Shown here one piece after another: positions 1-64,000 of a stretch of 64,000 bases of DNA. The notes under the pieces are model-generated. The model made no database searches and had not been told where the DNA came from. It saw only the letters and a program-made list of their open reading frames with translations. The translations under genes were made by a program, and so were the position numbers. Origin of the DNA: Thiospirochaeta perfilievii (lineage in GTDB: Bacteria > Spirochaetota > Spirochaetia > DSM-2461); assembly GCF_008329945.1 (NCBI RefSeq), contig NZ_CP035807.1, positions 2,666,001 through 2,730,000 on the forward strand. Direction: 5' to 3'. Position 1 is the first letter of the stretch. Each line of letters starts with the position of its first letter.

Positions 1-1
1 T

Positions 2-2518
2 AGTAACTACGATCAAAGCCAGGTGGATGAGATCTTTAGGGTTGCTTCTATTAGAGCAAATGAAAATAGAATCTCTCTAGCTAAAGCTGCAGCAACAGAG
101 ACAGGTATGGGGATAATGGAGGATAAGGTAATAAAAAATCACTTTGCCTCTGAGTTTATTTTTCATCAATATAAGGATGCTAAAACATGTGGAATTATAG
201 AAGAGGATAAGGCTTATGGTATTAAAAAAATAGCTGAACCCTACGGTGTTATTTGTGCGATTATTCCAACAACAAATCCTACATCAACAGCAATTTTTAA
301 GTGTTTAATAGCTCTTAAAACTAGAAATGCTGTGGTTATATCTCCCCATCCTAGGGCAAAAAATGCAACTATAGAAGCAGCTAGAATTATACGTGACGCA
401 GCTGTTGAGGCAGGAGCACCAAAGGATTTAATTGGTTGGGTTACAGAGCCTTCTATGGAGTTATCTAACCATTTAATGACTCACCCAAAAATAAATCTGA
501 TTTTAGCTACCGGTGGACCTGGTATGGTTAAGGCTGCTTACTCATCTGGTAAACCTGCAATAGGTGTAGGGGCAGGGAACACTCCTGCTGTAATAGACGA
601 GAGTGCGGATTTAAAAACAGCAGTTTCATCTATTTTATTAAGTAAAACCTTTGATAATGGAGTAATTTGTGCCTCTGAACAATCAGTAATTGCCCATAAA
701 GATGTTTACAAAGCTGTTAAAGATGAGTTTAAGGCTAGGGGAGCCCATATATTATCTAAGGATGAGAAAGAGAAGGTTGGAAAGTTAATTCTTAATGAAA
801 AGGGAATGATTAATCCAGCTATTGTTGGTCAATCAGCTTTTACAATTGCAAAACTTGCTGGGTTTGATGTTGATCCTAAAGCTAAAGTTTTAATTGGAGA
901 GGTTTCAAAGACTGATGTTAGCGAACCTTTTGCCCATGAGAAGCTATCCCCAATTTTAGCTCTATATAGTGGTAAGGACTTTGATGAAATATTAGATAAA
1001 GGGCGACTTCTTATCGAGTTAGGTGGATTTGGACATACATCAGTATTATACACTGATTTAAGAAATCAAGACCGTATTAATGAGTTTGGTCATATTATGA
1101 AAACAGGTCGTGTACTAATAAATACCCCTGCATCCCAGGGTGCCATAGGTGACCTATACAACTTTAAATTAGCTCCATCTCTAACTCTTGGTTGTGGATC
1201 CTGGGGAGGAAACTCGGTTAGTGAAAATGTAGGTATTAAGCATCTTCTTAATATTAAAACAATAGCAGAGAGGAGAGAGAATATGTTATGGTTTAAGATT
1301 CCACCAAAAATTTATCATAAGCCTGGGTGTATGCCTTTAGCTTTAACAGAGCTTAAGGGTAAAAAAAGAGCTTTTATTGTAACGGATGTTGCACTTTATA
1401 AATTAGGATATGTTGAGCAGGTTACATCTGTATTAGAAGAAATGAATATCGACTGCGAGGTATTTTTTGATGTAGAACCTGATCCAACTATGTCTATGGT
1501 TAATAAGGGACTAGAGAGAATTAACTCATTTAAACCAGATACTATTGTGGCTTTAGGTGGTGGATCTCCTATGGATGCTGCAAAAATTATGTGGCTTTTA
1601 TATGAACATCCAGAGGTTAAATTCGAGGGTCTTGCCCTAAGATTTATGGATATAGAGAAGAGAATTTACTCTTTCCCTGAAATGGGTAAAAAAGCAAATA
1701 TGGTTGCAATCCCTACAACATCTGGTACAGGTTCCGAGGTTACTCCCTTTGCTGTTGTAACAGATGATAAAACTGGGATGAAGTACCCAATTGCTGACTA
1801 CGCTTTAACACCAAACATTGCAATTATTGATTCTCAATTAGTTGAATCTATGCCTAAAGGGTTAACTGCTGCTTCAGGAATAGATGCTGTTACCCACTCA
1901 TTAGAAGCTTTTGCATCTATTATGTCTACAGACTATACAAATGGTATCGCCCTAGAGTCTTTACGACTTCTTTTTAAATATTTACCTGATGCATATAAAA
2001 ATGGTGCAGAGGATAAAAAGGCTAGGGAGAGGGTTCACAACGCATCAGCTATGGCTGGTATGGCTTTTAGTAATGCATTTTTAGGAATATGTCACTCTTT
2101 AGCCCATAAACTAGGAGCAGCTTTCCATATTCCCCATGGAATTGCCAATGCTATTTTAATTAACCATGTTATTAAGTTTAATGCTACAGATGTACCTACT
2201 AAACAGGGTGTTTTCTCCCAATATACACACCCTACTGCAAAGTCTAGATATGCAAAGATTGCAAACTATTTAGATTTAGGAGGTAAGGATAAGGATGAAA
2301 AAATAGCTAACTTATTAGAAGCAATTACTTCCCTTAAAAATAAATTAGATATTCCTAAATCTATTAAAGAGTGTGGAGTTAGTGAAGAAGAGTTCTTAAA
2401 AAGAGTTGATACATTATCTGAAGAGGCATTTGATGACCAATGTACAGGTGCCAACCCACGATTTCCTCTAATTTCTGAACTTAAACAGATCTACCTTGAT
2501 GCTTACTACGGATTATAA
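2..2518 (+). CDS. adhE: Bifunctional acetaldehyde-CoA/alcohol dehydrogenase (5' end outside window)
   Basis: AdhE reduces acetyl-CoA to acetaldehyde and then ethanol, reoxidising NADH in fermentation. The frame is open to the left edge, and the residues before the GTG at 23 still align with the family, so roughly 30 N-terminal residues are missing and that GTG is not the start. The aldehyde dehydrogenase half fills about residues 1-410 counted from 23, with the catalytic cysteine in FDNGVICASEQS near residue 216. The iron-dependent alcohol dehydrogenase half follows, with GGGSPMDAAK near 515, TTSGTGSEVTPFAVVTDD, and the iron-ligand region CHSLAHKLG through FHIPHG near 690-705. The C-terminus FDDQCTGANPRFPLISELKQ is typical of the family. 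An in-phase run of six A at 1688-1693 is read without disruption. No clear terminator follows; the next gene begins 37 nt downstream. Confidence 0.97.
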   Translation, partial: SNYDQSQVDEIFRVASIRANENRISLAKAAATETGMGIMEDKVIKNHFASEFIFHQYKDAKTCGIIEEDKAYGIKKIAEPYGVICAIIPTTNPTSTAIFKCLIALKTRNAVVISPHPRAKNATIEAARIIRDAAVEAGAPKDLIGWVTEPSMELSNHLMTHPKINLILATGGPGMVKAAYSSGKPAIGVGAGNTPAVIDESADLKTAVSSILLSKTFDNGVICASEQSVIAHKDVYKAVKDEFKARGAHILSKDEKEKVGKLILNEKGMINPAIVGQSAFTIAKLAGFDVDPKAKVLIGEVSKTDVSEPFAHEKLSPILALYSGKDFDEILDKGRLLIELGGFGHTSVLYTDLRNQDRINEFGHIMKTGRVLINTPASQGAIGDLYNFKLAPSLTLGCGSWGGNSVSENVGIKHLLNIKTIAERRENMLWFKIPPKIYHKPGCMPLALTELKGKKRAFIVTDVALYKLGYVEQVTSVLEEMNIDCEVFFDVEPDPTMSMVNKGLERINSFKPDTIVALGGGSPMDAAKIMWLLYEHPEVKFEGLALRFMDIEKRIYSFPEMGKKANMVAIPTTSGTGSEVTPFAVVTDDKTGMKYPIADYALTPNIAIIDSQLVESMPKGLTAASGIDAVTHSLEAFASIMSTDYTNGIALESLRLLFKYLPDAYKNGAEDKKARERVHNASAMAGMAFSNAFLGICHSLAHKLGAAFHIPHGIANAILINHVIKFNATDVPTKQGVFSQYTHPTAKSRYAKIANYLDLGGKDKDEKIANLLEAITSLKNKLDIPKSIKECGVSEEEFLKRVDTLSEEAFDDQCTGANPRFPLISELKQIYLDAYYGL

Positions 2519-2543
2519 CTTGTTTTAAGTAGTAAAGTTAGAT

Positions 2544-2549
2544 TAAAAT
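2544..2549 (+). promoter_or_regulatory. Candidate -10 element for a leaderless start
   Basis: TAAAAT lies 6 nt before the ATG at 2556. The only Shine-Dalgarno-like bases are a weak AGG inside the 6-nt spacer. No convincing -35 is visible. Confidence 0.3.
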
Positions 2550-2555
2550 AGGTTA

Positions 2556-3296
2556 ATGATCAGAAAATTAGTGATACTCCATACATTGTTACTACTTGTT
2601 AGTACAATTTATGGAGTAAATGATAAAATTTATTCCCAGGGTAGTAGCTCTGTAGATACCCTAGCTCAATTTTTATCCCAAGGTAATGGGGCGTTAGGTG
2701 AGGAACTTGTATATGAATTTGCTACTATCTATATTGAAGAGTCTAAAATAGAGGGAATAAATTGGGATATAGCATTTGTTCAGATGTGTCTTGAAACTGG
2801 TTTTTTAAGATATGGTGGTTTAGTTGAGTCTGGACAAAATAACTTTTGTGGACTAGGCTCCTTTGATAACAAACAGGGAGCTAGTTTTCCCACTATTCGA
2901 GAGGGTGTTCGAGCCCATATTCAACATCTTAAGGCCTACTCATCCACAGAAGATTTAAATAGAGAGTTATTAGATCCTAGGTTCCACTTTGTAGAGCGTG
3001 GCTCTGCTTTAGATGTACATGACTTAACAGGAAGATGGGCAACAGATCCTAAATATGGAATAAAGTTAGTATCTCTACTACAAAGAGTATCTCTTATAGA
3101 GAGGACGCAGTTAGTATTAAATGCTGAGGTTCCAATGGGATATCAAGAAGTATCAGAGCCTAAAGTTATGGTTGTTTCTGATATAATTGAAGTTAAGCCT
3201 GTAATTAAAGATGTAGTTGAAACTGTATTTGAAGGTATTATTGATGAAAATATTGTGGAAGATGGGATAGAAGAGAAGGGAGGCTGGTTAAAATAA
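2556..3296 (+). CDS. Exported glucosaminidase-domain protein (Bax/FlgJ-like)
   Basis: This is a predicted peptidoglycan hydrolase of the mannosyl-glycoprotein endo-beta-N-acetylglucosaminidase family (PF01832 type, Bax-like). Residues 1-20 form a hydrophobic signal sequence, so the protein should be exported to the periplasm. The domain lies at about residues 45-180. It shows INWDIAFVQMCLETGF with the likely catalytic Glu, NNFCGLGSFD, and FPTIREGVRAHIQHLKAY, all family hallmarks. The tail after about residue 190 is acidic and low in complexity, rich in Val, Glu and Ile, and matches nothing I recognise. It starts 37 nt after adhE and ends about 20 nt from convergent aroC. A role in cell-wall remodelling is inferred from the family. 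Confidence 0.8.
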   Translation: MIRKLVILHTLLLLVSTIYGVNDKIYSQGSSSVDTLAQFLSQGNGALGEELVYEFATIYIEESKIEGINWDIAFVQMCLETGFLRYGGLVESGQNNFCGLGSFDNKQGASFPTIREGVRAHIQHLKAYSSTEDLNRELLDPRFHFVERGSALDVHDLTGRWATDPKYGIKLVSLLQRVSLIERTQLVLNAEVPMGYQEVSEPKVMVVSDIIEVKPVIKDVVETVFEGIIDENIVEDGIEEKGGWLK

Positions 3297-3317
3297 CCCC
3301 CCTAATTTTTAACTATT

Positions 3318-4376
3318 TTACAAACTCATTTCTTTTTGAAGAAGTATTAAGTCCATTATAACTATTGCAGCCATTGCCTCAATTACTGGTACAATCCTAG
3401 GGCAAATACATGGATCATGTCGGCCAATGGTTACTATATCAGTCTCATTAAGTTCCTTATCTATTGTCTTTTGTTTTTGACTTATTGATGGTGTAGGTTT
3501 TATTGCCGCCCTAAATACAACTTCCTGTCCCGTTGATATTCCTGCTATAATTCCACCTGCATTATTGGTTAAAAAGCCGTTTTTATCCCTTTCATCATTT
3601 TGTTCCTTTCCTGTTAGTTCCGCACATGCAAAACCTGAACCAATCTCAAACCCTTTAACAGTTCCTAGGGACATAATTGCCTTAGCTAATTCTGCGTCTA
3701 ACTTATTAAATACAGGTTCTCCTAATCCAGCTGGAAGATTGTTAATTCGGCACTCAACAACTCCTCCCATACTGTTATGGTCCTTAATAAGCTCTTTTAG
3801 TTTTACCATCATTTTATCTGCAGCTATTGGGTCAGGGGCTCTCATAGGATTTTTCTCTATCTCATCCCTATCATAGGTTTCGCACTTAATACCGCCTGCT
3901 GCTTTTGTATATGCATGAATATCAATATTCATACTACTTAAGAGTTGTTTTGCAACTGCACCCGCAGCTGTTCTTGCAGCTGTCTCCCTACCTGATGACC
4001 GACCACCACCTCTCCAGTCTCTATGCCCATTATATTTTGAGAAGTATGTCCAATCCCCATGTCCAGGTCTAAATTTATCAACAATATCCCCATAATCCTT
4101 ACTCTTAGTATTCTCATTAAATAGTACTAGGGTTAAGGGAGTACCTGTTGTTTTACCTTGAAAGTAACCGGAAAGACACTTTATTTTGTCTCCCTCTTTT
4201 CTAGGGGTTGTTGCATCGGATTGTCCAGGCTTCCTTCTATCCATCTCAGCCTGAATTAAGTCTAAGGAGAGTTCAAACCCAGCAGGAACTCCATCGATTA
4301 CTACTCCAAGAGCCTCACCATGGGACTCTCCAAACGTTGTTATTTTAAAAATACTTCCATAATTACTTCCTGGCAA
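3318..4376 (-). CDS. aroC: Chorismate synthase
   Basis: AroC converts 5-enolpyruvylshikimate-3-phosphate to chorismate using reduced FMN, the last step of the common aromatic pathway. The 352-residue length is normal. Signatures are TFGESHG at 14-20, MDRRKPGQ near 45-52, [18 protein letters not shown] near 103-120, [19 protein letters not shown] at 122-140, and [10 protein letters not shown] near residue 320. It starts 2 nt after the stop of aroK on the same strand, so the two are co-transcribed and probably translationally coupled. It is convergent with the glucosaminidase gene, with only about 20 nt between the stops and no obvious terminator. Confidence 0.97.
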
Positions 4377-4378
4377 TT

Positions 4379-4891
4379 TTAACTCCTTAGTTGTTCCACT
4401 ATTTTAGATGTTATCTCTTGTGGTGTTAAATTATCACCACTAACTTCCAATAAAGCCATACTTTTATATTTATAATTTCTACTTTTATATAGTTCTAAAA
4501 ACTCATTTTTAGGGTCGTTGGATTTCAAAAAAGCTGGAACTCCATTTTTTATTATTCGGGAATAAACTGTATCAAAGGGTGTATTTATATATATGGAGTT
4601 TTTCAATTTTTTTAATATTTCGAAGGATTCAATATTATCACATATACCACCACCTGTAGCACAGATAAAACCGTGTTTTACTCCTTCTAGGTATTTTATA
4701 GCCCTGGTTTCAGCTTTTTGAAAAGCTTCTTTTCCATAGGTTTTATAAAAACTTCTTACATCCATATTTACAGAGTTTTCTATTATATCATCAAGGTCGT
4801 AAAAGTTAATATTTAACTCTTTCGCAAGTAGATTCCCAACACTACTTTTTCCACAATGTTTAATTCCAATAATGTAAAATCTACTATCCAT
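4379..4891 (-). CDS. aroK: Shikimate kinase (divergent)
   Basis: This enzyme phosphorylates shikimate at the 3-hydroxyl using ATP, two steps before chorismate. The P-loop is GIKHCGKS at residues 9-16, followed by YDLDD at 31-35 (Mg and shikimate contacts) and the GGG motif at 80-82. The length of 170 residues is normal. Two residues usual in the family look substituted: the FR..E arginine is Gln (FQKAE, near 57-61), and the lid RPLL segment reads VPAFL. Functional assignment therefore rests on fold, P-loop and operon position directly upstream of aroC. No Shine-Dalgarno sequence is obvious at the start. Confidence 0.85.
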   Translation of the reverse strand: MDSRFYIIGIKHCGKSSVGNLLAKELNINFYDLDDIIENSVNMDVRSFYKTYGKEAFQKAETRAIKYLEGVKHGFICATGGGICDNIESFEILKKLKNSIYINTPFDTVYSRIIKNGVPAFLKSNDPKNEFLELYKSRNYKYKSMALLEVSGDNLTPQEITSKIVEQLRS

Positions 4892-4986
4892 ATGCCATGT
4901 TAACCTATCGATTATTAACTTTCAATAAAGTGCGGAATAAAAAGAACCGATAATAGATACAAATATATTAAGAAAAAGAGGTGACT

Positions 4987-5184
4987 ATGAGAAAATTTAA
5001 GGTGAAAGGATCTGAAAATTATCCTGAGATTTTAACAATCATGGAAGAAGCTGAAGATAGATTTATGGTATTACTTGAAAAGAGTAACGGTTATGGTATT
5101 GAATCAAGGGAAGAGGTACTAACTAAAGAGCTATTTGAATCATGTCTTAGGACTAACTATTTAACAGAAGTACAAACTGCCTAA
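4987..5184 (+). CDS. Small conserved-looking protein of 65 residues, function unknown
   Basis: I do not recognise the family. The product is soluble, mixed-charge and predicted alpha/beta, with no signal peptide, TM segment or cysteine-rich motif (one Cys). A GTG at 4981 would add two residues, but it sits inside the AGAGGTG Shine-Dalgarno sequence, which better serves the ATG at 4987. The gene stands alone, transcribed away from aroK, and its stop codon abuts the stop of the convergent GGDEF-EAL gene with no intergenic base. A clean start signal and full use of the gap make it a real gene rather than noise. Confidence 0.65.
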   Translation: MRKFKVKGSENYPEILTIMEEAEDRFMVLLEKSNGYGIESREEVLTKELFESCLRTNYLTEVQTA

Positions 5185-7206
5185 TTATAAAAGTAAATTT
5201 TGAATAGGAGTTGGTTTGGATATCGCATATCCCTGTATATAATCGACTCCTATATCTAGTAAAATCTCTCTTGTATTTTCATTTGTTACAAACTCTGCAA
5301 CAGTTTTCATCTTCATTATATGACCAATATTATTAATAGATTCAACCATGGCTCTATGAATTGGTTCATTCTCTATATCCTTTATAAAGGATCCATCAAT
5401 TTTTAGATTTTCAACTTCCATATCTTTTAAGTACGTAAAGTTTGAAAAACCACTTCCAAAATCATCAAGACTAAATGTACAACCAATTCTTCTTAAGCTT
5501 CTAATAAAATTTTGGGCTATCTCCATATTTTGTATTGTTGCAGTCTCTGTTATTTCAAAACAGAACAGTGTAGGAGGAACCTTATACTTCTGAAATATAT
5601 TCTGTATATATACAGGGAGGCTTCTATCTAGAAGTGATGTTCCAGAGATGTTAACACATAAAATATAGTTGTAGGTATACTTTTTACTATCAAGAAGCTC
5701 CTTACAAAAAATAGCAGCTTTCTCTATTACTATCTTATCAATCTCTGGCATTAAACCATACTCTTCTGCCGAGGGGATAAAATCATTAGGTGATAAGATT
5801 TCTCCATTATCATCCTTTAATCTAACTAACAGCTCAATTTTTTTTGTATTACTTGCCTTAACCGACTGGATATCCTGGTAGTATAAAATAAACTGATCCT
5901 TTGTAATTGCATCTTTTAAACGATGAATCCATAACATCTGCCCACGTCTTTTATTATACTCATCACCTATATTGTCATATATCTCAACTTTACCACCACC
6001 TTTTTTTTTGGAGATTGCACATGCGTCATCTACAGCTGCAAAAAGGGAGTAGTGGTCTTTTATACTATTATTTATACTTACAATTCCATAACTACACATA
6101 ATTGGGAACTCTTTCTCTCCCCATATAAAATCCTGTTTTGAGATTCTACGCTTAACAGAGGATGTAAAGTGTTTTATATCTGAAATGGAACTCTCCTTAA
6201 GTAGAATTCCAAATTCATCTCCACCTATTCGTCCCTTTATATATCTATTATTTGTATCAATTTCCTTAATTATATAGGCAATTTTTCTTAGGAGTTCATC
6301 ACCAGCTATGTGACCACAGGTATCGTTAATTACCCTAAATTTATCCAGACTAATAACCAGTAATCCGTGGTGGCTCCCCTCATATTTAGCCAAAGTAATT
6401 AATTCATCTGCATAATTTATAAAACTTTTTCTATTTAATATTCCTGTTAATGGATCATGGGAGGATTGATAACTGATTCTTGAAAATAGATCTTTAATCT
6501 CGCCTACATCTTTTAAGGTTAAGACTTTTCCACGAAATTCACCCTGTATATTTCTGATTGAGGTTATACTTCCAGAAATATGTATATTTCTTTTAGTAAC
6601 TCTATTGTATATTTCACCCTCAAAATTCCTATTCTCTTCACCCTTATCCTCAATATCTAAAATACCCTTTGTCTCTGATTTTAATTGAATAACCCGCTGG
6701 GAAAACATTCCAATGGCTGTTGTTGCTTCAACACCTACAATGTGTTGTGCTATTGGATTCATAAACTTTATTGATCCATGGTGGTCAATGGCAATAACTC
6801 CGTCTTTAGTAGTATGTAAAATCCCTCTAAACCATAAACTTTGTTCATTTTGTAAGTTTTTATACTCTATTAAACAGTGGATATTCTTTATAGATATTCT
6901 AACTTCATCAAAACACGATGGGGTGGCAATTAAACCTATAGGATCAATTGCTGTTATATCTAAACTATTTAATCTTTTATATGGATTAGTCTCAATTAAT
7001 AGAATATCAATATTAAGCTCATTTTTAAAACTTAAAGCTGTCTGCTTATTATGGGCATCAGTTCCCATAATTATTAATTGTATTCCATTTTTTAGTAAAT
7101 TTTGGTGATTTAATTCACCTGTAATAGGGCTGTATCCAATTCTCTTAAGATCTTCTAATAACAGAGATTCAACATCTTCTAAGAGATATATATTAAAGTT
7201 TATCAT
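5185..7206 (-). CDS. Pseudo-receiver-PAS-GGDEF-EAL protein (c-di-GMP turnover)
   Basis: This is a 673-residue cytoplasmic protein predicted to make and/or degrade cyclic di-GMP. Residues 1-115 look like a receiver fold but lack the phospho-acceptor Asp at the end of the third strand (LIIMGTDA). A PAS domain follows at about 125-240. The GGDEF domain (about 255-420) has an intact GRIGGDEFGILL, so diguanylate cyclase activity is plausible. The EAL domain (about 435-670) reads ELLVR in place of EALVR but keeps the VNISG Asn, EITET, LDDFGSG, LKIDGSFI and IQGY motifs. There is no TM segment. Its 3' end abuts the small gene at 4987 in convergent orientation. The input signal is unknown. Confidence 0.88.
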   Translation of the reverse strand: MINFNIYLLEDVESLLLEDLKRIGYSPITGELNHQNLLKNGIQLIIMGTDAHNKQTALSFKNELNIDILLIETNPYKRLNSLDITAIDPIGLIATPSCFDEVRISIKNIHCLIEYKNLQNEQSLWFRGILHTTKDGVIAIDHHGSIKFMNPIAQHIVGVEATTAIGMFSQRVIQLKSETKGILDIEDKGEENRNFEGEIYNRVTKRNIHISGSITSIRNIQGEFRGKVLTLKDVGEIKDLFSRISYQSSHDPLTGILNRKSFINYADELITLAKYEGSHHGLLVISLDKFRVINDTCGHIAGDELLRKIAYIIKEIDTNNRYIKGRIGGDEFGILLKESSISDIKHFTSSVKRRISKQDFIWGEKEFPIMCSYGIVSINNSIKDHYSLFAAVDDACAISKKKGGGKVEIYDNIGDEYNKRRGQMLWIHRLKDAITKDQFILYYQDIQSVKASNTKKIELLVRLKDDNGEILSPNDFIPSAEEYGLMPEIDKIVIEKAAIFCKELLDSKKYTYNYILCVNISGTSLLDRSLPVYIQNIFQKYKVPPTLFCFEITETATIQNMEIAQNFIRSLRRIGCTFSLDDFGSGFSNFTYLKDMEVENLKIDGSFIKDIENEPIHRAMVESINNIGHIMKMKTVAEFVTNENTREILLDIGVDYIQGYAISKPTPIQNLLL

Positions 7207-7300
7207 TATACCTAGTTTATTACATAAGTTGGGATGTTTAAAGATAAAGTAACAAATTATTACTATTGACCTATTATAATAAACTTTATTTAATTAAGTT

Positions 7301-8137
7301 ATGAAAGTAAACTATCATACCCACTGTAATTATTGTGACGGTAAGGGAGAACCTAGAGAGTATGTCTTAGAGGCTATAAATAGGAGTTTTTCATCCCTTG
7401 GTTTCTCCTCCCACGCTCCACTTAAAGAAGAAAATGATTGGACTTTAAAAGATTATGATGTAGATAACTATCTTTTAGAGATTAAGAGATTAAAAGAGGA
7501 GTTTAAGAATTCCATAAACATATATGTTGGACTTGAAATTGACTTCTATCCGGATGAGAATAGGTTTGATTATTTTAATAAGTACAATTTAGACTACTCT
7601 ATTGGCTCAGTTCATATGGTAAAACCTAAGGGTAGTAGTGTTTATTACAGCGTAGATGAGAGTCCGGAAATTTTTGAGTCTGTGTTAACTAATCTGTTTT
7701 CATCCTCTATTGAACTATTTACTAAGGAGTATTATACAACCCTTAGAAATATGATAATTCAAGGTGGGTTTGATATCCTAGGACATTTTGACCTTATTAA
7801 AAAGTTTAATAAGGGGTATAAATACTTTACAGAGGATGAACCCTGGTACAGAGAAGAGGTTTTTCAAACCTTAGATTTATTAGAGGATACTGATATAATT
7901 GTAGAAATGAACACCGGTGCTCTTTCCAGGGGAGTTCAAGATATCCCCTATCCTTCAAAATGGATATTAGAAGAGTGTTATAGGAGAAATATTAAAGTCT
8001 GTTTAAATAGTGATGTTCATGCACCTAATAACATTGAGTGTTATTTTAATGAATCATTGGATATTTTAAGGAGTTGTGGTTTTAAGGAGCTACACACACC
8101 CTTTGAAGTTATAGATATTAGGAGGAAAAATGGTTAA
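7301..8137 (+). CDS. Histidinol-phosphatase, PHP family (HisJ/HisK type)
   Basis: This is a PHP-superfamily phosphoesterase of the HisJ/HisK type, which removes phosphate from L-histidinol phosphate in histidine synthesis. The metal-binding motifs are NYHTHCNYCDGKGEP at the N-terminus, GLEIDFYPD, GSVHM, ILGHFDLIKKFN and LNSDVHAP. The 278-residue length matches the family. A TATAAT hexamer at 7271-7276 could be a -10, but the candidate -35 is badly spaced. No other his gene is in the window, so substrate specificity rests on family similarity alone. It overlaps the following Dabb gene by 8 nt and heads a three-gene operon. Confidence 0.85.
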   Translation: MKVNYHTHCNYCDGKGEPREYVLEAINRSFSSLGFSSHAPLKEENDWTLKDYDVDNYLLEIKRLKEEFKNSINIYVGLEIDFYPDENRFDYFNKYNLDYSIGSVHMVKPKGSSVYYSVDESPEIFESVLTNLFSSSIELFTKEYYTTLRNMIIQGGFDILGHFDLIKKFNKGYKYFTEDEPWYREEVFQTLDLLEDTDIIVEMNTGALSRGVQDIPYPSKWILEECYRRNIKVCLNSDVHAPNNIECYFNESLDILRSCGFKELHTPFEVIDIRRKNG

Positions 8138-8411
8138 ACATGTAGTTATGTGGAGACTCAAAAACAAGGAAGATGGAGTTTTTATAAGAGAAGAGATTCT
8201 CTCTCTAGAGGGGAAGATTCCGGGGCTTGTATCAATAGAGGCTGGTCTGGATTTTAACCAAAGTGGAGCAGCATACGATCTTGTTCTTATATCAACCCAT
8301 ATTGATAGAGAGGCCTTAGCTATTTATCAAGATCATCCTGAACACGTAAGAGTAAAAAATATTATTGTACCCCTAGTTGGTGATAGAGGTGTTGTGGATT
8401 TTGATATTTAA
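8130..8411 (+). CDS. Dabb (stress-responsive A/B barrel) domain protein
   Basis: This is a single-domain ferredoxin-like alpha/beta barrel protein of 93 residues. MVKHVVMWRLK at the N-terminus and YQDHPEHVRVKNIIVPL in the second half are the usual Dabb signature. The biochemical role of bacterial Dabb proteins is largely unknown. It overlaps the upstream PHP phosphatase by 8 nt, and its TAA stop overlaps the ATG of the dus gene (TAATG), so the three genes are translationally coupled. There is no signal peptide or TM segment. Confidence 0.8.
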   Translation: MVKHVVMWRLKNKEDGVFIREEILSLEGKIPGLVSIEAGLDFNQSGAAYDLVLISTHIDREALAIYQDHPEHVRVKNIIVPLVGDRGVVDFDI

Positions 8412-9343
8412 TGGGTAATAAATTAGTTTTAGCACCAATAAAAGGTTATACGGACCCTATTTGGCGTAGTTGTTATTTTGAGCATTTTACAGGAATTGAT
8501 AAGGTCGTTACACCATTTTTACTACTATCTGAGCATAATGAGGCTAAAAAGAGTTATTTTCCACGTTTTTTACCAGAATTAGGCTCGGATATTGAGGTTG
8601 TTCCCCAATACTTAGTTAAGAATCCTGATACTATAATATACTCCTCAAAAATTATGGCTAGCCTAGGGGTTAAAGAGTTTAACCTAAATATGGGTTGCCC
8701 AGCACCTGCTATATACAAAAAAGGACGAGGTTCAGGGTTATTAGAAAATCTAGACAGCGTAAAACATATTTTAGACTCTGTAGTTGGAAATATCCCTGGA
8801 GATTTTACAGTTAAGATAAGAACAGGGATTGTTGATAGCAGTCTGGTTAAACCAATATTAGATATTTTAAATGAATACACTCTTAAAGAGGTTATTGTAC
8901 ACCCTAGATATTCAAGGCAATTATATGGTGGTAGTCCCGATATGGAAGCTTTTAAATATGTCTATGATAACTCAACTAATCCTGTTAGCTACAATGGAGA
9001 TATCTACTCCCTTGGCGATTTTAAAAGAGTATCTACTGAGTTCCCCAGGGTTAGTTCTTGGATGTTAGGTCGGGGAGTATTACAAAATCCATACCTACCT
9101 ATTGAGATTAAAACAGGAAAGGTAGTTGATCAAAATATTAGAAAAGAGGGGATTATAAACTTTATATCGGACTTTAGATCCAGATTAAAAGGTAGTTATG
9201 ACAAGGAAGGAATTGCTGCAAATAGAGTAAAAGCTTGTTTAATCTATATTGCAGCCTATTATAATAATTCCCCCCAGTTTATTACTAAAATAAAACAGAG
9301 TAGGAACCTAGATCAGATACTTGATATGATCTTTTTAAACTGA
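8411..9343 (+). CDS. tRNA-dihydrouridine synthase family protein
   Basis: This FMN enzyme reduces uridine to dihydrouridine in tRNA. It has a TIM-barrel core with MAPIKGYTD-like LAPIKGYTDPIWR at the start, FNLNMGCPAPA with the GCP cysteine near residue 97, a GRGSGLLEN loop, FTVKIRTGI, VIVHPRYSRQLYGG, YNGDIYS and MLGRGVLQNPYL. At 310 residues it is slightly shorter than DusA/B/C, with a short C-terminal helical domain. The substrate position on tRNA cannot be told from sequence. Its ATG overlaps the stop of the Dabb gene, and its last 31 nt overlap the 3' end of convergent murD. Confidence 0.9.
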   Translation: MGNKLVLAPIKGYTDPIWRSCYFEHFTGIDKVVTPFLLLSEHNEAKKSYFPRFLPELGSDIEVVPQYLVKNPDTIIYSSKIMASLGVKEFNLNMGCPAPAIYKKGRGSGLLENLDSVKHILDSVVGNIPGDFTVKIRTGIVDSSLVKPILDILNEYTLKEVIVHPRYSRQLYGGSPDMEAFKYVYDNSTNPVSYNGDIYSLGDFKRVSTEFPRVSSWMLGRGVLQNPYLPIEIKTGKVVDQNIRKEGIINFISDFRSRLKGSYDKEGIAANRVKACLIYIAAYYNNSPQFITKIKQSRNLDQILDMIFLN

Positions 9344-10674
9344 TCTCCTCTGTGAAATTCATTATTAAACATTCCAAAGGATGTGGCCCCAGGGGAGAAT
9401 AATATATTGTCTCCTGGTTCTAGTCTATTTTTAATATCATCAATTAATAACTCTAGGGATGGATATGGTCCAAAATATGGAATATTCTCCCTTTCTAGTA
9501 CCTTAATCATTTTATCAGTACCACTTCCCTCTAAAAGATGTATTGTTTTTGGCTTTTTAAAGGCCTCTTTTATGGATTCAAAGTTAAGTTCCTTATCTGT
9601 TCCACCACTAATTAATCTTATTGGTTCTTTAAAGCTGTTTATTGCAGCTACCACAGCTTCGGGGATTGTTGCTGCCGAGTCATTATAGAATTTTAAACTG
9701 TCTTTTTCTAAAAACAGCTCCATTCTATGGGGGATGCCCCTAAACTCAGAGAGAGATTCCTTAATAACTTTTGTCTCTAAACCATATCTCTTTAAAATTA
9801 AAGCGGCTAAAAGAAGGTTTTCCCTTTGATGTTCACCTTTTAAAGTTTGTTCCCTATCTAGGATAATCTCCTGCTTCCCCTCTATCTGTAACCACCCCTG
9901 TTTCATATCGTCTAAAAAAGCACAGTTAATTCTTTTAGGTAGTAGTCTGTTGGAAAAATATAGTGGTTCCTTACTTAATTTGTTTTTAAAAAAATCCCTG
10001 TATGAATCGTTATAGTTTAATATAATATCCTGGGTTGCATTTTCAAATATTACAGCCTTATCGTCGGCGTAATCATCTAGACTATTATATGCATTTTGGT
10101 GGTCGTTCATAATATTTGTAATTGCGCAAATCTGAGGTTTAAGACACCCCTTTCCCCTAAGGTCAGCTAACTGCCAGGAGGATAACTCTAAAACTACAGG
10201 GGTTGTTGAGTCTACTTCATTTATAAAAGTAAGGGGAGATACTGTTATATTTCCACCTAGTTGCGTCCTGGGATCAATCTTTTTTAAAACATGATAAATA
10301 GCGGATACAGTGCTAGATTTGCCCTTACTCCCAGTTATAGCTATTATTGGGCACTCTACACTTTTAAGAAAAATTGATATATCACTCTCTACTCTTTTTG
10401 CTAGTTTAAGGAATTTAGAAGTTGTAGGTACCCCTGGATTTTTAATAACAATATCTGCATTTATAAAATCATCATCAATATGTTCTCCAAGGGTGTATTT
10501 TATATTGTAATCCCTAAGCTGGAGGAGGGTAGGTTCTAAAACCGCCTTAGATCTTAGATCTGTTATTGTTAATAATGCCCCTTTTTCTAGAAAGTATTTA
10601 GCTGATGCTAATCCACCTCCATGTAGACCAAGACCCATTATTGTGACCTTTTTACCTCTATAAAACTCTACCAT
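9313..10674 (-). CDS. murD: UDP-N-acetylmuramoyl-L-alanine--D-glutamate ligase
   Basis: MurD adds D-Glu to UDP-MurNAc-L-Ala in cytoplasmic peptidoglycan precursor synthesis. An N-terminal Rossmann-like domain (MGLGLHGGGLASAKYF) is followed by the ATP-binding GSKGKSS near 116-122, the LELSSWQL and TNIMNDHQNAY central motifs, GIPHRMELF, FYNDSAATIPEA, GGTDKELNF, and SPGATSFGMFNNEFHRG near the C-terminus. The length of 453 is normal. Its start overlaps the 3' end of the upstream pseudokinase-like gene by 7 nt, so the two are coupled. Its own 3' end overlaps the dus gene in antisense by 31 nt. Confidence 0.96.
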   Translation of the reverse strand: MVEFYRGKKVTIMGLGLHGGGLASAKYFLEKGALLTITDLRSKAVLEPTLLQLRDYNIKYTLGEHIDDDFINADIVIKNPGVPTTSKFLKLAKRVESDISIFLKSVECPIIAITGSKGKSSTVSAIYHVLKKIDPRTQLGGNITVSPLTFINEVDSTTPVVLELSSWQLADLRGKGCLKPQICAITNIMNDHQNAYNSLDDYADDKAVIFENATQDIILNYNDSYRDFFKNKLSKEPLYFSNRLLPKRINCAFLDDMKQGWLQIEGKQEIILDREQTLKGEHQRENLLLAALILKRYGLETKVIKESLSEFRGIPHRMELFLEKDSLKFYNDSAATIPEAVVAAINSFKEPIRLISGGTDKELNFESIKEAFKKPKTIHLLEGSGTDKMIKVLERENIPYFGPYPSLELLIDDIKNRLEPGDNILFSPGATSFGMFNNEFHRGDQFKKIISSI

Positions 10675-12029
10675 ACTCGATCACTTCTCTCAGAGATTGT
10701 CTCTATATTCGCTATTTCATATGAGTATTTTGTCTCGTTTAGTGTAAAAATCTCCACTCTAATTATTTTATACACATCTAAAACAACATCGTTAGAAAGA
10801 TCATCACTCTCCTCAGCCTGGGTATACCACTTCTCATAGGAAGCCTGATAAACATTGTTTTCTAACATTTTAATTTTAAGATTATATATACCATAAACAT
10901 CTTTTCCATCTCTATTTTCATCAGGAAGTGCTAACCACTGACTAGGAGATAGTATAGTTGATGTAGGATCGGTTTGTGTTCTCATTTTTGTTGTAACATA
11001 TAGGGTTGAAATTTCTGTTGAGTCATTGTTCCTTACTCCCTTAGCTAATACATCGTCAATTAGCTCGGGATTTAGGGTTTGGAAGCTTTCAAAATAGGTT
11101 TCAACTACCTGGGAAGCAGAAAATCCCGCTGTTAAAGGGGGCTTAAGCGCATTTGCTATAATAGTTCCAAAAAATATAATTAATAATAGAGATGTTATAC
11201 TCCCCCCAACTATTAGACCTTTATATTTTATAACAAAAGATCTTCTTTTTTCCCATAATAGAAGTCTCTTTTCCTTCTGTTTGTTAAGAGCCTCTTCCTG
11301 GGTATAGTCCCCATCCTCTCTGTAAATACCCTCAGTTGTAATACTCTGGAGTCTATTTTTAAGGGTCTGGAGATCTAGACTATTCTCTATATCTAGTAAC
11401 TCATTTATTAAGTCATTTAGCCTATCGGAGATCTTTACATCCCTCCACCTAGCTTCTACTAACTTTTTTCGACGCATTTTATCCCTTAAATCTTCAACAT
11501 CGTTGTAGGTTATTGGGTAACTTTTAGTAGTGGATTGAAATAGTAATATTCCAATGGAGTATAATATAGCCTTTTCACCCTTTAAATCTGGGTGCCTATA
11601 GAGTGATACATCTGACAATTTTTTATCTAAGGACTCCCTGTTATTTATAAACTCAATTATAGCTGGAGGGAATATTACAAAATCATTATTACTATTTGAA
11701 TAGATCATATTTGATGAAAACTCAGGTAGTGTAACTCCATCTATTTTTAGTTTTAATAAAAAGTCTACAAGTTTCTCTATACTACTTATATCAAAATCAT
11801 CCTTAAATACCTGATTTAAACTACTATCCATTTCTGAATTATAAATAATTACATTCCCATCAACCTCGGTTATATGAGGTAGTTTAAATGTTTCCATCTT
11901 ATCTGAGTTAAATATAAAGCCATTATCACGTCTTCTTTCAGAGAAATCTGTACCAGCTGTTCCCTTATTAGAAATACCAATATTCAGACCTAAAACATCT
12001 AATTCTTCAATTTTTTTAACAATTTTCAT
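10668..12029 (-). CDS. Single-TM protein with a degenerate protein-kinase-like cytoplasmic region
   Basis: I do not recognise a named family. Residues 1 to about 230 read like a decayed eukaryotic-type kinase. The stretch SLYRHPDLKGEKAILYSIG near 147-165 resembles the APE-loop and YSLGVLL segment of the C-lobe and continues into helical repeats. There is no glycine loop, HRD or DFG motif, so catalysis is unlikely. A basic, Glu-rich linker (about 240-265) leads to one TM helix at about 267-290. The remaining 160 residues would be outside the cytoplasm and contain a repeat-free domain with SPSQWLALPDENRDGKDVYG. It lies between the Memo gene (8-nt gap) and murD (7-nt overlap). A role linked to cell-wall status is inference only. 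Confidence 0.6.
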   Translation of the reverse strand: MKIVKKIEELDVLGLNIGISNKGTAGTDFSERRRDNGFIFNSDKMETFKLPHITEVDGNVIIYNSEMDSSLNQVFKDDFDISSIEKLVDFLLKLKIDGVTLPEFSSNMIYSNSNNDFVIFPPAIIEFINNRESLDKKLSDVSLYRHPDLKGEKAILYSIGILLFQSTTKSYPITYNDVEDLRDKMRRKKLVEARWRDVKISDRLNDLINELLDIENSLDLQTLKNRLQSITTEGIYREDGDYTQEEALNKQKEKRLLLWEKRRSFVIKYKGLIVGGSITSLLLIIFFGTIIANALKPPLTAGFSASQVVETYFESFQTLNPELIDDVLAKGVRNNDSTEISTLYVTTKMRTQTDPTSTILSPSQWLALPDENRDGKDVYGIYNLKIKMLENNVYQASYEKWYTQAEESDDLSNDVVLDVYKIIRVEIFTLNETKYSYEIANIETISERSDRVW

Positions 12030-12037
12030 TTTATCTC

Positions 12038-12850
12038 CTAGGACATCGAAAAAGATAGGGTAGCATAGAATGTAGCCTTATCACCTGATAGAGGTGTTTT
12101 AGGTGTAAGCCCCTCTTTTAATATCCTTATTTTATTATAATTACCGTTAAGTATTAGGGATGCTATAGCTCCTGAGCCACATGTTTTCAATTTATTGGTT
12201 CTAGTAAGTTCCACTAAATCCCCCATCTTACCATCCTGTATAAGACTTAATGCTAGCTCTCCATATTTTAAACTCTCTTTCTCATTTTCAAAATCACTAA
12301 AATTAGAGCTTATAATTATTAGGGTATTCTCGTCCTCTATCTCTTTAATTATATTAGCTAGGTTACGAACTAAAGATACTACTGTTTTTCCTAAAAGAAT
12401 AGGAACAATTTTAGCCTTTGGATATAGGTGGTTAATAAATGGTAATACCACTTCGATTCCATGTTCTTCCATATGAGGGGTATTAGATTTAACTATTTTT
12501 TTACCAACTCTTTGAATAATCTTTATCGCATCTAGGTCTACCTTTATGCTGTTAGAGCCTATTTTGAAGTACTCTGCTTCAGGTATTGTAATGCTATTAG
12601 AGAACTCTCTATGTACATTGGAAATAATAATAACCCTGCTATACTCTTTTTTCTTTAAAGAGTTAAAACCGGTTGCTATATAATCTCCACTATAGTCGTA
12701 ACCACCATGGGGAACAACAATACAGTTAGAGTCCAATGTTTCTTGGCTGTTTTTTTTAAGTAATTCATCTATTTTATTCTTTAAATCACTACTATTTTCT
12801 GGATAAAAAAGACCCTCTACAATAGGCTCTCTAGTTTTAGTATATTTCAT
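12038..12850 (-). CDS. Memo-family protein (AmmeMemoRadiSam system protein B type)
   Basis: This is a 270-residue member of the Memo family, a dioxygenase-like fold. Motifs are REPIVEGLFYP at 7-17, VVPHGGYDYSG at 45-55, an IISNVHREF histidine, HMEEHGIEVVLPF, IIISSNFSDF and KTCGSGAIASL. In bacteria the family often occurs with AMMECR1 and a radical SAM protein, but neither is present here, so the molecular role is open. A TATACT hexamer lies 8 nt before the ATG and no Shine-Dalgarno sequence is visible. It is the first gene of a minus-strand group with the pseudokinase-like gene and murD; the upstream RqcH-like gene ends about 34 nt away. Confidence 0.8.
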   Translation of the reverse strand: MKYTKTREPIVEGLFYPENSSDLKNKIDELLKKNSQETLDSNCIVVPHGGYDYSGDYIATGFNSLKKKEYSRVIIISNVHREFSNSITIPEAEYFKIGSNSIKVDLDAIKIIQRVGKKIVKSNTPHMEEHGIEVVLPFINHLYPKAKIVPILLGKTVVSLVRNLANIIKEIEDENTLIIISSNFSDFENEKESLKYGELALSLIQDGKMGDLVELTRTNKLKTCGSGAIASLILNGNYNKIRILKEGLTPKTPLSGDKATFYATLSFSMS

Positions 12851-12883
12851 ATAACTATAGTATAATATATTTTTAAAGTTGGG

Positions 12884-14218
12884 TTAAGCTTTAAGGGTTT
12901 CAAGTCGTTCTTTATCAAGTTTTACAAAGATATTTTTATCATTTGATGGTATAACCTCTCCAGGCTTCCCTTTTTTTATTTTCCTTAGATTCTTAACCTG
13001 GGTATACATAATATCCCCCTTACCATTGTTTTTTGCCTTACTATAGAAAAGGGCCAAAATTCCAGCGTCTAATATTACTTCCAGCGGGAAGGTTATATTT
13101 CTTCTACTTTTTATAAAAACATAACCTCCTGGGTAGTCTCTAGCGTGTAGCCACATATCGTTACCCTTTACATACTTTCGTAAAAGGATTTCATTCTCCT
13201 TTGCATTTCTTCCAACAAGGAACTCCCATTTTTTTGAAGTGTAGTATAACCCTGGTCTTTTAACTAATGGTTTACGACTTATAACCTCTTCTTTAACTGG
13301 TTCCTGTTTATTTATATCAATTAGTTCTTTTTTTATATCAACTATCTGTTTTTGTACAACTTCTAAACCAGAGAGGGCTTTTTTGTATTTTTTGTAATAG
13401 AGATCGCTATTTTTACTTGGCTCAAGACTTGGATCAATTTTTATTTCAATCTCCTCTCCATCTCTATAGTCTGTAGCTACTAATCTTGTATCGCCTTTTT
13501 TTATTTTATATATATTAGATACGATAAGGTCTGCAATGTTTTTATATCTTTGAGGATTTTGATACTTTTTTTCTAGGGCAACTGCTCTTTTAAGCTGATT
13601 GTTTAGTTCCTTCTCCCTCTTTTCTCTAAATTGGAGTAACCTTTTTTCCTCATCAATTTTTATATCATTTTTTATTAAAGTATAATACTCATCTTCTATA
13701 AAACTATTATATGTAGGAAAGTTGTGGTTCCTCAATTTATAATCCTTCTCCTTAGGAGAGCCTGTAGGAGGGATAAAAAACTCATTTGGCAGTTCCTTGC
13801 TCTTTCTACTTTTTTTATGTAAATGGAGGATTCTACTCTCTCTATCTGTTATTATAATATTAGAGTGTCCACCCCATAGACGGATATATATATAGTATTT
13901 AATACTCTCCTTAGATATTAAAATCTGGATAACCCTATTATTATTAATTTGTAACAGGCTCTCGACTCTTCCTCCAATAAGGTAGGCCTTAATAAACTCT
14001 ACTAAGTTGTGTGGTTTACCTAATTTTTTTTGTTTAATTGTAGAAAGGTGTATCCTACTATATTTACCAGTAGATACTACAATCTCTAGTGGAGAATTTG
14101 TTTTATAAAATCCAAACAGGAAGGTGTCGTAATCTAATGGGGCAATTTTTTGAAAATAGGAACCAACTAAATCGATCTCTGACACTATCTTCTGGATTTC
14201 AATATAGTTAAGACTCAT
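12884..14218 (-). CDS. NFACT-family RqcH-like ribosome quality control protein
   Basis: NFACT proteins (RqcH/Rqc2, formerly called fibronectin-binding proteins) bind stalled 50S-nascent chain complexes and recruit tRNA-Ala for tailing. An N-terminal NFACT-N domain spans about 1-190, including IRLWGGHSNIIITD. A charged coiled coil spans about 195-310. The NFACT-R domain spans about 330-435 and shows FLVGRNAKENEILL, DMWLHARDYPGGYVFIK and a Lys-rich end. At 444 residues it is shorter than Firmicute RqcH (about 570), mostly in the middle. Its ATG overlaps the stop of the upstream 4-TM gene by 4 nt. Confidence 0.85.
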   Translation of the reverse strand: MSLNYIEIQKIVSEIDLVGSYFQKIAPLDYDTFLFGFYKTNSPLEIVVSTGKYSRIHLSTIKQKKLGKPHNLVEFIKAYLIGGRVESLLQINNNRVIQILISKESIKYYIYIRLWGGHSNIIITDRESRILHLHKKSRKSKELPNEFFIPPTGSPKEKDYKLRNHNFPTYNSFIEDEYYTLIKNDIKIDEEKRLLQFREKREKELNNQLKRAVALEKKYQNPQRYKNIADLIVSNIYKIKKGDTRLVATDYRDGEEIEIKIDPSLEPSKNSDLYYKKYKKALSGLEVVQKQIVDIKKELIDINKQEPVKEEVISRKPLVKRPGLYYTSKKWEFLVGRNAKENEILLRKYVKGNDMWLHARDYPGGYVFIKSRRNITFPLEVILDAGILALFYSKAKNNGKGDIMYTQVKNLRKIKKGKPGEVIPSNDKNIFVKLDKERLETLKA

Positions 14219-14553
14219 AATCCCTCCTTCAGGGATAAAAGAAATATGGATATAAAGAGTAGAAGGTTTATCATAGGAAATAGAAATGGTTTTAAGTAGA
14301 CAACCCTTTTATTAAAGTTTGATATTAGGATAGTTAATACCGGGGCCCAAATTAGCAGTAAGTAGATATAATTATCAACTACAGTTGTTGCAACTATTAG
14401 TGTAGGAATTAACAGTGTTATAGATAGGGTTTTGGCTGCTTTATCAATAAATTGTGGTGTAAATTCCCTTTTATAGTAGAAAATTGCCCTAAAAAAAAAG
14501 ACTGTATGGGATAGTAGTAGCAGGGATGATAAGGGTAAAAATAGTAAATCCAT
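14215..14553 (-). CDS. Small four-TM membrane protein, unknown
   Basis: About 112 residues with roughly four hydrophobic helices and short charged loops; I recognise no family. The open frame could start at a TTG at 14559, but the ATG two codons later is the more usual start and is used here. TATTAT lies 5 nt upstream and there is no Shine-Dalgarno sequence. Its stop overlaps the start of the NFACT gene (4 nt), implying coupled translation. It is divergent from the glutamate dehydrogenase gene. Confidence 0.55.
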   Translation of the reverse strand: MDLLFLPLSSLLLLSHTVFFFRAIFYYKREFTPQFIDKAAKTLSITLLIPTLIVATTVVDNYIYLLLIWAPVLTILISNFNKRVVYLKPFLFPMINLLLFISIFLLSLKEGL

Positions 14554-14645
14554 GGCCAATAATACTTCTCAATGTAAAAATAATCAATTTTATTTTACGA
14601 TTTTAGTATTTAGGCTTACACTTAAATAATATAAGGAGTCGCCCT

Positions 14646-17504
14646 ATGATAAAAAGAGAGCTTCGTCAAAAAATTGGTTTAATTTTAGAAAATGACTACA
14701 AGATGGATATTGGAACAGCGGATAAGATTTTAGAGATGTTCTTTAGCCAAGACTATATGCCTAGGTGGTACTTTTATAGTAACTCTCCTAATACAATTGC
14801 AAGACACATATTTTTGTATACCCAACTTTTAAATGCTAATAGCCGTTACCTAGAGGATGTTGATGATAATGGAAAAACAATAACATACTTTGTAAATGTA
14901 GGGCGGGATACCCCGGGCAGATTAGAGAGATTAATTGAAGAGAATCTAGATATGAATATTGGGTCTTTTGATGCAGAGTATACAAGAAGTGGTATATCTA
15001 TTGTCTCAATTACTAAGAGGGGGCGGAGTGACTTTAAAGTTCCTGAAGAGTTATGGTTAAGTATTAAGGACATGCTTAAATCAGGGGAGAAGTTATCAAA
15101 GGATAGAGGTTTTAAGTATGGTTTAGACTTTTTAAATAGTATTCAATTAGACTATTTAACAGAAGAGGTTACAGCCCACTCTCCAGGTGTTAGACTTTTT
15201 AGACATATGAACTACTACGAAATGGCTAGAGCCAGTGATTCTCTTGTTGTTTATAAGGATTTTGCTGCAAAAAAAATTGGTGATAAAAAAGAAGATGAGG
15301 ATGAGAAGAGATTAGCTCTAATAATAAAGAACCCTGTGGATACTTGGGTTATTACTATGTTAAAAGAGATTGAAAAGTTTGATATTAGTATGAATAGAGT
15401 CTATTACGATTTAATAGACGGGGATGAAAGCGTTGGAATTCTCTCGATATATATGGACCCATTAAGTGATATAGAGGAGCTAACTAAAAGTATAAATAGT
15501 GTTGAAGTGTCTACAAAGAATGATGGGGATAATAGGACAGAGTTTAAGGAGAGAATTGATACCATTATCCGAGCCTTAACGACCCTTGATTCTAAGGAGC
15601 AGGATTTTAAAAATGCTGTAGAGAGCCTTGCCCTTTTATGTAAAGATAATAGTGATATAAATAAGGATGGTGAGTATAACAACTTCTACTTAAATTCCGT
15701 ATCAGACTTTTTTAAAGCTGCACAGTTTCTTGGGGTTTCAGAGAATATGGAGATCCTCTCCCTACTGTTAGGTTACGAAACACTTGATGAGTTTTTTGTA
15801 TCCTGTAGGCAAGATGATAAAACAAAAAACAAGCCTGGATTTAGAGCAAAACACAATAGTGCCCGGGGACCAAGTAAGGGTGGATTAAGAATTGACTCTA
15901 TAGTTAGGTACGATGAGGTTGCTGCCCTTAGCTTTATGATGACATGGAAGTGTGCAAGGTCTAAAATACTTTTTGGTGGAGGAAAGGGAGGCTTAAAATT
16001 AAACCCTAGGGATTTTTCAGAGAATAAGATGGACTTCTTTGATACTCTTTCAAATTTTGGTAGATCAATATTTGCAGTTACTGGACCTACAAAGGATGTT
16101 CCTGCAGGTGATGTAGGGTGTGGAGCAAAGGAGATAGGCCATCTATTTGAAGGTTTTAAATCTGCCCTTAGGGATCTATCCCTATTAGCCTATGGAGTTA
16201 AAAAAGGTGTAGCTCTTATAGGAAATAATTTAATTTCCGTTGAAGAGGCTAGAAGAATTTTATATGAGAACTTTGATATAGACTACTTAGACCGGGATGT
16301 TTTAAAGGAGTTATCCACAACAGAGAAGTATCTTAATTTAGTTACAGCAGCCCAAATTACAGGTAAACCTAAAATGGGGATTGAGGCTAGAACCGGGGCT
16401 ACAGGACGGGGACTCTGTTACAGTATTTTGCAGACTGTTACAAATTTATACCTAGATGGTAAGTGGGAAGCCTCTACAGCTCTAACACCTAAGGAGATTG
16501 AGTTACTCTGTTTATTACAATCAATAAACGAAAACAAATTAATAGAGTCAGATCCAAAACCACTAATTTCCACTGATCAGTGGAGTATTTTAGAGACTGA
16601 AATATATCCTAAGTTATTTAGAGGTAAAAGAGTTATAGTTCAAGGATCTGGTAAGGTTGGAAGTTCAATTATGAGTGAGTTAAACAAGTATGGTGTTAAC
16701 TTAGTTGGAGTCGCCGATGCCGGGGGAGCAATCCTTGGAGATAATCTAGACCTTAGTGAGATATTAAAAGAGGTAAGTGGAAGTAACAGATCGATAATTG
16801 AGTGTAAAAACGGGGTTAAAAAGCAGATTTTAGGACCTAGGGAGGGTAGTGTCATTTTAACAGAGGTTTGCGACATTCTAATTCCTGCAGCCCTTGAGAA
16901 TGCTATAACCCAAAATAATGCCTATAATATTAAAGCTTTGGTTGTTGCCTGTGGTTCTAATGGTCCATGTACGTCTAAGGCTGAGGAGATTTTAAACTCT
17001 AAAAACATAACTGTAATATATGACTTTTTAGCAAATGGAGCTGGAGTTACCGCCTCCTATTTTGAGTGGCTTAGAAATTTAAATGATAGATTTAAGTATG
17101 AGGCAGAAGCGATTAAAAAAGTTGAGTACTCCCTAGATATTATGGATAAATATATTATGCCAGAGTTTAGTGAGAGAATTAAAAGAATTTTAATCGAGGA
17201 AGAGGGGGCATGGACAACAAGAGAGTGGAATTTACTTCTAAGGGATATTATATTCTCTGAAATAAACGAAGACTACACCTTTAGTGCCAATAATGGAGTT
17301 TCTATGAAAACGGCTGGATTTGTTAATAGTAGTTTAAGGGTTTTAACAGCAACTATTATAAAGATGGATAGTGCCCAAAGAGATGTTATATGGAAGAACA
17401 TTCCAAATAAGAGTAAAAAATTATTAAGGAGTTATTTTGATCATCCAGAGACAGAACTTTTCTCTGATAATATGGATGAAATTAAAAAGGAACTTTTTTC
17501 TTAA
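14646..17504 (+). CDS. Long-form NAD(P)-glutamate dehydrogenase (Glu/Leu/Phe/Val family)
   Basis: This enzyme interconverts glutamate and 2-oxoglutarate plus ammonia. At 952 residues it is about twice the size of hexameric GDH and resembles the roughly 115-kDa class. The first 400 residues form a long regulatory-looking extension. The catalytic half shows SKGGLRIDSIVRYDEVAAL near 415, the substrate-binding FGGGKGGLKLNP near 445-455, and PAGDVGCGAKEIGHLF near 487 where small enzymes have PAPDVGT. A Rossmann domain has VIVQGSGKVGSS near 668 and GANGAGVTASYFEW-type text (ANGAGVTASYFEWLR) near 797. A strong AAGGAG sits before the ATG. An Lrp-type regulator lies 600 nt downstream on the other strand. 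Confidence 0.88.
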   Translation: MIKRELRQKIGLILENDYKMDIGTADKILEMFFSQDYMPRWYFYSNSPNTIARHIFLYTQLLNANSRYLEDVDDNGKTITYFVNVGRDTPGRLERLIEENLDMNIGSFDAEYTRSGISIVSITKRGRSDFKVPEELWLSIKDMLKSGEKLSKDRGFKYGLDFLNSIQLDYLTEEVTAHSPGVRLFRHMNYYEMARASDSLVVYKDFAAKKIGDKKEDEDEKRLALIIKNPVDTWVITMLKEIEKFDISMNRVYYDLIDGDESVGILSIYMDPLSDIEELTKSINSVEVSTKNDGDNRTEFKERIDTIIRALTTLDSKEQDFKNAVESLALLCKDNSDINKDGEYNNFYLNSVSDFFKAAQFLGVSENMEILSLLLGYETLDEFFVSCRQDDKTKNKPGFRAKHNSARGPSKGGLRIDSIVRYDEVAALSFMMTWKCARSKILFGGGKGGLKLNPRDFSENKMDFFDTLSNFGRSIFAVTGPTKDVPAGDVGCGAKEIGHLFEGFKSALRDLSLLAYGVKKGVALIGNNLISVEEARRILYENFDIDYLDRDVLKELSTTEKYLNLVTAAQITGKPKMGIEARTGATGRGLCYSILQTVTNLYLDGKWEASTALTPKEIELLCLLQSINENKLIESDPKPLISTDQWSILETEIYPKLFRGKRVIVQGSGKVGSSIMSELNKYGVNLVGVADAGGAILGDNLDLSEILKEVSGSNRSIIECKNGVKKQILGPREGSVILTEVCDILIPAALENAITQNNAYNIKALVVACGSNGPCTSKAEEILNSKNITVIYDFLANGAGVTASYFEWLRNLNDRFKYEAEAIKKVEYSLDIMDKYIMPEFSERIKRILIEEEGAWTTREWNLLLRDIIFSEINEDYTFSANNGVSMKTAGFVNSSLRVLTATIIKMDSAQRDVIWKNIPNKSKKLLRSYFDHPETELFSDNMDEIKKELFS

Positions 17505-17514
17505 TGGATCTATG

Positions 17515-17523
17515 TGATATACT
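17515..17523 (+). promoter_or_regulatory. Extended -10 (TGaTATACT) for a leaderless start
   Basis: TATACT at 17518-17523, preceded by TGA, lies 6 nt before the ATG at 17530. There is no Shine-Dalgarno sequence. It would give the exported zinc-ribbon gene its own promoter just after the GDH stop. Confidence 0.4.
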
Positions 17524-17529
17524 TTCTAT

Positions 17530-18102
17530 ATGAATAGAATTTTACTACTAGCTTTATGTTTTTTCCCCTTATATGTTTTTTCCCAGGAAGTCCTAGAAAA
17601 AAGAGTTGTTTTTGATGATATCATCTACGATCCTTTTTTCTACGCTACTATAGAGGATAACCAGGGGTTAGAATTTAAGGTTTCCAGGATATCTTTTTTT
17701 GATGAGTATAACGATAAGAAATTTTTCTTTTGGGTTAGACGAAACTCTGGACTTTATAGTGTTAGTTTTAAAAATATAAAAAGAATAAGCTTTAACGAGG
17801 ATGACTTTGCAGATAATGAGTATAGAGGTTTTACAAAAGCTACCTTAGAGCTTGTTACAGGGGAGAGTTATACTATCTACTTAAAGACTACAGGTGTTAT
17901 ATCCGGTTATGATGAAGAGTTTGCATCCCCAGTTACTTTCTATCTTCATTACAACTTAATTAGAAGTATAGAGTTTAGGCATGTTGGGGAGTATAAAATT
18001 TGTCCCTTCTGTGGAACGATCTATTTTGATATAGAAAAAGATGATTGTCTGTATGATAAAACCCCTTTAATAAAAGGAGTTTTATCAGAATCACAGAGAT
18101 AA
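17530..18102 (+). CDS. Exported protein with C-terminal zinc-ribbon-like motif, unknown
   Basis: 190 residues with a clear signal peptide (hydrophobic core ending near YVFSQ, residue 19). The body (20-155) is predicted mostly beta and matches nothing I recognise. The last 30 residues read ICPFCGTIYFDIEKDDCLYD followed by KTPL. This resembles bacterial zinc ribbons of the CPxCGxxY...C.YDGTPL type, with three of the usual cysteines. A zinc ribbon on an exported protein is unusual, because Sec substrates in the periplasm would more often use such cysteines as disulfides. It lies 25 nt after GDH and is convergent with lrp, 1 nt apart. Confidence 0.65.
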   Translation: MNRILLLALCFFPLYVFSQEVLEKRVVFDDIIYDPFFYATIEDNQGLEFKVSRISFFDEYNDKKFFFWVRRNSGLYSVSFKNIKRISFNEDDFADNEYRGFTKATLELVTGESYTIYLKTTGVISGYDEEFASPVTFYLHYNLIRSIEFRHVGEYKICPFCGTIYFDIEKDDCLYDKTPLIKGVLSESQR

Positions 18103-18103
18103 G

Positions 18104-18577
18104 TTATACTTCCTCAGGAAGTGTAATTTTTGTTTTGTTGATAATTGGTTTTAATACAAATTTTGTAGAGCATCTCTCAATCCCTGGAATTTTAGATAAC
18201 TCTTCAAAACTAAAACGATCAAAGTCCTTAATATCTTTAACTCTTACCTTTAATAGATAGTCTCGGTCTCCAGATATTCTATAACAATCCTCTACCTCTT
18301 CAAGTTCAACAATTGCTCTATTAAACTGTTCTACCTGTTCAGTAGTATGTTTAGTTAATGATAACTCTACAAATGCTATTGTATCTTTATCAACAGATTT
18401 TGGATTGATCTGTGCTACGTAGTTACTAAGAACCCCTCTACTCTCAAGTTTTCGAACTCTTTCAAGTGTTGTTGCGGGAGCTAATCCTACTCTTTTTGCC
18501 AGTTCATTGTTTGTAATTGAACAATCATCCTGTAAAATATTTAATATTTTTCTATTAATTTTGTCTAGATTTTCCAC
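18104..18577 (-). CDS. Lrp/AsnC-family transcriptional regulator
   Basis: A typical 157-residue Lrp/AsnC regulator. An N-terminal winged HTH (DKINRKILNILQDDCSITNN, then ELAKRVGLAPATTLERVRKL) is followed by a RAM effector-binding domain (VEDCYRISGDRDYLLKVRV and FSFEELSKIPGI). The start is GTG with GGAGAG five bases upstream. Family members sense amino acids. Proximity to the glutamate dehydrogenase makes nitrogen or amino-acid metabolism a reasonable guess, but no binding site is recognised. It lies about 120 nt downstream of the MBL gene on the same strand. Confidence 0.92.
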   Translation of the reverse strand: MENLDKINRKILNILQDDCSITNNELAKRVGLAPATTLERVRKLESRGVLSNYVAQINPKSVDKDTIAFVELSLTKHTTEQVEQFNRAIVELEEVEDCYRISGDRDYLLKVRVKDIKDFDRFSFEELSKIPGIERCSTKFVLKPIINKTKITLPEEV

Positions 18578-18700
18578 AATATCTCTCCATATCTATTCTA
18601 TAATGGTCTTATTTTTTTTAGTCATACCAAACTCAAGAAGGGCTACATTTTAATTGTAATATATAGCATGGTCAATAGGAAATTTGTTAAATAGATCTAT

Positions 18701-19609
18701 TTATCTATTTTTCCACAAGATTAAGCCCATAGAGTTTAGTTTAATATCAATTTCAAAGAGTTTAAGAATATTCTCACTGCTAAGTTTTATTCCAAAGTTA
18801 CTACACTCATTTATATAGTATTGGCCTAATCTTAGCTCTAGATTTTCTGTATTAAATTTAACAAGATCTACATAGTCATCTAAACGTTTTTTAATTTGGT
18901 ACTCAACATCTTTAGGTGAATCAGAGAATCCATAGTGGGTAAAAAAGAGTAATTTAGGATTAAAAGCCATCATCTTATCTATCGATTCAACCATTTTATC
19001 ATACTCAAATGCTGTGGGAGTTGTTGTTGGTTGATAAAATCTTCTACCCTCTATATTTAGTTCTGGATATGTAAGTCCAAAACTGTCCCCTGTAAATATA
19101 CCATTAGAAATACTGTCATATATAGATATATGATGTCGGGCATGACCTGGGGTAAAAATTGTTGTTAACTCTCTACCTCCAATGTTAAATACCTGATTAT
19201 CACTACAGGAGATAATCCTACTTTGATCAACTGGAGTAATAACCCCATAATCCTTTTTTACAACCTCTTCACCATAAACAGCATTAGCCCCAAGAATTAA
19301 TTTAGTTGGGTCAACCATATGTTTTGCACCACTTGGTTGCACTACTAATTTTGCCCTAGGTAGCTCTTTTAAAAGTGTTCCTGCTCCACCGGCATGATCT
19401 AAATGTATGTGGGTAATAAAAAGATATTTAACAGACTCTTTTGGTATATTAAGCTCTTCTAATCTTTTTAATATTGTTGGAACAGCATGGGATGTACTCA
19501 CTTCTATAATGGCAACTTCATTGTTACTATTTAATATATAGGTTCCGGCAAACTTATCTCTAATAAGTTCTGAATCTACTAGATCTATCTGAAATTTTGA
19601 TAACAACAT
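18701..19609 (-). CDS. MBL-fold metallo-hydrolase
   Basis: A metallo-beta-lactamase-fold hydrolase of 302 residues. Metal-binding motifs in order are FITHIHLDHAGG, FTPGHARHH, the Asp in IFTGDSFG and FFTHYG, so a two-metal centre is complete. The C-terminal 90 residues are helical. The family is broad (thioesterase, glyoxalase, phosphodiesterase-like), and I cannot assign a substrate. The frame extends to a GTG at 19633. I prefer the ATG at 19609, which has an extended -10 exactly 6 nt upstream, because neither start has a Shine-Dalgarno sequence. It is divergent from the galactose operon. Confidence 0.82.
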   Translation of the reverse strand: MLLSKFQIDLVDSELIRDKFAGTYILNSNNEVAIIEVSTSHAVPTILKRLEELNIPKESVKYLFITHIHLDHAGGAGTLLKELPRAKLVVQPSGAKHMVDPTKLILGANAVYGEEVVKKDYGVITPVDQSRIISCSDNQVFNIGGRELTTIFTPGHARHHISIYDSISNGIFTGDSFGLTYPELNIEGRRFYQPTTTPTAFEYDKMVESIDKMMAFNPKLLFFTHYGFSDSPKDVEYQIKKRLDDYVDLVKFNTENLELRLGQYYINECSNFGIKLSSENILKLFEIDIKLNSMGLILWKNR

Positions 19610-19615
19610 TTTCAA

Positions 19616-19624
19616 ATTATAGCA
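19616..19624 (-). promoter_or_regulatory. Extended -10 (TGcTATAAT) for a leaderless MBL gene
   Basis: On the minus strand TGCTATAAT ends 6 nt before the ATG at 19609, placing the expected transcription start at the start codon. TTGTCA lies upstream but only 13 nt away, so the extended -10 would do the work. Confidence 0.5.
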
Positions 19625-19633
19625 TATCCTCAC

Positions 19634-19661
19634 TTGACAATGGAATATTTTGTGATAATAT
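19634..19661 (+). promoter_or_regulatory. Promoter of the lacI-galK-galE-galT operon
   Basis: TTGACA (6/6) at 19634-19639, a 16-nt spacer, then TAATAT (4/6) at 19656-19661. The predicted start near 19668 lies directly at the left edge of the palindrome at 19669. Confidence 0.5.
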
Positions 19662-19668
19662 TTATTTA

Positions 19669-19684
19669 TAGAAAACCTTTTCTA
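19669..19684 (+). promoter_or_regulatory. Candidate operator for the LacI-type regulator
   Basis: A perfect inverted repeat, TAGAAAA-CC-TTTTCTA (7-bp arms), lies just after the predicted transcription start and 14 nt before the regulator's ATG. The position fits autorepression by a LacI/GalR protein. The CC centre differs from the usual CG centre of LacI-family operators. Confidence 0.5.
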
Positions 19685-19698
19685 TTAAATGGAGTAAT

Positions 19699-20700
19699 AT
19701 GAAAAAAGCTACTATACAGGATGTTGCAAAAAGATCTGGAGTATCTATTACCACTGTCTCTAGGGTTATTAATAAAAACTACCCAGTTAAGGAATCTACC
19801 CGAATAAAAGTTGAAAAAGCCATTGAATATTTGAATTTTAAGCCTAATCTTTTAGCTAAAGGGCTCATACAGAATTATACTAAAACAATAGGTATTTTAA
19901 CTCCTTCAATAGAAAACCTTTTCTTTTCTGAGGTTATAAAAGGGATTGATAGTGTAATTAGGCCCCTAGGATATACAACTTTTTTATGTCATACAGAGGG
20001 TTGTGATAAAAGCGAGATCGAGATGCTAAACAGTCTAATAGATAGGCAGGTAGATGGGATAATAATGATTGACCCAAGAAAAGAGAATATTCTGTCTGGT
20101 AAATTAGAGAAGATTTCATCTACAACTCCCTTAGTATTAATTAACGGGTATTCAGATGGGATTAAGTGTAACTATGTAATAAATGATGCTGTCTCCGGGG
20201 TAAATGAAGCTTTAAACTATCTGTTTAATAATAATTGTAGAGATATTGCCCTACTAAGAGGGGGTAAGAGTTACTCCTATGATATAAAAGAAGTTGTTTA
20301 TAATAACTTTATAAGTGATAAAAACCTTAATAAAAGAGTTTTAAAAATAGATGATGGTAACGATTTAAACGCTGTTAATTCATCTAAGCAGTTGGTATTA
20401 GAAGCGTTAAAGTCTAATAATAAACCTAGAGCTATTCTCTGTTGTAATGACTGGATGGCTATAGGAGCTTTAAATGCAGCTAAGGATGCAGGAGTGCCTG
20501 TTCCCGATAAACTAAGGATAATTGGATTTGATAATACTATTATTTCTCAAATATCCAGTCCAGCTCTTTCAACTGTTGATCAACAAATGACAAAGTTAGG
20601 GCAGTTAGCTGCCCAAAGAATATATAGGATTATGAGTAATGAAGATAATGAAAACCAGAAGATCTATCTTGAAACAAAGTTAGTTTTAAGAGAGTCCTAG
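19699..20700 (+). CDS. LacI/GalR-family regulator of the galactose operon
   Basis: A 333-residue LacI-type repressor. The N-terminal HTH is ATIQDVAKRSGVSITTVSRV with the hinge helix FKPNLLAKGL near 51-60. It is followed by a periplasmic-binding-protein fold (IGILTPSIENLFFSEVIKGI, DRQVDGIIMID, CCNDWMAIGALNAAKDAGVP, IIGFDNTIISQISSPALSTV). The Shine-Dalgarno sequence is TGGAGT. It is the first gene of the galactose operon and probably represses it from the palindrome just upstream. Galactose or a derivative as inducer is inferred from context. Confidence 0.92.
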   Translation: MKKATIQDVAKRSGVSITTVSRVINKNYPVKESTRIKVEKAIEYLNFKPNLLAKGLIQNYTKTIGILTPSIENLFFSEVIKGIDSVIRPLGYTTFLCHTEGCDKSEIEMLNSLIDRQVDGIIMIDPRKENILSGKLEKISSTTPLVLINGYSDGIKCNYVINDAVSGVNEALNYLFNNNCRDIALLRGGKSYSYDIKEVVYNNFISDKNLNKRVLKIDDGNDLNAVNSSKQLVLEALKSNNKPRAILCCNDWMAIGALNAAKDAGVPVPDKLRIIGFDNTIISQISSPALSTVDQQMTKLGQLAAQRIYRIMSNEDNENQKIYLETKLVLRES

Positions 20701-20729
20701 GTAAGGGGGATAGTTATGGAAAAAAAGAG

Positions 20730-21871
20730 ATGATAAATGAGTTTAAGAGAGTGTTTGGTCCAGAAGGTGAAATTATTGAGTTTTTTTCACCAGGAAGGGT
20801 TAATCTTATTGGTGAGCATATAGATTATAATGGTGGTTTTGTATTCCCATGCGCCCTGGATTTTGGGACATATGCCGCTGTTAGGTTAAGAAGTGATAAC
20901 AGGATTAGTTTTGCTACATTAAATTTTGAGAAAAGAGTAGAGATCGTTTTAGATAGTGTTGAGTATAAAGAAGAGGATGATTGGACTAACTACCCTAAGG
21001 GTGTTATTAAGGAGTTTTTAAACCAAGGTTTTGATATAAAAGGTTTTGACGTTTTATATTATGGTAACATTCCCAATGGTTCCGGGTTATCATCTTCAGC
21101 TTCCTTAGAGGTTTTAACTGGAGTAATAGTTAATGATCTCTTTAATTGTAATAAATCAATGATAGATATTGTTTTAATGAGTCAATCGGCTGAAAATAAT
21201 TTTGTAGGTGTTAATTGTGGAGTTATGGATCAGTTTGCCGTTGGTATGGGAAAAAAAGATAATGCTATTTTATTAGACTGTAACACATTAGAGTATGAGT
21301 ATGTTCCTTTAGTATTAGAGGGTGTTAAGATTGTTATTGGAAATACTAAAAAAGACGTGGTTTAGCAGACTCTAAATACAATGAGAGAAGATCTCAATGC
21401 GATATGGCTGTAGAAGCCTTAAATAGTAGACTGGATTTAAGATACTTATGCGAATTAGATACTGAAACATTTGAATTAAATAAGACCCTAATTAAAGATG
21501 ATATTTGTAGAGATAGGGCAGAGCATGTTGTCTATGAAAATATTCGGACAATTAAGGCTAAAAATGCTCTTAAAGATGGAGATATTTATGAGTTTGGTCT
21601 ACTTATGAACCAGAGTCATGATTCACTACGAGATCTTTATGAAGTAACAGGTAAAGAGCTTGATATTATGGTTGAAGAGGCTAGGAAAATACCTGGGACC
21701 ATTGGGTCTAGAATGACTGGAGCAGGTTTTGGTGGTTGTACAGTAAGTTTAGTTAAAGAGGATTTTGTTGAAAGCTTTATTAAAGAAGTTGGTGATAATT
21801 ATGAGAAAAGAACTGGGCTTAAACCAGAATTTTATGTTGCTGGCGTAGGTCAGGGTGCAGGAAGAGTATAG
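20730..21871 (+). pseudogene. galK: Galactokinase, reading frame broken at an A6 run
   Basis: GalK phosphorylates galactose to galactose-1-phosphate. It is typed as pseudogene only because the frame as given is broken. The first part (20730-21365, 211 codons) carries FSPGRVNLIGEHIDYNGG, the ATP-binding GNIPNGSGLSSSASLEV and GVNCGVMDQFAVGMG. The second (from 21404) carries GTIGSRMTGAGFGG and the C-terminus. At 21348-21353 the codons are AAA AAA; one extra A there, or a -1 slip, yields KKRRGLADSKYNERRSQC, the conserved family segment, and a 380-residue enzyme of normal length. The start is also odd: AAGGGGG serves an ATG at 20716 whose five-codon frame ends on TGA overlapping the ATG at 20730. 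One extra A in the A7 run there would fuse it to galK. Confidence 0.9.
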
Positions 21872-21879
21872 GAGAGTTT

Positions 21880-22869
21880 ATGGCAATTTTAGTTTGTGGT
21901 GGAGCTGGTTATATTGGTTCCCATACTGTGGCTGCCCTAGTATCAGCTAGGGAAGAAGTTGTAGTTTTTGATAATTTAAGTACAGGACATAGGTCCTCTG
22001 TTCCTACAGGTGTAAAACTTTATAAGGGTGATCTTAGGAATTTAGATGATATAGAAAAGGTTTTCTTAGAGAATGATATACTCTCAGTAATTGATTTTGC
22101 TGCAGACTCCAGGGTAGGTGAGAGTGTTACTGATCCCCTAAAATATTATGACAACAATGTATTTGGGACAATTCAATTATTAAAAACTATGGTTAAATAT
22201 GGGGTTAAACACATTGTATTCTCATCAACAGCTGCTACATATGGAGAGCCTAAAAATATTCCAATAGAAGAGAATGATAGAACTATCCCAACTAATCCCT
22301 ACGGTGAGACAAAACTAACAGTAGAGAAAATGTTAAATTGGGTTGATAAAGCCCATGGAGTTACATATACAGCTCTAAGATACTTTAATGCTGCTGGTGC
22401 CCATATCTCTGGAAAAATAGGGGAGGATCATAAGCCAGAATCCCATTTAATACCCCTTGTATTGGAAGTTGCAGGTGGTAAAAGAGATAAGATAATGGTT
22501 TTTGGGGATGATTATAATACTAAGGATGGAACCTGTGTTAGGGATTATATTCATGTTTCAGACCTCTCAGATGCCCACGTTTTAGCTGTAAAACGGTTAG
22601 AGAGTGGAGGTGATAGTCGGGTTTTTAATCTTGGGAATGGTACCGGATTCTCTGTTAAAGAGATTATTGAAATTGCTAGAAAGGTTACCGGCCATCCTAT
22701 CCCAGCTGAAATAAAGGGGCGAAGAGCTGGAGATCCTGGGGTTTTAATAGCCTCAGCATCTGCAGCGACTAAGGAGTTAGGCTGGGATCCTAAATTTAAC
22801 AGTGTAGAAGCAATAATCGAGTCTGCATGGAAATGGCATAAAAATAATCCTAATGGATATGAGGAGTAG
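21880..22869 (+). CDS. galE: UDP-glucose 4-epimerase
   Basis: GalE interconverts UDP-galactose and UDP-glucose through an NAD-bound 4-keto intermediate. It is an extended SDR enzyme with GGAGYIGSH at 7-15, IDFAADSRVGES, catalytic Ser in FSSTAATYGEP near 115, YGETK (catalytic Tyr/Lys) near 141, RYFNAAGA and RAGDPGVL. The length of 329 is normal. AGGAGAG precedes the ATG. It follows galK by 8 nt and is separated from galT by one base. Confidence 0.96.
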   Translation: MAILVCGGAGYIGSHTVAALVSAREEVVVFDNLSTGHRSSVPTGVKLYKGDLRNLDDIEKVFLENDILSVIDFAADSRVGESVTDPLKYYDNNVFGTIQLLKTMVKYGVKHIVFSSTAATYGEPKNIPIEENDRTIPTNPYGETKLTVEKMLNWVDKAHGVTYTALRYFNAAGAHISGKIGEDHKPESHLIPLVLEVAGGKRDKIMVFGDDYNTKDGTCVRDYIHVSDLSDAHVLAVKRLESGGDSRVFNLGNGTGFSVKEIIEIARKVTGHPIPAEIKGRRAGDPGVLIASASAATKELGWDPKFNSVEAIIESAWKWHKNNPNGYEE

Positions 22870-22870
22870 T

Positions 22871-24403
22871 ATGAAAATAACAGCAGATTTAATTGAAGAA
22901 CTTATAGGATTTGGAATATTCCATAAAATGATTAACAACTTAGATGTATACCTGGTTAGAAATCAACTAATTGATCTTCTTAAGGTAGATGAACCATCAG
23001 ATAGGGCCTTTGAAGCTACATATCCAGATTATCCTGTAGAGATTTTAAATAAACTAATAAACCAGAGTGTAAAAAGGGGAATAATTGATGACTCCCTATC
23101 TGAAAAAGATATATTAGATGCAAAAATTATGTCACTTTTTATGCCTAGACCATCTGAGCTATACAATAAATATGAAAATATTAGAGAGAGTATTGGTGTA
23201 GAGGCTGCTACTACGTACTATTATAATTTAAGTAAATTATCTAATTATATTAAAACAGATAGAATTGCAAGAAATAAGTATTGGAAATGTGAAACGGAAT
23301 CTGGAGAGTTAGAGATAACTATAAATTTATCAAAACCGGAAAAGGATCCAAAGGATATAGCTAAAGCTGGAAGGGTTTTAAATACAAACTACCCTAAATG
23401 TCTTCTTTGTGCTGAAAATGTAGGATATACAGGGCATATCAATCATCCTGCTAGATCAAGTCACCGGGTTATTCCTCTAAAGTTAAACGGAGAAGAGTGG
23501 TTCTATCAATACTCTCCCTATGTGTATTATAATGAACATGCCATTATTTTTAAGGCTAGGCATGAGCCTATGAGAATAAGTAGGGAGTCTTTTGTAAGAT
23601 TAACTGATTTTGTTGAGATTATGCCCCACTACTTTATTGGATCAAATGCAGACCTTCCAATTGTTGGAGGCTCAATTCTAAGTCACGACCACTTCCAAGG
23701 TGGGAACCATCGTTTCCCAATGGTAGATGCTAAGGTGATAAAAGAGTATACAAATAGTGATTTTAAAGGCGTAAAAATCTCTATTGTTGATTGGCCTATG
23801 TCTGTAATAAGAATCTCAGGGGAAAATAAAGAGGATCTTGTAAATATGGCTAGTTTTATTTTGGATAAATGGAGGGCTTACTCCGATAAAAGTGTTGGGA
23901 TTTTAGCATCTAGTTGTGTTAATGGTGAAGATATACCACACAATACTATCACTCCAATTGCGAGAAAAAATGATAATGGAAATTTTGAACTTGATTTAGT
24001 TTTAAGAAATAACAGGTGTGATGAGGAACATCCTGATGGAATCTACCATCCCCATAAACATTTACATCATATTAAAAAAGAGAATATCGGTTTAATTGAG
24101 GTTATGGGTCTTGCTATACTACCTCCTAGAATAGAGAAGGACTTAGTAAAACTCTCTGAAGTATTACAGGGAGTAGAGAGTTTAAGCTTTGTTGAGAGTA
24201 AGATGGAGAATCACTTTCCTTGGTTTAGTAGTATTAAAAACAGTTTTAACTCTACTCTAACAAAGGATGAGGCTGATTGTGTTCTACAGAAAGCTGTTGC
24301 AAGTAGATTCTCAGAAGTATTAGAGTGTGCTGGTGTCTTTAAGAAAACAGATCAGGGTTTTAAAGCTTTTGATAAGTTTCTAAAAGAGTGTTCCTGTTAT
24401 TAA
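22871..24403 (+). CDS. galT: UDP-glucose--hexose-1-phosphate uridylyltransferase, class II
   Basis: GalT exchanges UMP between UDP-glucose and galactose-1-phosphate. This is the class II (Firmicute-type) enzyme, about 510 residues. It shows LCAENVGYTGHINHPARSSH, YVYYNEHAII, GGSILSHDHFQGG with the active-site His near 280, and HPDGIYHPHKHLHHIKKENI. The frame is open to an ATG at 22853 inside galE, but GAGGAG directly precedes the ATG at 22871, which is the better start. It is the last gene of the operon and is followed by a strong terminator. Confidence 0.95.
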   Translation: MKITADLIEELIGFGIFHKMINNLDVYLVRNQLIDLLKVDEPSDRAFEATYPDYPVEILNKLINQSVKRGIIDDSLSEKDILDAKIMSLFMPRPSELYNKYENIRESIGVEAATTYYYNLSKLSNYIKTDRIARNKYWKCETESGELEITINLSKPEKDPKDIAKAGRVLNTNYPKCLLCAENVGYTGHINHPARSSHRVIPLKLNGEEWFYQYSPYVYYNEHAIIFKARHEPMRISRESFVRLTDFVEIMPHYFIGSNADLPIVGGSILSHDHFQGGNHRFPMVDAKVIKEYTNSDFKGVKISIVDWPMSVIRISGENKEDLVNMASFILDKWRAYSDKSVGILASSCVNGEDIPHNTITPIARKNDNGNFELDLVLRNNRCDEEHPDGIYHPHKHLHHIKKENIGLIEVMGLAILPPRIEKDLVKLSEVLQGVESLSFVESKMENHFPWFSSIKNSFNSTLTKDEADCVLQKAVASRFSEVLECAGVFKKTDQGFKAFDKFLKECSCY

Positions 24404-24410
24404 TAGAGAT

Positions 24411-24446
24411 CCCACTAGTTTGTTTATTACAAATTAGTGGGTTTTT
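24411..24446 (+). terminator. Rho-independent terminator of the galactose operon
   Basis: A 13-bp stem with one G-T wobble (CCCACTAGTTTGT / ACAAATTAGTGGG), a 5-nt loop, then TTTTT, 8 nt after the galT stop. Confidence 0.9.
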
Positions 24447-24485
24447 ACTCTTTACAACTAGTGAAAAAAAATCCAATATTAATAT

Positions 24486-24875
24486 ATGACTATAACAACA
24501 CCAGCACTTCTTTTCTCTGCAATATCACTCCTTATGCTAGCCTATACTAATAAATTTTTAACCCTAGCTCAAATAGTTAGACAACTAGTCCATGATTTTC
24601 CTAAAGATGATGATAGCAGAATTAAGGGGCAGATAAAAAATTTAAATCTTCGATTGACCCTTATAAAGTATATGCAGGGTTTTGGAGCTCTTAGTTTTCT
24701 TTTTTGTACCCTATCAATGTTCTCTCTATTTTTAACCTATCTATTTATAGGGGAGATTCTCTTTGCTATAGGATTGATTCTTTTAGGGGTTTCCCTTGTT
24801 TTACTTTTTTATGAGGTAACTATTTCTACAAAGGCATTAAAAATAGAGTTGGAAAATATTAGTATAAATAAATAA
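24486..24875 (+). CDS. DUF2721-family membrane protein
   Basis: A 129-residue inner-membrane protein with three TM helices: 7-25 containing TPALLFSAISLLMLAYTNKF, about 63-85 and about 90-112. The N-terminal sequence and the following LTLAQIVRQL match DUF2721. The function of the family is unknown. No Shine-Dalgarno sequence is visible. It stands alone between the galT terminator and the LuxR-type gene. Confidence 0.75.
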   Translation: MTITTPALLFSAISLLMLAYTNKFLTLAQIVRQLVHDFPKDDDSRIKGQIKNLNLRLTLIKYMQGFGALSFLFCTLSMFSLFLTYLFIGEILFAIGLILLGVSLVLLFYEVTISTKALKIELENISINK

Positions 24876-25018
24876 CATTAATTTATGTTTTTATGTAAAA
24901 ACGAAATTTAATTTGTTTATATGATAAAAAAAAATGATTTACAAAATTTAAATTGAATATTATTAATATAACTGGAGAAAGACTTTTGTATTGTATGTAA
25001 ATTAGTCTAGTAAGAGTA

Positions 25019-25837
25019 TTGAGTAATAAATCAGAGAACTTTGGTATTATTATTGGTGTCATATCATTTATTTTTTTACTATTTAACTTTTTGATCCAAT
25101 ATACATTTTATAAACAAGTAATTTTTGAAAAAGAGTATGCTGTTTTAATTTTTATATCTATTGTTATGTTATTTTCATATATATTTATATATAAGCGTAT
25201 TATACAGGTTTTAACAATTTTTATTTCTACTATTTACACCTTCTATATATTAAATCATTTTGGTTTAGGTATGCTTGAACTTGTTATTTTGATATTGCTT
25301 CTAGATAAGTACTCAATATTTAAAAAAAGGGATATTCTAAAGACTACTATTCTTTTAACACTTTTTTTTATACTCCTTGTCACTTCACAACTTAAAAATA
25401 ATGCATTATTAATTGATCGGCTATATAGGTATATATACTTTATTTTAGCAACTATTTTAATTACATTTTTAAAGAGTAATAATATTAGTTTTAAGATAGA
25501 GCGGTACACGTTTTATAAGAATGAGATAAGTAAACTTAAAAATAGTTTAAAACTAAATCAAGAGATTTTAAAAAGAGTAAATATAGATTATATTGATCCC
25601 CTAGAAGCCGGTCTTTCAGTTGCAGAGTTAGAAATCTTAGAGAATCTCTGTTTATACAGGGAGACAAATGCAGAGCTTGCCACAAGGCTAAAAAAATCTA
25701 CAAATACAGTAAAGGTTCAGATGAAAAGTATACTGGTTAAAATAGGTGCTGAAACAAGATATCAACTAATAGATCTGTGTAAATACTACTACCATAGCGT
25801 AGGGAATATAGACCCTATCAATGGCGATAGGGTCTAG
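25019..25837 (+). CDS. Membrane-anchored LuxR-type HTH protein
   Basis: 272 residues. Residues 1-160 hold about five or six TM helices with almost no loops. A basic linker of about 40 residues follows. A C-terminal LuxR/GerE-type HTH spans about 195-260 (GLSVAELEILENLCLYRETN, ELATRLKKSTNTVKVQMKSI, LVKIGAETRYQLID). It should bind DNA while embedded in the membrane, possibly sensing a membrane or lipophilic signal. The start is a TTG at 25019 with only a weak AAGAG upstream; no ATG is available before the first TM helix. Its last codons form one arm of a 9-bp hairpin, and it is convergent with the phosphoglucomutase gene. Confidence 0.75.
   Translation: MSNKSENFGIIIGVISFIFLLFNFLIQYTFYKQVIFEKEYAVLIFISIVMLFSYIFIYKRIIQVLTIFISTIYTFYILNHFGLGMLELVILILLLDKYSIFKKRDILKTTILLTLFFILLVTSQLKNNALLIDRLYRYIYFILATILITFLKSNNISFKIERYTFYKNEISKLKNSLKLNQEILKRVNIDYIDPLEAGLSVAELEILENLCLYRETNAELATRLKKSTNTVKVQMKSILVKIGAETRYQLIDLCKYYYHSVGNIDPINGDRV
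25811..25834. terminator. 9-bp hairpin between convergent genes, weak terminator candidate
   Basis: GACCCTATC, a 6-nt loop, then GATAGGGTC, overlapping the last codons of the LuxR-type gene. No T tract directly follows on either strand, so true intrinsic termination is doubtful. Confidence 0.35.
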
Positions 25838-25843
25838 AATAAA

Positions 25844-27742
25844 TTATCTTTTGTCTGCTTTTTTTATCATATTTGTATGCCAGTTAAGTAGATAGGCTTC
25901 TTTATCAGTATTAGAACTTTTTGAATCAACTAATACTCTAAAAACAGGCTCTGTTCCAGAACCTCTCATCCATAAATACGCCGATGGAGCCTGGTTCTTA
26001 TCCCTTAAAAGTATTTTAAGCCCACCTGTCTCTGCTCCAGATCTAGTACTTGGTCCAGTTCCTAAAACCTCATTAGTTCCCTCTGTATTAAGTTCTGTAT
26101 AAGATACTATGTTGAATTTAGAGTTTAATTCATCTTTCATCGTTTCCCACTCTTCTAAAAATATCTCTTCATAGTTCTTTTTTAGGGTAGCGTGGGATTC
26201 ACTGGTAATTTTTAAAATAGCTCTATCTTCATAGGCACTTGTTGTTGTATAGGCTGGCAGTGTTTTTATAACATCAACTAAGGTGAAATTATCCTTATAT
26301 AGATCCATTTGATTACTCTTTTGACACCATATCTCAAATAAACCAGGGTTTCCGTCTTCACTTGTTAACATTAAGAGTTTCATAATTGCAGAAATAGTAT
26401 TGAGAGGATCCCGTACAGCAGCAGGATGGGTAATATTCCCTCCGTTAGATCCTTCTCCAAGGATTCTTACAATGTATCCCTCATCTCTTTTTATAGATGC
26501 TAGATTAACAACGTTAGCTTCTCCTACTTCTGCTCTAAAGGTTGTGGCATTAAAAGCGTTAGCAATTTCATCAATACGCATAGATGTAGGACCATTAACA
26601 CATACAGCTACTCTATCAGGGGTTTTCCCATTGTAATAGAGGGAAGATAGCTCGGCTAGAACTGAAATTGCAAATACTGTTTGTGCCTCCATAATTTCAG
26701 ACTTACCACTCTCTGTATTATAAAATACAACATTTCCTCTATCTCCATCATTATCTGGAACATATCCAAGTGCAAAACTACTATCAACCTTAAACATATC
26801 ATCCAGTGTTTCTCTACACAGATTTAGGCTTCTTCCTTCTGGAACTATTCTATGGGTAATCTCTCTTGGTTTATCATTTACCCTTTTAACCCTTACCCCT
26901 ATAGAGTTAAGGTAGTCGCTATCAATACTTAGGGTTCTAGCACTACCATTAAACTCAGCAACAATACCAAAACCGTTTTTCTCAATTTTTGACTTTAATA
27001 TTTTAATAAACTCTTCCTGCTCCCTAGGGTCTGAACTCCCGGATATTATCTCATTGGTGAAAGTTGTATATGCTTTAAAGGCTGCTTCCCTATATTTTAT
27101 AGAGCTATTATAAACTTGGGATATTTTTTCTTCTTGGGCACTGTTTGCCAGTTTTATTAAGTTTTGGATGCTACTTTCTGTGGATAAAACACACTTATAA
27201 TCATTAATTAAAGGTTTTACTAAAGATCCATCTATAACCCCACCTGTTGATAGTCCAAATTTAACTCCGTTATGTCCAATAGGATTGTGACTTGCAGATA
27301 TATAGGCAAATGCATCAGCACTTTTATTAGCTCTTGTATAACAAAATGTTTCAGGAGCTGCTGATATAAAAAGGTACTGGATTGATATTCCCTGGGATAT
27401 AAATACTCTTATCATTACATCTGCTATTGATGTCCCTGTATATCTACTGTCCTGGGATAAAACAATCTCAGGATTAGATTTACCTGTCTGTTTTTTTACA
27501 AAATCAGAGAATACTTTTGCCATCCCTGCGGCTAGGACCTTATCTGCTTGGCTAATAAGTGGTGTTGTAGACTCTTCGTCCTTGTCTATTGTAAAAACCT
27601 TACGCCAACCAGAAGCTGATAATATCATAGGTTCTAAGGCTTTTTCCACATCTTCCAATGTAACTTGATCCATTGTTGGAAAAGGTTTTATTTTTGGATT
27701 CCCAAGCTCAAAACCGGTTGTTTTATCAATAATTGTAGACAA
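25844..27742 (-). CDS. Alpha-D-phosphohexomutase family enzyme, probable phosphoglucomutase
   Basis: This enzyme interconverts hexose-1- and hexose-6-phosphates and would link the Leloir pathway to glycolysis. All four family loops are present: catalytic phosphoserine loop ISASHNPIGHNG near 149, metal-binding PDNDGDRGN near 328, sugar-binding GEGSNGGNITHPAAVRDPL near 430, and phosphate-binding RGSGTEPVFRV near 592. At 632 residues it is longer than typical 450-570-residue members, with N-terminal and central insertions. The start is TTG with AAAGGAG 6 nt upstream. Whether glucose or another hexose is preferred cannot be told from sequence. Confidence 0.88.
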   Translation of the reverse strand: MSTIIDKTTGFELGNPKIKPFPTMDQVTLEDVEKALEPMILSASGWRKVFTIDKDEESTTPLISQADKVLAAGMAKVFSDFVKKQTGKSNPEIVLSQDSRYTGTSIADVMIRVFISQGISIQYLFISAAPETFCYTRANKSADAFAYISASHNPIGHNGVKFGLSTGGVIDGSLVKPLINDYKCVLSTESSIQNLIKLANSAQEEKISQVYNSSIKYREAAFKAYTTFTNEIISGSSDPREQEEFIKILKSKIEKNGFGIVAEFNGSARTLSIDSDYLNSIGVRVKRVNDKPREITHRIVPEGRSLNLCRETLDDMFKVDSSFALGYVPDNDGDRGNVVFYNTESGKSEIMEAQTVFAISVLAELSSLYYNGKTPDRVAVCVNGPTSMRIDEIANAFNATTFRAEVGEANVVNLASIKRDEGYIVRILGEGSNGGNITHPAAVRDPLNTISAIMKLLMLTSEDGNPGLFEIWCQKSNQMDLYKDNFTLVDVIKTLPAYTTTSAYEDRAILKITSESHATLKKNYEEIFLEEWETMKDELNSKFNIVSYTELNTEGTNEVLGTGPSTRSGAETGGLKILLRDKNQAPSAYLWMRGSGTEPVFRVLVDSKSSNTDKEAYLLNWHTNMIKKADKR

Positions 27743-27855
27743 TATAATCTCCTTTTAAGTAGTTTGTTTGGTATATAATACTAATTGAATAGCTTTTTGT
27801 TAATAGAAATTATCTCAATTTTACAATTTTAAGTGTAAAAATGAAACAATTTAGG

Positions 27856-27861
27856 TATAAT
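27856..27861 (+). promoter_or_regulatory. TATAAT 6 nt before an ATG (leaderless candidate)
   Basis: A perfect -10 hexamer ends 6 nt before the ATG at 27868 of the DUF4954 gene. No good -35 and no Shine-Dalgarno sequence are visible. Confidence 0.4.
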
Positions 27862-27867
27862 AATATT

Positions 27868-29991
27868 ATGAATAAAATTAATAAACTTCCCCTAGGTGGC
27901 ATGATAAATGAGTATAATACCCTTCGTATTATACAGTCAGGCAACAAAAATGAGAAATATAGAAACTTAACTAATAATGAGATTGAGCTATTAGAAATGC
28001 AGAAAAATAAGTGTTACGATTGGTCTAAAATCCTTGTAACTGACACTTTTGAACCTTTGCAAATTAAACACTGCTACTTTATGGGTACAGTTAGAATAGA
28101 CGATATGGAACCTATATCCCTGGAGTTTAATGATGTTATTTTACCTGTTGGTTTGTACAACTCACAAGTAATGTCCTGTGATATTGGAAAGAATTGTTCA
28201 ATACATAATGTCTCTTATCTTTCTAGAGTTCTAATTGGTGAAAACGTAATGCTTAAGGATATTGATGAACTCTCCACATCGGACCATGCAAAGTTTGGTA
28301 ACGGTATTGTAAAGGATGGGGAGGACCCAAGTGGTCGTATTGAGCTTGAAATAGCCAATGAAGCTGGTGGAAGGGAAATTTTACCATTTTCTAAAATGTT
28401 AACAGTAGACGCCTACCTATGGTATAAGTATAGGGATAATAAGAATTTAATGGAGAGTTTTAAACTCTTTGTAGAGACAGAGTACCCATCGGATAGGGGG
28501 TATTATGGATTTATTGGGGATAGAACAGTAATTAAAAACAGTAGAATATTAAAAGATGTAACAATAGGTTCTGATGCATATATAAAAGGTGCTAATAAGT
28601 TAAAAAACTTAACAATTAAAAGCAGTCCTAATCATAAAACTCAAATAGGAGAGGGCTGTACTCTAGTTAATGGAATAATCAATGAAGGATGTAAGGTTTT
28701 TTACGGCGCAACAGCTGTAAGGTTTCAACTTATGAGTCACTCTTCATTAAAATATGGAGCTAGGTTAATTAACTCTGTTTTAGGTGAGAACTCAACTATA
28801 AGTTGTTGTGAGGTTTTAAACTCTTTTATCTATCCAGGCCATGAGCAACATCACAACTCCTCATTTTTAATCGCTTCAGTATTAAAGGGACAGACAAACA
28901 TAGCTTCTGGGGCAACAATTGGTAGTAATCACAACTCAAGGGCTAATGATGGTGAGTTAGTAGCCGGTCGAGGGTTTTGGCCAGGCTTAAACTGTAGCTT
29001 AAAACACGACTCTAAATTTGCCACTTTTAATATAGTAGTAAAGGGCAATTATACTAAAGAGATTAATAACCCCTTACCCTTTAGTCTTATCTCACTTAAT
29101 AAGAACGATAAGGTTGAAGTATTTCCAGGCTACTGGTTTCTACATAATATGTATGCACTTAAGAGAAATAGTTGGAAGTACGGTGTTCGTGATCAAAGAG
29201 AGAAGAATTTTCCTAGATTAGATTTTGACTTTTTAGCTCCTGATACTGTATCGGAGATGTTAGAGGGAAGAGAGTTTTTAGAGAAGTGTGCTGAATACTC
29301 CTATAGAAAAATCTCTACAGATATACATACAGGGGAGGATCTGCTTAATGAGTATGATGACTTTGGAAATTTCACTATATACAGTACTACAATAGAGAAT
29401 AAAAACCATGGAGTTTTGATTCATAAACCAGCAGTGGCCTATAAAGAGTATTATAAAATGATAACCCTCTACTCTGTTGACACTATATTGAAGTTCTTTA
29501 AAGATGGAGGAGATATTTCTCAACTAAACGGTTTAGTTAATCCTGATAAATGGATAAATTGTGGTGGTCAGTTTATTCCTGATGATAGGGTTAAAAGTAT
29601 AATTGATGATATTGTAGATAAAAAAATAACATCCTGGGATGAACTACACTCTAGGTATAAAATGGTTTCAAAACTATACGACCGAGATAAAGCAGGGCAC
29701 GCTTTTTATGTTTTACAAAAACTTAATAAGGTTGATAGATTAAATTGGCAACAATGGTTAGACGCTGTAGATACTGCTATTAAAGCTAGAATTGAGATTA
29801 AAGAGAGAGTCTATTCATCAAGGGAGAAAGACTTTAATTGTAGTTTTAGAAAGATAACCTTTGACTCTAAAGAGGAGAAGGAAGCTGTTATTGGTAAATT
29901 AGATGATAATAGCTTCTTTAAAATAGAGGAAGAGGAGTGCGCTTCGTTTATAGAGATGACAAAAAGTGTAGATCTAAAGAAAATCTTCTAA
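27868..29991 (+). CDS. DUF4954-family left-handed beta-helix protein
   Basis: About 707 residues. The family is known from spirochaetes and Bacteroidetes and has hexapeptide-repeat stretches like those of sugar acyl- and nucleotidyl-transferases. It begins with LTNNEIELLEMQKNKCYDWS, then beta-helix text (CDIGKNCSIHNVSYL, IGDRTVIKNSRILKDVTIG, GEGCTLVNGIINEGCKVFYG, GENSTISCCEVLNSFIYPGH) and HHNSSFLIASVLKGQTNIAS. Function is unproven; a sugar-phosphate or nucleotide-sugar substrate is an inference from the fold. The frame also has an ATG at 27841, but neither start has a Shine-Dalgarno sequence. It is divergent from phosphoglucomutase, and its 3' end overlaps the neuB-like gene by 18 nt. Confidence 0.78.
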   Translation: MNKINKLPLGGMINEYNTLRIIQSGNKNEKYRNLTNNEIELLEMQKNKCYDWSKILVTDTFEPLQIKHCYFMGTVRIDDMEPISLEFNDVILPVGLYNSQVMSCDIGKNCSIHNVSYLSRVLIGENVMLKDIDELSTSDHAKFGNGIVKDGEDPSGRIELEIANEAGGREILPFSKMLTVDAYLWYKYRDNKNLMESFKLFVETEYPSDRGYYGFIGDRTVIKNSRILKDVTIGSDAYIKGANKLKNLTIKSSPNHKTQIGEGCTLVNGIINEGCKVFYGATAVRFQLMSHSSLKYGARLINSVLGENSTISCCEVLNSFIYPGHEQHHNSSFLIASVLKGQTNIASGATIGSNHNSRANDGELVAGRGFWPGLNCSLKHDSKFATFNIVVKGNYTKEINNPLPFSLISLNKNDKVEVFPGYWFLHNMYALKRNSWKYGVRDQREKNFPRLDFDFLAPDTVSEMLEGREFLEKCAEYSYRKISTDIHTGEDLLNEYDDFGNFTIYSTTIENKNHGVLIHKPAVAYKEYYKMITLYSVDTILKFFKDGGDISQLNGLVNPDKWINCGGQFIPDDRVKSIIDDIVDKKITSWDELHSRYKMVSKLYDRDKAGHAFYVLQKLNKVDRLNWQQWLDAVDTAIKARIEIKERVYSSREKDFNCSFRKITFDSKEEKEAVIGKLDDNSFFKIEEEECASFIEMTKSVDLKKIF

Positions 29992-31056
29992 TCTAATGCC
30001 CTCTCCACTTGGAACATCCTTAGTTAATTTTCTACCATAAAAATTTTCTACTAAGTGGGGAGAAAGTCCAACTCTTAATATCTTCTCTGTTCTTAATAGA
30101 GCTGTATTCTCTTTTGTTATTACATCCCCTCTATTTAGTTGCTCTAGGGAGTGTAGTGACCTATTTGTTCTGTTGTAATTACTCTCTTCAGATTTAGCTA
30201 ATTTTTTAACACCATCCCCTAATATAGATGTTACCCTCTCTAACCCGTAGATCTTAGAAAGTTTATCTAAACCACTTTTTAAATCCATATCTTCATACTT
30301 TCTAATAGAGTCACACATTTGTTTAAAGTTTTGTGGGTTAAGGGCAACAGGGTCGTCTAAACCATCTGTTTCATTAGAGAGTGTTAGGTGTTTCTCCACA
30401 ATAGAAGCTCCTAAAAGAACTGAGATAGAAGGAACTAGGACAGGGTCCAGGGAGTGGTCTGAAATTCCTGTCTCTATACCAAAAATATTTTTTAAGTTAC
30501 TTATTAGCTTAAGATTATATTCATTCTCCGGTGCAGGATAACTTGTAATACAGTGGAGTAGGGAGACCCTATCCCTTCCTGTAATTTCTAACGCCCTCTC
30601 TATATCCCTTAGTTTTGATACACCACTTGATAGGATTAGGGGTTTATTAAAGGACTTTAACTGTTTAAGTAGTGGGAAATGGTTTAGTTCTGGGCTAGCA
30701 ACTTTAAATATTTTAGATCCAATATTGTTTAGAATATCCCCACTCTTTTTACCAAAGGGTGAGGCCATAAATATTAACCCTTCACTCTCTGTCATATCCT
30801 TAAGTTGTTTATAAAAGGGTTCATCCATCTCTAAACTTTTAAATACACTGTATAGTGGAGTATCTCCCCCAGGGAGTTTTACTAAACCTGTGTTTTTATG
30901 GATTATCTCCTGGGCAAAAACAACCTGAAATTTTGCACAATCTGCACCTGCATCCTTAGCAGCCCTAATAAGTTTTTTTGCTTTTTCTAAATCACCACCG
31001 TGGCTTGTTCCTATCTCTGCAATAATAAATGTTCTTTTTGATTTGTTAATTGGCAT
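29974..31056 (-). CDS. NeuB-family nonulosonate synthase (sialic acid type)
   Basis: The family condenses phosphoenolpyruvate with an N-acetyl-hexosamine to give N-acetylneuraminate, legionaminate or pseudaminate. The TIM-barrel part has FIIAEIGTSHGGDLEKAKKL, GADCAKFQ, MASPFG, KVASPEL, LSSGVSKL, LLHCITSYPAP, GISDHSLD and IVEKHLTL. A C-terminal SAF (antifreeze-like) domain spans about 295-355 (NRSLHSLEQLNRGDVITKEN, ENFYGRKLTKDVPSGEGI). The sugar made is undetermined. No CMP-sugar synthetase, epimerase or transferase is adjacent, which is unusual for the pathway. Confidence 0.85.
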   Translation of the reverse strand: MPINKSKRTFIIAEIGTSHGGDLEKAKKLIRAAKDAGADCAKFQVVFAQEIIHKNTGLVKLPGGDTPLYSVFKSLEMDEPFYKQLKDMTESEGLIFMASPFGKKSGDILNNIGSKIFKVASPELNHFPLLKQLKSFNKPLILSSGVSKLRDIERALEITGRDRVSLLHCITSYPAPENEYNLKLISNLKNIFGIETGISDHSLDPVLVPSISVLLGASIVEKHLTLSNETDGLDDPVALNPQNFKQMCDSIRKYEDMDLKSGLDKLSKIYGLERVTSILGDGVKKLAKSEESNYNRTNRSLHSLEQLNRGDVITKENTALLRTEKILRVGLSPHLVENFYGRKLTKDVPSGEGIRLEDFL

Positions 31057-31111
31057 AAAAACTCCTAAGTTCTGCTATTAGGAAGTAGTTCCTAGATCAT
31101 CTAACCAGAAT

Positions 31112-31136
31112 AAGCCGACTCTAGCGAATCGGCTTT
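31112..31136 (-). terminator. Hairpin after serS, probable terminator
   Basis: AAGCCGA and TCGGCTT arms (7 bp) with a 10-nt loop lie just downstream of the serS stop on the minus strand. The following tract is only TTATT-like, so termination strength is uncertain. Confidence 0.5.
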
Positions 31137-31151
31137 ATATAAATTAAATAT

Positions 31152-32429
31152 TTATTTAGCTTTAATAGTATCGAAACCTGTATAAGGAACAAGCGCTTTT
31201 GGTATAGTCACAGATCCATCAGCTTGCTGATTATTCTCTATAATAGCTATAAGAGCTCTAGATATAGCTATTGCTGTACCATTTAAAGTGTGACAGATAG
31301 CTGTTTTACCATTTTCATCCTTATATCTAACGCCTAAACGCCTAGCTTGGTAGTCTGTACAGTTTGAAGTTGATGTTATCTCTCCCCAATCTCCTGACTC
31401 ACCCCGTCCTGGCATCCAAGCTTCTAGGTCATATTTTCTATATGCGGGAGAACCTAAGTCCCCAGTACATGTATCTACAACTCTAAATGGAACCTCAAGA
31501 CCGTTAAAAATCTCCTCTTCAATCTCCCTTAGGGTTTCATGTAGTTTGTCTGATTCCTCTGGTCTACAGTAGATAAACATCTCAATTTTTGTAAATTGAT
31601 GCACTCTGTAAATACCCTTAGAGTATTGTCCTGCAGCTCCAGCTTCCCGTCTAAAACAGTGGGATATACCAGCCATAAAGATTGGTCCGTTAGAAAGATC
31701 AATTATCTCTCCAGCATGGTAACCACCAAGGGTTATTTCCGCTGTTCCTACAAGGCACATGTCTGTCCCCTCAATTGAGTAAATATTAGATTCAGAGCCC
31801 CTTGGGTTAAAACCGATACCCTCTAAAATATCAACCTTAGCTATATCCGGTGTAATAGATACTCTAAAACCTTTCTTCATTAAAATATCTACTGCATATC
31901 TTGTTAGTGCCATTTCTAATATAGCTGCTTCATTTTTTAAGTAGTAAAATTTAGGTCCAGAAACCTTAGTTGCCCTTTCAAATTCAATAAGATCAAGTTT
32001 TTCTCCTATTTCTACATGGTCTAGAGGTTTAAAGTCAAAATTAGGAACTGTTCCACAAACCTTAATTTGGAAGTTCTCCTTATCTTCCTTACCAATAGGA
32101 GCATCCGGATGGGCCATGTTAGGTATCTTCGAGGCTTCACTAGAGAGTTTGGATTTTAAGTCTGAAGTTTCACTATCTATCGAGGCTATTTGGGCTTTTA
32201 ACTCTTTACCCTTATTAATAAAAACAGTTCTCTCTTCCTGGGATAATTTCCCTTTCATTTTTGATGCATTTTCATTTGCCTGTCTTCTTAACTCTTCTAC
32301 TTTTGATAATGATTCATTGTACTTAGTATAAAGTTCTACTACTAAGTCAACATCCGCTTCCATAAATCTGTTTTTTACGTTGGCTTTTACAGCTTCAACA
32401 TTGTCTCTAATAAATTTCAAATCTAACAT
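31152..32429 (-). CDS. serS: Serine--tRNA ligase
   Basis: Charges tRNA-Ser with serine in the cytoplasm. A class II synthetase of 425 residues. The N-terminal antiparallel coiled-coil arm (about 30-105) is followed by the catalytic core with VGTAEITLGGYHAG, motif 2 CFRREAGAAGQYSKGIYRVH near 257-276, FTKIEMF, SNCTDYQARRLGVRY, and motif 3 LNGTAIAISRALIAIIEN near 378-395. There is no Shine-Dalgarno sequence; TATTAT lies 7 nt before the ATG. It is divergent from the LamG-like gene. Confidence 0.97.
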   Translation of the reverse strand: MLDLKFIRDNVEAVKANVKNRFMEADVDLVVELYTKYNESLSKVEELRRQANENASKMKGKLSQEERTVFINKGKELKAQIASIDSETSDLKSKLSSEASKIPNMAHPDAPIGKEDKENFQIKVCGTVPNFDFKPLDHVEIGEKLDLIEFERATKVSGPKFYYLKNEAAILEMALTRYAVDILMKKGFRVSITPDIAKVDILEGIGFNPRGSESNIYSIEGTDMCLVGTAEITLGGYHAGEIIDLSNGPIFMAGISHCFRREAGAAGQYSKGIYRVHQFTKIEMFIYCRPEESDKLHETLREIEEEIFNGLEVPFRVVDTCTGDLGSPAYRKYDLEAWMPGRGESGDWGEITSTSNCTDYQARRLGVRYKDENGKTAICHTLNGTAIAISRALIAIIENNQQADGSVTIPKALVPYTGFDTIKAK

Positions 32430-32436
32430 AATGCAT

Positions 32437-32442
32437 ATAATA
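32437..32442 (-). promoter_or_regulatory. serS: TATTAT 7 nt before serS (leaderless candidate)
   Basis: A -10-like hexamer on the minus strand, 7 nt upstream of the ATG at 32429. No Shine-Dalgarno sequence is present. Confidence 0.35.
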
Positions 32443-32451
32443 CATTAATTA

Positions 32452-32460
32452 TGTTATTAT
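32452..32460 (+). promoter_or_regulatory. Extended -10 (TGtTATTAT) 7 nt before an ATG
   Basis: TATTAT at 32455-32460, preceded by TGT, lies 7 nt upstream of the ATG at 32468. No Shine-Dalgarno sequence is present. Confidence 0.4.
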
Positions 32461-32467
32461 TGAAAAT

Positions 32468-33319
32468 ATGAAAAAGATTATTTTAATTATATTTCTTAGT
32501 GTAGGGTATCTCTATTCAGACTCTATATACTTATCAAATGGTAATGTGATAAAGGGATCAATAATTTTCATGGACAAGGATTTAGCTAAAATAGAGACAG
32601 CTGATGGAGTGCTTGAAATAGAAAAAAAAAGAATTGTTCGTGGAGAGTTTTTTGGAGATGGGAATGAACTAAGTGGAGATCTTGTTTTTGAATTTTCAAT
32701 TGATGGTAATATAAAGGATACATCTGGTAGTGGTTATAAGATTAAGACAAAAAGTATCCCATATACAGAGGATGTATTAAATGATGAAAACGGAGCTCTA
32801 CTATCAAAGGGTGGAGGTGAGTATTTCTATATTGAGGATAGTAAAACTATAAGTGATATTGAAGAGTTTACAATTGCAATGAGTTTCTATCCTATAGATA
32901 CAACAGAGCAGAGCTATCTGATATCTAACTGGCAAAATACATATAAGAATAGAAAGGCTGAGGGAAGATTCTCTCTATCTATATTAAATAAAACTGTTGT
33001 TCTATTTGTTGTGGATAGTAATGGGTATTATCAGAGTATTGCCGCTAGTGATGTCCTAATATTGAAAGAGTGGAACAGTATCGCTATGAGATTTGGTTCC
33101 GGGAAGATGTCTCTATATGTAAATGGAAAAACAGTTGCTGAAAACACAATTCCTACCCAGACTCTTTTAAAGGGGGAGTGGCCACTCTATTTTATGACAG
33201 CAAAATATGTAAAAAATCGAGTAGAGGATTATAAAAAATATAATATAAAAGGAAAGCTTGACAAAATTCGGATGTGGGACTCTACTTTATCGGATAATGA
33301 GCTTAATTTACTCTATTAG
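32468..33319 (+). CDS. Exported LamG/concanavalin-like domain protein
   Basis: 283 residues with a signal peptide at 1-17. An N-terminal beta module (SIYLSNGNVIKGSIIFMDKD continuing to about residue 60) resembles the short repeat found in exported proteins that begin with a knob such as 'L.NG..I.G.I'. The rest, about 75-283, looks like a LamG/concanavalin A-type jelly roll, with DGNIKDTSGSGY at the start, WNSIAMRFGSGKMSLYVNGK in the middle and IRMWDSTLSDNELNLLY at the end. Carbohydrate or cell-surface binding is inferred from the fold. An in-frame run of nine A near residue 50 is intact. Confidence 0.7.
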   Translation: MKKIILIIFLSVGYLYSDSIYLSNGNVIKGSIIFMDKDLAKIETADGVLEIEKKRIVRGEFFGDGNELSGDLVFEFSIDGNIKDTSGSGYKIKTKSIPYTEDVLNDENGALLSKGGGEYFYIEDSKTISDIEEFTIAMSFYPIDTTEQSYLISNWQNTYKNRKAEGRFSLSILNKTVVLFVVDSNGYYQSIAASDVLILKEWNSIAMRFGSGKMSLYVNGKTVAENTIPTQTLLKGEWPLYFMTAKYVKNRVEDYKKYNIKGKLDKIRMWDSTLSDNELNLLY

Positions 33320-33378
33320 CTATAGTATTTAATGTTCAAACCACCTATACTAAGTTTAAATTACTCTAAGGATGTATA

Positions 33379-35148
33379 GTGGAAGAGAAAAAAACTTTTA
33401 GAGACCTAGGTCTTTCAGAAGAGATTTTACAAGCGATTGAGAAGAAAGGATTTGAAGAACCGTCACCAATACAGGCGTTAACAATACCTATCCTCTTAAA
33501 GGGAGATAAGAATATCATTGGTCAAGCACAAACAGGAACTGGTAAAACAGCTGCCTTTGGTCTACCAATATTAGATACTCTTACAAGTAGTAACAATAAG
33601 AATGTTCAAGCGTTAATATTAGCACCAACTAGGGAACTTGCTGTTCAAGTTAGTGATGAGTTAATATCATTAAAAGGTGAAAAGCGTTTGAGTGTTGCAG
33701 CAATCTATGGTGGACAAGCCATGGGCGAACAACTAAGACGTTTAAGACGGGGAGTAGACATCGTTGTCGGAACTCCGGGGCGAGTTCAAGATCATATCAA
33801 TCGTGGTAGTCTAGATCTTTCCAACCTTAGTTATTTAATTTTAGACGAAGCAGATGAAATGTTAAATATGGGATTTGTTGATGATATCGAAAAGATCCTA
33901 GAAACAGTAAACGAAGATAAAAAAATGTTACTGTTCTCTGCAACAATGCCATCGAAGATTCAACAAATTGCCAAAAAATATATGGGTGATTATGAGCTGT
34001 TTAAGGTAAAAAACAGGGATTTAACTTCCGACTTAACAGAACAAATATACTTTGAAGTAAATAGAAGTGATAAATTTGAAGCTCTGTGTAGAATCGTTGA
34101 TATCGAGGAAGAGTTTTTTGGTATAGTATTCTGTAGAACCAAAGTGGATGTAGATGATGTTTCCCAAAAGTTATCAGAGAGGGGTTACTCTTCTGGAGCA
34201 CTTCATGGAGACATTTCTCAAGCTATGAGGGAGAGAATTCTATCCCAATTAAAATCAAAGCAGATTAATATTTTAGTTGCAACTGATGTAGCTGCTAGGG
34301 GTATTGATGTAAATCATTTATCCCATGTTATTAACTACTCTCTACCCCAGGATGCCGAATCTTATGTACATAGAGTTGGTAGAACAGGTAGAGCAGGAAA
34401 CGAAGGTACAGCAATAACATTTGTTACTAAAGATGAGTATAGAAAATTACTCTATATTCAGAGAGTTTCTGGAAAGAATATCAAGAAAGATGAGATCCCA
34501 GGGGTTGATAAAATTATTTCAACTAAGAAAGATCGAATAATGAAAGAGATATTAAAATCCCTAGAGACTGGGGATGATGTAAGCTCAACCTTTAAGGAAA
34601 TGGCGTTAGAACTACTACAGGAGAGCGAAAATCCTGTTGATGTTATAGCATCAGTCTTAAGCCAAGCCTTTGGTGACGATCTAGATGAAAGTAACTATAA
34701 CGAGATAAGAAAAATCAATATGAAGAGAAGTGGTACAACTAGACTATTTGTAGCTAAGGGTCGTCAAGATGACTTTACAGCTAAGTCTTTAGTTGAACTA
34801 ATTACTTCTGAGACAAGTATTCCAGGAAAGAGATTAGACTCTGTTCAGATATTTGATCAGTTCTCCTTTGTAACAGTACCATTTGAAGATGCTGAAGAGA
34901 TTATTTTAGCCTTTAAAAATGCAGGACGTGGTAATAGACCATTAGTTGAGCAGGCTAAAGAATCAAAAGGTGGTTCCGGTGGTGGTGGTCGTCGTGGTGG
35001 CGGTGACAGAAATCGAGGTGGAAACCGAGGTGGATATAAAGGTGGTGGAAACCGAGAAGGTGGAAACCGAGGTAGTCGAAACTACGGTTCTAACAGAGGT
35101 GGCAACAGAAGTGGTGGCAACCGAAACAGTGGACGAGGAAGAGACTAG
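33379..35148 (+). CDS. DEAD-box RNA helicase with DbpA-like domain and RGG tail (CsdA/DeaD type)
   Basis: An ATP-dependent RNA helicase probably used in ribosome assembly or cold adaptation. It has the Q motif (FRDLGLSEEIL, PSPIQ), AQTGTGKT at 50-57, PTRELAVQ, GTPGRVQDH, LDEADEMLNMGF with DEAD near 156-159, SAT near 187, ARGIDV and HRVGRTGRAG. A DbpA-type RNA-binding domain lies at about 450-520. The last 60 residues are almost only Gly, Arg and Asn (RGG-like), which binds RNA nonspecifically. The start is GTG with AAGGA upstream. A strong terminator follows. Confidence 0.93.
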   Translation: MEEKKTFRDLGLSEEILQAIEKKGFEEPSPIQALTIPILLKGDKNIIGQAQTGTGKTAAFGLPILDTLTSSNNKNVQALILAPTRELAVQVSDELISLKGEKRLSVAAIYGGQAMGEQLRRLRRGVDIVVGTPGRVQDHINRGSLDLSNLSYLILDEADEMLNMGFVDDIEKILETVNEDKKMLLFSATMPSKIQQIAKKYMGDYELFKVKNRDLTSDLTEQIYFEVNRSDKFEALCRIVDIEEEFFGIVFCRTKVDVDDVSQKLSERGYSSGALHGDISQAMRERILSQLKSKQINILVATDVAARGIDVNHLSHVINYSLPQDAESYVHRVGRTGRAGNEGTAITFVTKDEYRKLLYIQRVSGKNIKKDEIPGVDKIISTKKDRIMKEILKSLETGDDVSSTFKEMALELLQESENPVDVIASVLSQAFGDDLDESNYNEIRKINMKRSGTTRLFVAKGRQDDFTAKSLVELITSETSIPGKRLDSVQIFDQFSFVTVPFEDAEEIILAFKNAGRGNRPLVEQAKESKGGSGGGGRRGGGDRNRGGNRGGYKGGGNREGGNRGSRNYGSNRGGNRSGGNRNSGRGRD

Positions 35149-35157
35149 GCCTTCAAC

Positions 35158-35185
35158 AACCCGACATAATTTGTCGGGTTTTTTT
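35158..35185 (+). terminator. Rho-independent terminator after the DEAD-box gene
   Basis: AACCCGACA / TGTCGGGTT (9 bp), loop TAATT, then a run of T. It also lies at the 3' end of the convergent AEC gene. Confidence 0.92.
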
Positions 35186-36083
35186 ATATAATTAAAAGTG
35201 TAAGTGGAATTGTAAATAGGGATAATATAGTTGACAGTATCATTATAGAAGATGTTAGTTTTTCATCTAAGCCGATCATATCTCCTAATACTACAGTCAT
35301 AACAGCAACAGGCATTGTTGACTCCAATAAAATACTATTTCTAGATATCGGGTCTGATATCCCTAATATTTTAATTACAAAGTAAGCCACAATAATACCT
35401 AATATTGGTCTTAGTACAACTGGTAGTATAGATAGTTTCAAGTTTTTATAACTGTCACCAAATGATATTCCTAATCCAACACTAAATAGGATAAGGGTTA
35501 CTGTCATATCCCCTAAACTAACAAAAGTTTTTAGTAGGGGTCCATAAATAGTAATGTTAAAATAATTAAACAGTATGCCAAGGAGTAAAACAGTCGATGG
35601 AATAATCATATTTAATCGATAGTTTTTTACATCTAACTTGCCATCAATTTTAAGAACTTTAGATATAATAAAGGTTCCTAAATAAATAATAGGCCACCAA
35701 AGTGTTGTAAAAAACATACCTCTAGCTAAACCAGCTTGTCCCATAGCTCCATCAAGAACAGCCCAACCCATGTAACCGTAGTTTCCAAAGGCTATAGCTA
35801 TAATATATGCAGCTTTTAACTTTTTATCTTTAACCCGTATAAGAATGTAGGATAATAATATAAGAAGTGTAGTTAAGAGAATAAAGGATAAACTTAATGG
35901 TATAATCTCTTTTACTGTTTCAAGTTTTAAGTTTAACATAGATATAAAAATTCTACATGGTACCGCAACTCTAACAACAAACATTTTAAGATTGCTGTTT
36001 ATACTAGAATCGAGATAGTTTAAATGAACAAGTATGTAACCTAAAATTATAGGTATAAAAAGTACAGCTAATGTATTAATCAT
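35184..36083 (-). CDS. AEC-family (auxin efflux carrier type) transporter
   Basis: 299 residues and about ten TM helices, with the AEC pattern of two five-helix halves: IIPLSLSFIL early, FGNYGYMGWAVLDGAMGQ in the middle and LESTMPVAVMTVVLGDMIGL near the end. Bacterial members move organic acids such as malate or malonate; the substrate here is unknown. The start overlaps the 3' end of rdgB by 8 nt, so both belong to one minus-strand operon beginning with the sigma-like gene. Confidence 0.85.
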   Translation of the reverse strand: MINTLAVLFIPIILGYILVHLNYLDSSINSNLKMFVVRVAVPCRIFISMLNLKLETVKEIIPLSLSFILLTTLLILLSYILIRVKDKKLKAAYIIAIAFGNYGYMGWAVLDGAMGQAGLARGMFFTTLWWPIIYLGTFIISKVLKIDGKLDVKNYRLNMIIPSTVLLLGILFNYFNITIYGPLLKTFVSLGDMTVTLILFSVGLGISFGDSYKNLKLSILPVVLRPILGIIVAYFVIKILGISDPISRNSILLESTMPVAVMTVVLGDMIGLDEKLTSSIMILSTILSLFTIPLTLLII

Positions 36084-36669
36084 ATAGCTCTAAAAGTTTT
36101 TTTATACCTTCTCCAGCTCTTCCTCTATGGGATACTCTATTCTTCTCCTCATCACTTAATTCCGCTGCTGTTTTATTAAAATCTGGAACATAAAAAATAG
36201 GATCATAACCAAATCCTCCCTCTCCATACTCCTTAGTTGTAATTACCCCATTAAATGATTCTTGAACGGTAAAAATTCTATTTTTATCAAGTATTAAAAC
36301 CATACAGCATATAAAAGAAGCATCTCTGTTTTTAACAGTTTCGAGATTTTTTAATAGTAGAGCATTTTTCTCTTTTGAGCTTAACTCTCTGCCAAACTCT
36401 CTCTCTCCATATCTTGCTGAGTGTATACCGGGGGCTCCATTAAGATAATCTACAGATATCCCTGAATCATCAGATAAAACAGGCATACCCCCAGATAACT
36501 TAAAAAGTGCTTTAGCCTTTAATAACGCGTTTTCTAGATAGGTGTCCCCTGTCTCCTCTACATCCATCTCTAACCCTAGATCTTTAGGTAATACCAGGGT
36601 GTGATCTGATAGAATACAGTTTAATTCCTCTTTTTTATGTTCATTTCCACTTGCTAATAATATCTTCAT
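36076..36669 (-). CDS. rdgB: RdgB/HAM1-family non-canonical purine NTP pyrophosphatase
   Basis: Hydrolyses dITP, ITP and XTP to the monophosphates and so keeps deaminated purines out of DNA and RNA. It has LASGNEHKKEEL at 4-15, ETGDTYLENALLKAKAL near 39-55, LSDDSGISVDYLNGAPGIHS near 66-85, SFICCMVL, GEGGFGYDPIFY and SHRGRAGE. The length of 197 is normal. It starts 9 nt after the sigma-like gene and overlaps the AEC gene. Confidence 0.95.
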   Translation of the reverse strand: MKILLASGNEHKKEELNCILSDHTLVLPKDLGLEMDVEETGDTYLENALLKAKALFKLSGGMPVLSDDSGISVDYLNGAPGIHSARYGEREFGRELSSKEKNALLLKNLETVKNRDASFICCMVLILDKNRIFTVQESFNGVITTKEYGEGGFGYDPIFYVPDFNKTAAELSDEEKNRVSHRGRAGEGIKKLLELYD

Positions 36670-36678
36670 TTTTACAGT

Positions 36679-37533
36679 TTAAAGTATATCAAGGGTAGGG
36701 AGAAGAGATTTTAAAGCTTTTTTTAGGTAGAAAAGGGATGAATCAACAGTTCCTTTTGGTATACCAAGTACCTGGGCTACCTCCTCATTTTTTGGTCCAC
36801 AGTTTCTATTGTTAAGTTTAAGCTCAATTAGGTTTTTCCTCTCCTGCTTCTCTTGCATATTTTTAGATAGCACCTCTTTTTCATAAGATTCTTCCATAGT
36901 GTTTATCTTTTTTTGAATCCTTGTCACCTCAATAAAGAGTCGATTATATCTCTCTCGTAAATAATCCCTATTATGAACTCTTTTATAACAGAGGTTATTA
37001 AGAACTTCAATTTTGTCAAACAACCATCTTGGAGGTCTATCTAAAAGTGATGCTAATAGATTTATCTGCTCGTAGCTCAATACCCTCGAATTCTTAAGTG
37101 TGAAGATCTCTAATCTCTTCCTAATAGTCTCCTTACCTACTTTACCATTATTAATTAAAAGGAGTTTTTTGGCTTTTTCAGTAATCTTATACTCCACTGG
37201 AGTCTCAGTAACACAGAGTCTCTCTTTAAACTCTGTTATATAGTGGTATTTACAAGCTTCAACTTTATCCCTCTCTATTACATATGCCTTATTAAAACTG
37301 AACATAATCCACTTAATGTGTTTATTTAAATAGTGGGTAAAACTAGCTAAATCTGTGTTGTATTTATCTATAATAGAATTAACTCTAGGAATAAATTCTA
37401 CTATAAAATCCCCAGCTTCGATATATCTATCTTTACTAACCTGATTATATGCATACTCAATAATCCCATCATTAAATTTTTTTCTACTTATTGCATCAAC
37501 TTTATACATCTCATACATTTTTTCAATATCCAT
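36679..37533 (-). CDS. Helical protein with sigma region 4-like HTH, unknown
   Basis: 284 residues. The C-terminus (about 235-280) ends in NEEVAQVLGIPKGTVDSSLF followed by YLKKALKSLL, which reads like sigma-70 region 4 (the -35-binding HTH). The N-terminal 130 residues are helical and could hold a diverged region 2. The centre is a charged coiled coil, and nothing else is recognisable. The frame extends upstream to an ATG at 37557, but AGGAG sits 6-7 nt before the ATG at 37533, which I take as the start. It heads an operon with rdgB and the AEC carrier. An alternative sigma or sigma-like regulator is inference from the tail. Confidence 0.65.
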   Translation of the reverse strand: MDIEKMYEMYKVDAISRKKFNDGIIEYAYNQVSKDRYIEAGDFIVEFIPRVNSIIDKYNTDLASFTHYLNKHIKWIMFSFNKAYVIERDKVEACKYHYITEFKERLCVTETPVEYKITEKAKKLLLINNGKVGKETIRKRLEIFTLKNSRVLSYEQINLLASLLDRPPRWLFDKIEVLNNLCYKRVHNRDYLRERYNRLFIEVTRIQKKINTMEESYEKEVLSKNMQEKQERKNLIELKLNNRNCGPKNEEVAQVLGIPKGTVDSSLFYLKKALKSLLPTLDIL

Positions 37534-37864
37534 AAAAACTCCTATGTAATAACTCATACTGTTTTTATCGATATTAATTCAAAAAGTATAATAATCCCTA
37601 TGGGTTATAGATATTAATTAAAGTGATATAAATAGTCTTAAAGCATACTAGAGCTGTAAAACGTTGATATAAAAAATTAAATAAAGATATATCTAAAGAG
37701 TATATGTTTTTATATATTTATAAGTTTTAAAATCAAATTAAGTCTATGTATAATTGTAAATGGTTAGAATTAATTTAAATATTAGCTCTAGATTAGAGGA
37801 GGGAGATAATTGAGATTGGAAATAGTCATCAATTATATTATGATTAGTTTAATAGGAGAAATAA
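37534..37864. other. 331-bp AT-rich gap between divergent genes
   Basis: It holds the promoters of the sigma-like gene (minus) and the 4-TM gene (plus). TTGAGA at 37810-37815 with TATATT 18 nt later (37834-37839) could drive the plus gene. The strong AGGAGG at 37797-37802 lies 7 nt before a TTG at 37810 that opens a 41-codon frame ending at 37935; the two readings exclude each other. I see no RNA gene or repeat. Confidence 0.5.
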
Positions 37865-38263
37865 ATGAAAAAGAATGGTTATTTATCAGGTCAGTTTTTA
37901 ATACAGTTAGCAATAGGTCTATACTTTGCCCTTAGTGGCCTCTTAGGTATTATGGGGTATAATCAAGGAGTAAATCAGTTATTCAATGGTATTAATAAAC
38001 TAACTGGAACTACAAATTATCTACCACTTATAATATCTATCCTTTTCGCTTTAGCAGGTTCAGGTATGATTTTAGGACTATTTTTAAGTATAAAAAATAG
38101 TTTCATCTATTTTGTGGTTTTTGTATTATGGATTGTTTATATTATAATGAATTTTTTCACTGATAATTTTATTAAACCAAATTTACTTATTTGGTTAAAG
38201 GATCTATCACTTCAGCTAATTATTTTAGCCGGGTTATGGAATACAACCCAAAGAATTAAGTAG
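37865..38263 (+). CDS. Small four-TM membrane protein, unknown
   Basis: 132 residues with four predicted TM helices (about 10-30, 50-72, 78-98, 108-126) and short loops. The pattern is loosely DoxX-like, but I see no diagnostic motif and assign no function. AGGAG lies 9 nt before the ATG. It ends 33 nt before the histidine kinase gene, which has its own -10-like hexamer, so co-transcription is possible but not required. Confidence 0.6.
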   Translation: MKKNGYLSGQFLIQLAIGLYFALSGLLGIMGYNQGVNQLFNGINKLTGTTNYLPLIISILFALAGSGMILGLFLSIKNSFIYFVVFVLWIVYIIMNFFTDNFIKPNLLIWLKDLSLQLIILAGLWNTTQRIK

Positions 38264-38282
38264 TTATCTTAAAAAAATATAC

Positions 38283-38288
38283 TATACT
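38283..38288 (+). promoter_or_regulatory. TATACT 7 nt before the histidine kinase ATG
   Basis: A -10-like hexamer with 7 nt to the ATG at 38296 and no Shine-Dalgarno sequence. An overlapping second TATACT lies 5 nt upstream. Confidence 0.35.
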
Positions 38289-38295
38289 TAATTTT

Positions 38296-40538
38296 ATGAA
38301 GTTGAATAAAAAAATTACATTAGCTGTGTTGTTATTAATAAGATCCCTTATTATTTTTAGTGAGGATAGTAAAAATATTCTTTTTTTATCCTCATATAAT
38401 CCTTCTTTTCCAACTTTTGTTGAACAAGAGAATGGAATAAGGGATCAGCTTATAGGCCAAAACTATCTTTTGGATATTGAATTTATGGATAGTAAGAGGT
38501 TTACTTCCAAAGAGCTAGACACACTTTTTTTTAAGACACTTAAAATTAAGTTAGATAACTTACCAAAATATGATGGAATTTTAACCTCTGATGATAATGC
38601 TCTAAAATTCGCCGTAAAAAATAAGGATGTACTTTTTAAGGATACTCCTATTATTTTTTTTGGTGTAAATGATCTAGATTATGCAAATGAGATGAACTAT
38701 ATCAGCAATATTACAGGATACATTGAGGACACCTCTGTAGAAGAGACCCTTGAGCTAATTTTAAAGATTCACTCAAATAATGAGGATCTTATAATTATTA
38801 GTGATTCAACAGTATCTGGTCAATCGGATCTAAAAAAAGTAAAAGATACAATATATAAATATTATAATATGGGGTATAAGGTTCTAGATCTTTCAGGATT
38901 AACTTTTAACCAGTTTGGTAAAAGATTGGAACAAATAAGTTTAACTCAACCTGTTCTCCTACTCTCAGCTTATAAAGATGTAAATAATGAACATAAAACA
39001 TTTAATGAGAGCCTTAATTTTATACTATTACATCTAAAATCACCATTATACCATCTGTGGTATCACGGTTTAGGTCAGGGGATAATTGGTGGTAAATTAA
39101 TTAGCCATTATGAACAGGGAAAGGCTGCTACAATACTTTTAAAGGATGTAATTGATAATAAAAGGAAAGTTGAGAATATAAAAGTATCTACAAAGAGTCC
39201 AAATAAGTATCTATTTGATTATAATGTTCTAAAAAACTTTAATATAAAAAGATCCAAACTACCTAAGGATAGTGGGTATATAAACCTTACTAATCTATCC
39301 TTTGAGAATTCAAGGGATCTATTTTGGTTAATATTACTTTTATCTGTTCTCGTTATATTAATTATATTAATTATATTAATTTCAATTAAATATAGACTAA
39401 CTAAAAAAAGATTATTAATTGATAATGCAACTACTAAATCCTATGTAGATTCAATTATCAATTCAATTAATATTGGTATTATCAGTTTAGATAGAGATTA
39501 TAATATTATTAGTCAAAACAGGTATATAAAGAATCTTTTTAAAGGTTATGCCAGTGAATATGGTGGAAACAATATATTTCAAGTCTACCCATTTATAAAA
39601 CATATTTCAAAATGTAAAGATGGTCGAAGAATTATTGATTATATCGGAAGTATGAATAAATATTTAGAATTTTCAAGTCAACCTCTAGAGAATAATACTG
39701 GTTATATTATTCAGGTAGAGGATGTCTCTAGTAGGATTGAGTTTGAGAAAAAATTATTGAAGCAGAGAAGAGTAAGGCTGTAGGTGGTTTAGCTGCAGGT
39801 ATGGCCCATGAAATAAATAACCCACTCGCTGGGGTTGTTCAAAATATCGCGGTTTTGGAAAATAGACTATTAAATCCAGAGAGTAATATAAAAAATATAG
39901 AAGCTGCTAGAGCCGCTAAACTAGATTTAGAAGCATTGAAGAAGTACTTAAACGATAGAAAATTAATAGAAATTATAGAGTCTATAAGAATATCAGGTTT
40001 ACGGATATCTTCTATTATCTCAAATATGTTGAATTTTTCTAGAAAAGACGACATGTTTAAAATTAACACACTCCATGAATTAATAGATTCAAGTCTTATT
40101 CTTGCCGCAACAGATTTCAATATTGAACAGAAGTTTGATTTTAAGGCGATAGAAATTGTAAAAGATTTTAATTCAAAAGAGATAAAATTAAACTGTAATA
40201 AGGCCGAAATCCAACAGGTATTATTAAATATCTTTCATAATGCTGCTCAAGCTATGATCCTTGGAAATACAGAAACTCCAAAAATAATTATTACCACATC
40301 AATTGAAGGCAGTAGAGTTGTTATAGAAATTAAGGATAATGGTCCTGGAATAAGTAGTAAGGATAAAGAAGATGTATTAAAACCATTCTTTTCAACTGAA
40401 AATAGGCCTAACGGAACAGGACTTGGATTAAGTATTGCAGATTATATAATTACAAATCACAACGGTGAGCTATTTATAGAGTCTGAGTTGAAAGATGGCG
40501 TAAAAGTAGTTATAACTCTTCCCTATGAAGGAGCATAA
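38296..40538 (+). pseudogene. Sensor histidine kinase with ABC-binding-protein-like sensor, frame broken at an A6 run
   Basis: It is typed as pseudogene because the frame as given is broken; with one A restored it encodes about 747 residues. The first part (38296-39783) has a signal sequence, an extracytoplasmic sensor of ABC substrate-binding type (ILFLSSYNPSFPTF, GILTSDDNALKF, IIFFGVNDLDYA, about 25-320), one TM helix near 344-368 and a PAS domain. The kinase part (from 39801) has the H-box MAHEINNPLAG, N-box NIFHNAAQAM, G1 DNGPGI and G2 GTGLGLSIADY. In-phase AAA AAA at 39748-39753 is the break: an extra A, or a -1 slip, gives KKIIEAEKSKAVGGLAAG, the normal run into the H-box. No response regulator is adjacent. 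Confidence 0.85.
39353..39379 (+). repeat. Perfect 9-nt tandem repeat, three copies, inside the kinase TM helix
   Basis: TTATATTAA occurs three times end to end. The unit is a multiple of three, so copy-number change would alter TM length by three residues without changing frame. Confidence 0.8.
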
Positions 40539-40565
40539 AAAAAAGGGCCTACAGATGTAGACCCT
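40537..40565 (-). terminator. Terminator of the activase operon
   Basis: On the minus strand a 10-bp stem with one mismatch (AGGGTCTACA / TGTAGGCCCT) and a 2-nt loop is followed by eight T, just after the activase stop. It also lies directly at the histidine kinase stop on the plus strand. Confidence 0.85.
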
Positions 40566-40570
40566 AAACT

Positions 40571-43500
40571 CTATACTTTAGCAGCCATAGACTCTTTTGC
40601 ACCTTTAATAAGGAACTCTAATCTATTTGCTGTATTAACCTCACTTGTACCTGCATCCATATCAAGGAATAGTAGGTTAAGATGAGGATGAACCTCTTTT
40701 AATTTTTTCTCGACACCCTTTGCTACTATGTGGTTCGCGATACAACCAAATGGTTGTAAACAGACAACATCATTAATCCCATCTTTAACATAGGTTCCAA
40801 TTTCTCCAGCAACTAACCACGCCTCACCATATTGGTGATTGATACTTAAAACCTTCTCTGCAGTTTCACCTATATCTTGAATGTGGTGAATAGGACTCAT
40901 CCCTAGGTGATAGTTAGATAGTATAGCATTTGCTCTACCTATAAAACTATAACATACATTCTCGGCAGCTTTTAATGCTTTTAAGTAGACCTTGCTTTTA
41001 GGTAAGATATTAAAGTCACTATTAAATGGCTTAGCAACAAAGGATTTTAAGAAGAAGGTAATTAGAGGTGTAACTTCGACCTCAATTCCCTTACTCATTA
41101 ACCAATTATTGATATATCCATTGGAGAAGTCGTTAAATTTAACATATATCTCTCCAACTATACCAACTTTAGGTAGTTCTGTTGGATCAACTTCTATCTG
41201 GTTAAACTCATTTACACACTGCTCTAGAAGGTTAAAAAGTTTACCATGTTTCCCAATTTTTAAAAGAGGGTAGGAGAGTTCTATATACTTATCCACTAGT
41301 TTCTGAGCATCACCCTTATTTTTCTCCCTAACAGCAGTTCTATAGAAAAGTTTTGATAGACAGTCTCCAAAAAGGGAACCAAAGAATGATGTATATGTAA
41401 ACTTTACAGGACTAACTTGGAAACCTGGTTGTAAATTTAGGGGTTTACTAGTTGATGTTGAAACTGTAATAACAGGAACATCGTGGAAACCTGCATTAAC
41501 AAGACCTCTTTTAAGTAGAGATGCATAACTTGATGCCCTACATTGTCCTCCTGTCTGAGTTAGTCCTACAGCTACTTCGTCAGGGTTATACTTTCCAGAC
41601 TCAAGGGCTTTAATAAGATCTCCAATTACAATTGTTGCAGGGTAACAGATATCATTATTTGTATATTTTAAACCAATTTCAATACTAGACTTATCTGGTT
41701 CTGGTAGAACTTCAAACTTATATCCATCTAATTCAAAGGCTGCTGTTAAATATCTTGTATAAAAATTAGAGAACTGTGGGGCTAATATAGTTCTTCTTTT
41801 AACATCTAACTTATCAAATAAAGGAAGTACAACTCTTGGTTTATGCTCCCGAATGTAGTTTTCTCCCCGCATTTTCATAGACTCAATTAATGATCTAATT
41901 CTTAATTTCACAGAACCAGGAGAGCTTATTTCATCTATTCTAAGTACTGTAGGATTCTTTCCAAATACATTTAATATAGGTTTAACTTCGTCTACAACTA
42001 TTGCATCAGGCCCACAACCAAAGGAGTTTAATTGAACAACCTCAATATTATCCCTCTCTCCTGCCCAGATTGCTGAGTCATAAATTCTATTTGGAAGTGT
42101 CCATTGGGATAGAACATGTACATCTTGGTGCATATCGCTTCTATCCTCTTCTGGTATACAATCCTCTGTAATTACGTCAACACCAATTGCTGTTATCATC
42201 TCTGGTGCTTTGTGATTTACTAGGGAATCCACATGATATGGTCTCCCTAATAACATAATTACCAGTCTTCCATCCCTCTCTGCAGCGTCAACTATTCTCT
42301 GCCCTTCTTTAATAACATCTTCTTTGTATGTTTGGTACGCCTCTTCTGCTTTTTTTAACGCCTTTTTAAATACATCCTTTTTAACACCAAATTGACTTAA
42401 ATATTCCCATGTAGATTTTTCAATAACCTCAGGAGAGTTAAATGAGAAGGGTATATTATCAAATGGAATTCCAAACTTCTCTTCTGGTTTTACAGACGAT
42501 TGAATTACCTCAGGGTAACCTGTAACAACAGGGCAGTTATAATTATTTTGAGATGTTTCATTTTCTGTTCTGTTATATCTAACCATAGGATAGAAGATTC
42601 TATCAACTTTCTCCTCAATTAACTCATAAATGTGTCCATTTACTATTTTAGCTGGGAAACAGATATTTTCAGACATAACTGTACCATAACCCTTCTCTGC
42701 TAAAGGCATTGTAGACGGAGGGGATAGGGTAACCTTTATTCCTGATTCAACAAATAGAGTACTCCAGAATGGAAAATCCTCCCACATGTTTAGAACCCTA
42801 GGAATACCTATATTAAGTAGTGGCTCTCCCTCTGGCTCTAGTTTTCTATCAAAGAGTAGCCTCTTTTTAATTTCATGAAGGTTTTCCCCTTTATAGCTAC
42901 CCTTTAACTGGTTTGAAAAAATCTTCTCACATTTATTACCTGTAAAAAAAGATTTTTTCCCCTGGTAGGTTAATGTGGTAACTGTACATAAATTCTCACA
43001 ACCTCTACATACAGATGACTTTCTATTATAGTCTAGTGCTTTTTCTAGATTATCAAATCCAATAAATGTTGTTGTTGATTTCTCTTCGTAGAATTTTTTC
43101 TTTGCAACTAAGGCAGATCCATAGGCTCCCATTAACTCAGAGATATCAGGTCTTACAACCTCTTTACCTACTTGTTTCTCTAGGGATCTTAAAACTGCAG
43201 GATTTTTAAAAGTTCCACCCTGAACTACTATGTTATCCCCTAATAGAGAGTAATCAGTAAGTTTTAGAACCTTATTAAAGGCATTTTTTACAACAGATAT
43301 AGCTAAACCTGCAGCAATATCTCCCTTGGTTGCACCCTCCCTAAGGGACTGCTTTACCTTAGAGTTCATAAATACTGTACACCGGGTTCCAAGATCGCAT
43401 GGCGCCTTACTATAACAAGCCTGTTCTGCAAACCCAGCTACGTTTTCGTTAAGATTTTGTGCAAAAGTTTCAATAAAAGAACCACAACCTGAAGAACAAG

Positions 43501-44845
43501 CTTCATTTAGTTCAAGGTTGTTAATAATTCCGCCCTTACAGTAGATAGCCTTCATATCTTGACCACCAATATCCATTATAAAAGATACATTAGGTTCAAA
43601 AAAAGCTGCCGCAGTATAGTGGGCAATAGTCTCTACTAGTCCATCATCTAAACCATAGGCATAGTGTATTAAATCTTCACCATATCCTGTTACAGCAGAT
43701 CTTTTAATATTTATCTCAATATTAGCATCTTTAATCTCTTGGAAAATTTTATTTAAACCTAGGTTTACAGCTTGGATAGGATTTCCATTATTATTACTGT
43801 AATGTTTAGCTGCTATTTTCCCTTCATCGTTTATTAAAACAATTTTAGTTGTAGTAGAACCTGAGTCTATACCTAAGAATACATCCTTTTTATCTAGCTC
43901 TTTTAAGTCTACATATTGTACTTTATGTTGGTTTTTTCTCTCTAACCACTCTTCAAACTGCTCTTTAGAATCAAAAAGGGTTTCAAGTCTGGTTTCAAAA
44001 TTAACCTCATCGTCTCCGATATCTTCTATCTCTTTTATAGCTTGGGATAGGGTTGTTTTATCTACTCCATCATTATGAAGAGCTGCACCTACAGCTGGGA
44101 AAAGTTCTGAGTAATTAGTCTCTACCACTTCACTTTTATCTATTTCCAGTATATCTAAAAATGCCTTTCTTAATTCTGGTTGAAATGTTAATGGTCCACC
44201 AGTGAACATTATTTTTGTAAGAATATCTTGACCCCTTGAAAGGGAGTTTATTGATTGGAATGCTACAGCTTTATAAATAGATGCTACAATATCGGAACTT
44301 GGAATATCCCTACTTATTAGGTTTTGAATATCTGTTTTTGCAAAAACCCCACATCTAGATGCAACAGAGTATGTCTGTGTTGAGTCTTTTGCCATATCAT
44401 TAAACTCTGTAACATTTCTATTTAATAAAGAAGCCATCTGGTCAATAAATGCACCTGTACCTCCTGCACAGTTACCATTCATTCTTATATCTGGTTTCCC
44501 ATCTTCGTTAAAGAAAATAATTTTGGCATCTTCCCCACCTAGGTCAATTAAAGTTCGTACATCAGGGTGCAACTGTTTTACTACTTCTGCTGAAGCTACA
44601 ACCTCTTGAACAAAATTCATACCTGTTTTTTCAGAGATTCCCATTCCTGCTGTTCCAGTTATGGATGCTGTTATCTCCTCATCACCAAGTTCATTTTTAG
44701 CCTCTTTTAAAAGTTTTAGTATAGTTGTTGCTATTTCTGTATTATGTCTTTCATATTTTGAAAAAACAATTTTATTCTCTTTATCTAGAATAATTACTTT
44801 TGCTGTTGTAGATCCAATGTCGATCCCTAATTTATTACTTTTCAT
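40571..44845 (-). CDS. Giant acyl-CoA dehydratase activase / DUF2229 fusion protein
   Basis: 1,424 residues combining two activase (ASKHA ATPase, BadF/BcrA/HgdC-like) domains with dehydratase-like regions. Activases use ATP and a [4Fe-4S] cluster to fire electrons into 2-hydroxyacyl-CoA dehydratases or benzoyl-CoA reductases. Domain 1 has GIDIGSTTAK at 7-16 and cluster cysteines in NGNCAGGTGAF near 125 and SRCGVFAK near 164. Domain 2 has GIDSGSTTTK near 325, NEACSSGCGSF near 450 and GTRCTVFM near 489. CRGCENLC near 611 may hold another cluster. DUF2229 and HgdB-like sequence follows (SENICFPAKIVNGHI, CYPATIVIGDL, QTGGQCRASSY, QPFGCIANHI). The substrate of this long class is not established. 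It directly follows its TetR-type neighbour. Confidence 0.88.
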   Translation of the reverse strand: MKSNKLGIDIGSTTAKVIILDKENKIVFSKYERHNTEIATTILKLLKEAKNELGDEEITASITGTAGMGISEKTGMNFVQEVVASAEVVKQLHPDVRTLIDLGGEDAKIIFFNEDGKPDIRMNGNCAGGTGAFIDQMASLLNRNVTEFNDMAKDSTQTYSVASRCGVFAKTDIQNLISRDIPSSDIVASIYKAVAFQSINSLSRGQDILTKIMFTGGPLTFQPELRKAFLDILEIDKSEVVETNYSELFPAVGAALHNDGVDKTTLSQAIKEIEDIGDDEVNFETRLETLFDSKEQFEEWLERKNQHKVQYVDLKELDKKDVFLGIDSGSTTTKIVLINDEGKIAAKHYSNNNGNPIQAVNLGLNKIFQEIKDANIEINIKRSAVTGYGEDLIHYAYGLDDGLVETIAHYTAAAFFEPNVSFIMDIGGQDMKAIYCKGGIINNLELNEACSSGCGSFIETFAQNLNENVAGFAEQACYSKAPCDLGTRCTVFMNSKVKQSLREGATKGDIAAGLAISVVKNAFNKVLKLTDYSLLGDNIVVQGGTFKNPAVLRSLEKQVGKEVVRPDISELMGAYGSALVAKKKFYEEKSTTTFIGFDNLEKALDYNRKSSVCRGCENLCTVTTLTYQGKKSFFTGNKCEKIFSNQLKGSYKGENLHEIKKRLLFDRKLEPEGEPLLNIGIPRVLNMWEDFPFWSTLFVESGIKVTLSPPSTMPLAEKGYGTVMSENICFPAKIVNGHIYELIEEKVDRIFYPMVRYNRTENETSQNNYNCPVVTGYPEVIQSSVKPEEKFGIPFDNIPFSFNSPEVIEKSTWEYLSQFGVKKDVFKKALKKAEEAYQTYKEDVIKEGQRIVDAAERDGRLVIMLLGRPYHVDSLVNHKAPEMITAIGVDVITEDCIPEEDRSDMHQDVHVLSQWTLPNRIYDSAIWAGERDNIEVVQLNSFGCGPDAIVVDEVKPILNVFGKNPTVLRIDEISSPGSVKLRIRSLIESMKMRGENYIREHKPRVVLPLFDKLDVKRRTILAPQFSNFYTRYLTAAFELDGYKFEVLPEPDKSSIEIGLKYTNNDICYPATIVIGDLIKALESGKYNPDEVAVGLTQTGGQCRASSYASLLKRGLVNAGFHDVPVITVSTSTSKPLNLQPGFQVSPVKFTYTSFFGSLFGDCLSKLFYRTAVREKNKGDAQKLVDKYIELSYPLLKIGKHGKLFNLLEQCVNEFNQIEVDPTELPKVGIVGEIYVKFNDFSNGYINNWLMSKGIEVEVTPLITFFLKSFVAKPFNSDFNILPKSKVYLKALKAAENVCYSFIGRANAILSNYHLGMSPIHHIQDIGETAEKVLSINHQYGEAWLVAGEIGTYVKDGINDVVCLQPFGCIANHIVAKGVEKKLKEVHPHLNLLFLDMDAGTSEVNTANRLEFLIKGAKESMAAKV

Positions 44846-45442
44846 TTATTCTCCTTTTATATCTCTCCAAAGTAGTCTAATTATCTCTTCTTTACGTTGT
44901 TCAACTATCTCTTCATTACTATCTTGCTCTAAAAATGATCGTGTTATTGGTAACAATAAGTTTGAGGATAGGATTAAGCTTACTAAATTCAAGTACAAAT
45001 TAAGCGGATCCATACTGCGTATAATACCATCTTCTATTGCTCTGTTAGTCTTGTTTATAAAATCATCTAAGTGGGCAGACCCCATGATCTCTTTAATAAT
45101 TACAATAAGTTTTTTATCATTAAAATACTCCCATAAAAGGAACATTAGTTGTTTATCATGTTTAAGGATGAAAGCTGTATAGGAGTCTATTACCGCACCT
45201 AAGTACTTAGGGTAGTCTTCAACGGTTCTAACATCTACAGTATGGAAGGTTGACTGCATTCTTTCTAGAATATCTTTAACGCAGCAAATAAATAACTGCT
45301 CTTTACTGGAGTAGTAGTAGTGAATTAGAGCCTTATTTACACCTGCATCATCTGCAATTGCCTTTGTCTTGGCTCCGGATTTTCCGTACATTAGAAACTG
45401 TTTTAAAGCAGACTCTAAAATCTTATCTTTAATATTAACCAT
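44846..45442 (-). CDS. TetR-family regulator upstream of the activase
   Basis: 198 residues. An N-terminal TetR HTH (ILESALKQFLMYGKSGAKTK, AIADDAGVNKALIHYYYSSK, EQLF) is followed by an all-helical ligand domain. It directly abuts the activase gene: the stop TAA immediately precedes the activase ATG, and the activase Shine-Dalgarno sequence AAGGAG lies within its last codons, so the two are one operon. A 7-bp inverted repeat over its start codon is a likely autoregulatory operator. The ligand is unknown. Confidence 0.92.
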   Translation of the reverse strand: MVNIKDKILESALKQFLMYGKSGAKTKAIADDAGVNKALIHYYYSSKEQLFICCVKDILERMQSTFHTVDVRTVEDYPKYLGAVIDSYTAFILKHDKQLMFLLWEYFNDKKLIVIIKEIMGSAHLDDFINKTNRAIEDGIIRSMDPLNLYLNLVSLILSSNLLLPITRSFLEQDSNEEIVEQRKEEIIRLLWRDIKGE

Positions 45443-45461
45443 AAGGTTAAACTATATGGTT
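45437..45461 (-). promoter_or_regulatory. Candidate TetR operator over the regulator's own start
   Basis: AACCATA and TATGGTT, a perfect 7-bp inverted repeat with an 11-nt centre. It covers the ATG of the TetR gene and the TATAGT hexamer (45451-45456) 8 nt upstream of it, the usual place for autorepression. Confidence 0.5.
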
Positions 45462-45497
45462 GAAATTGTTTTTAATCAATAATAAATAGTCTAATTA

Positions 45498-45525
45498 TTT
45501 ACAAAAAGTACCTTTATGGTAGAAT
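45498..45525 (+). promoter_or_regulatory. Promoter of the MFS transporter gene
   Basis: TTTACA (5/6), a 16-nt spacer, then TAGAAT (5/6) preceded by TGG (extended -10). AAGGAG and the ATG at 45551 follow. Confidence 0.6.
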
Positions 45526-45550
45526 AACGCTAATTAAGTAAGGAGATTTA

Positions 45551-46819
45551 ATGAAGATTAATAAAAAAATACTCAGTTGGAGCCTTTATGACTGGGCTAA
45601 TAGTGCTTTTGCTACAACAGTATTAGCCGGATTTTTCCCAACTTTTTTTAGATCATATTGGTCCACAGGGGATAGTGTAGATACTACCTTCTATTTAGGA
45701 CTTGCAAGTTCTATATCATCCCTAGTAGTTGCAGTATTAGCCCCATTTTTAGGAGCAATAGCTGATAAAACTTCAACTAAAAGAAAGTTTTTACTATTTT
45801 TTAGTTTTATAGGAATAATAATGACTGGGTCTCTATCCCTTATTCAATCTGGGAATTGGCCTATGGCCCTTATGTTTTTTATATTAGCATCAATTGGTTG
45901 GTCTGGTGGTAATCTCTTTTATGACTCTTTAATAATTGGGGTTGCAGAACAGGATGAGAAGATGTGTGATGACGTCTCTGCTTTAGGTTTTAGTCTAGGG
46001 TATATAGGAGGAGGTCTACTGTTTTTAATAAATGTATTAATGTTTAAATTTCCAGAATCTTTTGGATTTCCCAATGGGATTGTTGCAGTAAAAGCATCCT
46101 TTTTATCTGTAGCTATCTGGTGGGCCATCTTTTCTATTCCACTTTTTATATTTGTTAAAGAGCCTAAAGTAGATAAGAAGTTATCAATTTTAGGAGCTAT
46201 CAAAGCAGGTCTAAGTCAATTGAAAACTACTTTTAAGGAGATTCAAAAACTTAAGGTTGTATTTACTTTTTTATTAGCCTATTTTTTCTATATAGATGGT
46301 GTTGATACAATAATCAAAATGTCTGTAAATTATGGCGCTAGTTTAGGGTTTAAATCCGAATCCTTAATTGTTGCCCTTCTAATAACCCAGTTTATAGCTT
46401 TTCCTGCAGTACTTATCTTTAATATGATAGGTAGAAAAGTTGGGGTGAAAAACTCACTTTATGGTGCTATTTTTGCCTACTCTCTTATTACAATTGCTGG
46501 TCTTTTTATGCAAAACGAGACACATTTTTATATTTTAGCAATTTTTATTGGCCTTTTCCAAGGTGGAGTTCAGGCTGCAAGTAGAAGCTATTTTACTAGG
46601 CTTATACCAAAGGATAAGGCTGGGGAGTTTTTTGGCTTCTATAATATGTTAGGTAAGTCAGCTGCTATTCTTGGACCATTTTTAGTCGCTATTGTAACTA
46701 AATTAACCGGTAGTAATCGAGTAGGGATGATTTCTATTTTATTACTATTTATTTTAGGTTTTATTTTCCTTAAAAGAGTTAATACAGAGAAGGGGAAAGA
46801 GTTAGCACAGATTTTGTAA
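45551..46819 (+). CDS. MFS transporter, UMF1 (Atg22-like) family
   Basis: 422 residues and about 12 TM helices. The N-terminal SWSLYDWANSAFATTVLAGF is the hallmark of the UMF1/Atg22-like branch of the major facilitator superfamily. DKTSTKRKFLLFF is the usual loop 2-3 motif. Fungal Atg22 exports amino acids from vacuoles; bacterial substrates are mostly unknown. It has its own promoter and AAGGAG. It is divergent from the TetR-activase pair, so common regulation is possible. Confidence 0.85.
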   Translation: MKINKKILSWSLYDWANSAFATTVLAGFFPTFFRSYWSTGDSVDTTFYLGLASSISSLVVAVLAPFLGAIADKTSTKRKFLLFFSFIGIIMTGSLSLIQSGNWPMALMFFILASIGWSGGNLFYDSLIIGVAEQDEKMCDDVSALGFSLGYIGGGLLFLINVLMFKFPESFGFPNGIVAVKASFLSVAIWWAIFSIPLFIFVKEPKVDKKLSILGAIKAGLSQLKTTFKEIQKLKVVFTFLLAYFFYIDGVDTIIKMSVNYGASLGFKSESLIVALLITQFIAFPAVLIFNMIGRKVGVKNSLYGAIFAYSLITIAGLFMQNETHFYILAIFIGLFQGGVQAASRSYFTRLIPKDKAGEFFGFYNMLGKSAAILGPFLVAIVTKLTGSNRVGMISILLLFILGFIFLKRVNTEKGKELAQIL

Positions 46820-46821
46820 TA

Positions 46822-46840
46822 ACCTACCTGGAAGGTAGGT
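46822..46840. other. 7-bp hairpin after the MFS gene
   Basis: ACCTACC, loop TGGAA, then GGTAGGT, directly after the stop. No T tract follows, so it may be an mRNA end-stabilising or rho-linked structure rather than an intrinsic terminator. Confidence 0.35.
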
Positions 46841-46916
46841 AATCGGTAAAAAAATATTTATTTCCTTTCTTGATAAATATTTTAGTGATAAAATTACTCT
46901 ATTCATAGGAGGAATT

Positions 46917-48614
46917 ATGTCAAGAAAATATTTAGTTGTAGGAGGGGTCGCTGGAGGTGCATCTGCCGCTGCCCGACTTAGACGGCATAGTGAAGAGGAT
47001 CAAGTAGTTATATTTGAAAAAGGACCCCACGTTTCATTTTCAAATTGTAGTTTGCCTTACTATTTAAGTGGACTTGTTGAAAACTCTGAAGAGTTGGTAA
47101 TGATGAATCCAGAAAAGTTTAAAAAACAGTACAATATTGATGTAAGAACAGAAAATGAAGTTTTATCAATTGATAGAAAATCAAAATCTGTAACTGTTAA
47201 AGACTTAAAAACTGGTAAGAATTACACAGAAACATATGATAAACTTATACTTTCTCCAGGTGGAAAACCTATTGTCCCTCCCATTCCAGGAATTGAGAAT
47301 GCAAACTGTTATACCATTAGAAATGTAGTTGATATTGTTAAACTAGGGGATGCTCTTAAGGGGGCACCAAAAAAAGTTTCTGTAATTGGTGGTGGTTTTA
47401 TTGGAATTGAGACTGTAGAAAACCTAAAAGAGGCAGGTCATAGTGTCACTTTAGTTGAAGCTATGCCACAAATTCTAAGAATCTTAGATGAAGATATGGT
47501 TCAGATTCTTCATAAGGAAATCTATGATCATGGTGTAAATTTAATTGTTGGCGATAAAGTATCTGCCTTTGATAAAAGTAATGTAATATTAGAATCAGGA
47601 AGAAGGGTCGAAAGTGATGTAGTTGTTTTAGCTATTGGGGTTCAACCTGAAACTGATCTTGCTAAAGGTGCCAATTTAGATCTAGGGAAAACAGGTGCCA
47701 TGAAGGTAGACCAGAATTTTAAAACCAATGATCCTGATATCTATGCAGTAGGAGATGTTATAGAAGTATATAGTTACCTTTTTAATGACTACTTTAAACT
47801 TCCATTAGCAGGACCAGCTCAAAAACAAGCTAGAGGTGTTGCTGACCACATAAATGGAATGCAAATTGATAATAGGGGTTATATAGGTTCATCGATATTA
47901 AAGGTTTTTGACTACAATGCTGCATCTACAGGTTTAACCGCTGGATTTATTGAACATGCTAAATTAGGGATTGATTATGACTGTGTTCGAATAATACCTG
48001 GGGATAAAGTAGGTTTAATGCCATCAAGTAGAGCTTTACATTTTAAATTAATCTATGAAATCCCAACTGGAAGAATTCTAGGAGCCCAAGCAATTGGTAA
48101 GGGAAATGTTGATAAAAGAATTGATGTTATTGCAACAGTCATTAAGTTTAATGGAACCATACATGACCTTAAAGATTTAGAGCTTTGTTATGCGCCTCCA
48201 TTTGGAACTGCAAAGGATGTTGTTAACTTTGCAGGATATGTAGCTGCAAATATTTTAAAGGGTGATTTCAAACATATACATGTAAATAAAGTTCGATCAT
48301 TACAGGAGTCAGGCGCAACAATTATAGATGTTAGGGAAGAGTCAGAGTATGAGGAATCCCATATTATAGGAGCTAAAAACATCCCGTTAAGCCAGCTTAG
48401 AGATCGAATAGATGAGATCCCTAAAAACAACCCAGTCTATTTACACTGTAGAAGTGGTCAGAGAAGTTATAATGCTGTTCTTGCACTACAGAATTTAGGA
48501 TTTGATAATCTATTTAATGTTTCTGGTGGTTTTATGGGTATATCTTTTTATGAGTTTTACATAGATAAGATTACAAATAGAAAGCCTATACTTACTGATT
48601 ACAATTTTGATTAA
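46917..48614 (+). CDS. CoA-disulfide reductase with C-terminal rhodanese domain
   Basis: 565 residues. The FAD/NAD(P)H domain (1-440) has VVGGVAGGASAAARLRR at the start, the single redox-active Cys in SFSNCSLPYY (near residue 44), VIGGGFIGIETVENL near 157-171, and YAVGDVIEV near 280. The C-terminal rhodanese domain (about 455-545) has IIDVREESEYEESHI and the active-site Cys in HCRSGQRSYNA near 511. Such fusions reduce CoA-disulfide, CoA-persulfide or polysulfide and handle sulfane sulfur. AGGAGG precedes the ATG. It is co-transcribed with the YeeE/YedE-type transporter 20 nt downstream. Confidence 0.9.
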   Translation: MSRKYLVVGGVAGGASAAARLRRHSEEDQVVIFEKGPHVSFSNCSLPYYLSGLVENSEELVMMNPEKFKKQYNIDVRTENEVLSIDRKSKSVTVKDLKTGKNYTETYDKLILSPGGKPIVPPIPGIENANCYTIRNVVDIVKLGDALKGAPKKVSVIGGGFIGIETVENLKEAGHSVTLVEAMPQILRILDEDMVQILHKEIYDHGVNLIVGDKVSAFDKSNVILESGRRVESDVVVLAIGVQPETDLAKGANLDLGKTGAMKVDQNFKTNDPDIYAVGDVIEVYSYLFNDYFKLPLAGPAQKQARGVADHINGMQIDNRGYIGSSILKVFDYNAASTGLTAGFIEHAKLGIDYDCVRIIPGDKVGLMPSSRALHFKLIYEIPTGRILGAQAIGKGNVDKRIDVIATVIKFNGTIHDLKDLELCYAPPFGTAKDVVNFAGYVAANILKGDFKHIHVNKVRSLQESGATIIDVREESEYEESHIIGAKNIPLSQLRDRIDEIPKNNPVYLHCRSGQRSYNAVLALQNLGFDNLFNVSGGFMGISFYEFYIDKITNRKPILTDYNFD

Positions 48615-48634
48615 AAATAAAAAAGGAGATAATA

Positions 48635-49852
48635 ATGAAGAAAATTGAAAACATTATTGGTTTTGTTTTACTTGGAGTGTTATTAATAGTAGGGCAATTA
48701 TGGTTTAAAGCTAACTTTTTTAGATTGGTAGTAGGTCTAGGATTTGGTTATGCCTTATCTAGGGCATTTATGGGATTTGCTGGTAGTGTAAATAGACCCT
48801 ATCGTACAGGATCCACAAAGCTGATTAGAACATTGGTCATTATGTTTTTAGCTACAACAGTTATAACAACAGCGTTCTCTTATAAAGATTCTTCTGTTTT
48901 AAGTTTATGGATTAGACCAATAAACTTAGGTATGATATTAGGTGGACTTTTATTTGGCTTTGGTATGTCCTTCTCATCATGTTGTGCTACAGGGGTTCTA
49001 ACAGATTTAGTTACAGGTCTACCAAGGGCATTTATTACATTGATATTTTTTGGAGCAGGTGTATTTTTGGGTAATCCAATTCAAAAAAGCGCAACTTGGA
49101 TTACTAAAAGTGTAGTTAGTGTGGGTGATAGAAATGGTATTTTTATGCCGGATATGTTCAAATGGGATGGTATGAATGGATTTTTAGGTGCAACTGTTTT
49201 GACAGCCCTTTTAGCAGGTTTAGTAATACTTGTGGCTACAAAATATGAGACAACAAGGAAAAACAAAAAAACATATACCGGTGTTGAGTCAGAAAACGTT
49301 GAATTATTAAATAGCACAATGTACGAAAAACTTTTTGTAAACCCATGGAGCTTGAAAACTGGAGCTATGGTTATAGTTGCTTTCTTTGCAATTTTAACTG
49401 GAATAAGTGGTTCAGGTTGGGGAGCTTCAACTATTCATGGAATTTGGTTTGGTCGAACTCTAAATCTATTTGGTGTATCAGCAGAATCAATGGCAAACTT
49501 TAGTAAACTTCCTGCCGCTATGTTAACAGGGTCCTACCTACAACATCCAGTTGCAATACAGAACTTTGGAATAATACTTGGTACTTTTATATATTTACTT
49601 ACAGCAGGGATATTCAAAAAAACATTTTTTACAGAGTTTAAAATTACGTGGAAGGAAGGTCTGTTATTTGCTCTTGGTGGTTTGTGTATGGGATTTGGTA
49701 CTCGATTTGCTAATGGCTGTAATGTTGGTGCTCTTTATACTCCAATTGCTAATTTTTCTCTATCTGGGTGGTTATATTTTGCCTTTTTAATTTCAGGAGG
49801 TATTATTGGGAATAAGTTAGGTCAAAAAACTAAAAAGGATTGTATTAATTAG
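48635..49852 (+). CDS. YeeE/YedE-family membrane transporter (TsuA-like)
   Basis: 405 residues and about ten TM helices in two repeats. Conserved cysteine motifs FSSCCATGVLTDL near 113-125 and FANGCNVGALYTPI near 360-373 are those that, in the thiosulfate transporter TsuA, relay thiosulfate through the membrane by hydrogen bonds. Uptake of thiosulfate or another sulfur species is likely. AAAGGAG precedes the ATG. Coupling to the CoA-disulfide reductase-rhodanese gene supports sulfane-sulfur import and use. Confidence 0.88.
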   Translation: MKKIENIIGFVLLGVLLIVGQLWFKANFFRLVVGLGFGYALSRAFMGFAGSVNRPYRTGSTKLIRTLVIMFLATTVITTAFSYKDSSVLSLWIRPINLGMILGGLLFGFGMSFSSCCATGVLTDLVTGLPRAFITLIFFGAGVFLGNPIQKSATWITKSVVSVGDRNGIFMPDMFKWDGMNGFLGATVLTALLAGLVILVATKYETTRKNKKTYTGVESENVELLNSTMYEKLFVNPWSLKTGAMVIVAFFAILTGISGSGWGASTIHGIWFGRTLNLFGVSAESMANFSKLPAAMLTGSYLQHPVAIQNFGIILGTFIYLLTAGIFKKTFFTEFKITWKEGLLFALGGLCMGFGTRFANGCNVGALYTPIANFSLSGWLYFAFLISGGIIGNKLGQKTKKDCIN

Positions 49853-49864
49853 CATTTATACTTA

Positions 49865-51201
49865 ATGGCTCCTGAAATATGGAGCTTTATTATAAGGGGG
49901 GTCAGAATTAATCTTATTGGAAAAATTGTAAGTACTCTAGGTAGTACATTATGGGGAGTTTTTTTACCTATAATAATATTTTTAGGTATTTATGTAATTT
50001 TTAAGATGGTTAAAAATCTTGAAGATATATCTAAAAAAGATAATGGTAAGCTAACATTTAAAAAGGCAAAAAGTGCACTTTCTATATCAGTATCATCTAA
50101 AATTGGTACAGGAGCAATAATTGGTGTATTAGCAGCACTTTGGAAAACCTCGGATAATGGAGTAGGAGGGGAGGCCATTGTTCTTTGGGTCCTAATTGGT
50201 ATGATAATCTTAGTCCCATTAACATATGCTGAGGTTTTATTTTCCCAGGTAACAAAAAAGCTTCCTAGATTATTTGTTGAATTTAATTTAGGTAGTAAAA
50301 GTAGTCTTATTTATATTATTTCTTTAGTAATTTTATACTCGTTTGGTTTTGTTGGGTTTCAATTTACTGGGATTCAAACTGTAGGAATAATTCTTTCAGA
50401 TAAACTATTAGGTTATACTCTTAGCTCTACTCAGATGTTATTTTTTATTGTAGTACCAATGATAGTAGTAACAGCAATAATAATACTAACAAAAAGTCAC
50501 CTTCTATTTATTAATGTTTTAGGATCTCTCATTTCAATTGTAATTATATTTTATCTAATTATGTTTATTATTTTTTTATATAAAACCAGGTCGTTTATTC
50601 CTGAATATATCTCAGATATGTTTAATGATTTCTTAGATTTTAGAACCATGGGGATAGGACTTCCTATAGGTTTAGTTTTAGGATTTCAGAGAATAATACA
50701 GATAAGTGAAACGGCGTTAGGGACAAGTGCTCTAGCATCATCTGATAGGGAGAATAGCCCTCGTAAAGAGGCTTTTTTACAAGTTGTGGCAACACTTATT
50801 ACACTTTTTGTAGCAGTAGGAATCACATCATATGTTTTTGCTTATGGAAGAGCAAACATTGCTGGAGTAGAGTTAAGTGGTAATGGGTTTAATAGAATTG
50901 TAGGTTATATAAAAAGTGTTGAAACAATAACTGGAAGTTATGGATTGTTTGTTATACTAATATTCTTTCTTTTTTCAGGGTATTGTACAGTTTTAGGTTC
51001 TTTCCACTTTCTTAATACTTCTATGAAGATATCAGATAATAAAAAATAATTTTCTATCTATTTTTGATAACTATATCTGGTATTCTTAGTGTCTCAAATT
51101 TTAGTTTTATTTTTGATGTAGTGGATTTATTAATGTTTGTAGTAGGTTTAATTATTATGATCTCACTATTTAATTTTACTAGACGGGGATATATACGATA
51201 A
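49865..51201 (+). pseudogene. AGCS-family (sodium:alanine) symporter, frame broken at an A6 run near the 3' end
   Basis: It is typed as pseudogene because the given frame stops early at 51049 (394 codons). The body is a divergent member of the alanine/glycine:cation symporter family: SSKIGTGAIIGVLAALWK near 78-95, VPLTYAEVLFSQ near 118, and ISETALGTSALASSDREN near 282. The stop directly follows AAA AAA at 51041-51046. With one more A, or a -1 slip, the frame continues through 51 further codons to TAA at 51199-51201. It adds FYLFLITISGIL and a last TM helix with FDVVDLLMFVVGLIIMISLF, as expected for the family C-terminus. No Shine-Dalgarno sequence is visible at the start, 12 nt after the YedE gene. 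The amino acid is unknown. Confidence 0.8.
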
Positions 51202-51239
51202 TTATTAAAAAAAAATTAAAAAAACAAATCTTGATAAAT

Positions 51240-51268
51240 TTGATATTCATTTTTTATTGAATTATAAT
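51240..51268 (+). promoter_or_regulatory. Near-consensus sigma-70 promoter of an orphan short transcript
   Basis: TTGATA (5/6), a 17-nt spacer, TATAAT (6/6). It is the best promoter match I see in the window, and the only thing between it and a strong terminator is about 60 nt of non-coding sequence. Confidence 0.65.
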
Positions 51269-51274
51269 TAAAGT

Positions 51275-51336
51275 ATATTTTTCTCCAGAGGAAGATTAGT
51301 CATTGAGCAATAGCACTAGTCTTCCCCTTTTTTTTT
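51275..51336 (+). ncRNA. Candidate small RNA of about 60 nt
   Basis: Expected transcript from the promoter at 51240-51268 to the T tract at 51328-51336. It consists of about 14 nt of 5' leader, then an 11-bp hairpin with a nested ATTG-AG-CAAT stem in its loop, then nine T. No convincing ORF is present. It is convergent with the GH20 gene and overlaps its stop codon by 2 nt. The alternative is a terminator of the AGCS transcript plus a chance promoter. Confidence 0.45.
51288..51336 (+). terminator. Strong intrinsic terminator
   Basis: GGAAGATTAGT (51290-51300) pairs with ACTAGTCTTCC (51315-51325) with one G-T wobble, then CC and nine T. It ends any transcript from the AGCS gene or the orphan promoter. 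Confidence 0.85.
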
Positions 51337-52801
51337 ATTCTAAATCTCCCCTGTAATAATTTACTCCCATATTATCTAAGGTTAATTTAAAACTTTTCAA
51401 TCTATTTTTAAACTCTTCCCAGTCTCTATCCTCAACTCCATACCACATTGTTTCACTTAGGGCTGTTAATCTTGGAAACACCATATACTCTAGGGTTTTA
51501 GGATACATAATTAGCTCTGTCCATGTATTCCCTTGCACTCCTAAAATGTGTTTCTTAGCCTCTTCTGTAATACCTTCTGCTATAGGGTTAAAACTCCATG
51601 TATCTTTTACACTACAAACACCTAGCCATCCTGGTTCATCTTCATCGTCTAAATGTTTGTGGTCAAAATAACAGGCGGATTGATTTGGACACATAATAAC
51701 ATCGTGTCCCTTATTGGCAGCTTCAACTCCAACTTCAACACCTTGCCAGGAAAAAACGGTAATATCATCAGCAAGGCCACCTTCTATAACTTCTTCCCAA
51801 CCTAAAACCTTTTTTCCATACTTATTTATAGTTTTAGAAACCCTTTTAATAAAGTAACTCTGTAGCTCTTTTGTATTTTCTAAGCCCTCATCTTCCATTC
51901 TCTTTTGGCATAGTGGGCAGCTTTCCCAGTAGTCTTTTAGAGCCTCATCCCCTCCTAGGTGAATATATCTCCCTGGAAAAAGCTCTGCTATCTCTTTTAT
52001 TACATCATCTAACCAGGTAAAAACACTCTCTTTCCCTGCACAAAGTATTTTATTGTGTACTCCCCATGTAGTTGCAACATTTAACTCTTCATTTATACAT
52101 GACAACTCTTTTATAGAAGCTATTGCGGCAGTGGAGTGACCAGGAATATCAATTTCAGGTATTACCTCTATATGTCTCTCCATTGCATACTTAACAATAC
52201 TTTTTATATCCTCTTGGCTATAGAAGTCTGATGAATAATACTCTTTTACAGTATTTAGGACTCTTTTAGAGCCTATTTTAGTTAGTTCTGGGTACTTCTT
52301 TATCTCTATTCTCCAGCCTTGATCGTCAGTAAGGTGCCAGTGAAACTTATTAATTTTATGTATTGCTAACAGATCTAAAAACTTTTTTAAGGATTTAACA
52401 CTCATAAAGTGTCGAGATGTATCCACCATTGCACCCCGCCAAGTAAACCTTGGACTATCTGTAATTATTATGCCAGGTGCCTCTACTCTTCCATCATTAA
52501 TACAGCATAGCTGTTTAAGGCTTTGTATTCCATAAAATAGCCCAGCACTGTTATTAGCACAGAGTGTTATTGTCTCTTTATATATATTTAGTGTATAGGA
52601 CTCATCACCTTTTATATCCTTATTATATAGAAACTTAATATTGGCCTTTTCTAAATCTGTAGTGGTTTGAACGTTAAAATGTTCAACTAAACAACTTTTT
52701 TCAGTTTCAAATAACCTATCGATAAATAATAACCCTTCTAGATTAAAATTATCCTCTTCTCCTAATAACTTGTAACTCTTTGGTCTTGGTATAATATTCA
52801 T
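51335..52801 (-). CDS. Beta-N-acetylhexosaminidase, GH20
   Basis: 488 residues. Releases terminal N-acetylglucosamine or N-acetylgalactosamine. A short alpha/beta domain (about 1-120) precedes the GH20 barrel with WRGAMVDTSRHFMSVKSLKK, INKFHWHLTDDQGWRIEIKK, PEIDIPGHSTAAI, the catalytic Asp-Glu pair in HLGGDEALKDYW near 283, LGWEEV, and VQGNTWTE. There is no signal peptide, so it should act in the cytoplasm, for example on imported chito-oligosaccharides or in wall recycling. The frame extends to ATG 52816 and TTG 52819; the ATG at 52801 has a TATAAT 6 nt upstream and starts the family sequence (MNIIPRPKSYK). Confidence 0.93.
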   Translation of the reverse strand: MNIIPRPKSYKLLGEEDNFNLEGLLFIDRLFETEKSCLVEHFNVQTTTDLEKANIKFLYNKDIKGDESYTLNIYKETITLCANNSAGLFYGIQSLKQLCCINDGRVEAPGIIITDSPRFTWRGAMVDTSRHFMSVKSLKKFLDLLAIHKINKFHWHLTDDQGWRIEIKKYPELTKIGSKRVLNTVKEYYSSDFYSQEDIKSIVKYAMERHIEVIPEIDIPGHSTAAIASIKELSCINEELNVATTWGVHNKILCAGKESVFTWLDDVIKEIAELFPGRYIHLGGDEALKDYWESCPLCQKRMEDEGLENTKELQSYFIKRVSKTINKYGKKVLGWEEVIEGGLADDITVFSWQGVEVGVEAANKGHDVIMCPNQSACYFDHKHLDDEDEPGWLGVCSVKDTWSFNPIAEGITEEAKKHILGVQGNTWTELIMYPKTLEYMVFPRLTALSETMWYGVEDRDWEEFKNRLKSFKLTLDNMGVNYYRGDLE

Positions 52802-52807
52802 ATTTTT

Positions 52808-52813
52808 ATTATA
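52808..52813 (-). promoter_or_regulatory. TATAAT 6 nt before the GH20 ATG (leaderless candidate)
   Basis: A perfect -10 on the minus strand with 6 nt to the ATG at 52801. No Shine-Dalgarno sequence is present. Confidence 0.45.
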
Positions 52814-52834
52814 CATCAAAACTATTATCTGTTA

Positions 52835-52840
52835 TATAAT
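52835..52840 (+). promoter_or_regulatory. TATAAT 7 nt before the AlkD-like ATG (leaderless candidate)
   Basis: A perfect -10 on the plus strand with 7 nt to the ATG at 52848. No Shine-Dalgarno sequence is present. It is back to back with the GH20 -10. Confidence 0.45.
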
Positions 52841-52847
52841 TTTTATT

Positions 52848-53552
52848 ATGTTACAAAAATTAAAGAATGAACTAATAAATAAGGCTAATGAAGATAGAAA
52901 AATAAAAATGCTTCGATATTTTAAAACTGGGAAGGGTGAGTATGGAGAAGGAGATATCTTTTTAGGGATTTCCAACCCCCATATTAGGAGTTCCATTAAG
53001 CCATATATTACTACTTTAACAATAGACGAGATTTCAGAACTTTTAAGGTCAAAGGAGCATGAGTTCAGGTTAGCGGCTTTAATAATTATGGTGGAAAGAT
53101 ATAGAAGAAAGAGTGGGGATAGGGAGTTAATAGTAGATTTATATATAAACAGTACAGAGTATGTAAACAACTGGGATTTAGTTGATTGTTCCGCCCACTA
53201 TATTTTAGGTCCATGGTTAGAGAGTAGGGAAAAGAGTATTTTATATGAGTTTGCAAATAGTGGAAATATATGGAAACAACGGATTGCTATTATGTCTACT
53301 TTTCACTTTATAAAAAAGAATAGGGAGTTTAAAGATACATTTGATATTGCAGATATTCTATTAACCCATAAAGAGGATCTTATACATAAGGCTGTAGGTT
53401 GGATGATTAGGGAGGTAGGAAATATCTCAATAATTGAAGAAGAGAAGTTTCTTAAAAATAGATATAATAAGATGCCTAGAACAATGTTACGTTATGCAAT
53501 AGAGAAATTCCCTAGGGATAAACGTACAGAGTATTTAAAGGGAAGAATTTAG
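52848..53552 (+). CDS. AlkD-type DNA alkylation repair protein
   Basis: 234 residues of HEAT-like helical repeats, the fold of AlkC/AlkD glycosylases that excise 3-methyl- and 7-methylpurines without base flipping. The key text is GISNPHIR, the WDLVD segment (YVNNWDLVDCSAHYILG near 103-120) with the Trp and Asp of the active groove, and GNIWKQRIAIMSTFHFIKK near 143 with the catalytic-region Arg. There is no Shine-Dalgarno sequence. It is divergent from GH20, and its stop overlaps the stop of the convergent FAD-oxidoreductase gene by 4 nt. Confidence 0.87.
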   Translation: MLQKLKNELINKANEDRKIKMLRYFKTGKGEYGEGDIFLGISNPHIRSSIKPYITTLTIDEISELLRSKEHEFRLAALIIMVERYRRKSGDRELIVDLYINSTEYVNNWDLVDCSAHYILGPWLESREKSILYEFANSGNIWKQRIAIMSTFHFIKKNREFKDTFDIADILLTHKEDLIHKAVGWMIREVGNISIIEEEKFLKNRYNKMPRTMLRYAIEKFPRDKRTEYLKGRI

Positions 53553-55081
53553 GACTCCCTTTTTATAATATCTAGTGCTCCTTTAATACCATCAGCTCCA
53601 CTTGAGACTATGCCTCCTGCCCATCCTGATCCCTCACCAACAAAGTATATGTTTGTAAAACCACTACATAACCCTTCCCTAGATCTTTCAACCTGAATAG
53701 GAGACGATGTTTTACTCTCTAAACCTAAAATGTTTCCAGTTTCATATCCATATAATTTCCTAGAAAAATCTTTTAAACCCAACCTTAAGGGGTCAACTAC
53801 ACCTTTAGGAAGAAGATCAACTAAATTATAGGGTGTTAGGCCTAAACTGTAGGATGTTTCTCCAATATTAGCTGTAGCTTTTCCATTAATAAAATCGGAT
53901 ATTCTCATTGCTGGAACACTATATCCCCCTGTAGCTCGGTAATATCCCTCTTCTAAATCCTGTAGAAGATCCAGGGATTCTAAAGGGCTAACTTCTCTTT
54001 TAAGCTCCTGAGAAAAATTAAAGGATGAAACTACTGCTGCATTTGCAAACTTCCCATCCCTATTATAATTACTCATTCCATTTACTACAGATGTTCTATC
54101 TAGGGCTGCTGCTGGAACTACTGTTCCCCCTGGACACATACAAAAAGAGAAGACAGATGAACTATCAGTTTTAGATGTTAACCTATACTCTGCAGCTTTT
54201 AACCCCTTTATAGAGTCTACACCCCACTGGGCGTTGTTTATTAAACTCTGTTCATGTTCAGCTCTAAAACCAATTGCAAAATTCTTATTCTTAAATATTA
54301 ATCCTTTTCTAATTAACTCTCTATATGTTCTAAATGAGGAGTGGCCTGTGGCAAGGATAAGATAGTCACAATCTACTACACCCTTATCAGTTTCTATGTT
54401 ATTAACCCTACCAAAGCTATCTTTAAAAGTGATAAATGTTGTATTAAACTCAATATTCCCACCTAGGCTTAGAAATTCATTCCGCATATTTTTTGCAACT
54501 ATCTTTAAATTATCAGAGCCTATATGGGGGTGAACCATGGAGAAAATCTCCTCTGGAGCTCCATTATTTATAAAAGTTGAGAGTATGAACTCTTTCTCCT
54601 TAGAAATATGTTTACTTCTTGATGTTAACTTACCATCGGAGTAAGTACCTGCTCCACCCTCACCAAATGCAAAGTTTGAAGTTGGGTTAAAAATAGCTTT
54701 ATTAAGGAGGTCTTCTATATCACCATCCCGGCTACTGACCTTTTTCCCCTGTTCAATTAGGGTAACATTAAAACCAGCTTGTAAAAGAACAATACCTGAA
54801 AAAATCCCAGCTGGACCAGAACCTACAATAACTACATGTTTGTCTCTATCTGTTTTTATTAGGTTTAATGAGCTTTTTGCCCTCTGTTCAAAGGTGATAT
54901 GGGGCGTATCTATTTCTACCTTTATATTCCAGAATATATTACTTTTCTTTCTGGCATCTAGGCTTTTTCGTAAAATCTTATAATTTGTAAATTTTGAGGC
55001 ACCTTGTTTTTTAAGGCTATCAATAATCCCTTGATTTGTGTAGTTAATTGGTAATTTTAACTCAAATGTAGTTTTTTTCAT
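53549..55081 (-). CDS. FAD-dependent dehydrogenase, COG2509 type
   Basis: 510 residues, an uncharacterised NAD(P)/FAD-dependent oxidoreductase family widespread in bacteria. An 80-residue N-terminal domain of ferredoxin-like pattern precedes the FAD site VVIVGSGPAGIFSGIVLLQA near 83-102. Typical text follows: NFAFGEGGAGTYSDGKLTSR, HPHIGSDNL, LATGHSS, FCMCPGGTVVPAA, and a C-terminal FVGEGSGWAGGIVSSGADG. The substrate is unknown. TATAAT lies 6 nt before the ATG and there is no Shine-Dalgarno sequence. It is divergent from topA. Confidence 0.88.
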   Translation of the reverse strand: MKKTTFELKLPINYTNQGIIDSLKKQGASKFTNYKILRKSLDARKKSNIFWNIKVEIDTPHITFEQRAKSSLNLIKTDRDKHVVIVGSGPAGIFSGIVLLQAGFNVTLIEQGKKVSSRDGDIEDLLNKAIFNPTSNFAFGEGGAGTYSDGKLTSRSKHISKEKEFILSTFINNGAPEEIFSMVHPHIGSDNLKIVAKNMRNEFLSLGGNIEFNTTFITFKDSFGRVNNIETDKGVVDCDYLILATGHSSFRTYRELIRKGLIFKNKNFAIGFRAEHEQSLINNAQWGVDSIKGLKAAEYRLTSKTDSSSVFSFCMCPGGTVVPAAALDRTSVVNGMSNYNRDGKFANAAVVSSFNFSQELKREVSPLESLDLLQDLEEGYYRATGGYSVPAMRISDFINGKATANIGETSYSLGLTPYNLVDLLPKGVVDPLRLGLKDFSRKLYGYETGNILGLESKTSSPIQVERSREGLCSGFTNIYFVGEGSGWAGGIVSSGADGIKGALDIIKRES

Positions 55082-55087
55082 TAAAAT

Positions 55088-55093
55088 ATTATA
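55088..55093 (-). promoter_or_regulatory. TATAAT 6 nt before the FAD-oxidoreductase ATG (leaderless candidate)
   Basis: A perfect -10 on the minus strand with 6 nt to the ATG at 55081. No Shine-Dalgarno sequence and no good -35. Confidence 0.45.
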
Positions 55094-55101
55094 TATTTTT
55101 C

Positions 55102-55130
55102 TTGACGTAAACGCTATCCTTTATTATTAA
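55102..55130 (+). promoter_or_regulatory. topA: Candidate topA promoter
   Basis: TTGACG (5/6), a 17-nt spacer, TATTAA (4/6). This leaves about 60 nt of 5' leader before topA. Confidence 0.35.
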
Positions 55131-55197
55131 TTCATATACTAAGCTCGTCGATCCATTCTATTTTCTGAAGTGAGATCTATTAAATAAGGAGATTTTT

Positions 55198-57543
55198 TTG
55201 GCAACAAAAGAGAAAAAACTACTAATTGTGGAGAGTCCCGCAAAAGCTAAGACAATAAAAAAATTCCTAGGAAAAGATTTCACAGTAAAGGCTTCTGTTG
55301 GTCATATCCGTGACCTAAAAAAAGGCCGAGGGAAAAAGGCATTTGGGATTGATGTTGATAATAACTATACCCCAGATTATGGAATTATTAAGGGAAAAGA
55401 GAAAACAGTTAAAGAGCTTAAAGAGGCAGCAGAGAAAGCAGATGTTATCTACCTTGCACCGGACCCCGATAGAGAGGGTGAGGCTATTGCGTGGCATTTA
55501 AAGGAAGCACTTGGTCTAACAGATGAACAGGCTAATAGAGTAACCTACTCAGCGGTAACTAAAAAGGCTGTTTTAGATGCTGTTGCAAACCCATCTAGAA
55601 TCGATATGGATAGAGTAAATGCCCAACAGGGACGTCGAGTCTTAGACAGATTAGTAGGTTTTAACCTATCCCCATTTTTATGGACTAAAATTGCAAAGAA
55701 TTTAAGTGCAGGAAGGGTACAGTCTGTAGCTGTGAAAATAGTTGTAGAGAGAGAGCGTGAGATAGCTGCATTTATTCCTGAAGAGTTTTGGAAAATATCA
55801 GCAGACCTTAATAAAGATTTAGACTTTAACGCAGAACTAATTAAATGGAAGGATGAAAAATTCGCCCTTGGTAATAAGTTTGCACAAACTTCTGATTCTG
55901 TTCTAGAGATTGGGAAGATTCTTAGAGAGAGCGACTTTGTAGTTAAAGATATTGTAAGTAAAGAGAGTAAGGGTAAAGCTGGAGCTCCATTTATTACATC
56001 TACCCTACAACAGGCCGCAAGTACAAACCTAGGTTTTGGAACTAGTAGAACAATGCAGGTTGCCCAGAGATTATACGAGGGTACAGAAATAGAGGACGGA
56101 GTTCATACAGGTCTTATAACTTATATGAGAACTGACTCTACAAGAATTGCTCCTGAGGGTATTGAAGAGGTTAGAAAGTATATCGGGGAAGTTTATTCCG
56201 ATAAGTATTTACCAGAGACAGAAAATAGTTGGAGTACAAAAAAGAATGCCCAGGACGCCCATGAAGCTATAAGACCCACATCTGTATATAATACACCAGA
56301 GAAAATTAAACCCTTTGTAACAGAAGAGCAGTATAAACTTTATAAATTAATATGGGAAAGATTTGTCGCTTGTCAAATGAAACCTGCAATATATAATATT
56401 ACTACAATTTCAATAAATGCCAACCAAGGTCTTTTTGAAGCTAAGGGACGTGTTACAATATTTGATGGTTATACTATACTTTTAAAAGATAGTAAAAAAG
56501 ATGATGATAAGTATCAGGATCTTCCTAAAGTTCAAATTGGTGATAAGATTGATCTAAATAAATTAACCGAGAGTCAGCACTTTACTAAACCACCAGCACG
56601 GTTTAATGAAGCAAGTTTAGTTCGAGCTCTTGAAAAAGAGGGTATTGGTAGGCCATCAACCTATGCTCCAATTGTTAAGACAATAAAAGAGCGGGGTTAT
56701 GTAAGGTTAGAGAAGAGAGCCTTCCATGCTACCGAGCTTGGAATGGCTGTAAACGACATGTTACAGCAAAACTTTACCAATATTATGGAGTTGCAATTTA
56801 CAGCTGATATGGAGTCTGACCTAGATAAGGTTGAACATGGCCAGAAAGATTGGGTAAAACTAATTGATGAGTTTTACAAACCCTTTTTAGAAGCCATAGA
56901 AGTAGCTACTGAGAAGGCTGAACCCCTAAAGGGTAGACCGTATTTAGGTGAAGAGAAGTGCCCTAAGTGTGGTAAGGGTCTTGTTATTAAGTACTCAAAA
57001 AATGGAGCATTTTTAGGTTGTTCCGACTATCCAGAGTGTAAGGGTTTAATCGCAATGCCAGGTGAAGGGGTAGAGGATGAAGAGTCTGAAAGATATAAGG
57101 ATGAGAAGTGTCCTATATGTTCTAGTCAGTTACTTCTTAAAACCACAAGGTATGGAAAAAAATTCCTAGCTTGTAGCCAGTATCCCGACTGTAAAGGTTC
57201 TGTATCCCTGGATAACGAAGGTAATATTGTTACCCTTCCAAAAATTGATATGGATTGTAATAAATGCGGAAAAAAAATGGAAGTTAAGGTTGGACGAATG
57301 GGCCCATTCTTAGCTTGTTCTGGTTATCCAGATTGTAAAAATACAATAGCTCTTGATAAGAATGGAGAACCAGTTATACTTCCTGAAGTAGAAGGTGAGG
57401 TGTGCGAGAAGTGTGGTGCAGATATGGTTGTAAAAAATAGTAGAAGAGGACCATTTCTTGCTTGTAGTGCTTATCCTAAGTGTAAAAATGCTAAGCCTTT
57501 GAAAAAAGATGATGAGACTGAAGAAAAGGAAGTTAAAGAATAA
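55198..57543 (+). CDS. topA: DNA topoisomerase I
   Basis: Type IA topoisomerase that relaxes negative supercoils. 781 residues. The Toprim domain has LLIVESPAKAKTIKKFLGK at the start and DPDREGEAIAWHLKEAL near 88. The catalytic Tyr is in TGLITYMRTDSTRI near 309, with EAIRPTSV and GIGRPSTYAPIVKTI following. Four C-terminal Cys4 zinc ribbons lie at about 585, 635, 685 and 730 (CPKCGKGL, CPICSSQL, CNKCGKKM, CEKCGADM, each closed by GC/AC...YPxCK). The start is TTG with AAGGAG 6-7 nt upstream. Its 3' end overlaps the next reading frame. Confidence 0.97.
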   Translation: MATKEKKLLIVESPAKAKTIKKFLGKDFTVKASVGHIRDLKKGRGKKAFGIDVDNNYTPDYGIIKGKEKTVKELKEAAEKADVIYLAPDPDREGEAIAWHLKEALGLTDEQANRVTYSAVTKKAVLDAVANPSRIDMDRVNAQQGRRVLDRLVGFNLSPFLWTKIAKNLSAGRVQSVAVKIVVEREREIAAFIPEEFWKISADLNKDLDFNAELIKWKDEKFALGNKFAQTSDSVLEIGKILRESDFVVKDIVSKESKGKAGAPFITSTLQQAASTNLGFGTSRTMQVAQRLYEGTEIEDGVHTGLITYMRTDSTRIAPEGIEEVRKYIGEVYSDKYLPETENSWSTKKNAQDAHEAIRPTSVYNTPEKIKPFVTEEQYKLYKLIWERFVACQMKPAIYNITTISINANQGLFEAKGRVTIFDGYTILLKDSKKDDDKYQDLPKVQIGDKIDLNKLTESQHFTKPPARFNEASLVRALEKEGIGRPSTYAPIVKTIKERGYVRLEKRAFHATELGMAVNDMLQQNFTNIMELQFTADMESDLDKVEHGQKDWVKLIDEFYKPFLEAIEVATEKAEPLKGRPYLGEEKCPKCGKGLVIKYSKNGAFLGCSDYPECKGLIAMPGEGVEDEESERYKDEKCPICSSQLLLKTTRYGKKFLACSQYPDCKGSVSLDNEGNIVTLPKIDMDCNKCGKKMEVKVGRMGPFLACSGYPDCKNTIALDKNGEPVILPEVEGEVCEKCGADMVVKNSRRGPFLACSAYPKCKNAKPLKKDDETEEKEVKE

Positions 57544-59215
57544 AAGGGTGAAGTTTACAAAAGTAGACCGAAGATTTATAGATTTATTGTTAAACTCAAC
57601 ATCAGAGGGTGTCTTTATTTTAGATCACCACAAGTCATTGGTCTATTCAAATAAGCGTTACTTAGAAATAACTGGAAATATTTCAAATAATATAACCGGT
57701 AAAATTCCAACCTCTGTTTCCTCTGGCTGGCATGATAACGGTTTTTATAAAAGAATGTGGGAGATTATAGATGTTAATGGTTTTTGGGAAGATGAGGTCT
57801 GGGATACTAATAAGCTAGATAACTCTCTTTATGTTATGAACCAAAAATTATTAAAGTATAGGGATGGTTTTAAAACAAAGTATCTAGGAATTATTTCCGA
57901 CGTAACCGCTAAACTTCAAACTCTGCAAGAGTTACACTATCTTGAACGGATCGATCAAAGTACTAATGTTGCCAATAGGTTTTTTGGTGAGAAAAAACTT
58001 AATGAATTTATTAAAGAGAAAAGAGAGAATATTGCAGTAATATATCTAGATGTTAATAATTTTTCTCTAATTCCTGAAACTTTTGGACATAAGCAAGGGG
58101 ACTCTGTATTAAAAGAGATAGCCTTTAGACTAATTGATTGTATTAAGAGTGAAAATATATTTAGTTTTGGTCTAGATAGGTTTGTTCTCTATTTTACTTA
58201 TGTTAACTCTGAAGATATAGAGAGCCGAGCCTTTGAAATTATAGACTCATTTTATGAACCATTTAACGTTAAAGGAAATGACTTTTTTCTATCTGTTAAC
58301 CTAGGGATTGCTCTTTATAATTCCGACGGAGAAACATCAGAAGAGCTTATTCGAAACGCAGATTCAGCAATGCAGGAGTCGAGAAAAGAGGAGTTTAATA
58401 CCTTCTGTTTTTATGAATCAAATATGAATGAATCAGTTGTTGAGCAGTTCCAATTAATTAGTGATCTTAGAAAATCCATTGAGAGAAGGGAACTTAAGAT
58501 GGTTTACCAGCCCCAGGTAGATATACTTAAGAATAAAACCGTAGGAGCTGAGGCCTTAATAAGATGGGAAAACAGAGATAGAGGGTTTGTATCCCCAACT
58601 AGATTCATTCCAATAGCTGAAAAAAAGGGTTTAATGACTCCTATAGGGGAGTGGGTTCTAAGAAATAGTTGTAATCAATTGGAAAATTGGAAGGAAAATA
58701 ACCTACGTGAAACAACTATGGCTATAAATATTTCAGGGGTACAGTTTAATGATAAAAGACTACTCCCATTAATTAGAAATATATTTTATAATAAGGTTGA
58801 TACATCACTAATTGAACTTGAAATAACAGAGAGTGCTTTTGTTGATGATATAGATCTATCAATAAAAACTATGTATGGTTTAAAAGATATGGGTTTTAAA
58901 CTAGCTATAGACGATTTTGGAACTGGATTCTCATCCCTTAGTTATTTAAAGAGGTTCCCAATTGATAAACTTAAAATAGATAAATCATTTATAGAGAACA
59001 TTTTAGATGAGCAAGGGAATATTGCTATAGTTAAAAGTATCTTAAACCTAGCCCAAAACCTGGACTTGAAAGTAATTGCAGAGGGGGTTGAAACTGTGGA
59101 ACAGAGGGATTTTATTAAAAATTTAGGTTGCCCTCTAATTCAAGGTTTCTACTATAGTAGACCTTTAGATGCAAAAGAGTTTATTCTTTTTCATAATGAT
59201 AAGATTAATAAATAG
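57509..59215 (+). CDS. PAS-(degenerate GGDEF)-EAL c-di-GMP phosphodiesterase
   Basis: 568 residues, cytoplasmic. A PAS domain (about 20-130) is followed by a degenerate GGDEF domain (about 145-300), in which the signature reads FGLDRFVLYF and is not expected to make c-di-GMP. The EAL domain (about 315-565) is complete: GAEALIRWENRDRG, MAINISG, ELEITESAF, LAIDDFGTGFSSLSYLKRFP, IDKLKIDKSFI, AEGVET and LIQGFYYSRPL. It should hydrolyse c-di-GMP to pGpG. The frame begins 35 nt inside topA. A GTG at 57549 is another possible start, and neither has a good Shine-Dalgarno sequence. Co-transcription with topA is likely. Confidence 0.9.
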   Translation: MMRLKKRKLKNKRVKFTKVDRRFIDLLLNSTSEGVFILDHHKSLVYSNKRYLEITGNISNNITGKIPTSVSSGWHDNGFYKRMWEIIDVNGFWEDEVWDTNKLDNSLYVMNQKLLKYRDGFKTKYLGIISDVTAKLQTLQELHYLERIDQSTNVANRFFGEKKLNEFIKEKRENIAVIYLDVNNFSLIPETFGHKQGDSVLKEIAFRLIDCIKSENIFSFGLDRFVLYFTYVNSEDIESRAFEIIDSFYEPFNVKGNDFFLSVNLGIALYNSDGETSEELIRNADSAMQESRKEEFNTFCFYESNMNESVVEQFQLISDLRKSIERRELKMVYQPQVDILKNKTVGAEALIRWENRDRGFVSPTRFIPIAEKKGLMTPIGEWVLRNSCNQLENWKENNLRETTMAINISGVQFNDKRLLPLIRNIFYNKVDTSLIELEITESAFVDDIDLSIKTMYGLKDMGFKLAIDDFGTGFSSLSYLKRFPIDKLKIDKSFIENILDEQGNIAIVKSILNLAQNLDLKVIAEGVETVEQRDFIKNLGCPLIQGFYYSRPLDAKEFILFHNDKINK

Positions 59216-59278
59216 GCTTTTACTTTACTTTTTGCTTTTTTATACATAAATTGTTAATAACATACCAAGGAGAATACA

Positions 59279-61402
59279 ATGGCCAGTGGCGATAATAATA
59301 ATCCAGATAATGGAAATAAAGATAAGATTGATGAGGTTATGAAGAAATTAAAGGGTGGAAATGGTAAATTCCCATTTATCTACCTTATTGGAGTAATAAT
59401 TGCTATAGTTGCAATAAACTCCTACTTTTCAAATATCTCTACTAATACAATACCTCTAAGTGATTTTAAATATAAAATTTCAACTGGCGAAATTAAATAT
59501 GTTAAAATTGTTGATGGCTTTTATGAAGGTTATTTAACCGATCCAAAGAGTTCTGATATGACTAGAATATCATCTTATAAGGCTGTCCCTCTACCTGCAT
59601 TAACAGACACTAACTTTACAAAGATGTTAGAGGATTCTAAGGTTGAGTATGAGGTTATTCCAGTTGATAACAACCCTCTAATAGGAATGTTATTACAGTG
59701 GGTTATTCCCCTTGGTTTAATGTTTTTAATATGGCGATTTATGTTTAAAAAGATTGGTGGTATGGGTGGTTCCAATGTTATGAATTTTGGCCAAAATAAG
59801 TCTAAAATTCTTTCAGAGACAAATACTGGAGTCGTTTTTAATGATGTTGCAGGGTGTGAAGAAGCAAAATATGAGTTAGAAGAAGTTGTAGACTTCTTAA
59901 AGAACTCAAAAAAATATACTGAGATTGGTGGGAAGATACCTAAGGGTGTACTACTAGTAGGTCCTCCAGGTACTGGTAAAACTCTAATGGCCAAAGCTGT
60001 AGCTGGTGAGGCTGGTGTAACATTTTTTAGACTAAGTGGTGCAGACTTTGTTGAGATGTTTGTTGGTGTAGGTGCTGCAAGGGTAAGGGATCTATTTAAA
60101 CAGGCTAGGGAGAAATCTCCAGCAATTATTTTTATTGATGAGTTAGATGCTATTGGTAAAAGTAGGGCAGCTGCTATGTCTACAAATGATGAGAGAGAGC
60201 AGACTTTAAACCAGTTATTAGTAGAGATGGATGGGTTTGATACCCAAACAGGGGTTATACTACTAGCTGCAACAAATAGACCTGAAATTCTAGACCCAGC
60301 ACTATTAAGACCTGGACGTTTTGATAGACAGGTTTTAGTTGATAAACCAGACCTTTTAGGTCGAGAAGAGATCCTAAGAATTCACTCTAAGGGTGTAAAG
60401 TTAGATGGTGATCTGTGTCTAAAGGATGTTGCTAAGGCTACACCGGGATTTGTAGGTGCAGATTTGGCAAATATTGTTAATGAGGCAGCACTATTAGCTG
60501 TAAGAGCTGGTAGGAAAACTGTAATACAGAGCGACTTTGAAGAAGCTATTGAGAAATCAGTTGCTGGTCTTGAGAAGAAAAATAGATTAATAAACCCAAG
60601 GGAGAGGGAGATTGTAGCATACCATGAAGTTGGACACGCATTAGTTGCTGCATTTACTCCAGATCAAAATCCTGTTCAGAAGATTTCAATTGTACCTAGG
60701 GGATTTGGTGCTCTAGGTTATACAATGCAGACTCCTACAGAAGATAGATTTTTAATGACAGAAGAGGAGCTAATTGGGGAAGTTGATGTCCTTTTAGGTG
60801 GACGAGCTGCAGAGCTTTTAATATATAATAAACTTTCAACTGGGGCTTCTAATGATATTGAAAGGGCGACTAAAATAGTTAAAAATATGATTACTGTATA
60901 TGGTATGAGTGATCGATTTAAAAACGTTGCCTTAAGTGTACAACAAAACTCCTACTTACAAGGTGGAGGAAGTACCAAAGAGTACTCTGAGACAACTCAG
61001 CAGTATATTGATGATGAGATTTCAAAGGTTTTATCCGAGAGATATGAACACGTTCAAGTACTACTTAAGAAACATAAGGTATTATTAGAGTCCTTAACAG
61101 AGATTTTGATGCATGATGAAGTTTTAACAAGTGAAGAGTTTATGAAGTTCGTTAAAGAGGATGCTGTAGGTTCTCAAAGTTACAGTGATAGAAAAGCGCT
61201 GGATATGAAGCCTTCAGAAAGAGCCCAAGAGACTGGAAAAAAACGTAACGATGAGATATTAGAGAGAAATAAAGCTATTATGGAGGCAAAAAAGAATGCA
61301 CCTCCTAAGGTTAATGTTGAACATAAAAAAGAGAACCCATTTGTTAATGAAGTTGAGTTGAAATTAAAAGATCCAACTAAGGATAAGAAAGAGGATAAAT
61401 AA
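59279..61402 (+). CDS. ftsH: ATP-dependent zinc metalloprotease FtsH
   Basis: Membrane-anchored AAA+ protease that degrades damaged membrane proteins and regulators. 707 residues. TM1 (about 33-52) and TM2 (about 137-157) flank a periplasmic domain. The AAA module has GPPGTGKTLMAKAVAGEAG near 229, IIFIDELDAIGKSR near 281 and RPGRFDRQVLVDKPDLLGR. The zinc site is HEVGH near 449-453 with a downstream Asp in LSTGASNDIERATKI. A charged C-terminal tail of about 70 residues is rich in Lys and Glu. AAGGAG precedes the ATG. A terminator follows, then a small TM gene and an SPFH gene. Confidence 0.97.
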   Translation: MASGDNNNPDNGNKDKIDEVMKKLKGGNGKFPFIYLIGVIIAIVAINSYFSNISTNTIPLSDFKYKISTGEIKYVKIVDGFYEGYLTDPKSSDMTRISSYKAVPLPALTDTNFTKMLEDSKVEYEVIPVDNNPLIGMLLQWVIPLGLMFLIWRFMFKKIGGMGGSNVMNFGQNKSKILSETNTGVVFNDVAGCEEAKYELEEVVDFLKNSKKYTEIGGKIPKGVLLVGPPGTGKTLMAKAVAGEAGVTFFRLSGADFVEMFVGVGAARVRDLFKQAREKSPAIIFIDELDAIGKSRAAAMSTNDEREQTLNQLLVEMDGFDTQTGVILLAATNRPEILDPALLRPGRFDRQVLVDKPDLLGREEILRIHSKGVKLDGDLCLKDVAKATPGFVGADLANIVNEAALLAVRAGRKTVIQSDFEEAIEKSVAGLEKKNRLINPREREIVAYHEVGHALVAAFTPDQNPVQKISIVPRGFGALGYTMQTPTEDRFLMTEEELIGEVDVLLGGRAAELLIYNKLSTGASNDIERATKIVKNMITVYGMSDRFKNVALSVQQNSYLQGGGSTKEYSETTQQYIDDEISKVLSERYEHVQVLLKKHKVLLESLTEILMHDEVLTSEEFMKFVKEDAVGSQSYSDRKALDMKPSERAQETGKKRNDEILERNKAIMEAKKNAPPKVNVEHKKENPFVNEVELKLKDPTKDKKEDK

Positions 61403-61408
61403 TAGAAT

Positions 61409-61433
61409 ACCGGAGTCTAATCTCCGGTTTTTT
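61409..61433 (+). terminator. Intrinsic terminator after ftsH
   Basis: ACCGGAG / CTCCGGT (7 bp), loop TCTAAT, then six T. Confidence 0.88.
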
Positions 61434-61451
61434 AGTTTGGAGGTAAAAAAG

Positions 61452-61664
61452 TTGATATTTTATAGGTTTATAATTTTTTTAATTCTCTGCTTTGGTGGTT
61501 ATATTATCTACCGTGTAGCTACAGATGCTTGGAGAAAATCTGATATTGAAGATAAAATAGATAATATTGAGTTAGAAAAAGAGATCCATGATGAAATTGA
61601 TGGAATTGATACAAATCGAGTAAAAACCAATAAAAGTGACATTGATAATTTTTTAAAATCTTAA
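61452..61664 (+). CDS. Small single-TM protein between ftsH and the SPFH gene
   Basis: About 70 residues: an N-terminal TM helix (about 2-22) and an acidic tail with alternating Asp, Ile, Glu and Lys. I recognise no family. The frame opens at a TTG at 61437, but GGAGGT at 61439-61444 lies 7 nt before the TTG at 61452, which I take as the start. It sits 35 nt before the SPFH gene and is probably co-transcribed with it. A role as an accessory of the FtsH or SPFH complex is only a guess from position. Confidence 0.6.
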   Translation: MIFYRFIIFLILCFGGYIIYRVATDAWRKSDIEDKIDNIELEKEIHDEIDGIDTNRVKTNKSDIDNFLKS

Positions 61665-61698
61665 TATTTAAAATAATAATAAAAAGAGGAGTTTTTTA

Positions 61699-62901
61699 AT
61701 GGGGGAAGGGAAATCCACAAGTCCTAGAAAAGTAGGAGTAGTAGTTTTTGTTGTAATAGCAGTAGCAGCACTGTTATTTTTATCTAATTCTTTAGTAACA
61801 ACAAATAAATCTGGTTATTATCAGGTAAAACAGGCAGCTGTTACTGGAACAATGAGTGTTAGAAGTAAACCTGGTATGTATCCACAACTATTTGGTGATA
61901 TTACTACATATCAAATATCAGATATGTATTACTTCTCTAAGTATGATGAAGAGGGTGGCTCAGGTTTTGAAGCTGCTCCTATAAAAGTTCGATTTAACGA
62001 TGGTGGTACAGCAGAGATATCTGGTTCTATAAAGTATAGACTATCCCTAGTTGAGGATACCCAGATAAGTTTACATGCTGATTATAAGTCCTATGAGGCT
62101 GTAAAACAGGATCTTGTAAGACAGGTTGTTACCGAGGCATTAATGCAAACTGCAACTTTAATGAAAGCAGAGGAGTCCTACTCATCCAGGCGTTCAGAGT
62201 TTACATCTTTAGCTGAAGAGCAGGTTAAGCTAGGAATCTTTGAGACTAGTTCAGAGGAAATTAAAACCAAAGATGCTGATGGCAACCAGTTTATAGAGAG
62301 ATATGTTGAAGTTAAAGTAGGTCCTGATGGACAAAGATTGATAAGAAAAGAGTCGCCATTTGTTCGTTACCAAATAGAAGTTCTACAGTTTGTTATTAAG
62401 GATATTGACTTTGATCAAACAATAGACTCCCTAATAGCAAAGAAAAAAGAAGCAGAGCAGCAGAGGGTAGTAGCTAAGGCAAATGCTGAGAGAGCTAAAC
62501 AGGATGCAATAACTGCCGAGGAACAGGGTAAGGCAAAGGAAGCTGAAGCTAAAGCTTTAGAGAATGTTGAGAAGATAAAAGCAGTAACAAAGGCTGAAAA
62601 AGAGCGGGATGTTGCTAATTTACGATATGAGACTGAAAAGCTAAATGCCCTAGCAACCCTAGAGAAAGCTAAGGCAGAGGCTGAGAAAAATAGACTCTTA
62701 GTATCAGCGGGGTTAGCTCCTGAGATGGAAGCACAAATAAATAAAGAAGTAGCTATTGGCGTAGCTGCTGAATTAGCTAAAGTAAAATTCCCAGAGATGA
62801 TGATTTTAGGTGGAAGTAATGGTGGGGCGTTAAACCCCTTTGATGCCGTTGGACTAGAATCCTTCCTTAAGATACAGAAAGAGTTTTCCGCCAAGGAATA
62901 A
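61699..62901 (+). CDS. SPFH/Band 7 domain protein (HflK/prohibitin-like)
   Basis: 400 residues with an N-terminal TM helix (about 12-32), a Band 7/SPFH domain (about 35-250) and an Ala/Glu/Lys-rich coiled coil (about 245-345). It ends in a Gly/Asn-rich segment (LGGSNGGALNPFDAVG). HflK/HflC, which share this layout, form a cage around FtsH and modulate it. The single SPFH gene right behind ftsH suggests a homo-oligomeric version. AGAGGAG precedes the ATG. A perfect palindromic terminator follows. Confidence 0.85.
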   Translation: MGEGKSTSPRKVGVVVFVVIAVAALLFLSNSLVTTNKSGYYQVKQAAVTGTMSVRSKPGMYPQLFGDITTYQISDMYYFSKYDEEGGSGFEAAPIKVRFNDGGTAEISGSIKYRLSLVEDTQISLHADYKSYEAVKQDLVRQVVTEALMQTATLMKAEESYSSRRSEFTSLAEEQVKLGIFETSSEEIKTKDADGNQFIERYVEVKVGPDGQRLIRKESPFVRYQIEVLQFVIKDIDFDQTIDSLIAKKKEAEQQRVVAKANAERAKQDAITAEEQGKAKEAEAKALENVEKIKAVTKAEKERDVANLRYETEKLNALATLEKAKAEAEKNRLLVSAGLAPEMEAQINKEVAIGVAAELAKVKFPEMMILGGSNGGALNPFDAVGLESFLKIQKEFSAKE

Positions 62902-62907
62902 GTTTTT

Positions 62908-62937
62908 AAAAAAGGGGTTTTAAAACCCCTTTTTTTT
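62908..62937. terminator. Bidirectional terminator between SPFH and PilZ genes
   Basis: Six A, GGGGTTTT / AAAACCCC (perfect 8-bp palindrome) and eight T, so it works on both strands. The stop codon and last codons of the PilZ gene lie inside it. Confidence 0.92.
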
Positions 62938-63255
62938 ATCCTTTCTCGCCTCTTCAAAGGCTCTCTCTATTGCTCTATCAACAATAAGATTGATATTTTT
63001 TGTTTTAAACTCTATACCAGCTACTTGACCCTGTACATTGGCTACAGTTCCTACTATAACATCATTTGTATTATTAATATCTAAACATATTTCTAACTCA
63101 TCCCCAACAATTAATGTCTGCTTAATCCTAAGTAGAGTTCCAGACTCACTTATGTCATATATATAACAATCCTGCCACTTATCTGCATACCTTAGACGAA
63201 AGTACCCATCAAAATTGGCCTGAAATCTGGTTTTTTTTCTAAATTTTTCATTCAT
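62920..63255 (-). CDS. PilZ domain protein (c-di-GMP receptor type)
   Basis: 111 residues and essentially one PilZ domain. It has RKKTRFQANFDGYFRLR at the start, where the c-di-GMP-binding RxxxR lies, YIYDISESGTLLRI as the D.S..G motif equivalent, and VANVQGQVAGIEFK. The glycine of the canonical (D/N)xSxxG motif is kept (DISESG). Upstream codons to an ATG at 63291 would add a hydrophobic stretch, so the ATG at 63255 is preferred; neither has a Shine-Dalgarno sequence. The 3' end lies in the bidirectional terminator. Effector function is inferred from the family. Confidence 0.8.
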   Translation of the reverse strand: MNEKFRKKTRFQANFDGYFRLRYADKWQDCYIYDISESGTLLRIKQTLIVGDELEICLDINNTNDVIVGTVANVQGQVAGIEFKTKNINLIVDRAIERAFEEARKDKKKGF

Positions 63256-63371
63256 AAAAATAACATAAATTAAATATGAATAAAAAGCCATAATTAAATC
63301 TAACCTTTTAAGATATTGAAAGAAAAATTATTATGGTTCATTATAATAATGAGTAAAATAGAGGGAGAGAT

Positions 63372-64000
63372 ATGAAAAAAATTAGTTTTATTGGCGCTGG
63401 TAATATGGCATATGCCATGGCGGATGCTCTTTTTAACGGGAGTAAAGAGAGTACAATAGGTGTTTACGACATAGATAGTAATAGGGTTAAGCTTTTTTTG
63501 AACTCTTTTAATACTGCTGTAGAATACCCCTCAATTAAGTCCCTAGCTGATAGTTCGGATATAGTTATCTTAGCAGTTAAACCCCAGATAATTGATATTG
63601 TATTAGCAGATCTAGTAGATTGTAATAAGATCGTTGTCTCAATAGCCGCTGGAATAAGCCTAGAGTCATTAGTTGAAAAACTACCTAAAGCCTTTGTTAC
63701 AAGGGTTATGCCAAATACTCCATCCTTAGTAGGTGAAATGGCAGCAGGTGTATCTTTCTCTAAAACCATGAGTGAAAAGCAAAAAAGTGATGTTCTAAGT
63801 TTTTTAAACTACTCTGGGATGGCTATTGAAGTGGAAGATGAGTCTATGGATGCTGTTACAGGAATAAGTGGTTCAGGTCCCGCCTTTGCTGCAAGAATAA
63901 TGAACCATTTTATTAATGCTGGTATTGACCAGGGCCTAGATAGTCAGACATCAAGGAAGTTAGCACTTAATACATTTTTAGGAACAGCTAAGCTGCTTCT
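63372..64000 (+). CDS. proC: Pyrroline-5-carboxylate reductase (3' end outside window)
   Basis: Reduces 1-pyrroline-5-carboxylate to proline with NAD(P)H. 210 codons are visible. The N-terminal Rossmann motif is FIGAGNMAYAM at 6-16. ILAVKPQ, VSIAAGISLESL, RVMPNTPSLVGEMAAGVSF and the dimerisation-domain ISGSGPAF with DQGLD are all family features. GGGAGAG precedes the ATG. A TTGAAA/TATAAT pair upstream (63316-63321, 63342-63347) has a 20-nt spacer, too long for a confident promoter. The gene runs off the right edge. Confidence 0.95.
   Translation, partial: MKKISFIGAGNMAYAMADALFNGSKESTIGVYDIDSNRVKLFLNSFNTAVEYPSIKSLADSSDIVILAVKPQIIDIVLADLVDCNKIVVSIAAGISLESLVEKLPKAFVTRVMPNTPSLVGEMAAGVSFSKTMSEKQKSDVLSFLNYSGMAIEVEDESMDAVTGISGSGPAFAARIMNHFINAGIDQGLDSQTSRKLALNTFLGTAKLL

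Follow-up and report, generated by a model that had tools for sequence, protein, structure and literature searches.

Between a symporter gene and an opposite-strand GH20 gene of Thiospirochaeta perfilievii lies a short stretch in which a promoter-like site leads straight into a hairpin and a run of T, which raises the question of whether this element is a gene for a small RNA or only the end of a neighbouring transcription unit. It lies in a 64,000-nt stretch of the genome (the window). To answer the question, the three genomes of the genus, T. perfilievii, G001 and G002, were compared. The TTGATA-N17-TATAAT promoter, and likewise the 11-bp stem and the nine T, were found where the first-pass annotation had placed them (Table 1). 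The spacing from the -10 box puts the probable transcription start at about 51275-51276.

Table 1 Features of the candidate small RNA gene in the window
Feature	Position	Strand	Remark
AAATTTG, invariant block over the -35 box	51236-51242	+	7/7 identical in 3/3 genus genomes
-35 box TTGATA	51240-51245	+	sequence read; 17-nt spacer to -10
Rest of -35 hexamer and 17-nt spacer	51243-51262	+	diverged in sequence, length constant
-10 box TATAAT	51263-51268	+	identical in 3/3 genomes
Discriminator TAAAGTA, to the inferred start	51269-51275	+	identical in 3/3 genomes
Unpaired 5' leader UAUUUUUCUCC, proposed seed, anti-Shine-Dalgarno core	51276-51286	+	identical in 3/3 genomes
5' arm of 11-bp stem	51290-51300	+	pairs with 51315-51325
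Loop	51301-51314	+	TGAGCAATAGC at 51304-51314 invariant in 3/3
3' arm of stem	51315-51325	+	pairs with 51290-51300
Nine-T tract, putative intrinsic terminator tail	51328-51336	+	last two T in GH20 stop codon

The first-pass annotation had called this the best promoter of the window, a rank that it shares with 56370. Matches at 11 of 12 promoter positions numbered two in the window against a mean of 3.85 in 20 shuffles, which is not above chance, so the promoter score was dropped as evidence. The counts of the motif elsewhere in the three genomes (26, 19 and 17 matches; 14, 13 and 17 in the controls) indicated no clear regulon sharing it. From the comparison of the sequences, it is conservation that lifts the element above chance, and the promoter score does not.

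A 136-base query was run against the genome itself and 40 relatives, and besides its own genome only G001 and G002 gave strong matches; the next best row had an E of 1.9e-4 over 27 bases, and the numerous remaining rows, reported up to E 10, were weak. With a 74-base query all three genus genomes were matched, one match apiece. A covariance model of the three genus sequences found, at E<=0.01, 3 of 394 Spirochaetia genomes, which were the three of the genus. A family search at E<=1 in 26 genomes added four weak places (one each in G002, G004, G005 and G007). From this set of L013, L014, L015 and L016, we read L013 and L016, which resembled common hairpins located after other genes and were discarded as distant homologues. 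Scanning of phage contigs for the pattern gave no match.

Within the genus, TATAAT through TAAAGTATATTTTTCTCCAG (TATAAT and the next 20 nt) was identical at 26 of 26 bases in the three genomes, and the distance from AAATTTG to TATAAT was the same in all of them. The 20 nt between these two blocks showed pairwise identities of 6, 10 and 8 of 20, and the 33 bases upstream 15, 7 and 6 of 33. Four-fold degenerate sites of the neighbouring MFS and AlkD-like genes, which were taken as the yardstick of divergence, were 0.27-0.47 identical. When 9.1 kb of G001, 35 kb of G002 and the whole window were compared, just three stretches reached 20 nt or more of identity across all of them: 27 nt in the element, 31 nt before topA, and 20 nt inside an ORF (41655-41674). 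The first-pass annotation had staked its reading on the promoter boxes being conserved together with the hairpin, and they were, even better than the T-run. This pattern indicates that purifying selection maintains the promoter, leader, stem and loop together, as a unit independent of its neighbours. As a separate observation, 55087-55138, between the start of a minus-strand FAD-protein gene and topA, is identical over 52 nt in G002 and over 31 of these in G001. It carries TTGACG and TATAAT-like boxes, placed on opposite strands, and appears to be a divergent promoter or an operator under strong conservation.

The genes around the element differ among the three genomes (gene names come from reading the translations, with no family search behind them). 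The window has the order MFS, CoA-disulfide reductase, YeeE-like, symporter, element, GH20 (opposite strand), AlkD-like; G002 has CoA-disulfide reductase, element, a binding-protein-like (SBP) gene on the opposite strand, AlkD-like; and G001 has MFS, element, AlkD-like. Thus the immediate upstream neighbour is a symporter in the window, an MFS gene in G001 and a CoA-disulfide reductase in G002. In both G001 and G002 the upstream stop codon directly precedes AAATTTG, therefore natural rearrangements delimit the unit at the -35 box. The symporter ORF of the window ends at 51049 beside an A-run, and another frame runs on from there, hydrophobic and ending in NFTRRGYIR at about 51202. The T. perfilievii P genome was sequenced by PacBio only (PMC7380536), and the symporter end at 51030-51202 appears to be a frameshift, either real or from that sequencing.

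Since the flanking genes differ, neither a terminator of the symporter nor an antisense RNA to GH20 explains the element. That it is only the terminator of a symporter operon, joined to a promoter-like site that arose by chance in an AT-rich sequence, gains something from its position just behind the symporter, its good U-tract and a promoter match within chance; yet unrelated genes lie upstream in the three genomes while the -35 block, -10 box and leader are identical, and conservation is lowest in the T-run, which leaves this explanation quite improbable. The antisense role to the last bases of GH20, proposed in the first-pass annotation, fared worse. The element shares just 2 nt with GH20 (TT at 51335-51336, within the GH20 stop codon), and although in G002 it reaches with its 3' arm and U-tract into the final codons of another gene, the convergent gene is not conserved: it is a different one in G002, and no GH20 is found at the locus in G001. 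The comparison contradicts an antisense RNA to the 3' end of the convergent gene, and we regard it as extremely improbable.

The stem itself was kept: 33 of 33 cells pair across the three sequences, three of the 11 pairs change on one side (G-U/A-U swaps), and two-sided compensatory changes were 0 of 11 with three genomes. The predicted fold of the T. perfilievii sequence reached -15.0 kcal/mol, with a z of -3.5 and a single one of 200 shuffles folding equally well, and that of G001, with z -1.0, was no better than shuffles. The nested stem that the first-pass annotation had seen in the loop stood only in part, having 2 bp in the minimum-free-energy fold of the window and being absent from the centroid, which makes it weak there; it has 4 bp in G002, where the loop is longer by 6-7 bases, and 3 bp in G001. 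Among terminator features, the hairpin is present in all three genomes and the U-tract in two. G002 keeps the T-run and G001 lacks it, and the terminator tail of G001 appears to be lost or weak because CTCTTTGTCCC follows the stem. In G002 (L003, 1564-1585) the convergent gene has its stop codon within the 3' arm, so that its end and the terminator overlap. The terminator scan of the window did not include the hairpin at 51290-51325 among its terminators, probably because the loop has 14 nt and the scan allows 3-8.

The absence of an ORF, also claimed at first, held up, as no ATG, GTG or TTG ORF of at least five codons was common to all three genomes. On the minus strand the three share a frame, LEKNIL, that begins with CTG and lacks a usual start; the corresponding peptide MTNLPLEKNIL (window; GTG start in G001) was dropped, because G002 has no usual start codon for it. 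Rfam gave no family at the gathering score, and its hits up to E 10 were all weak, far under the family thresholds, with RsaE not among them.

Two further explanations accept the conservation and place the function differently. In the one, the element is a cis-acting leader, that is, an ancestral promoter and 5' leader of the AlkD-like gene which inserted opposite-strand genes later split off in the window and in G002. The AlkD-like gene is indeed the first or second gene downstream in each of the three genomes, and in G001 the gap to it is about 20 nt, without a U-tract; but two of the three genomes have an opposite-strand gene in between and a strong U-tract, and the element is equally conserved there, so that we hold this origin to be improbable. 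A related reading is that in the G001 lineage the small RNA, having lost the U-tract, now serves the AlkD-like gene as promoter and leader, while it would act elsewhere as a minimal, Hfq-less regulator of translation with two parts, the 11-nt anti-Shine-Dalgarno tail and the terminator that follows it; this we consider rather unlikely. In the other explanation, the product would be a protein-binding, decoy or sponge RNA whose working part is the invariant loop UGAGCAAUAGC and not the leader. The loop is invariant in 3/3 genomes, and its complement outside the element occurs once in the T. perfilievii genome (on a plasmid), once in G002 and never in G001. The G002 place presumably is an FMN riboswitch, from its looks, and neither place was convincing as a target. 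A working loop would leave the equally invariant unpaired leader unexplained, and its probability is likewise low.

The small-RNA reading thus came through the comparison, as promoter boxes, leader and hairpin are kept together beside differing neighbours. The element has what would be its own promoter, with -35 and -10 at fixed spacing in three genomes with different neighbours, and what would be an unpaired seed, since the 11-nt leader is identical in all three and each of its positions has a predicted unpaired probability of at least 0.9. We therefore take it, with high confidence, as a selected and self-contained RNA gene, and probably as a genus-specific trans-acting sRNA of about 60 nt in Thiospirochaeta. 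In this model, a sigma-70-type promoter would drive a predicted stand-alone RNA of about 60 nt from near 51275, an intrinsic terminator would end it, and the leader UAUUUUUCUCC with its anti-Shine-Dalgarno core may pair with ribosome-binding sites of mRNAs. We propose this pairing tentatively.

Around the predicted start, TATAATTAAAGTATA at 51262-51278 forms an imperfect dyad, for which a count by eye gave 6 of 7 pairs, and which is perhaps an operator; sites like it showed no clear excess over control in the three genomes. The promoter boxes (51236-51268) also contain AAATTT, which fits RAATTY, and TTATAA. Both RAATTY and TTATAA are m6A-methylated motifs in T. perfilievii P (PMC7380536), and both are frequent in AT-rich DNA.

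Pairing with other mRNAs through the pyrimidine-rich leader or the loop had been suggested in the first-pass annotation. Both parts proved invariant, but target searches in the three genomes found no convincing partner. The UCUCC of the leader complements GGAGA. Complements of the leader 15-mer with up to two mismatches gave 53, 61 and 65 hits in the three genomes against 81, 48 and 32 for the reversed control, and of the places listed, which for G001 were part of the matches, the 30 with loci were examined. For GGAGAAAAA before ATG the hits were 32, 26 and 31 (reversed control 34, 27 and 24), so leader complements showed no consistent excess over the reversed control in the three genomes. The ORF check took in 32/32, 26/26 and 30/31 of the GGAGAAAAA places. 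An ORF of at least 40 aa began at the ATG behind 52 of them (L067 and L070 are one gene), and two ORF pairs, read from their translations as pyrophosphatase-like and as a secreted protein, recurred in T. perfilievii and G001. Among these 52 RBS-type ORFs, none recurred in all three genomes.

According to PMC4409812, sRNAs of the RsaE family have C-rich regions that are able to pair with Shine-Dalgarno sequences, and because of this a similar mode of action is our best guess for the leader. Like RsaE/RoxS of Staphylococcus and Bacillus, the element has its own predicted promoter and an unpaired, C-containing pyrimidine stretch able to pair with a G-rich Shine-Dalgarno sequence. Unlike them, it has one short UCUCC instead of several C-rich regions, and there is no sequence match, from which we judge that it is not a member of the RsaE family. 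Among spirochaetes, sRNAs were mapped by RNA-seq in Leptospira interrogans, with few Rfam relatives according to the passages concerned (PMC5243855), and in Borrelia burgdorferi, as described in parts of PMC10319736. The present element resembles these in being a small RNA of a spirochaete, but they were seen as transcripts, whereas it is predicted from conservation and confined to the genus among 394 genomes of the class. A literature search naming Thiospirochaeta turned up no sRNA work on the genus. Probably, then, the element is a new, genus-restricted member of a kind already known, the trans-acting sRNAs.

The candidate is well delimited, as gene loss and insertion on both sides set its borders and the invariant sites name the key bases. 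Hfq (PF17209) had no match in T. perfilievii versus 5 of 14 control genomes in which it was present, although a very diverged Hfq could escape this search. The element would open a way into the study of RNA regulation in free-living sulfur spirochaetes that lack a recognisable Hfq. And if the reading of G001 as a converted copy were true, it would be a small RNA caught while turning into an mRNA leader.
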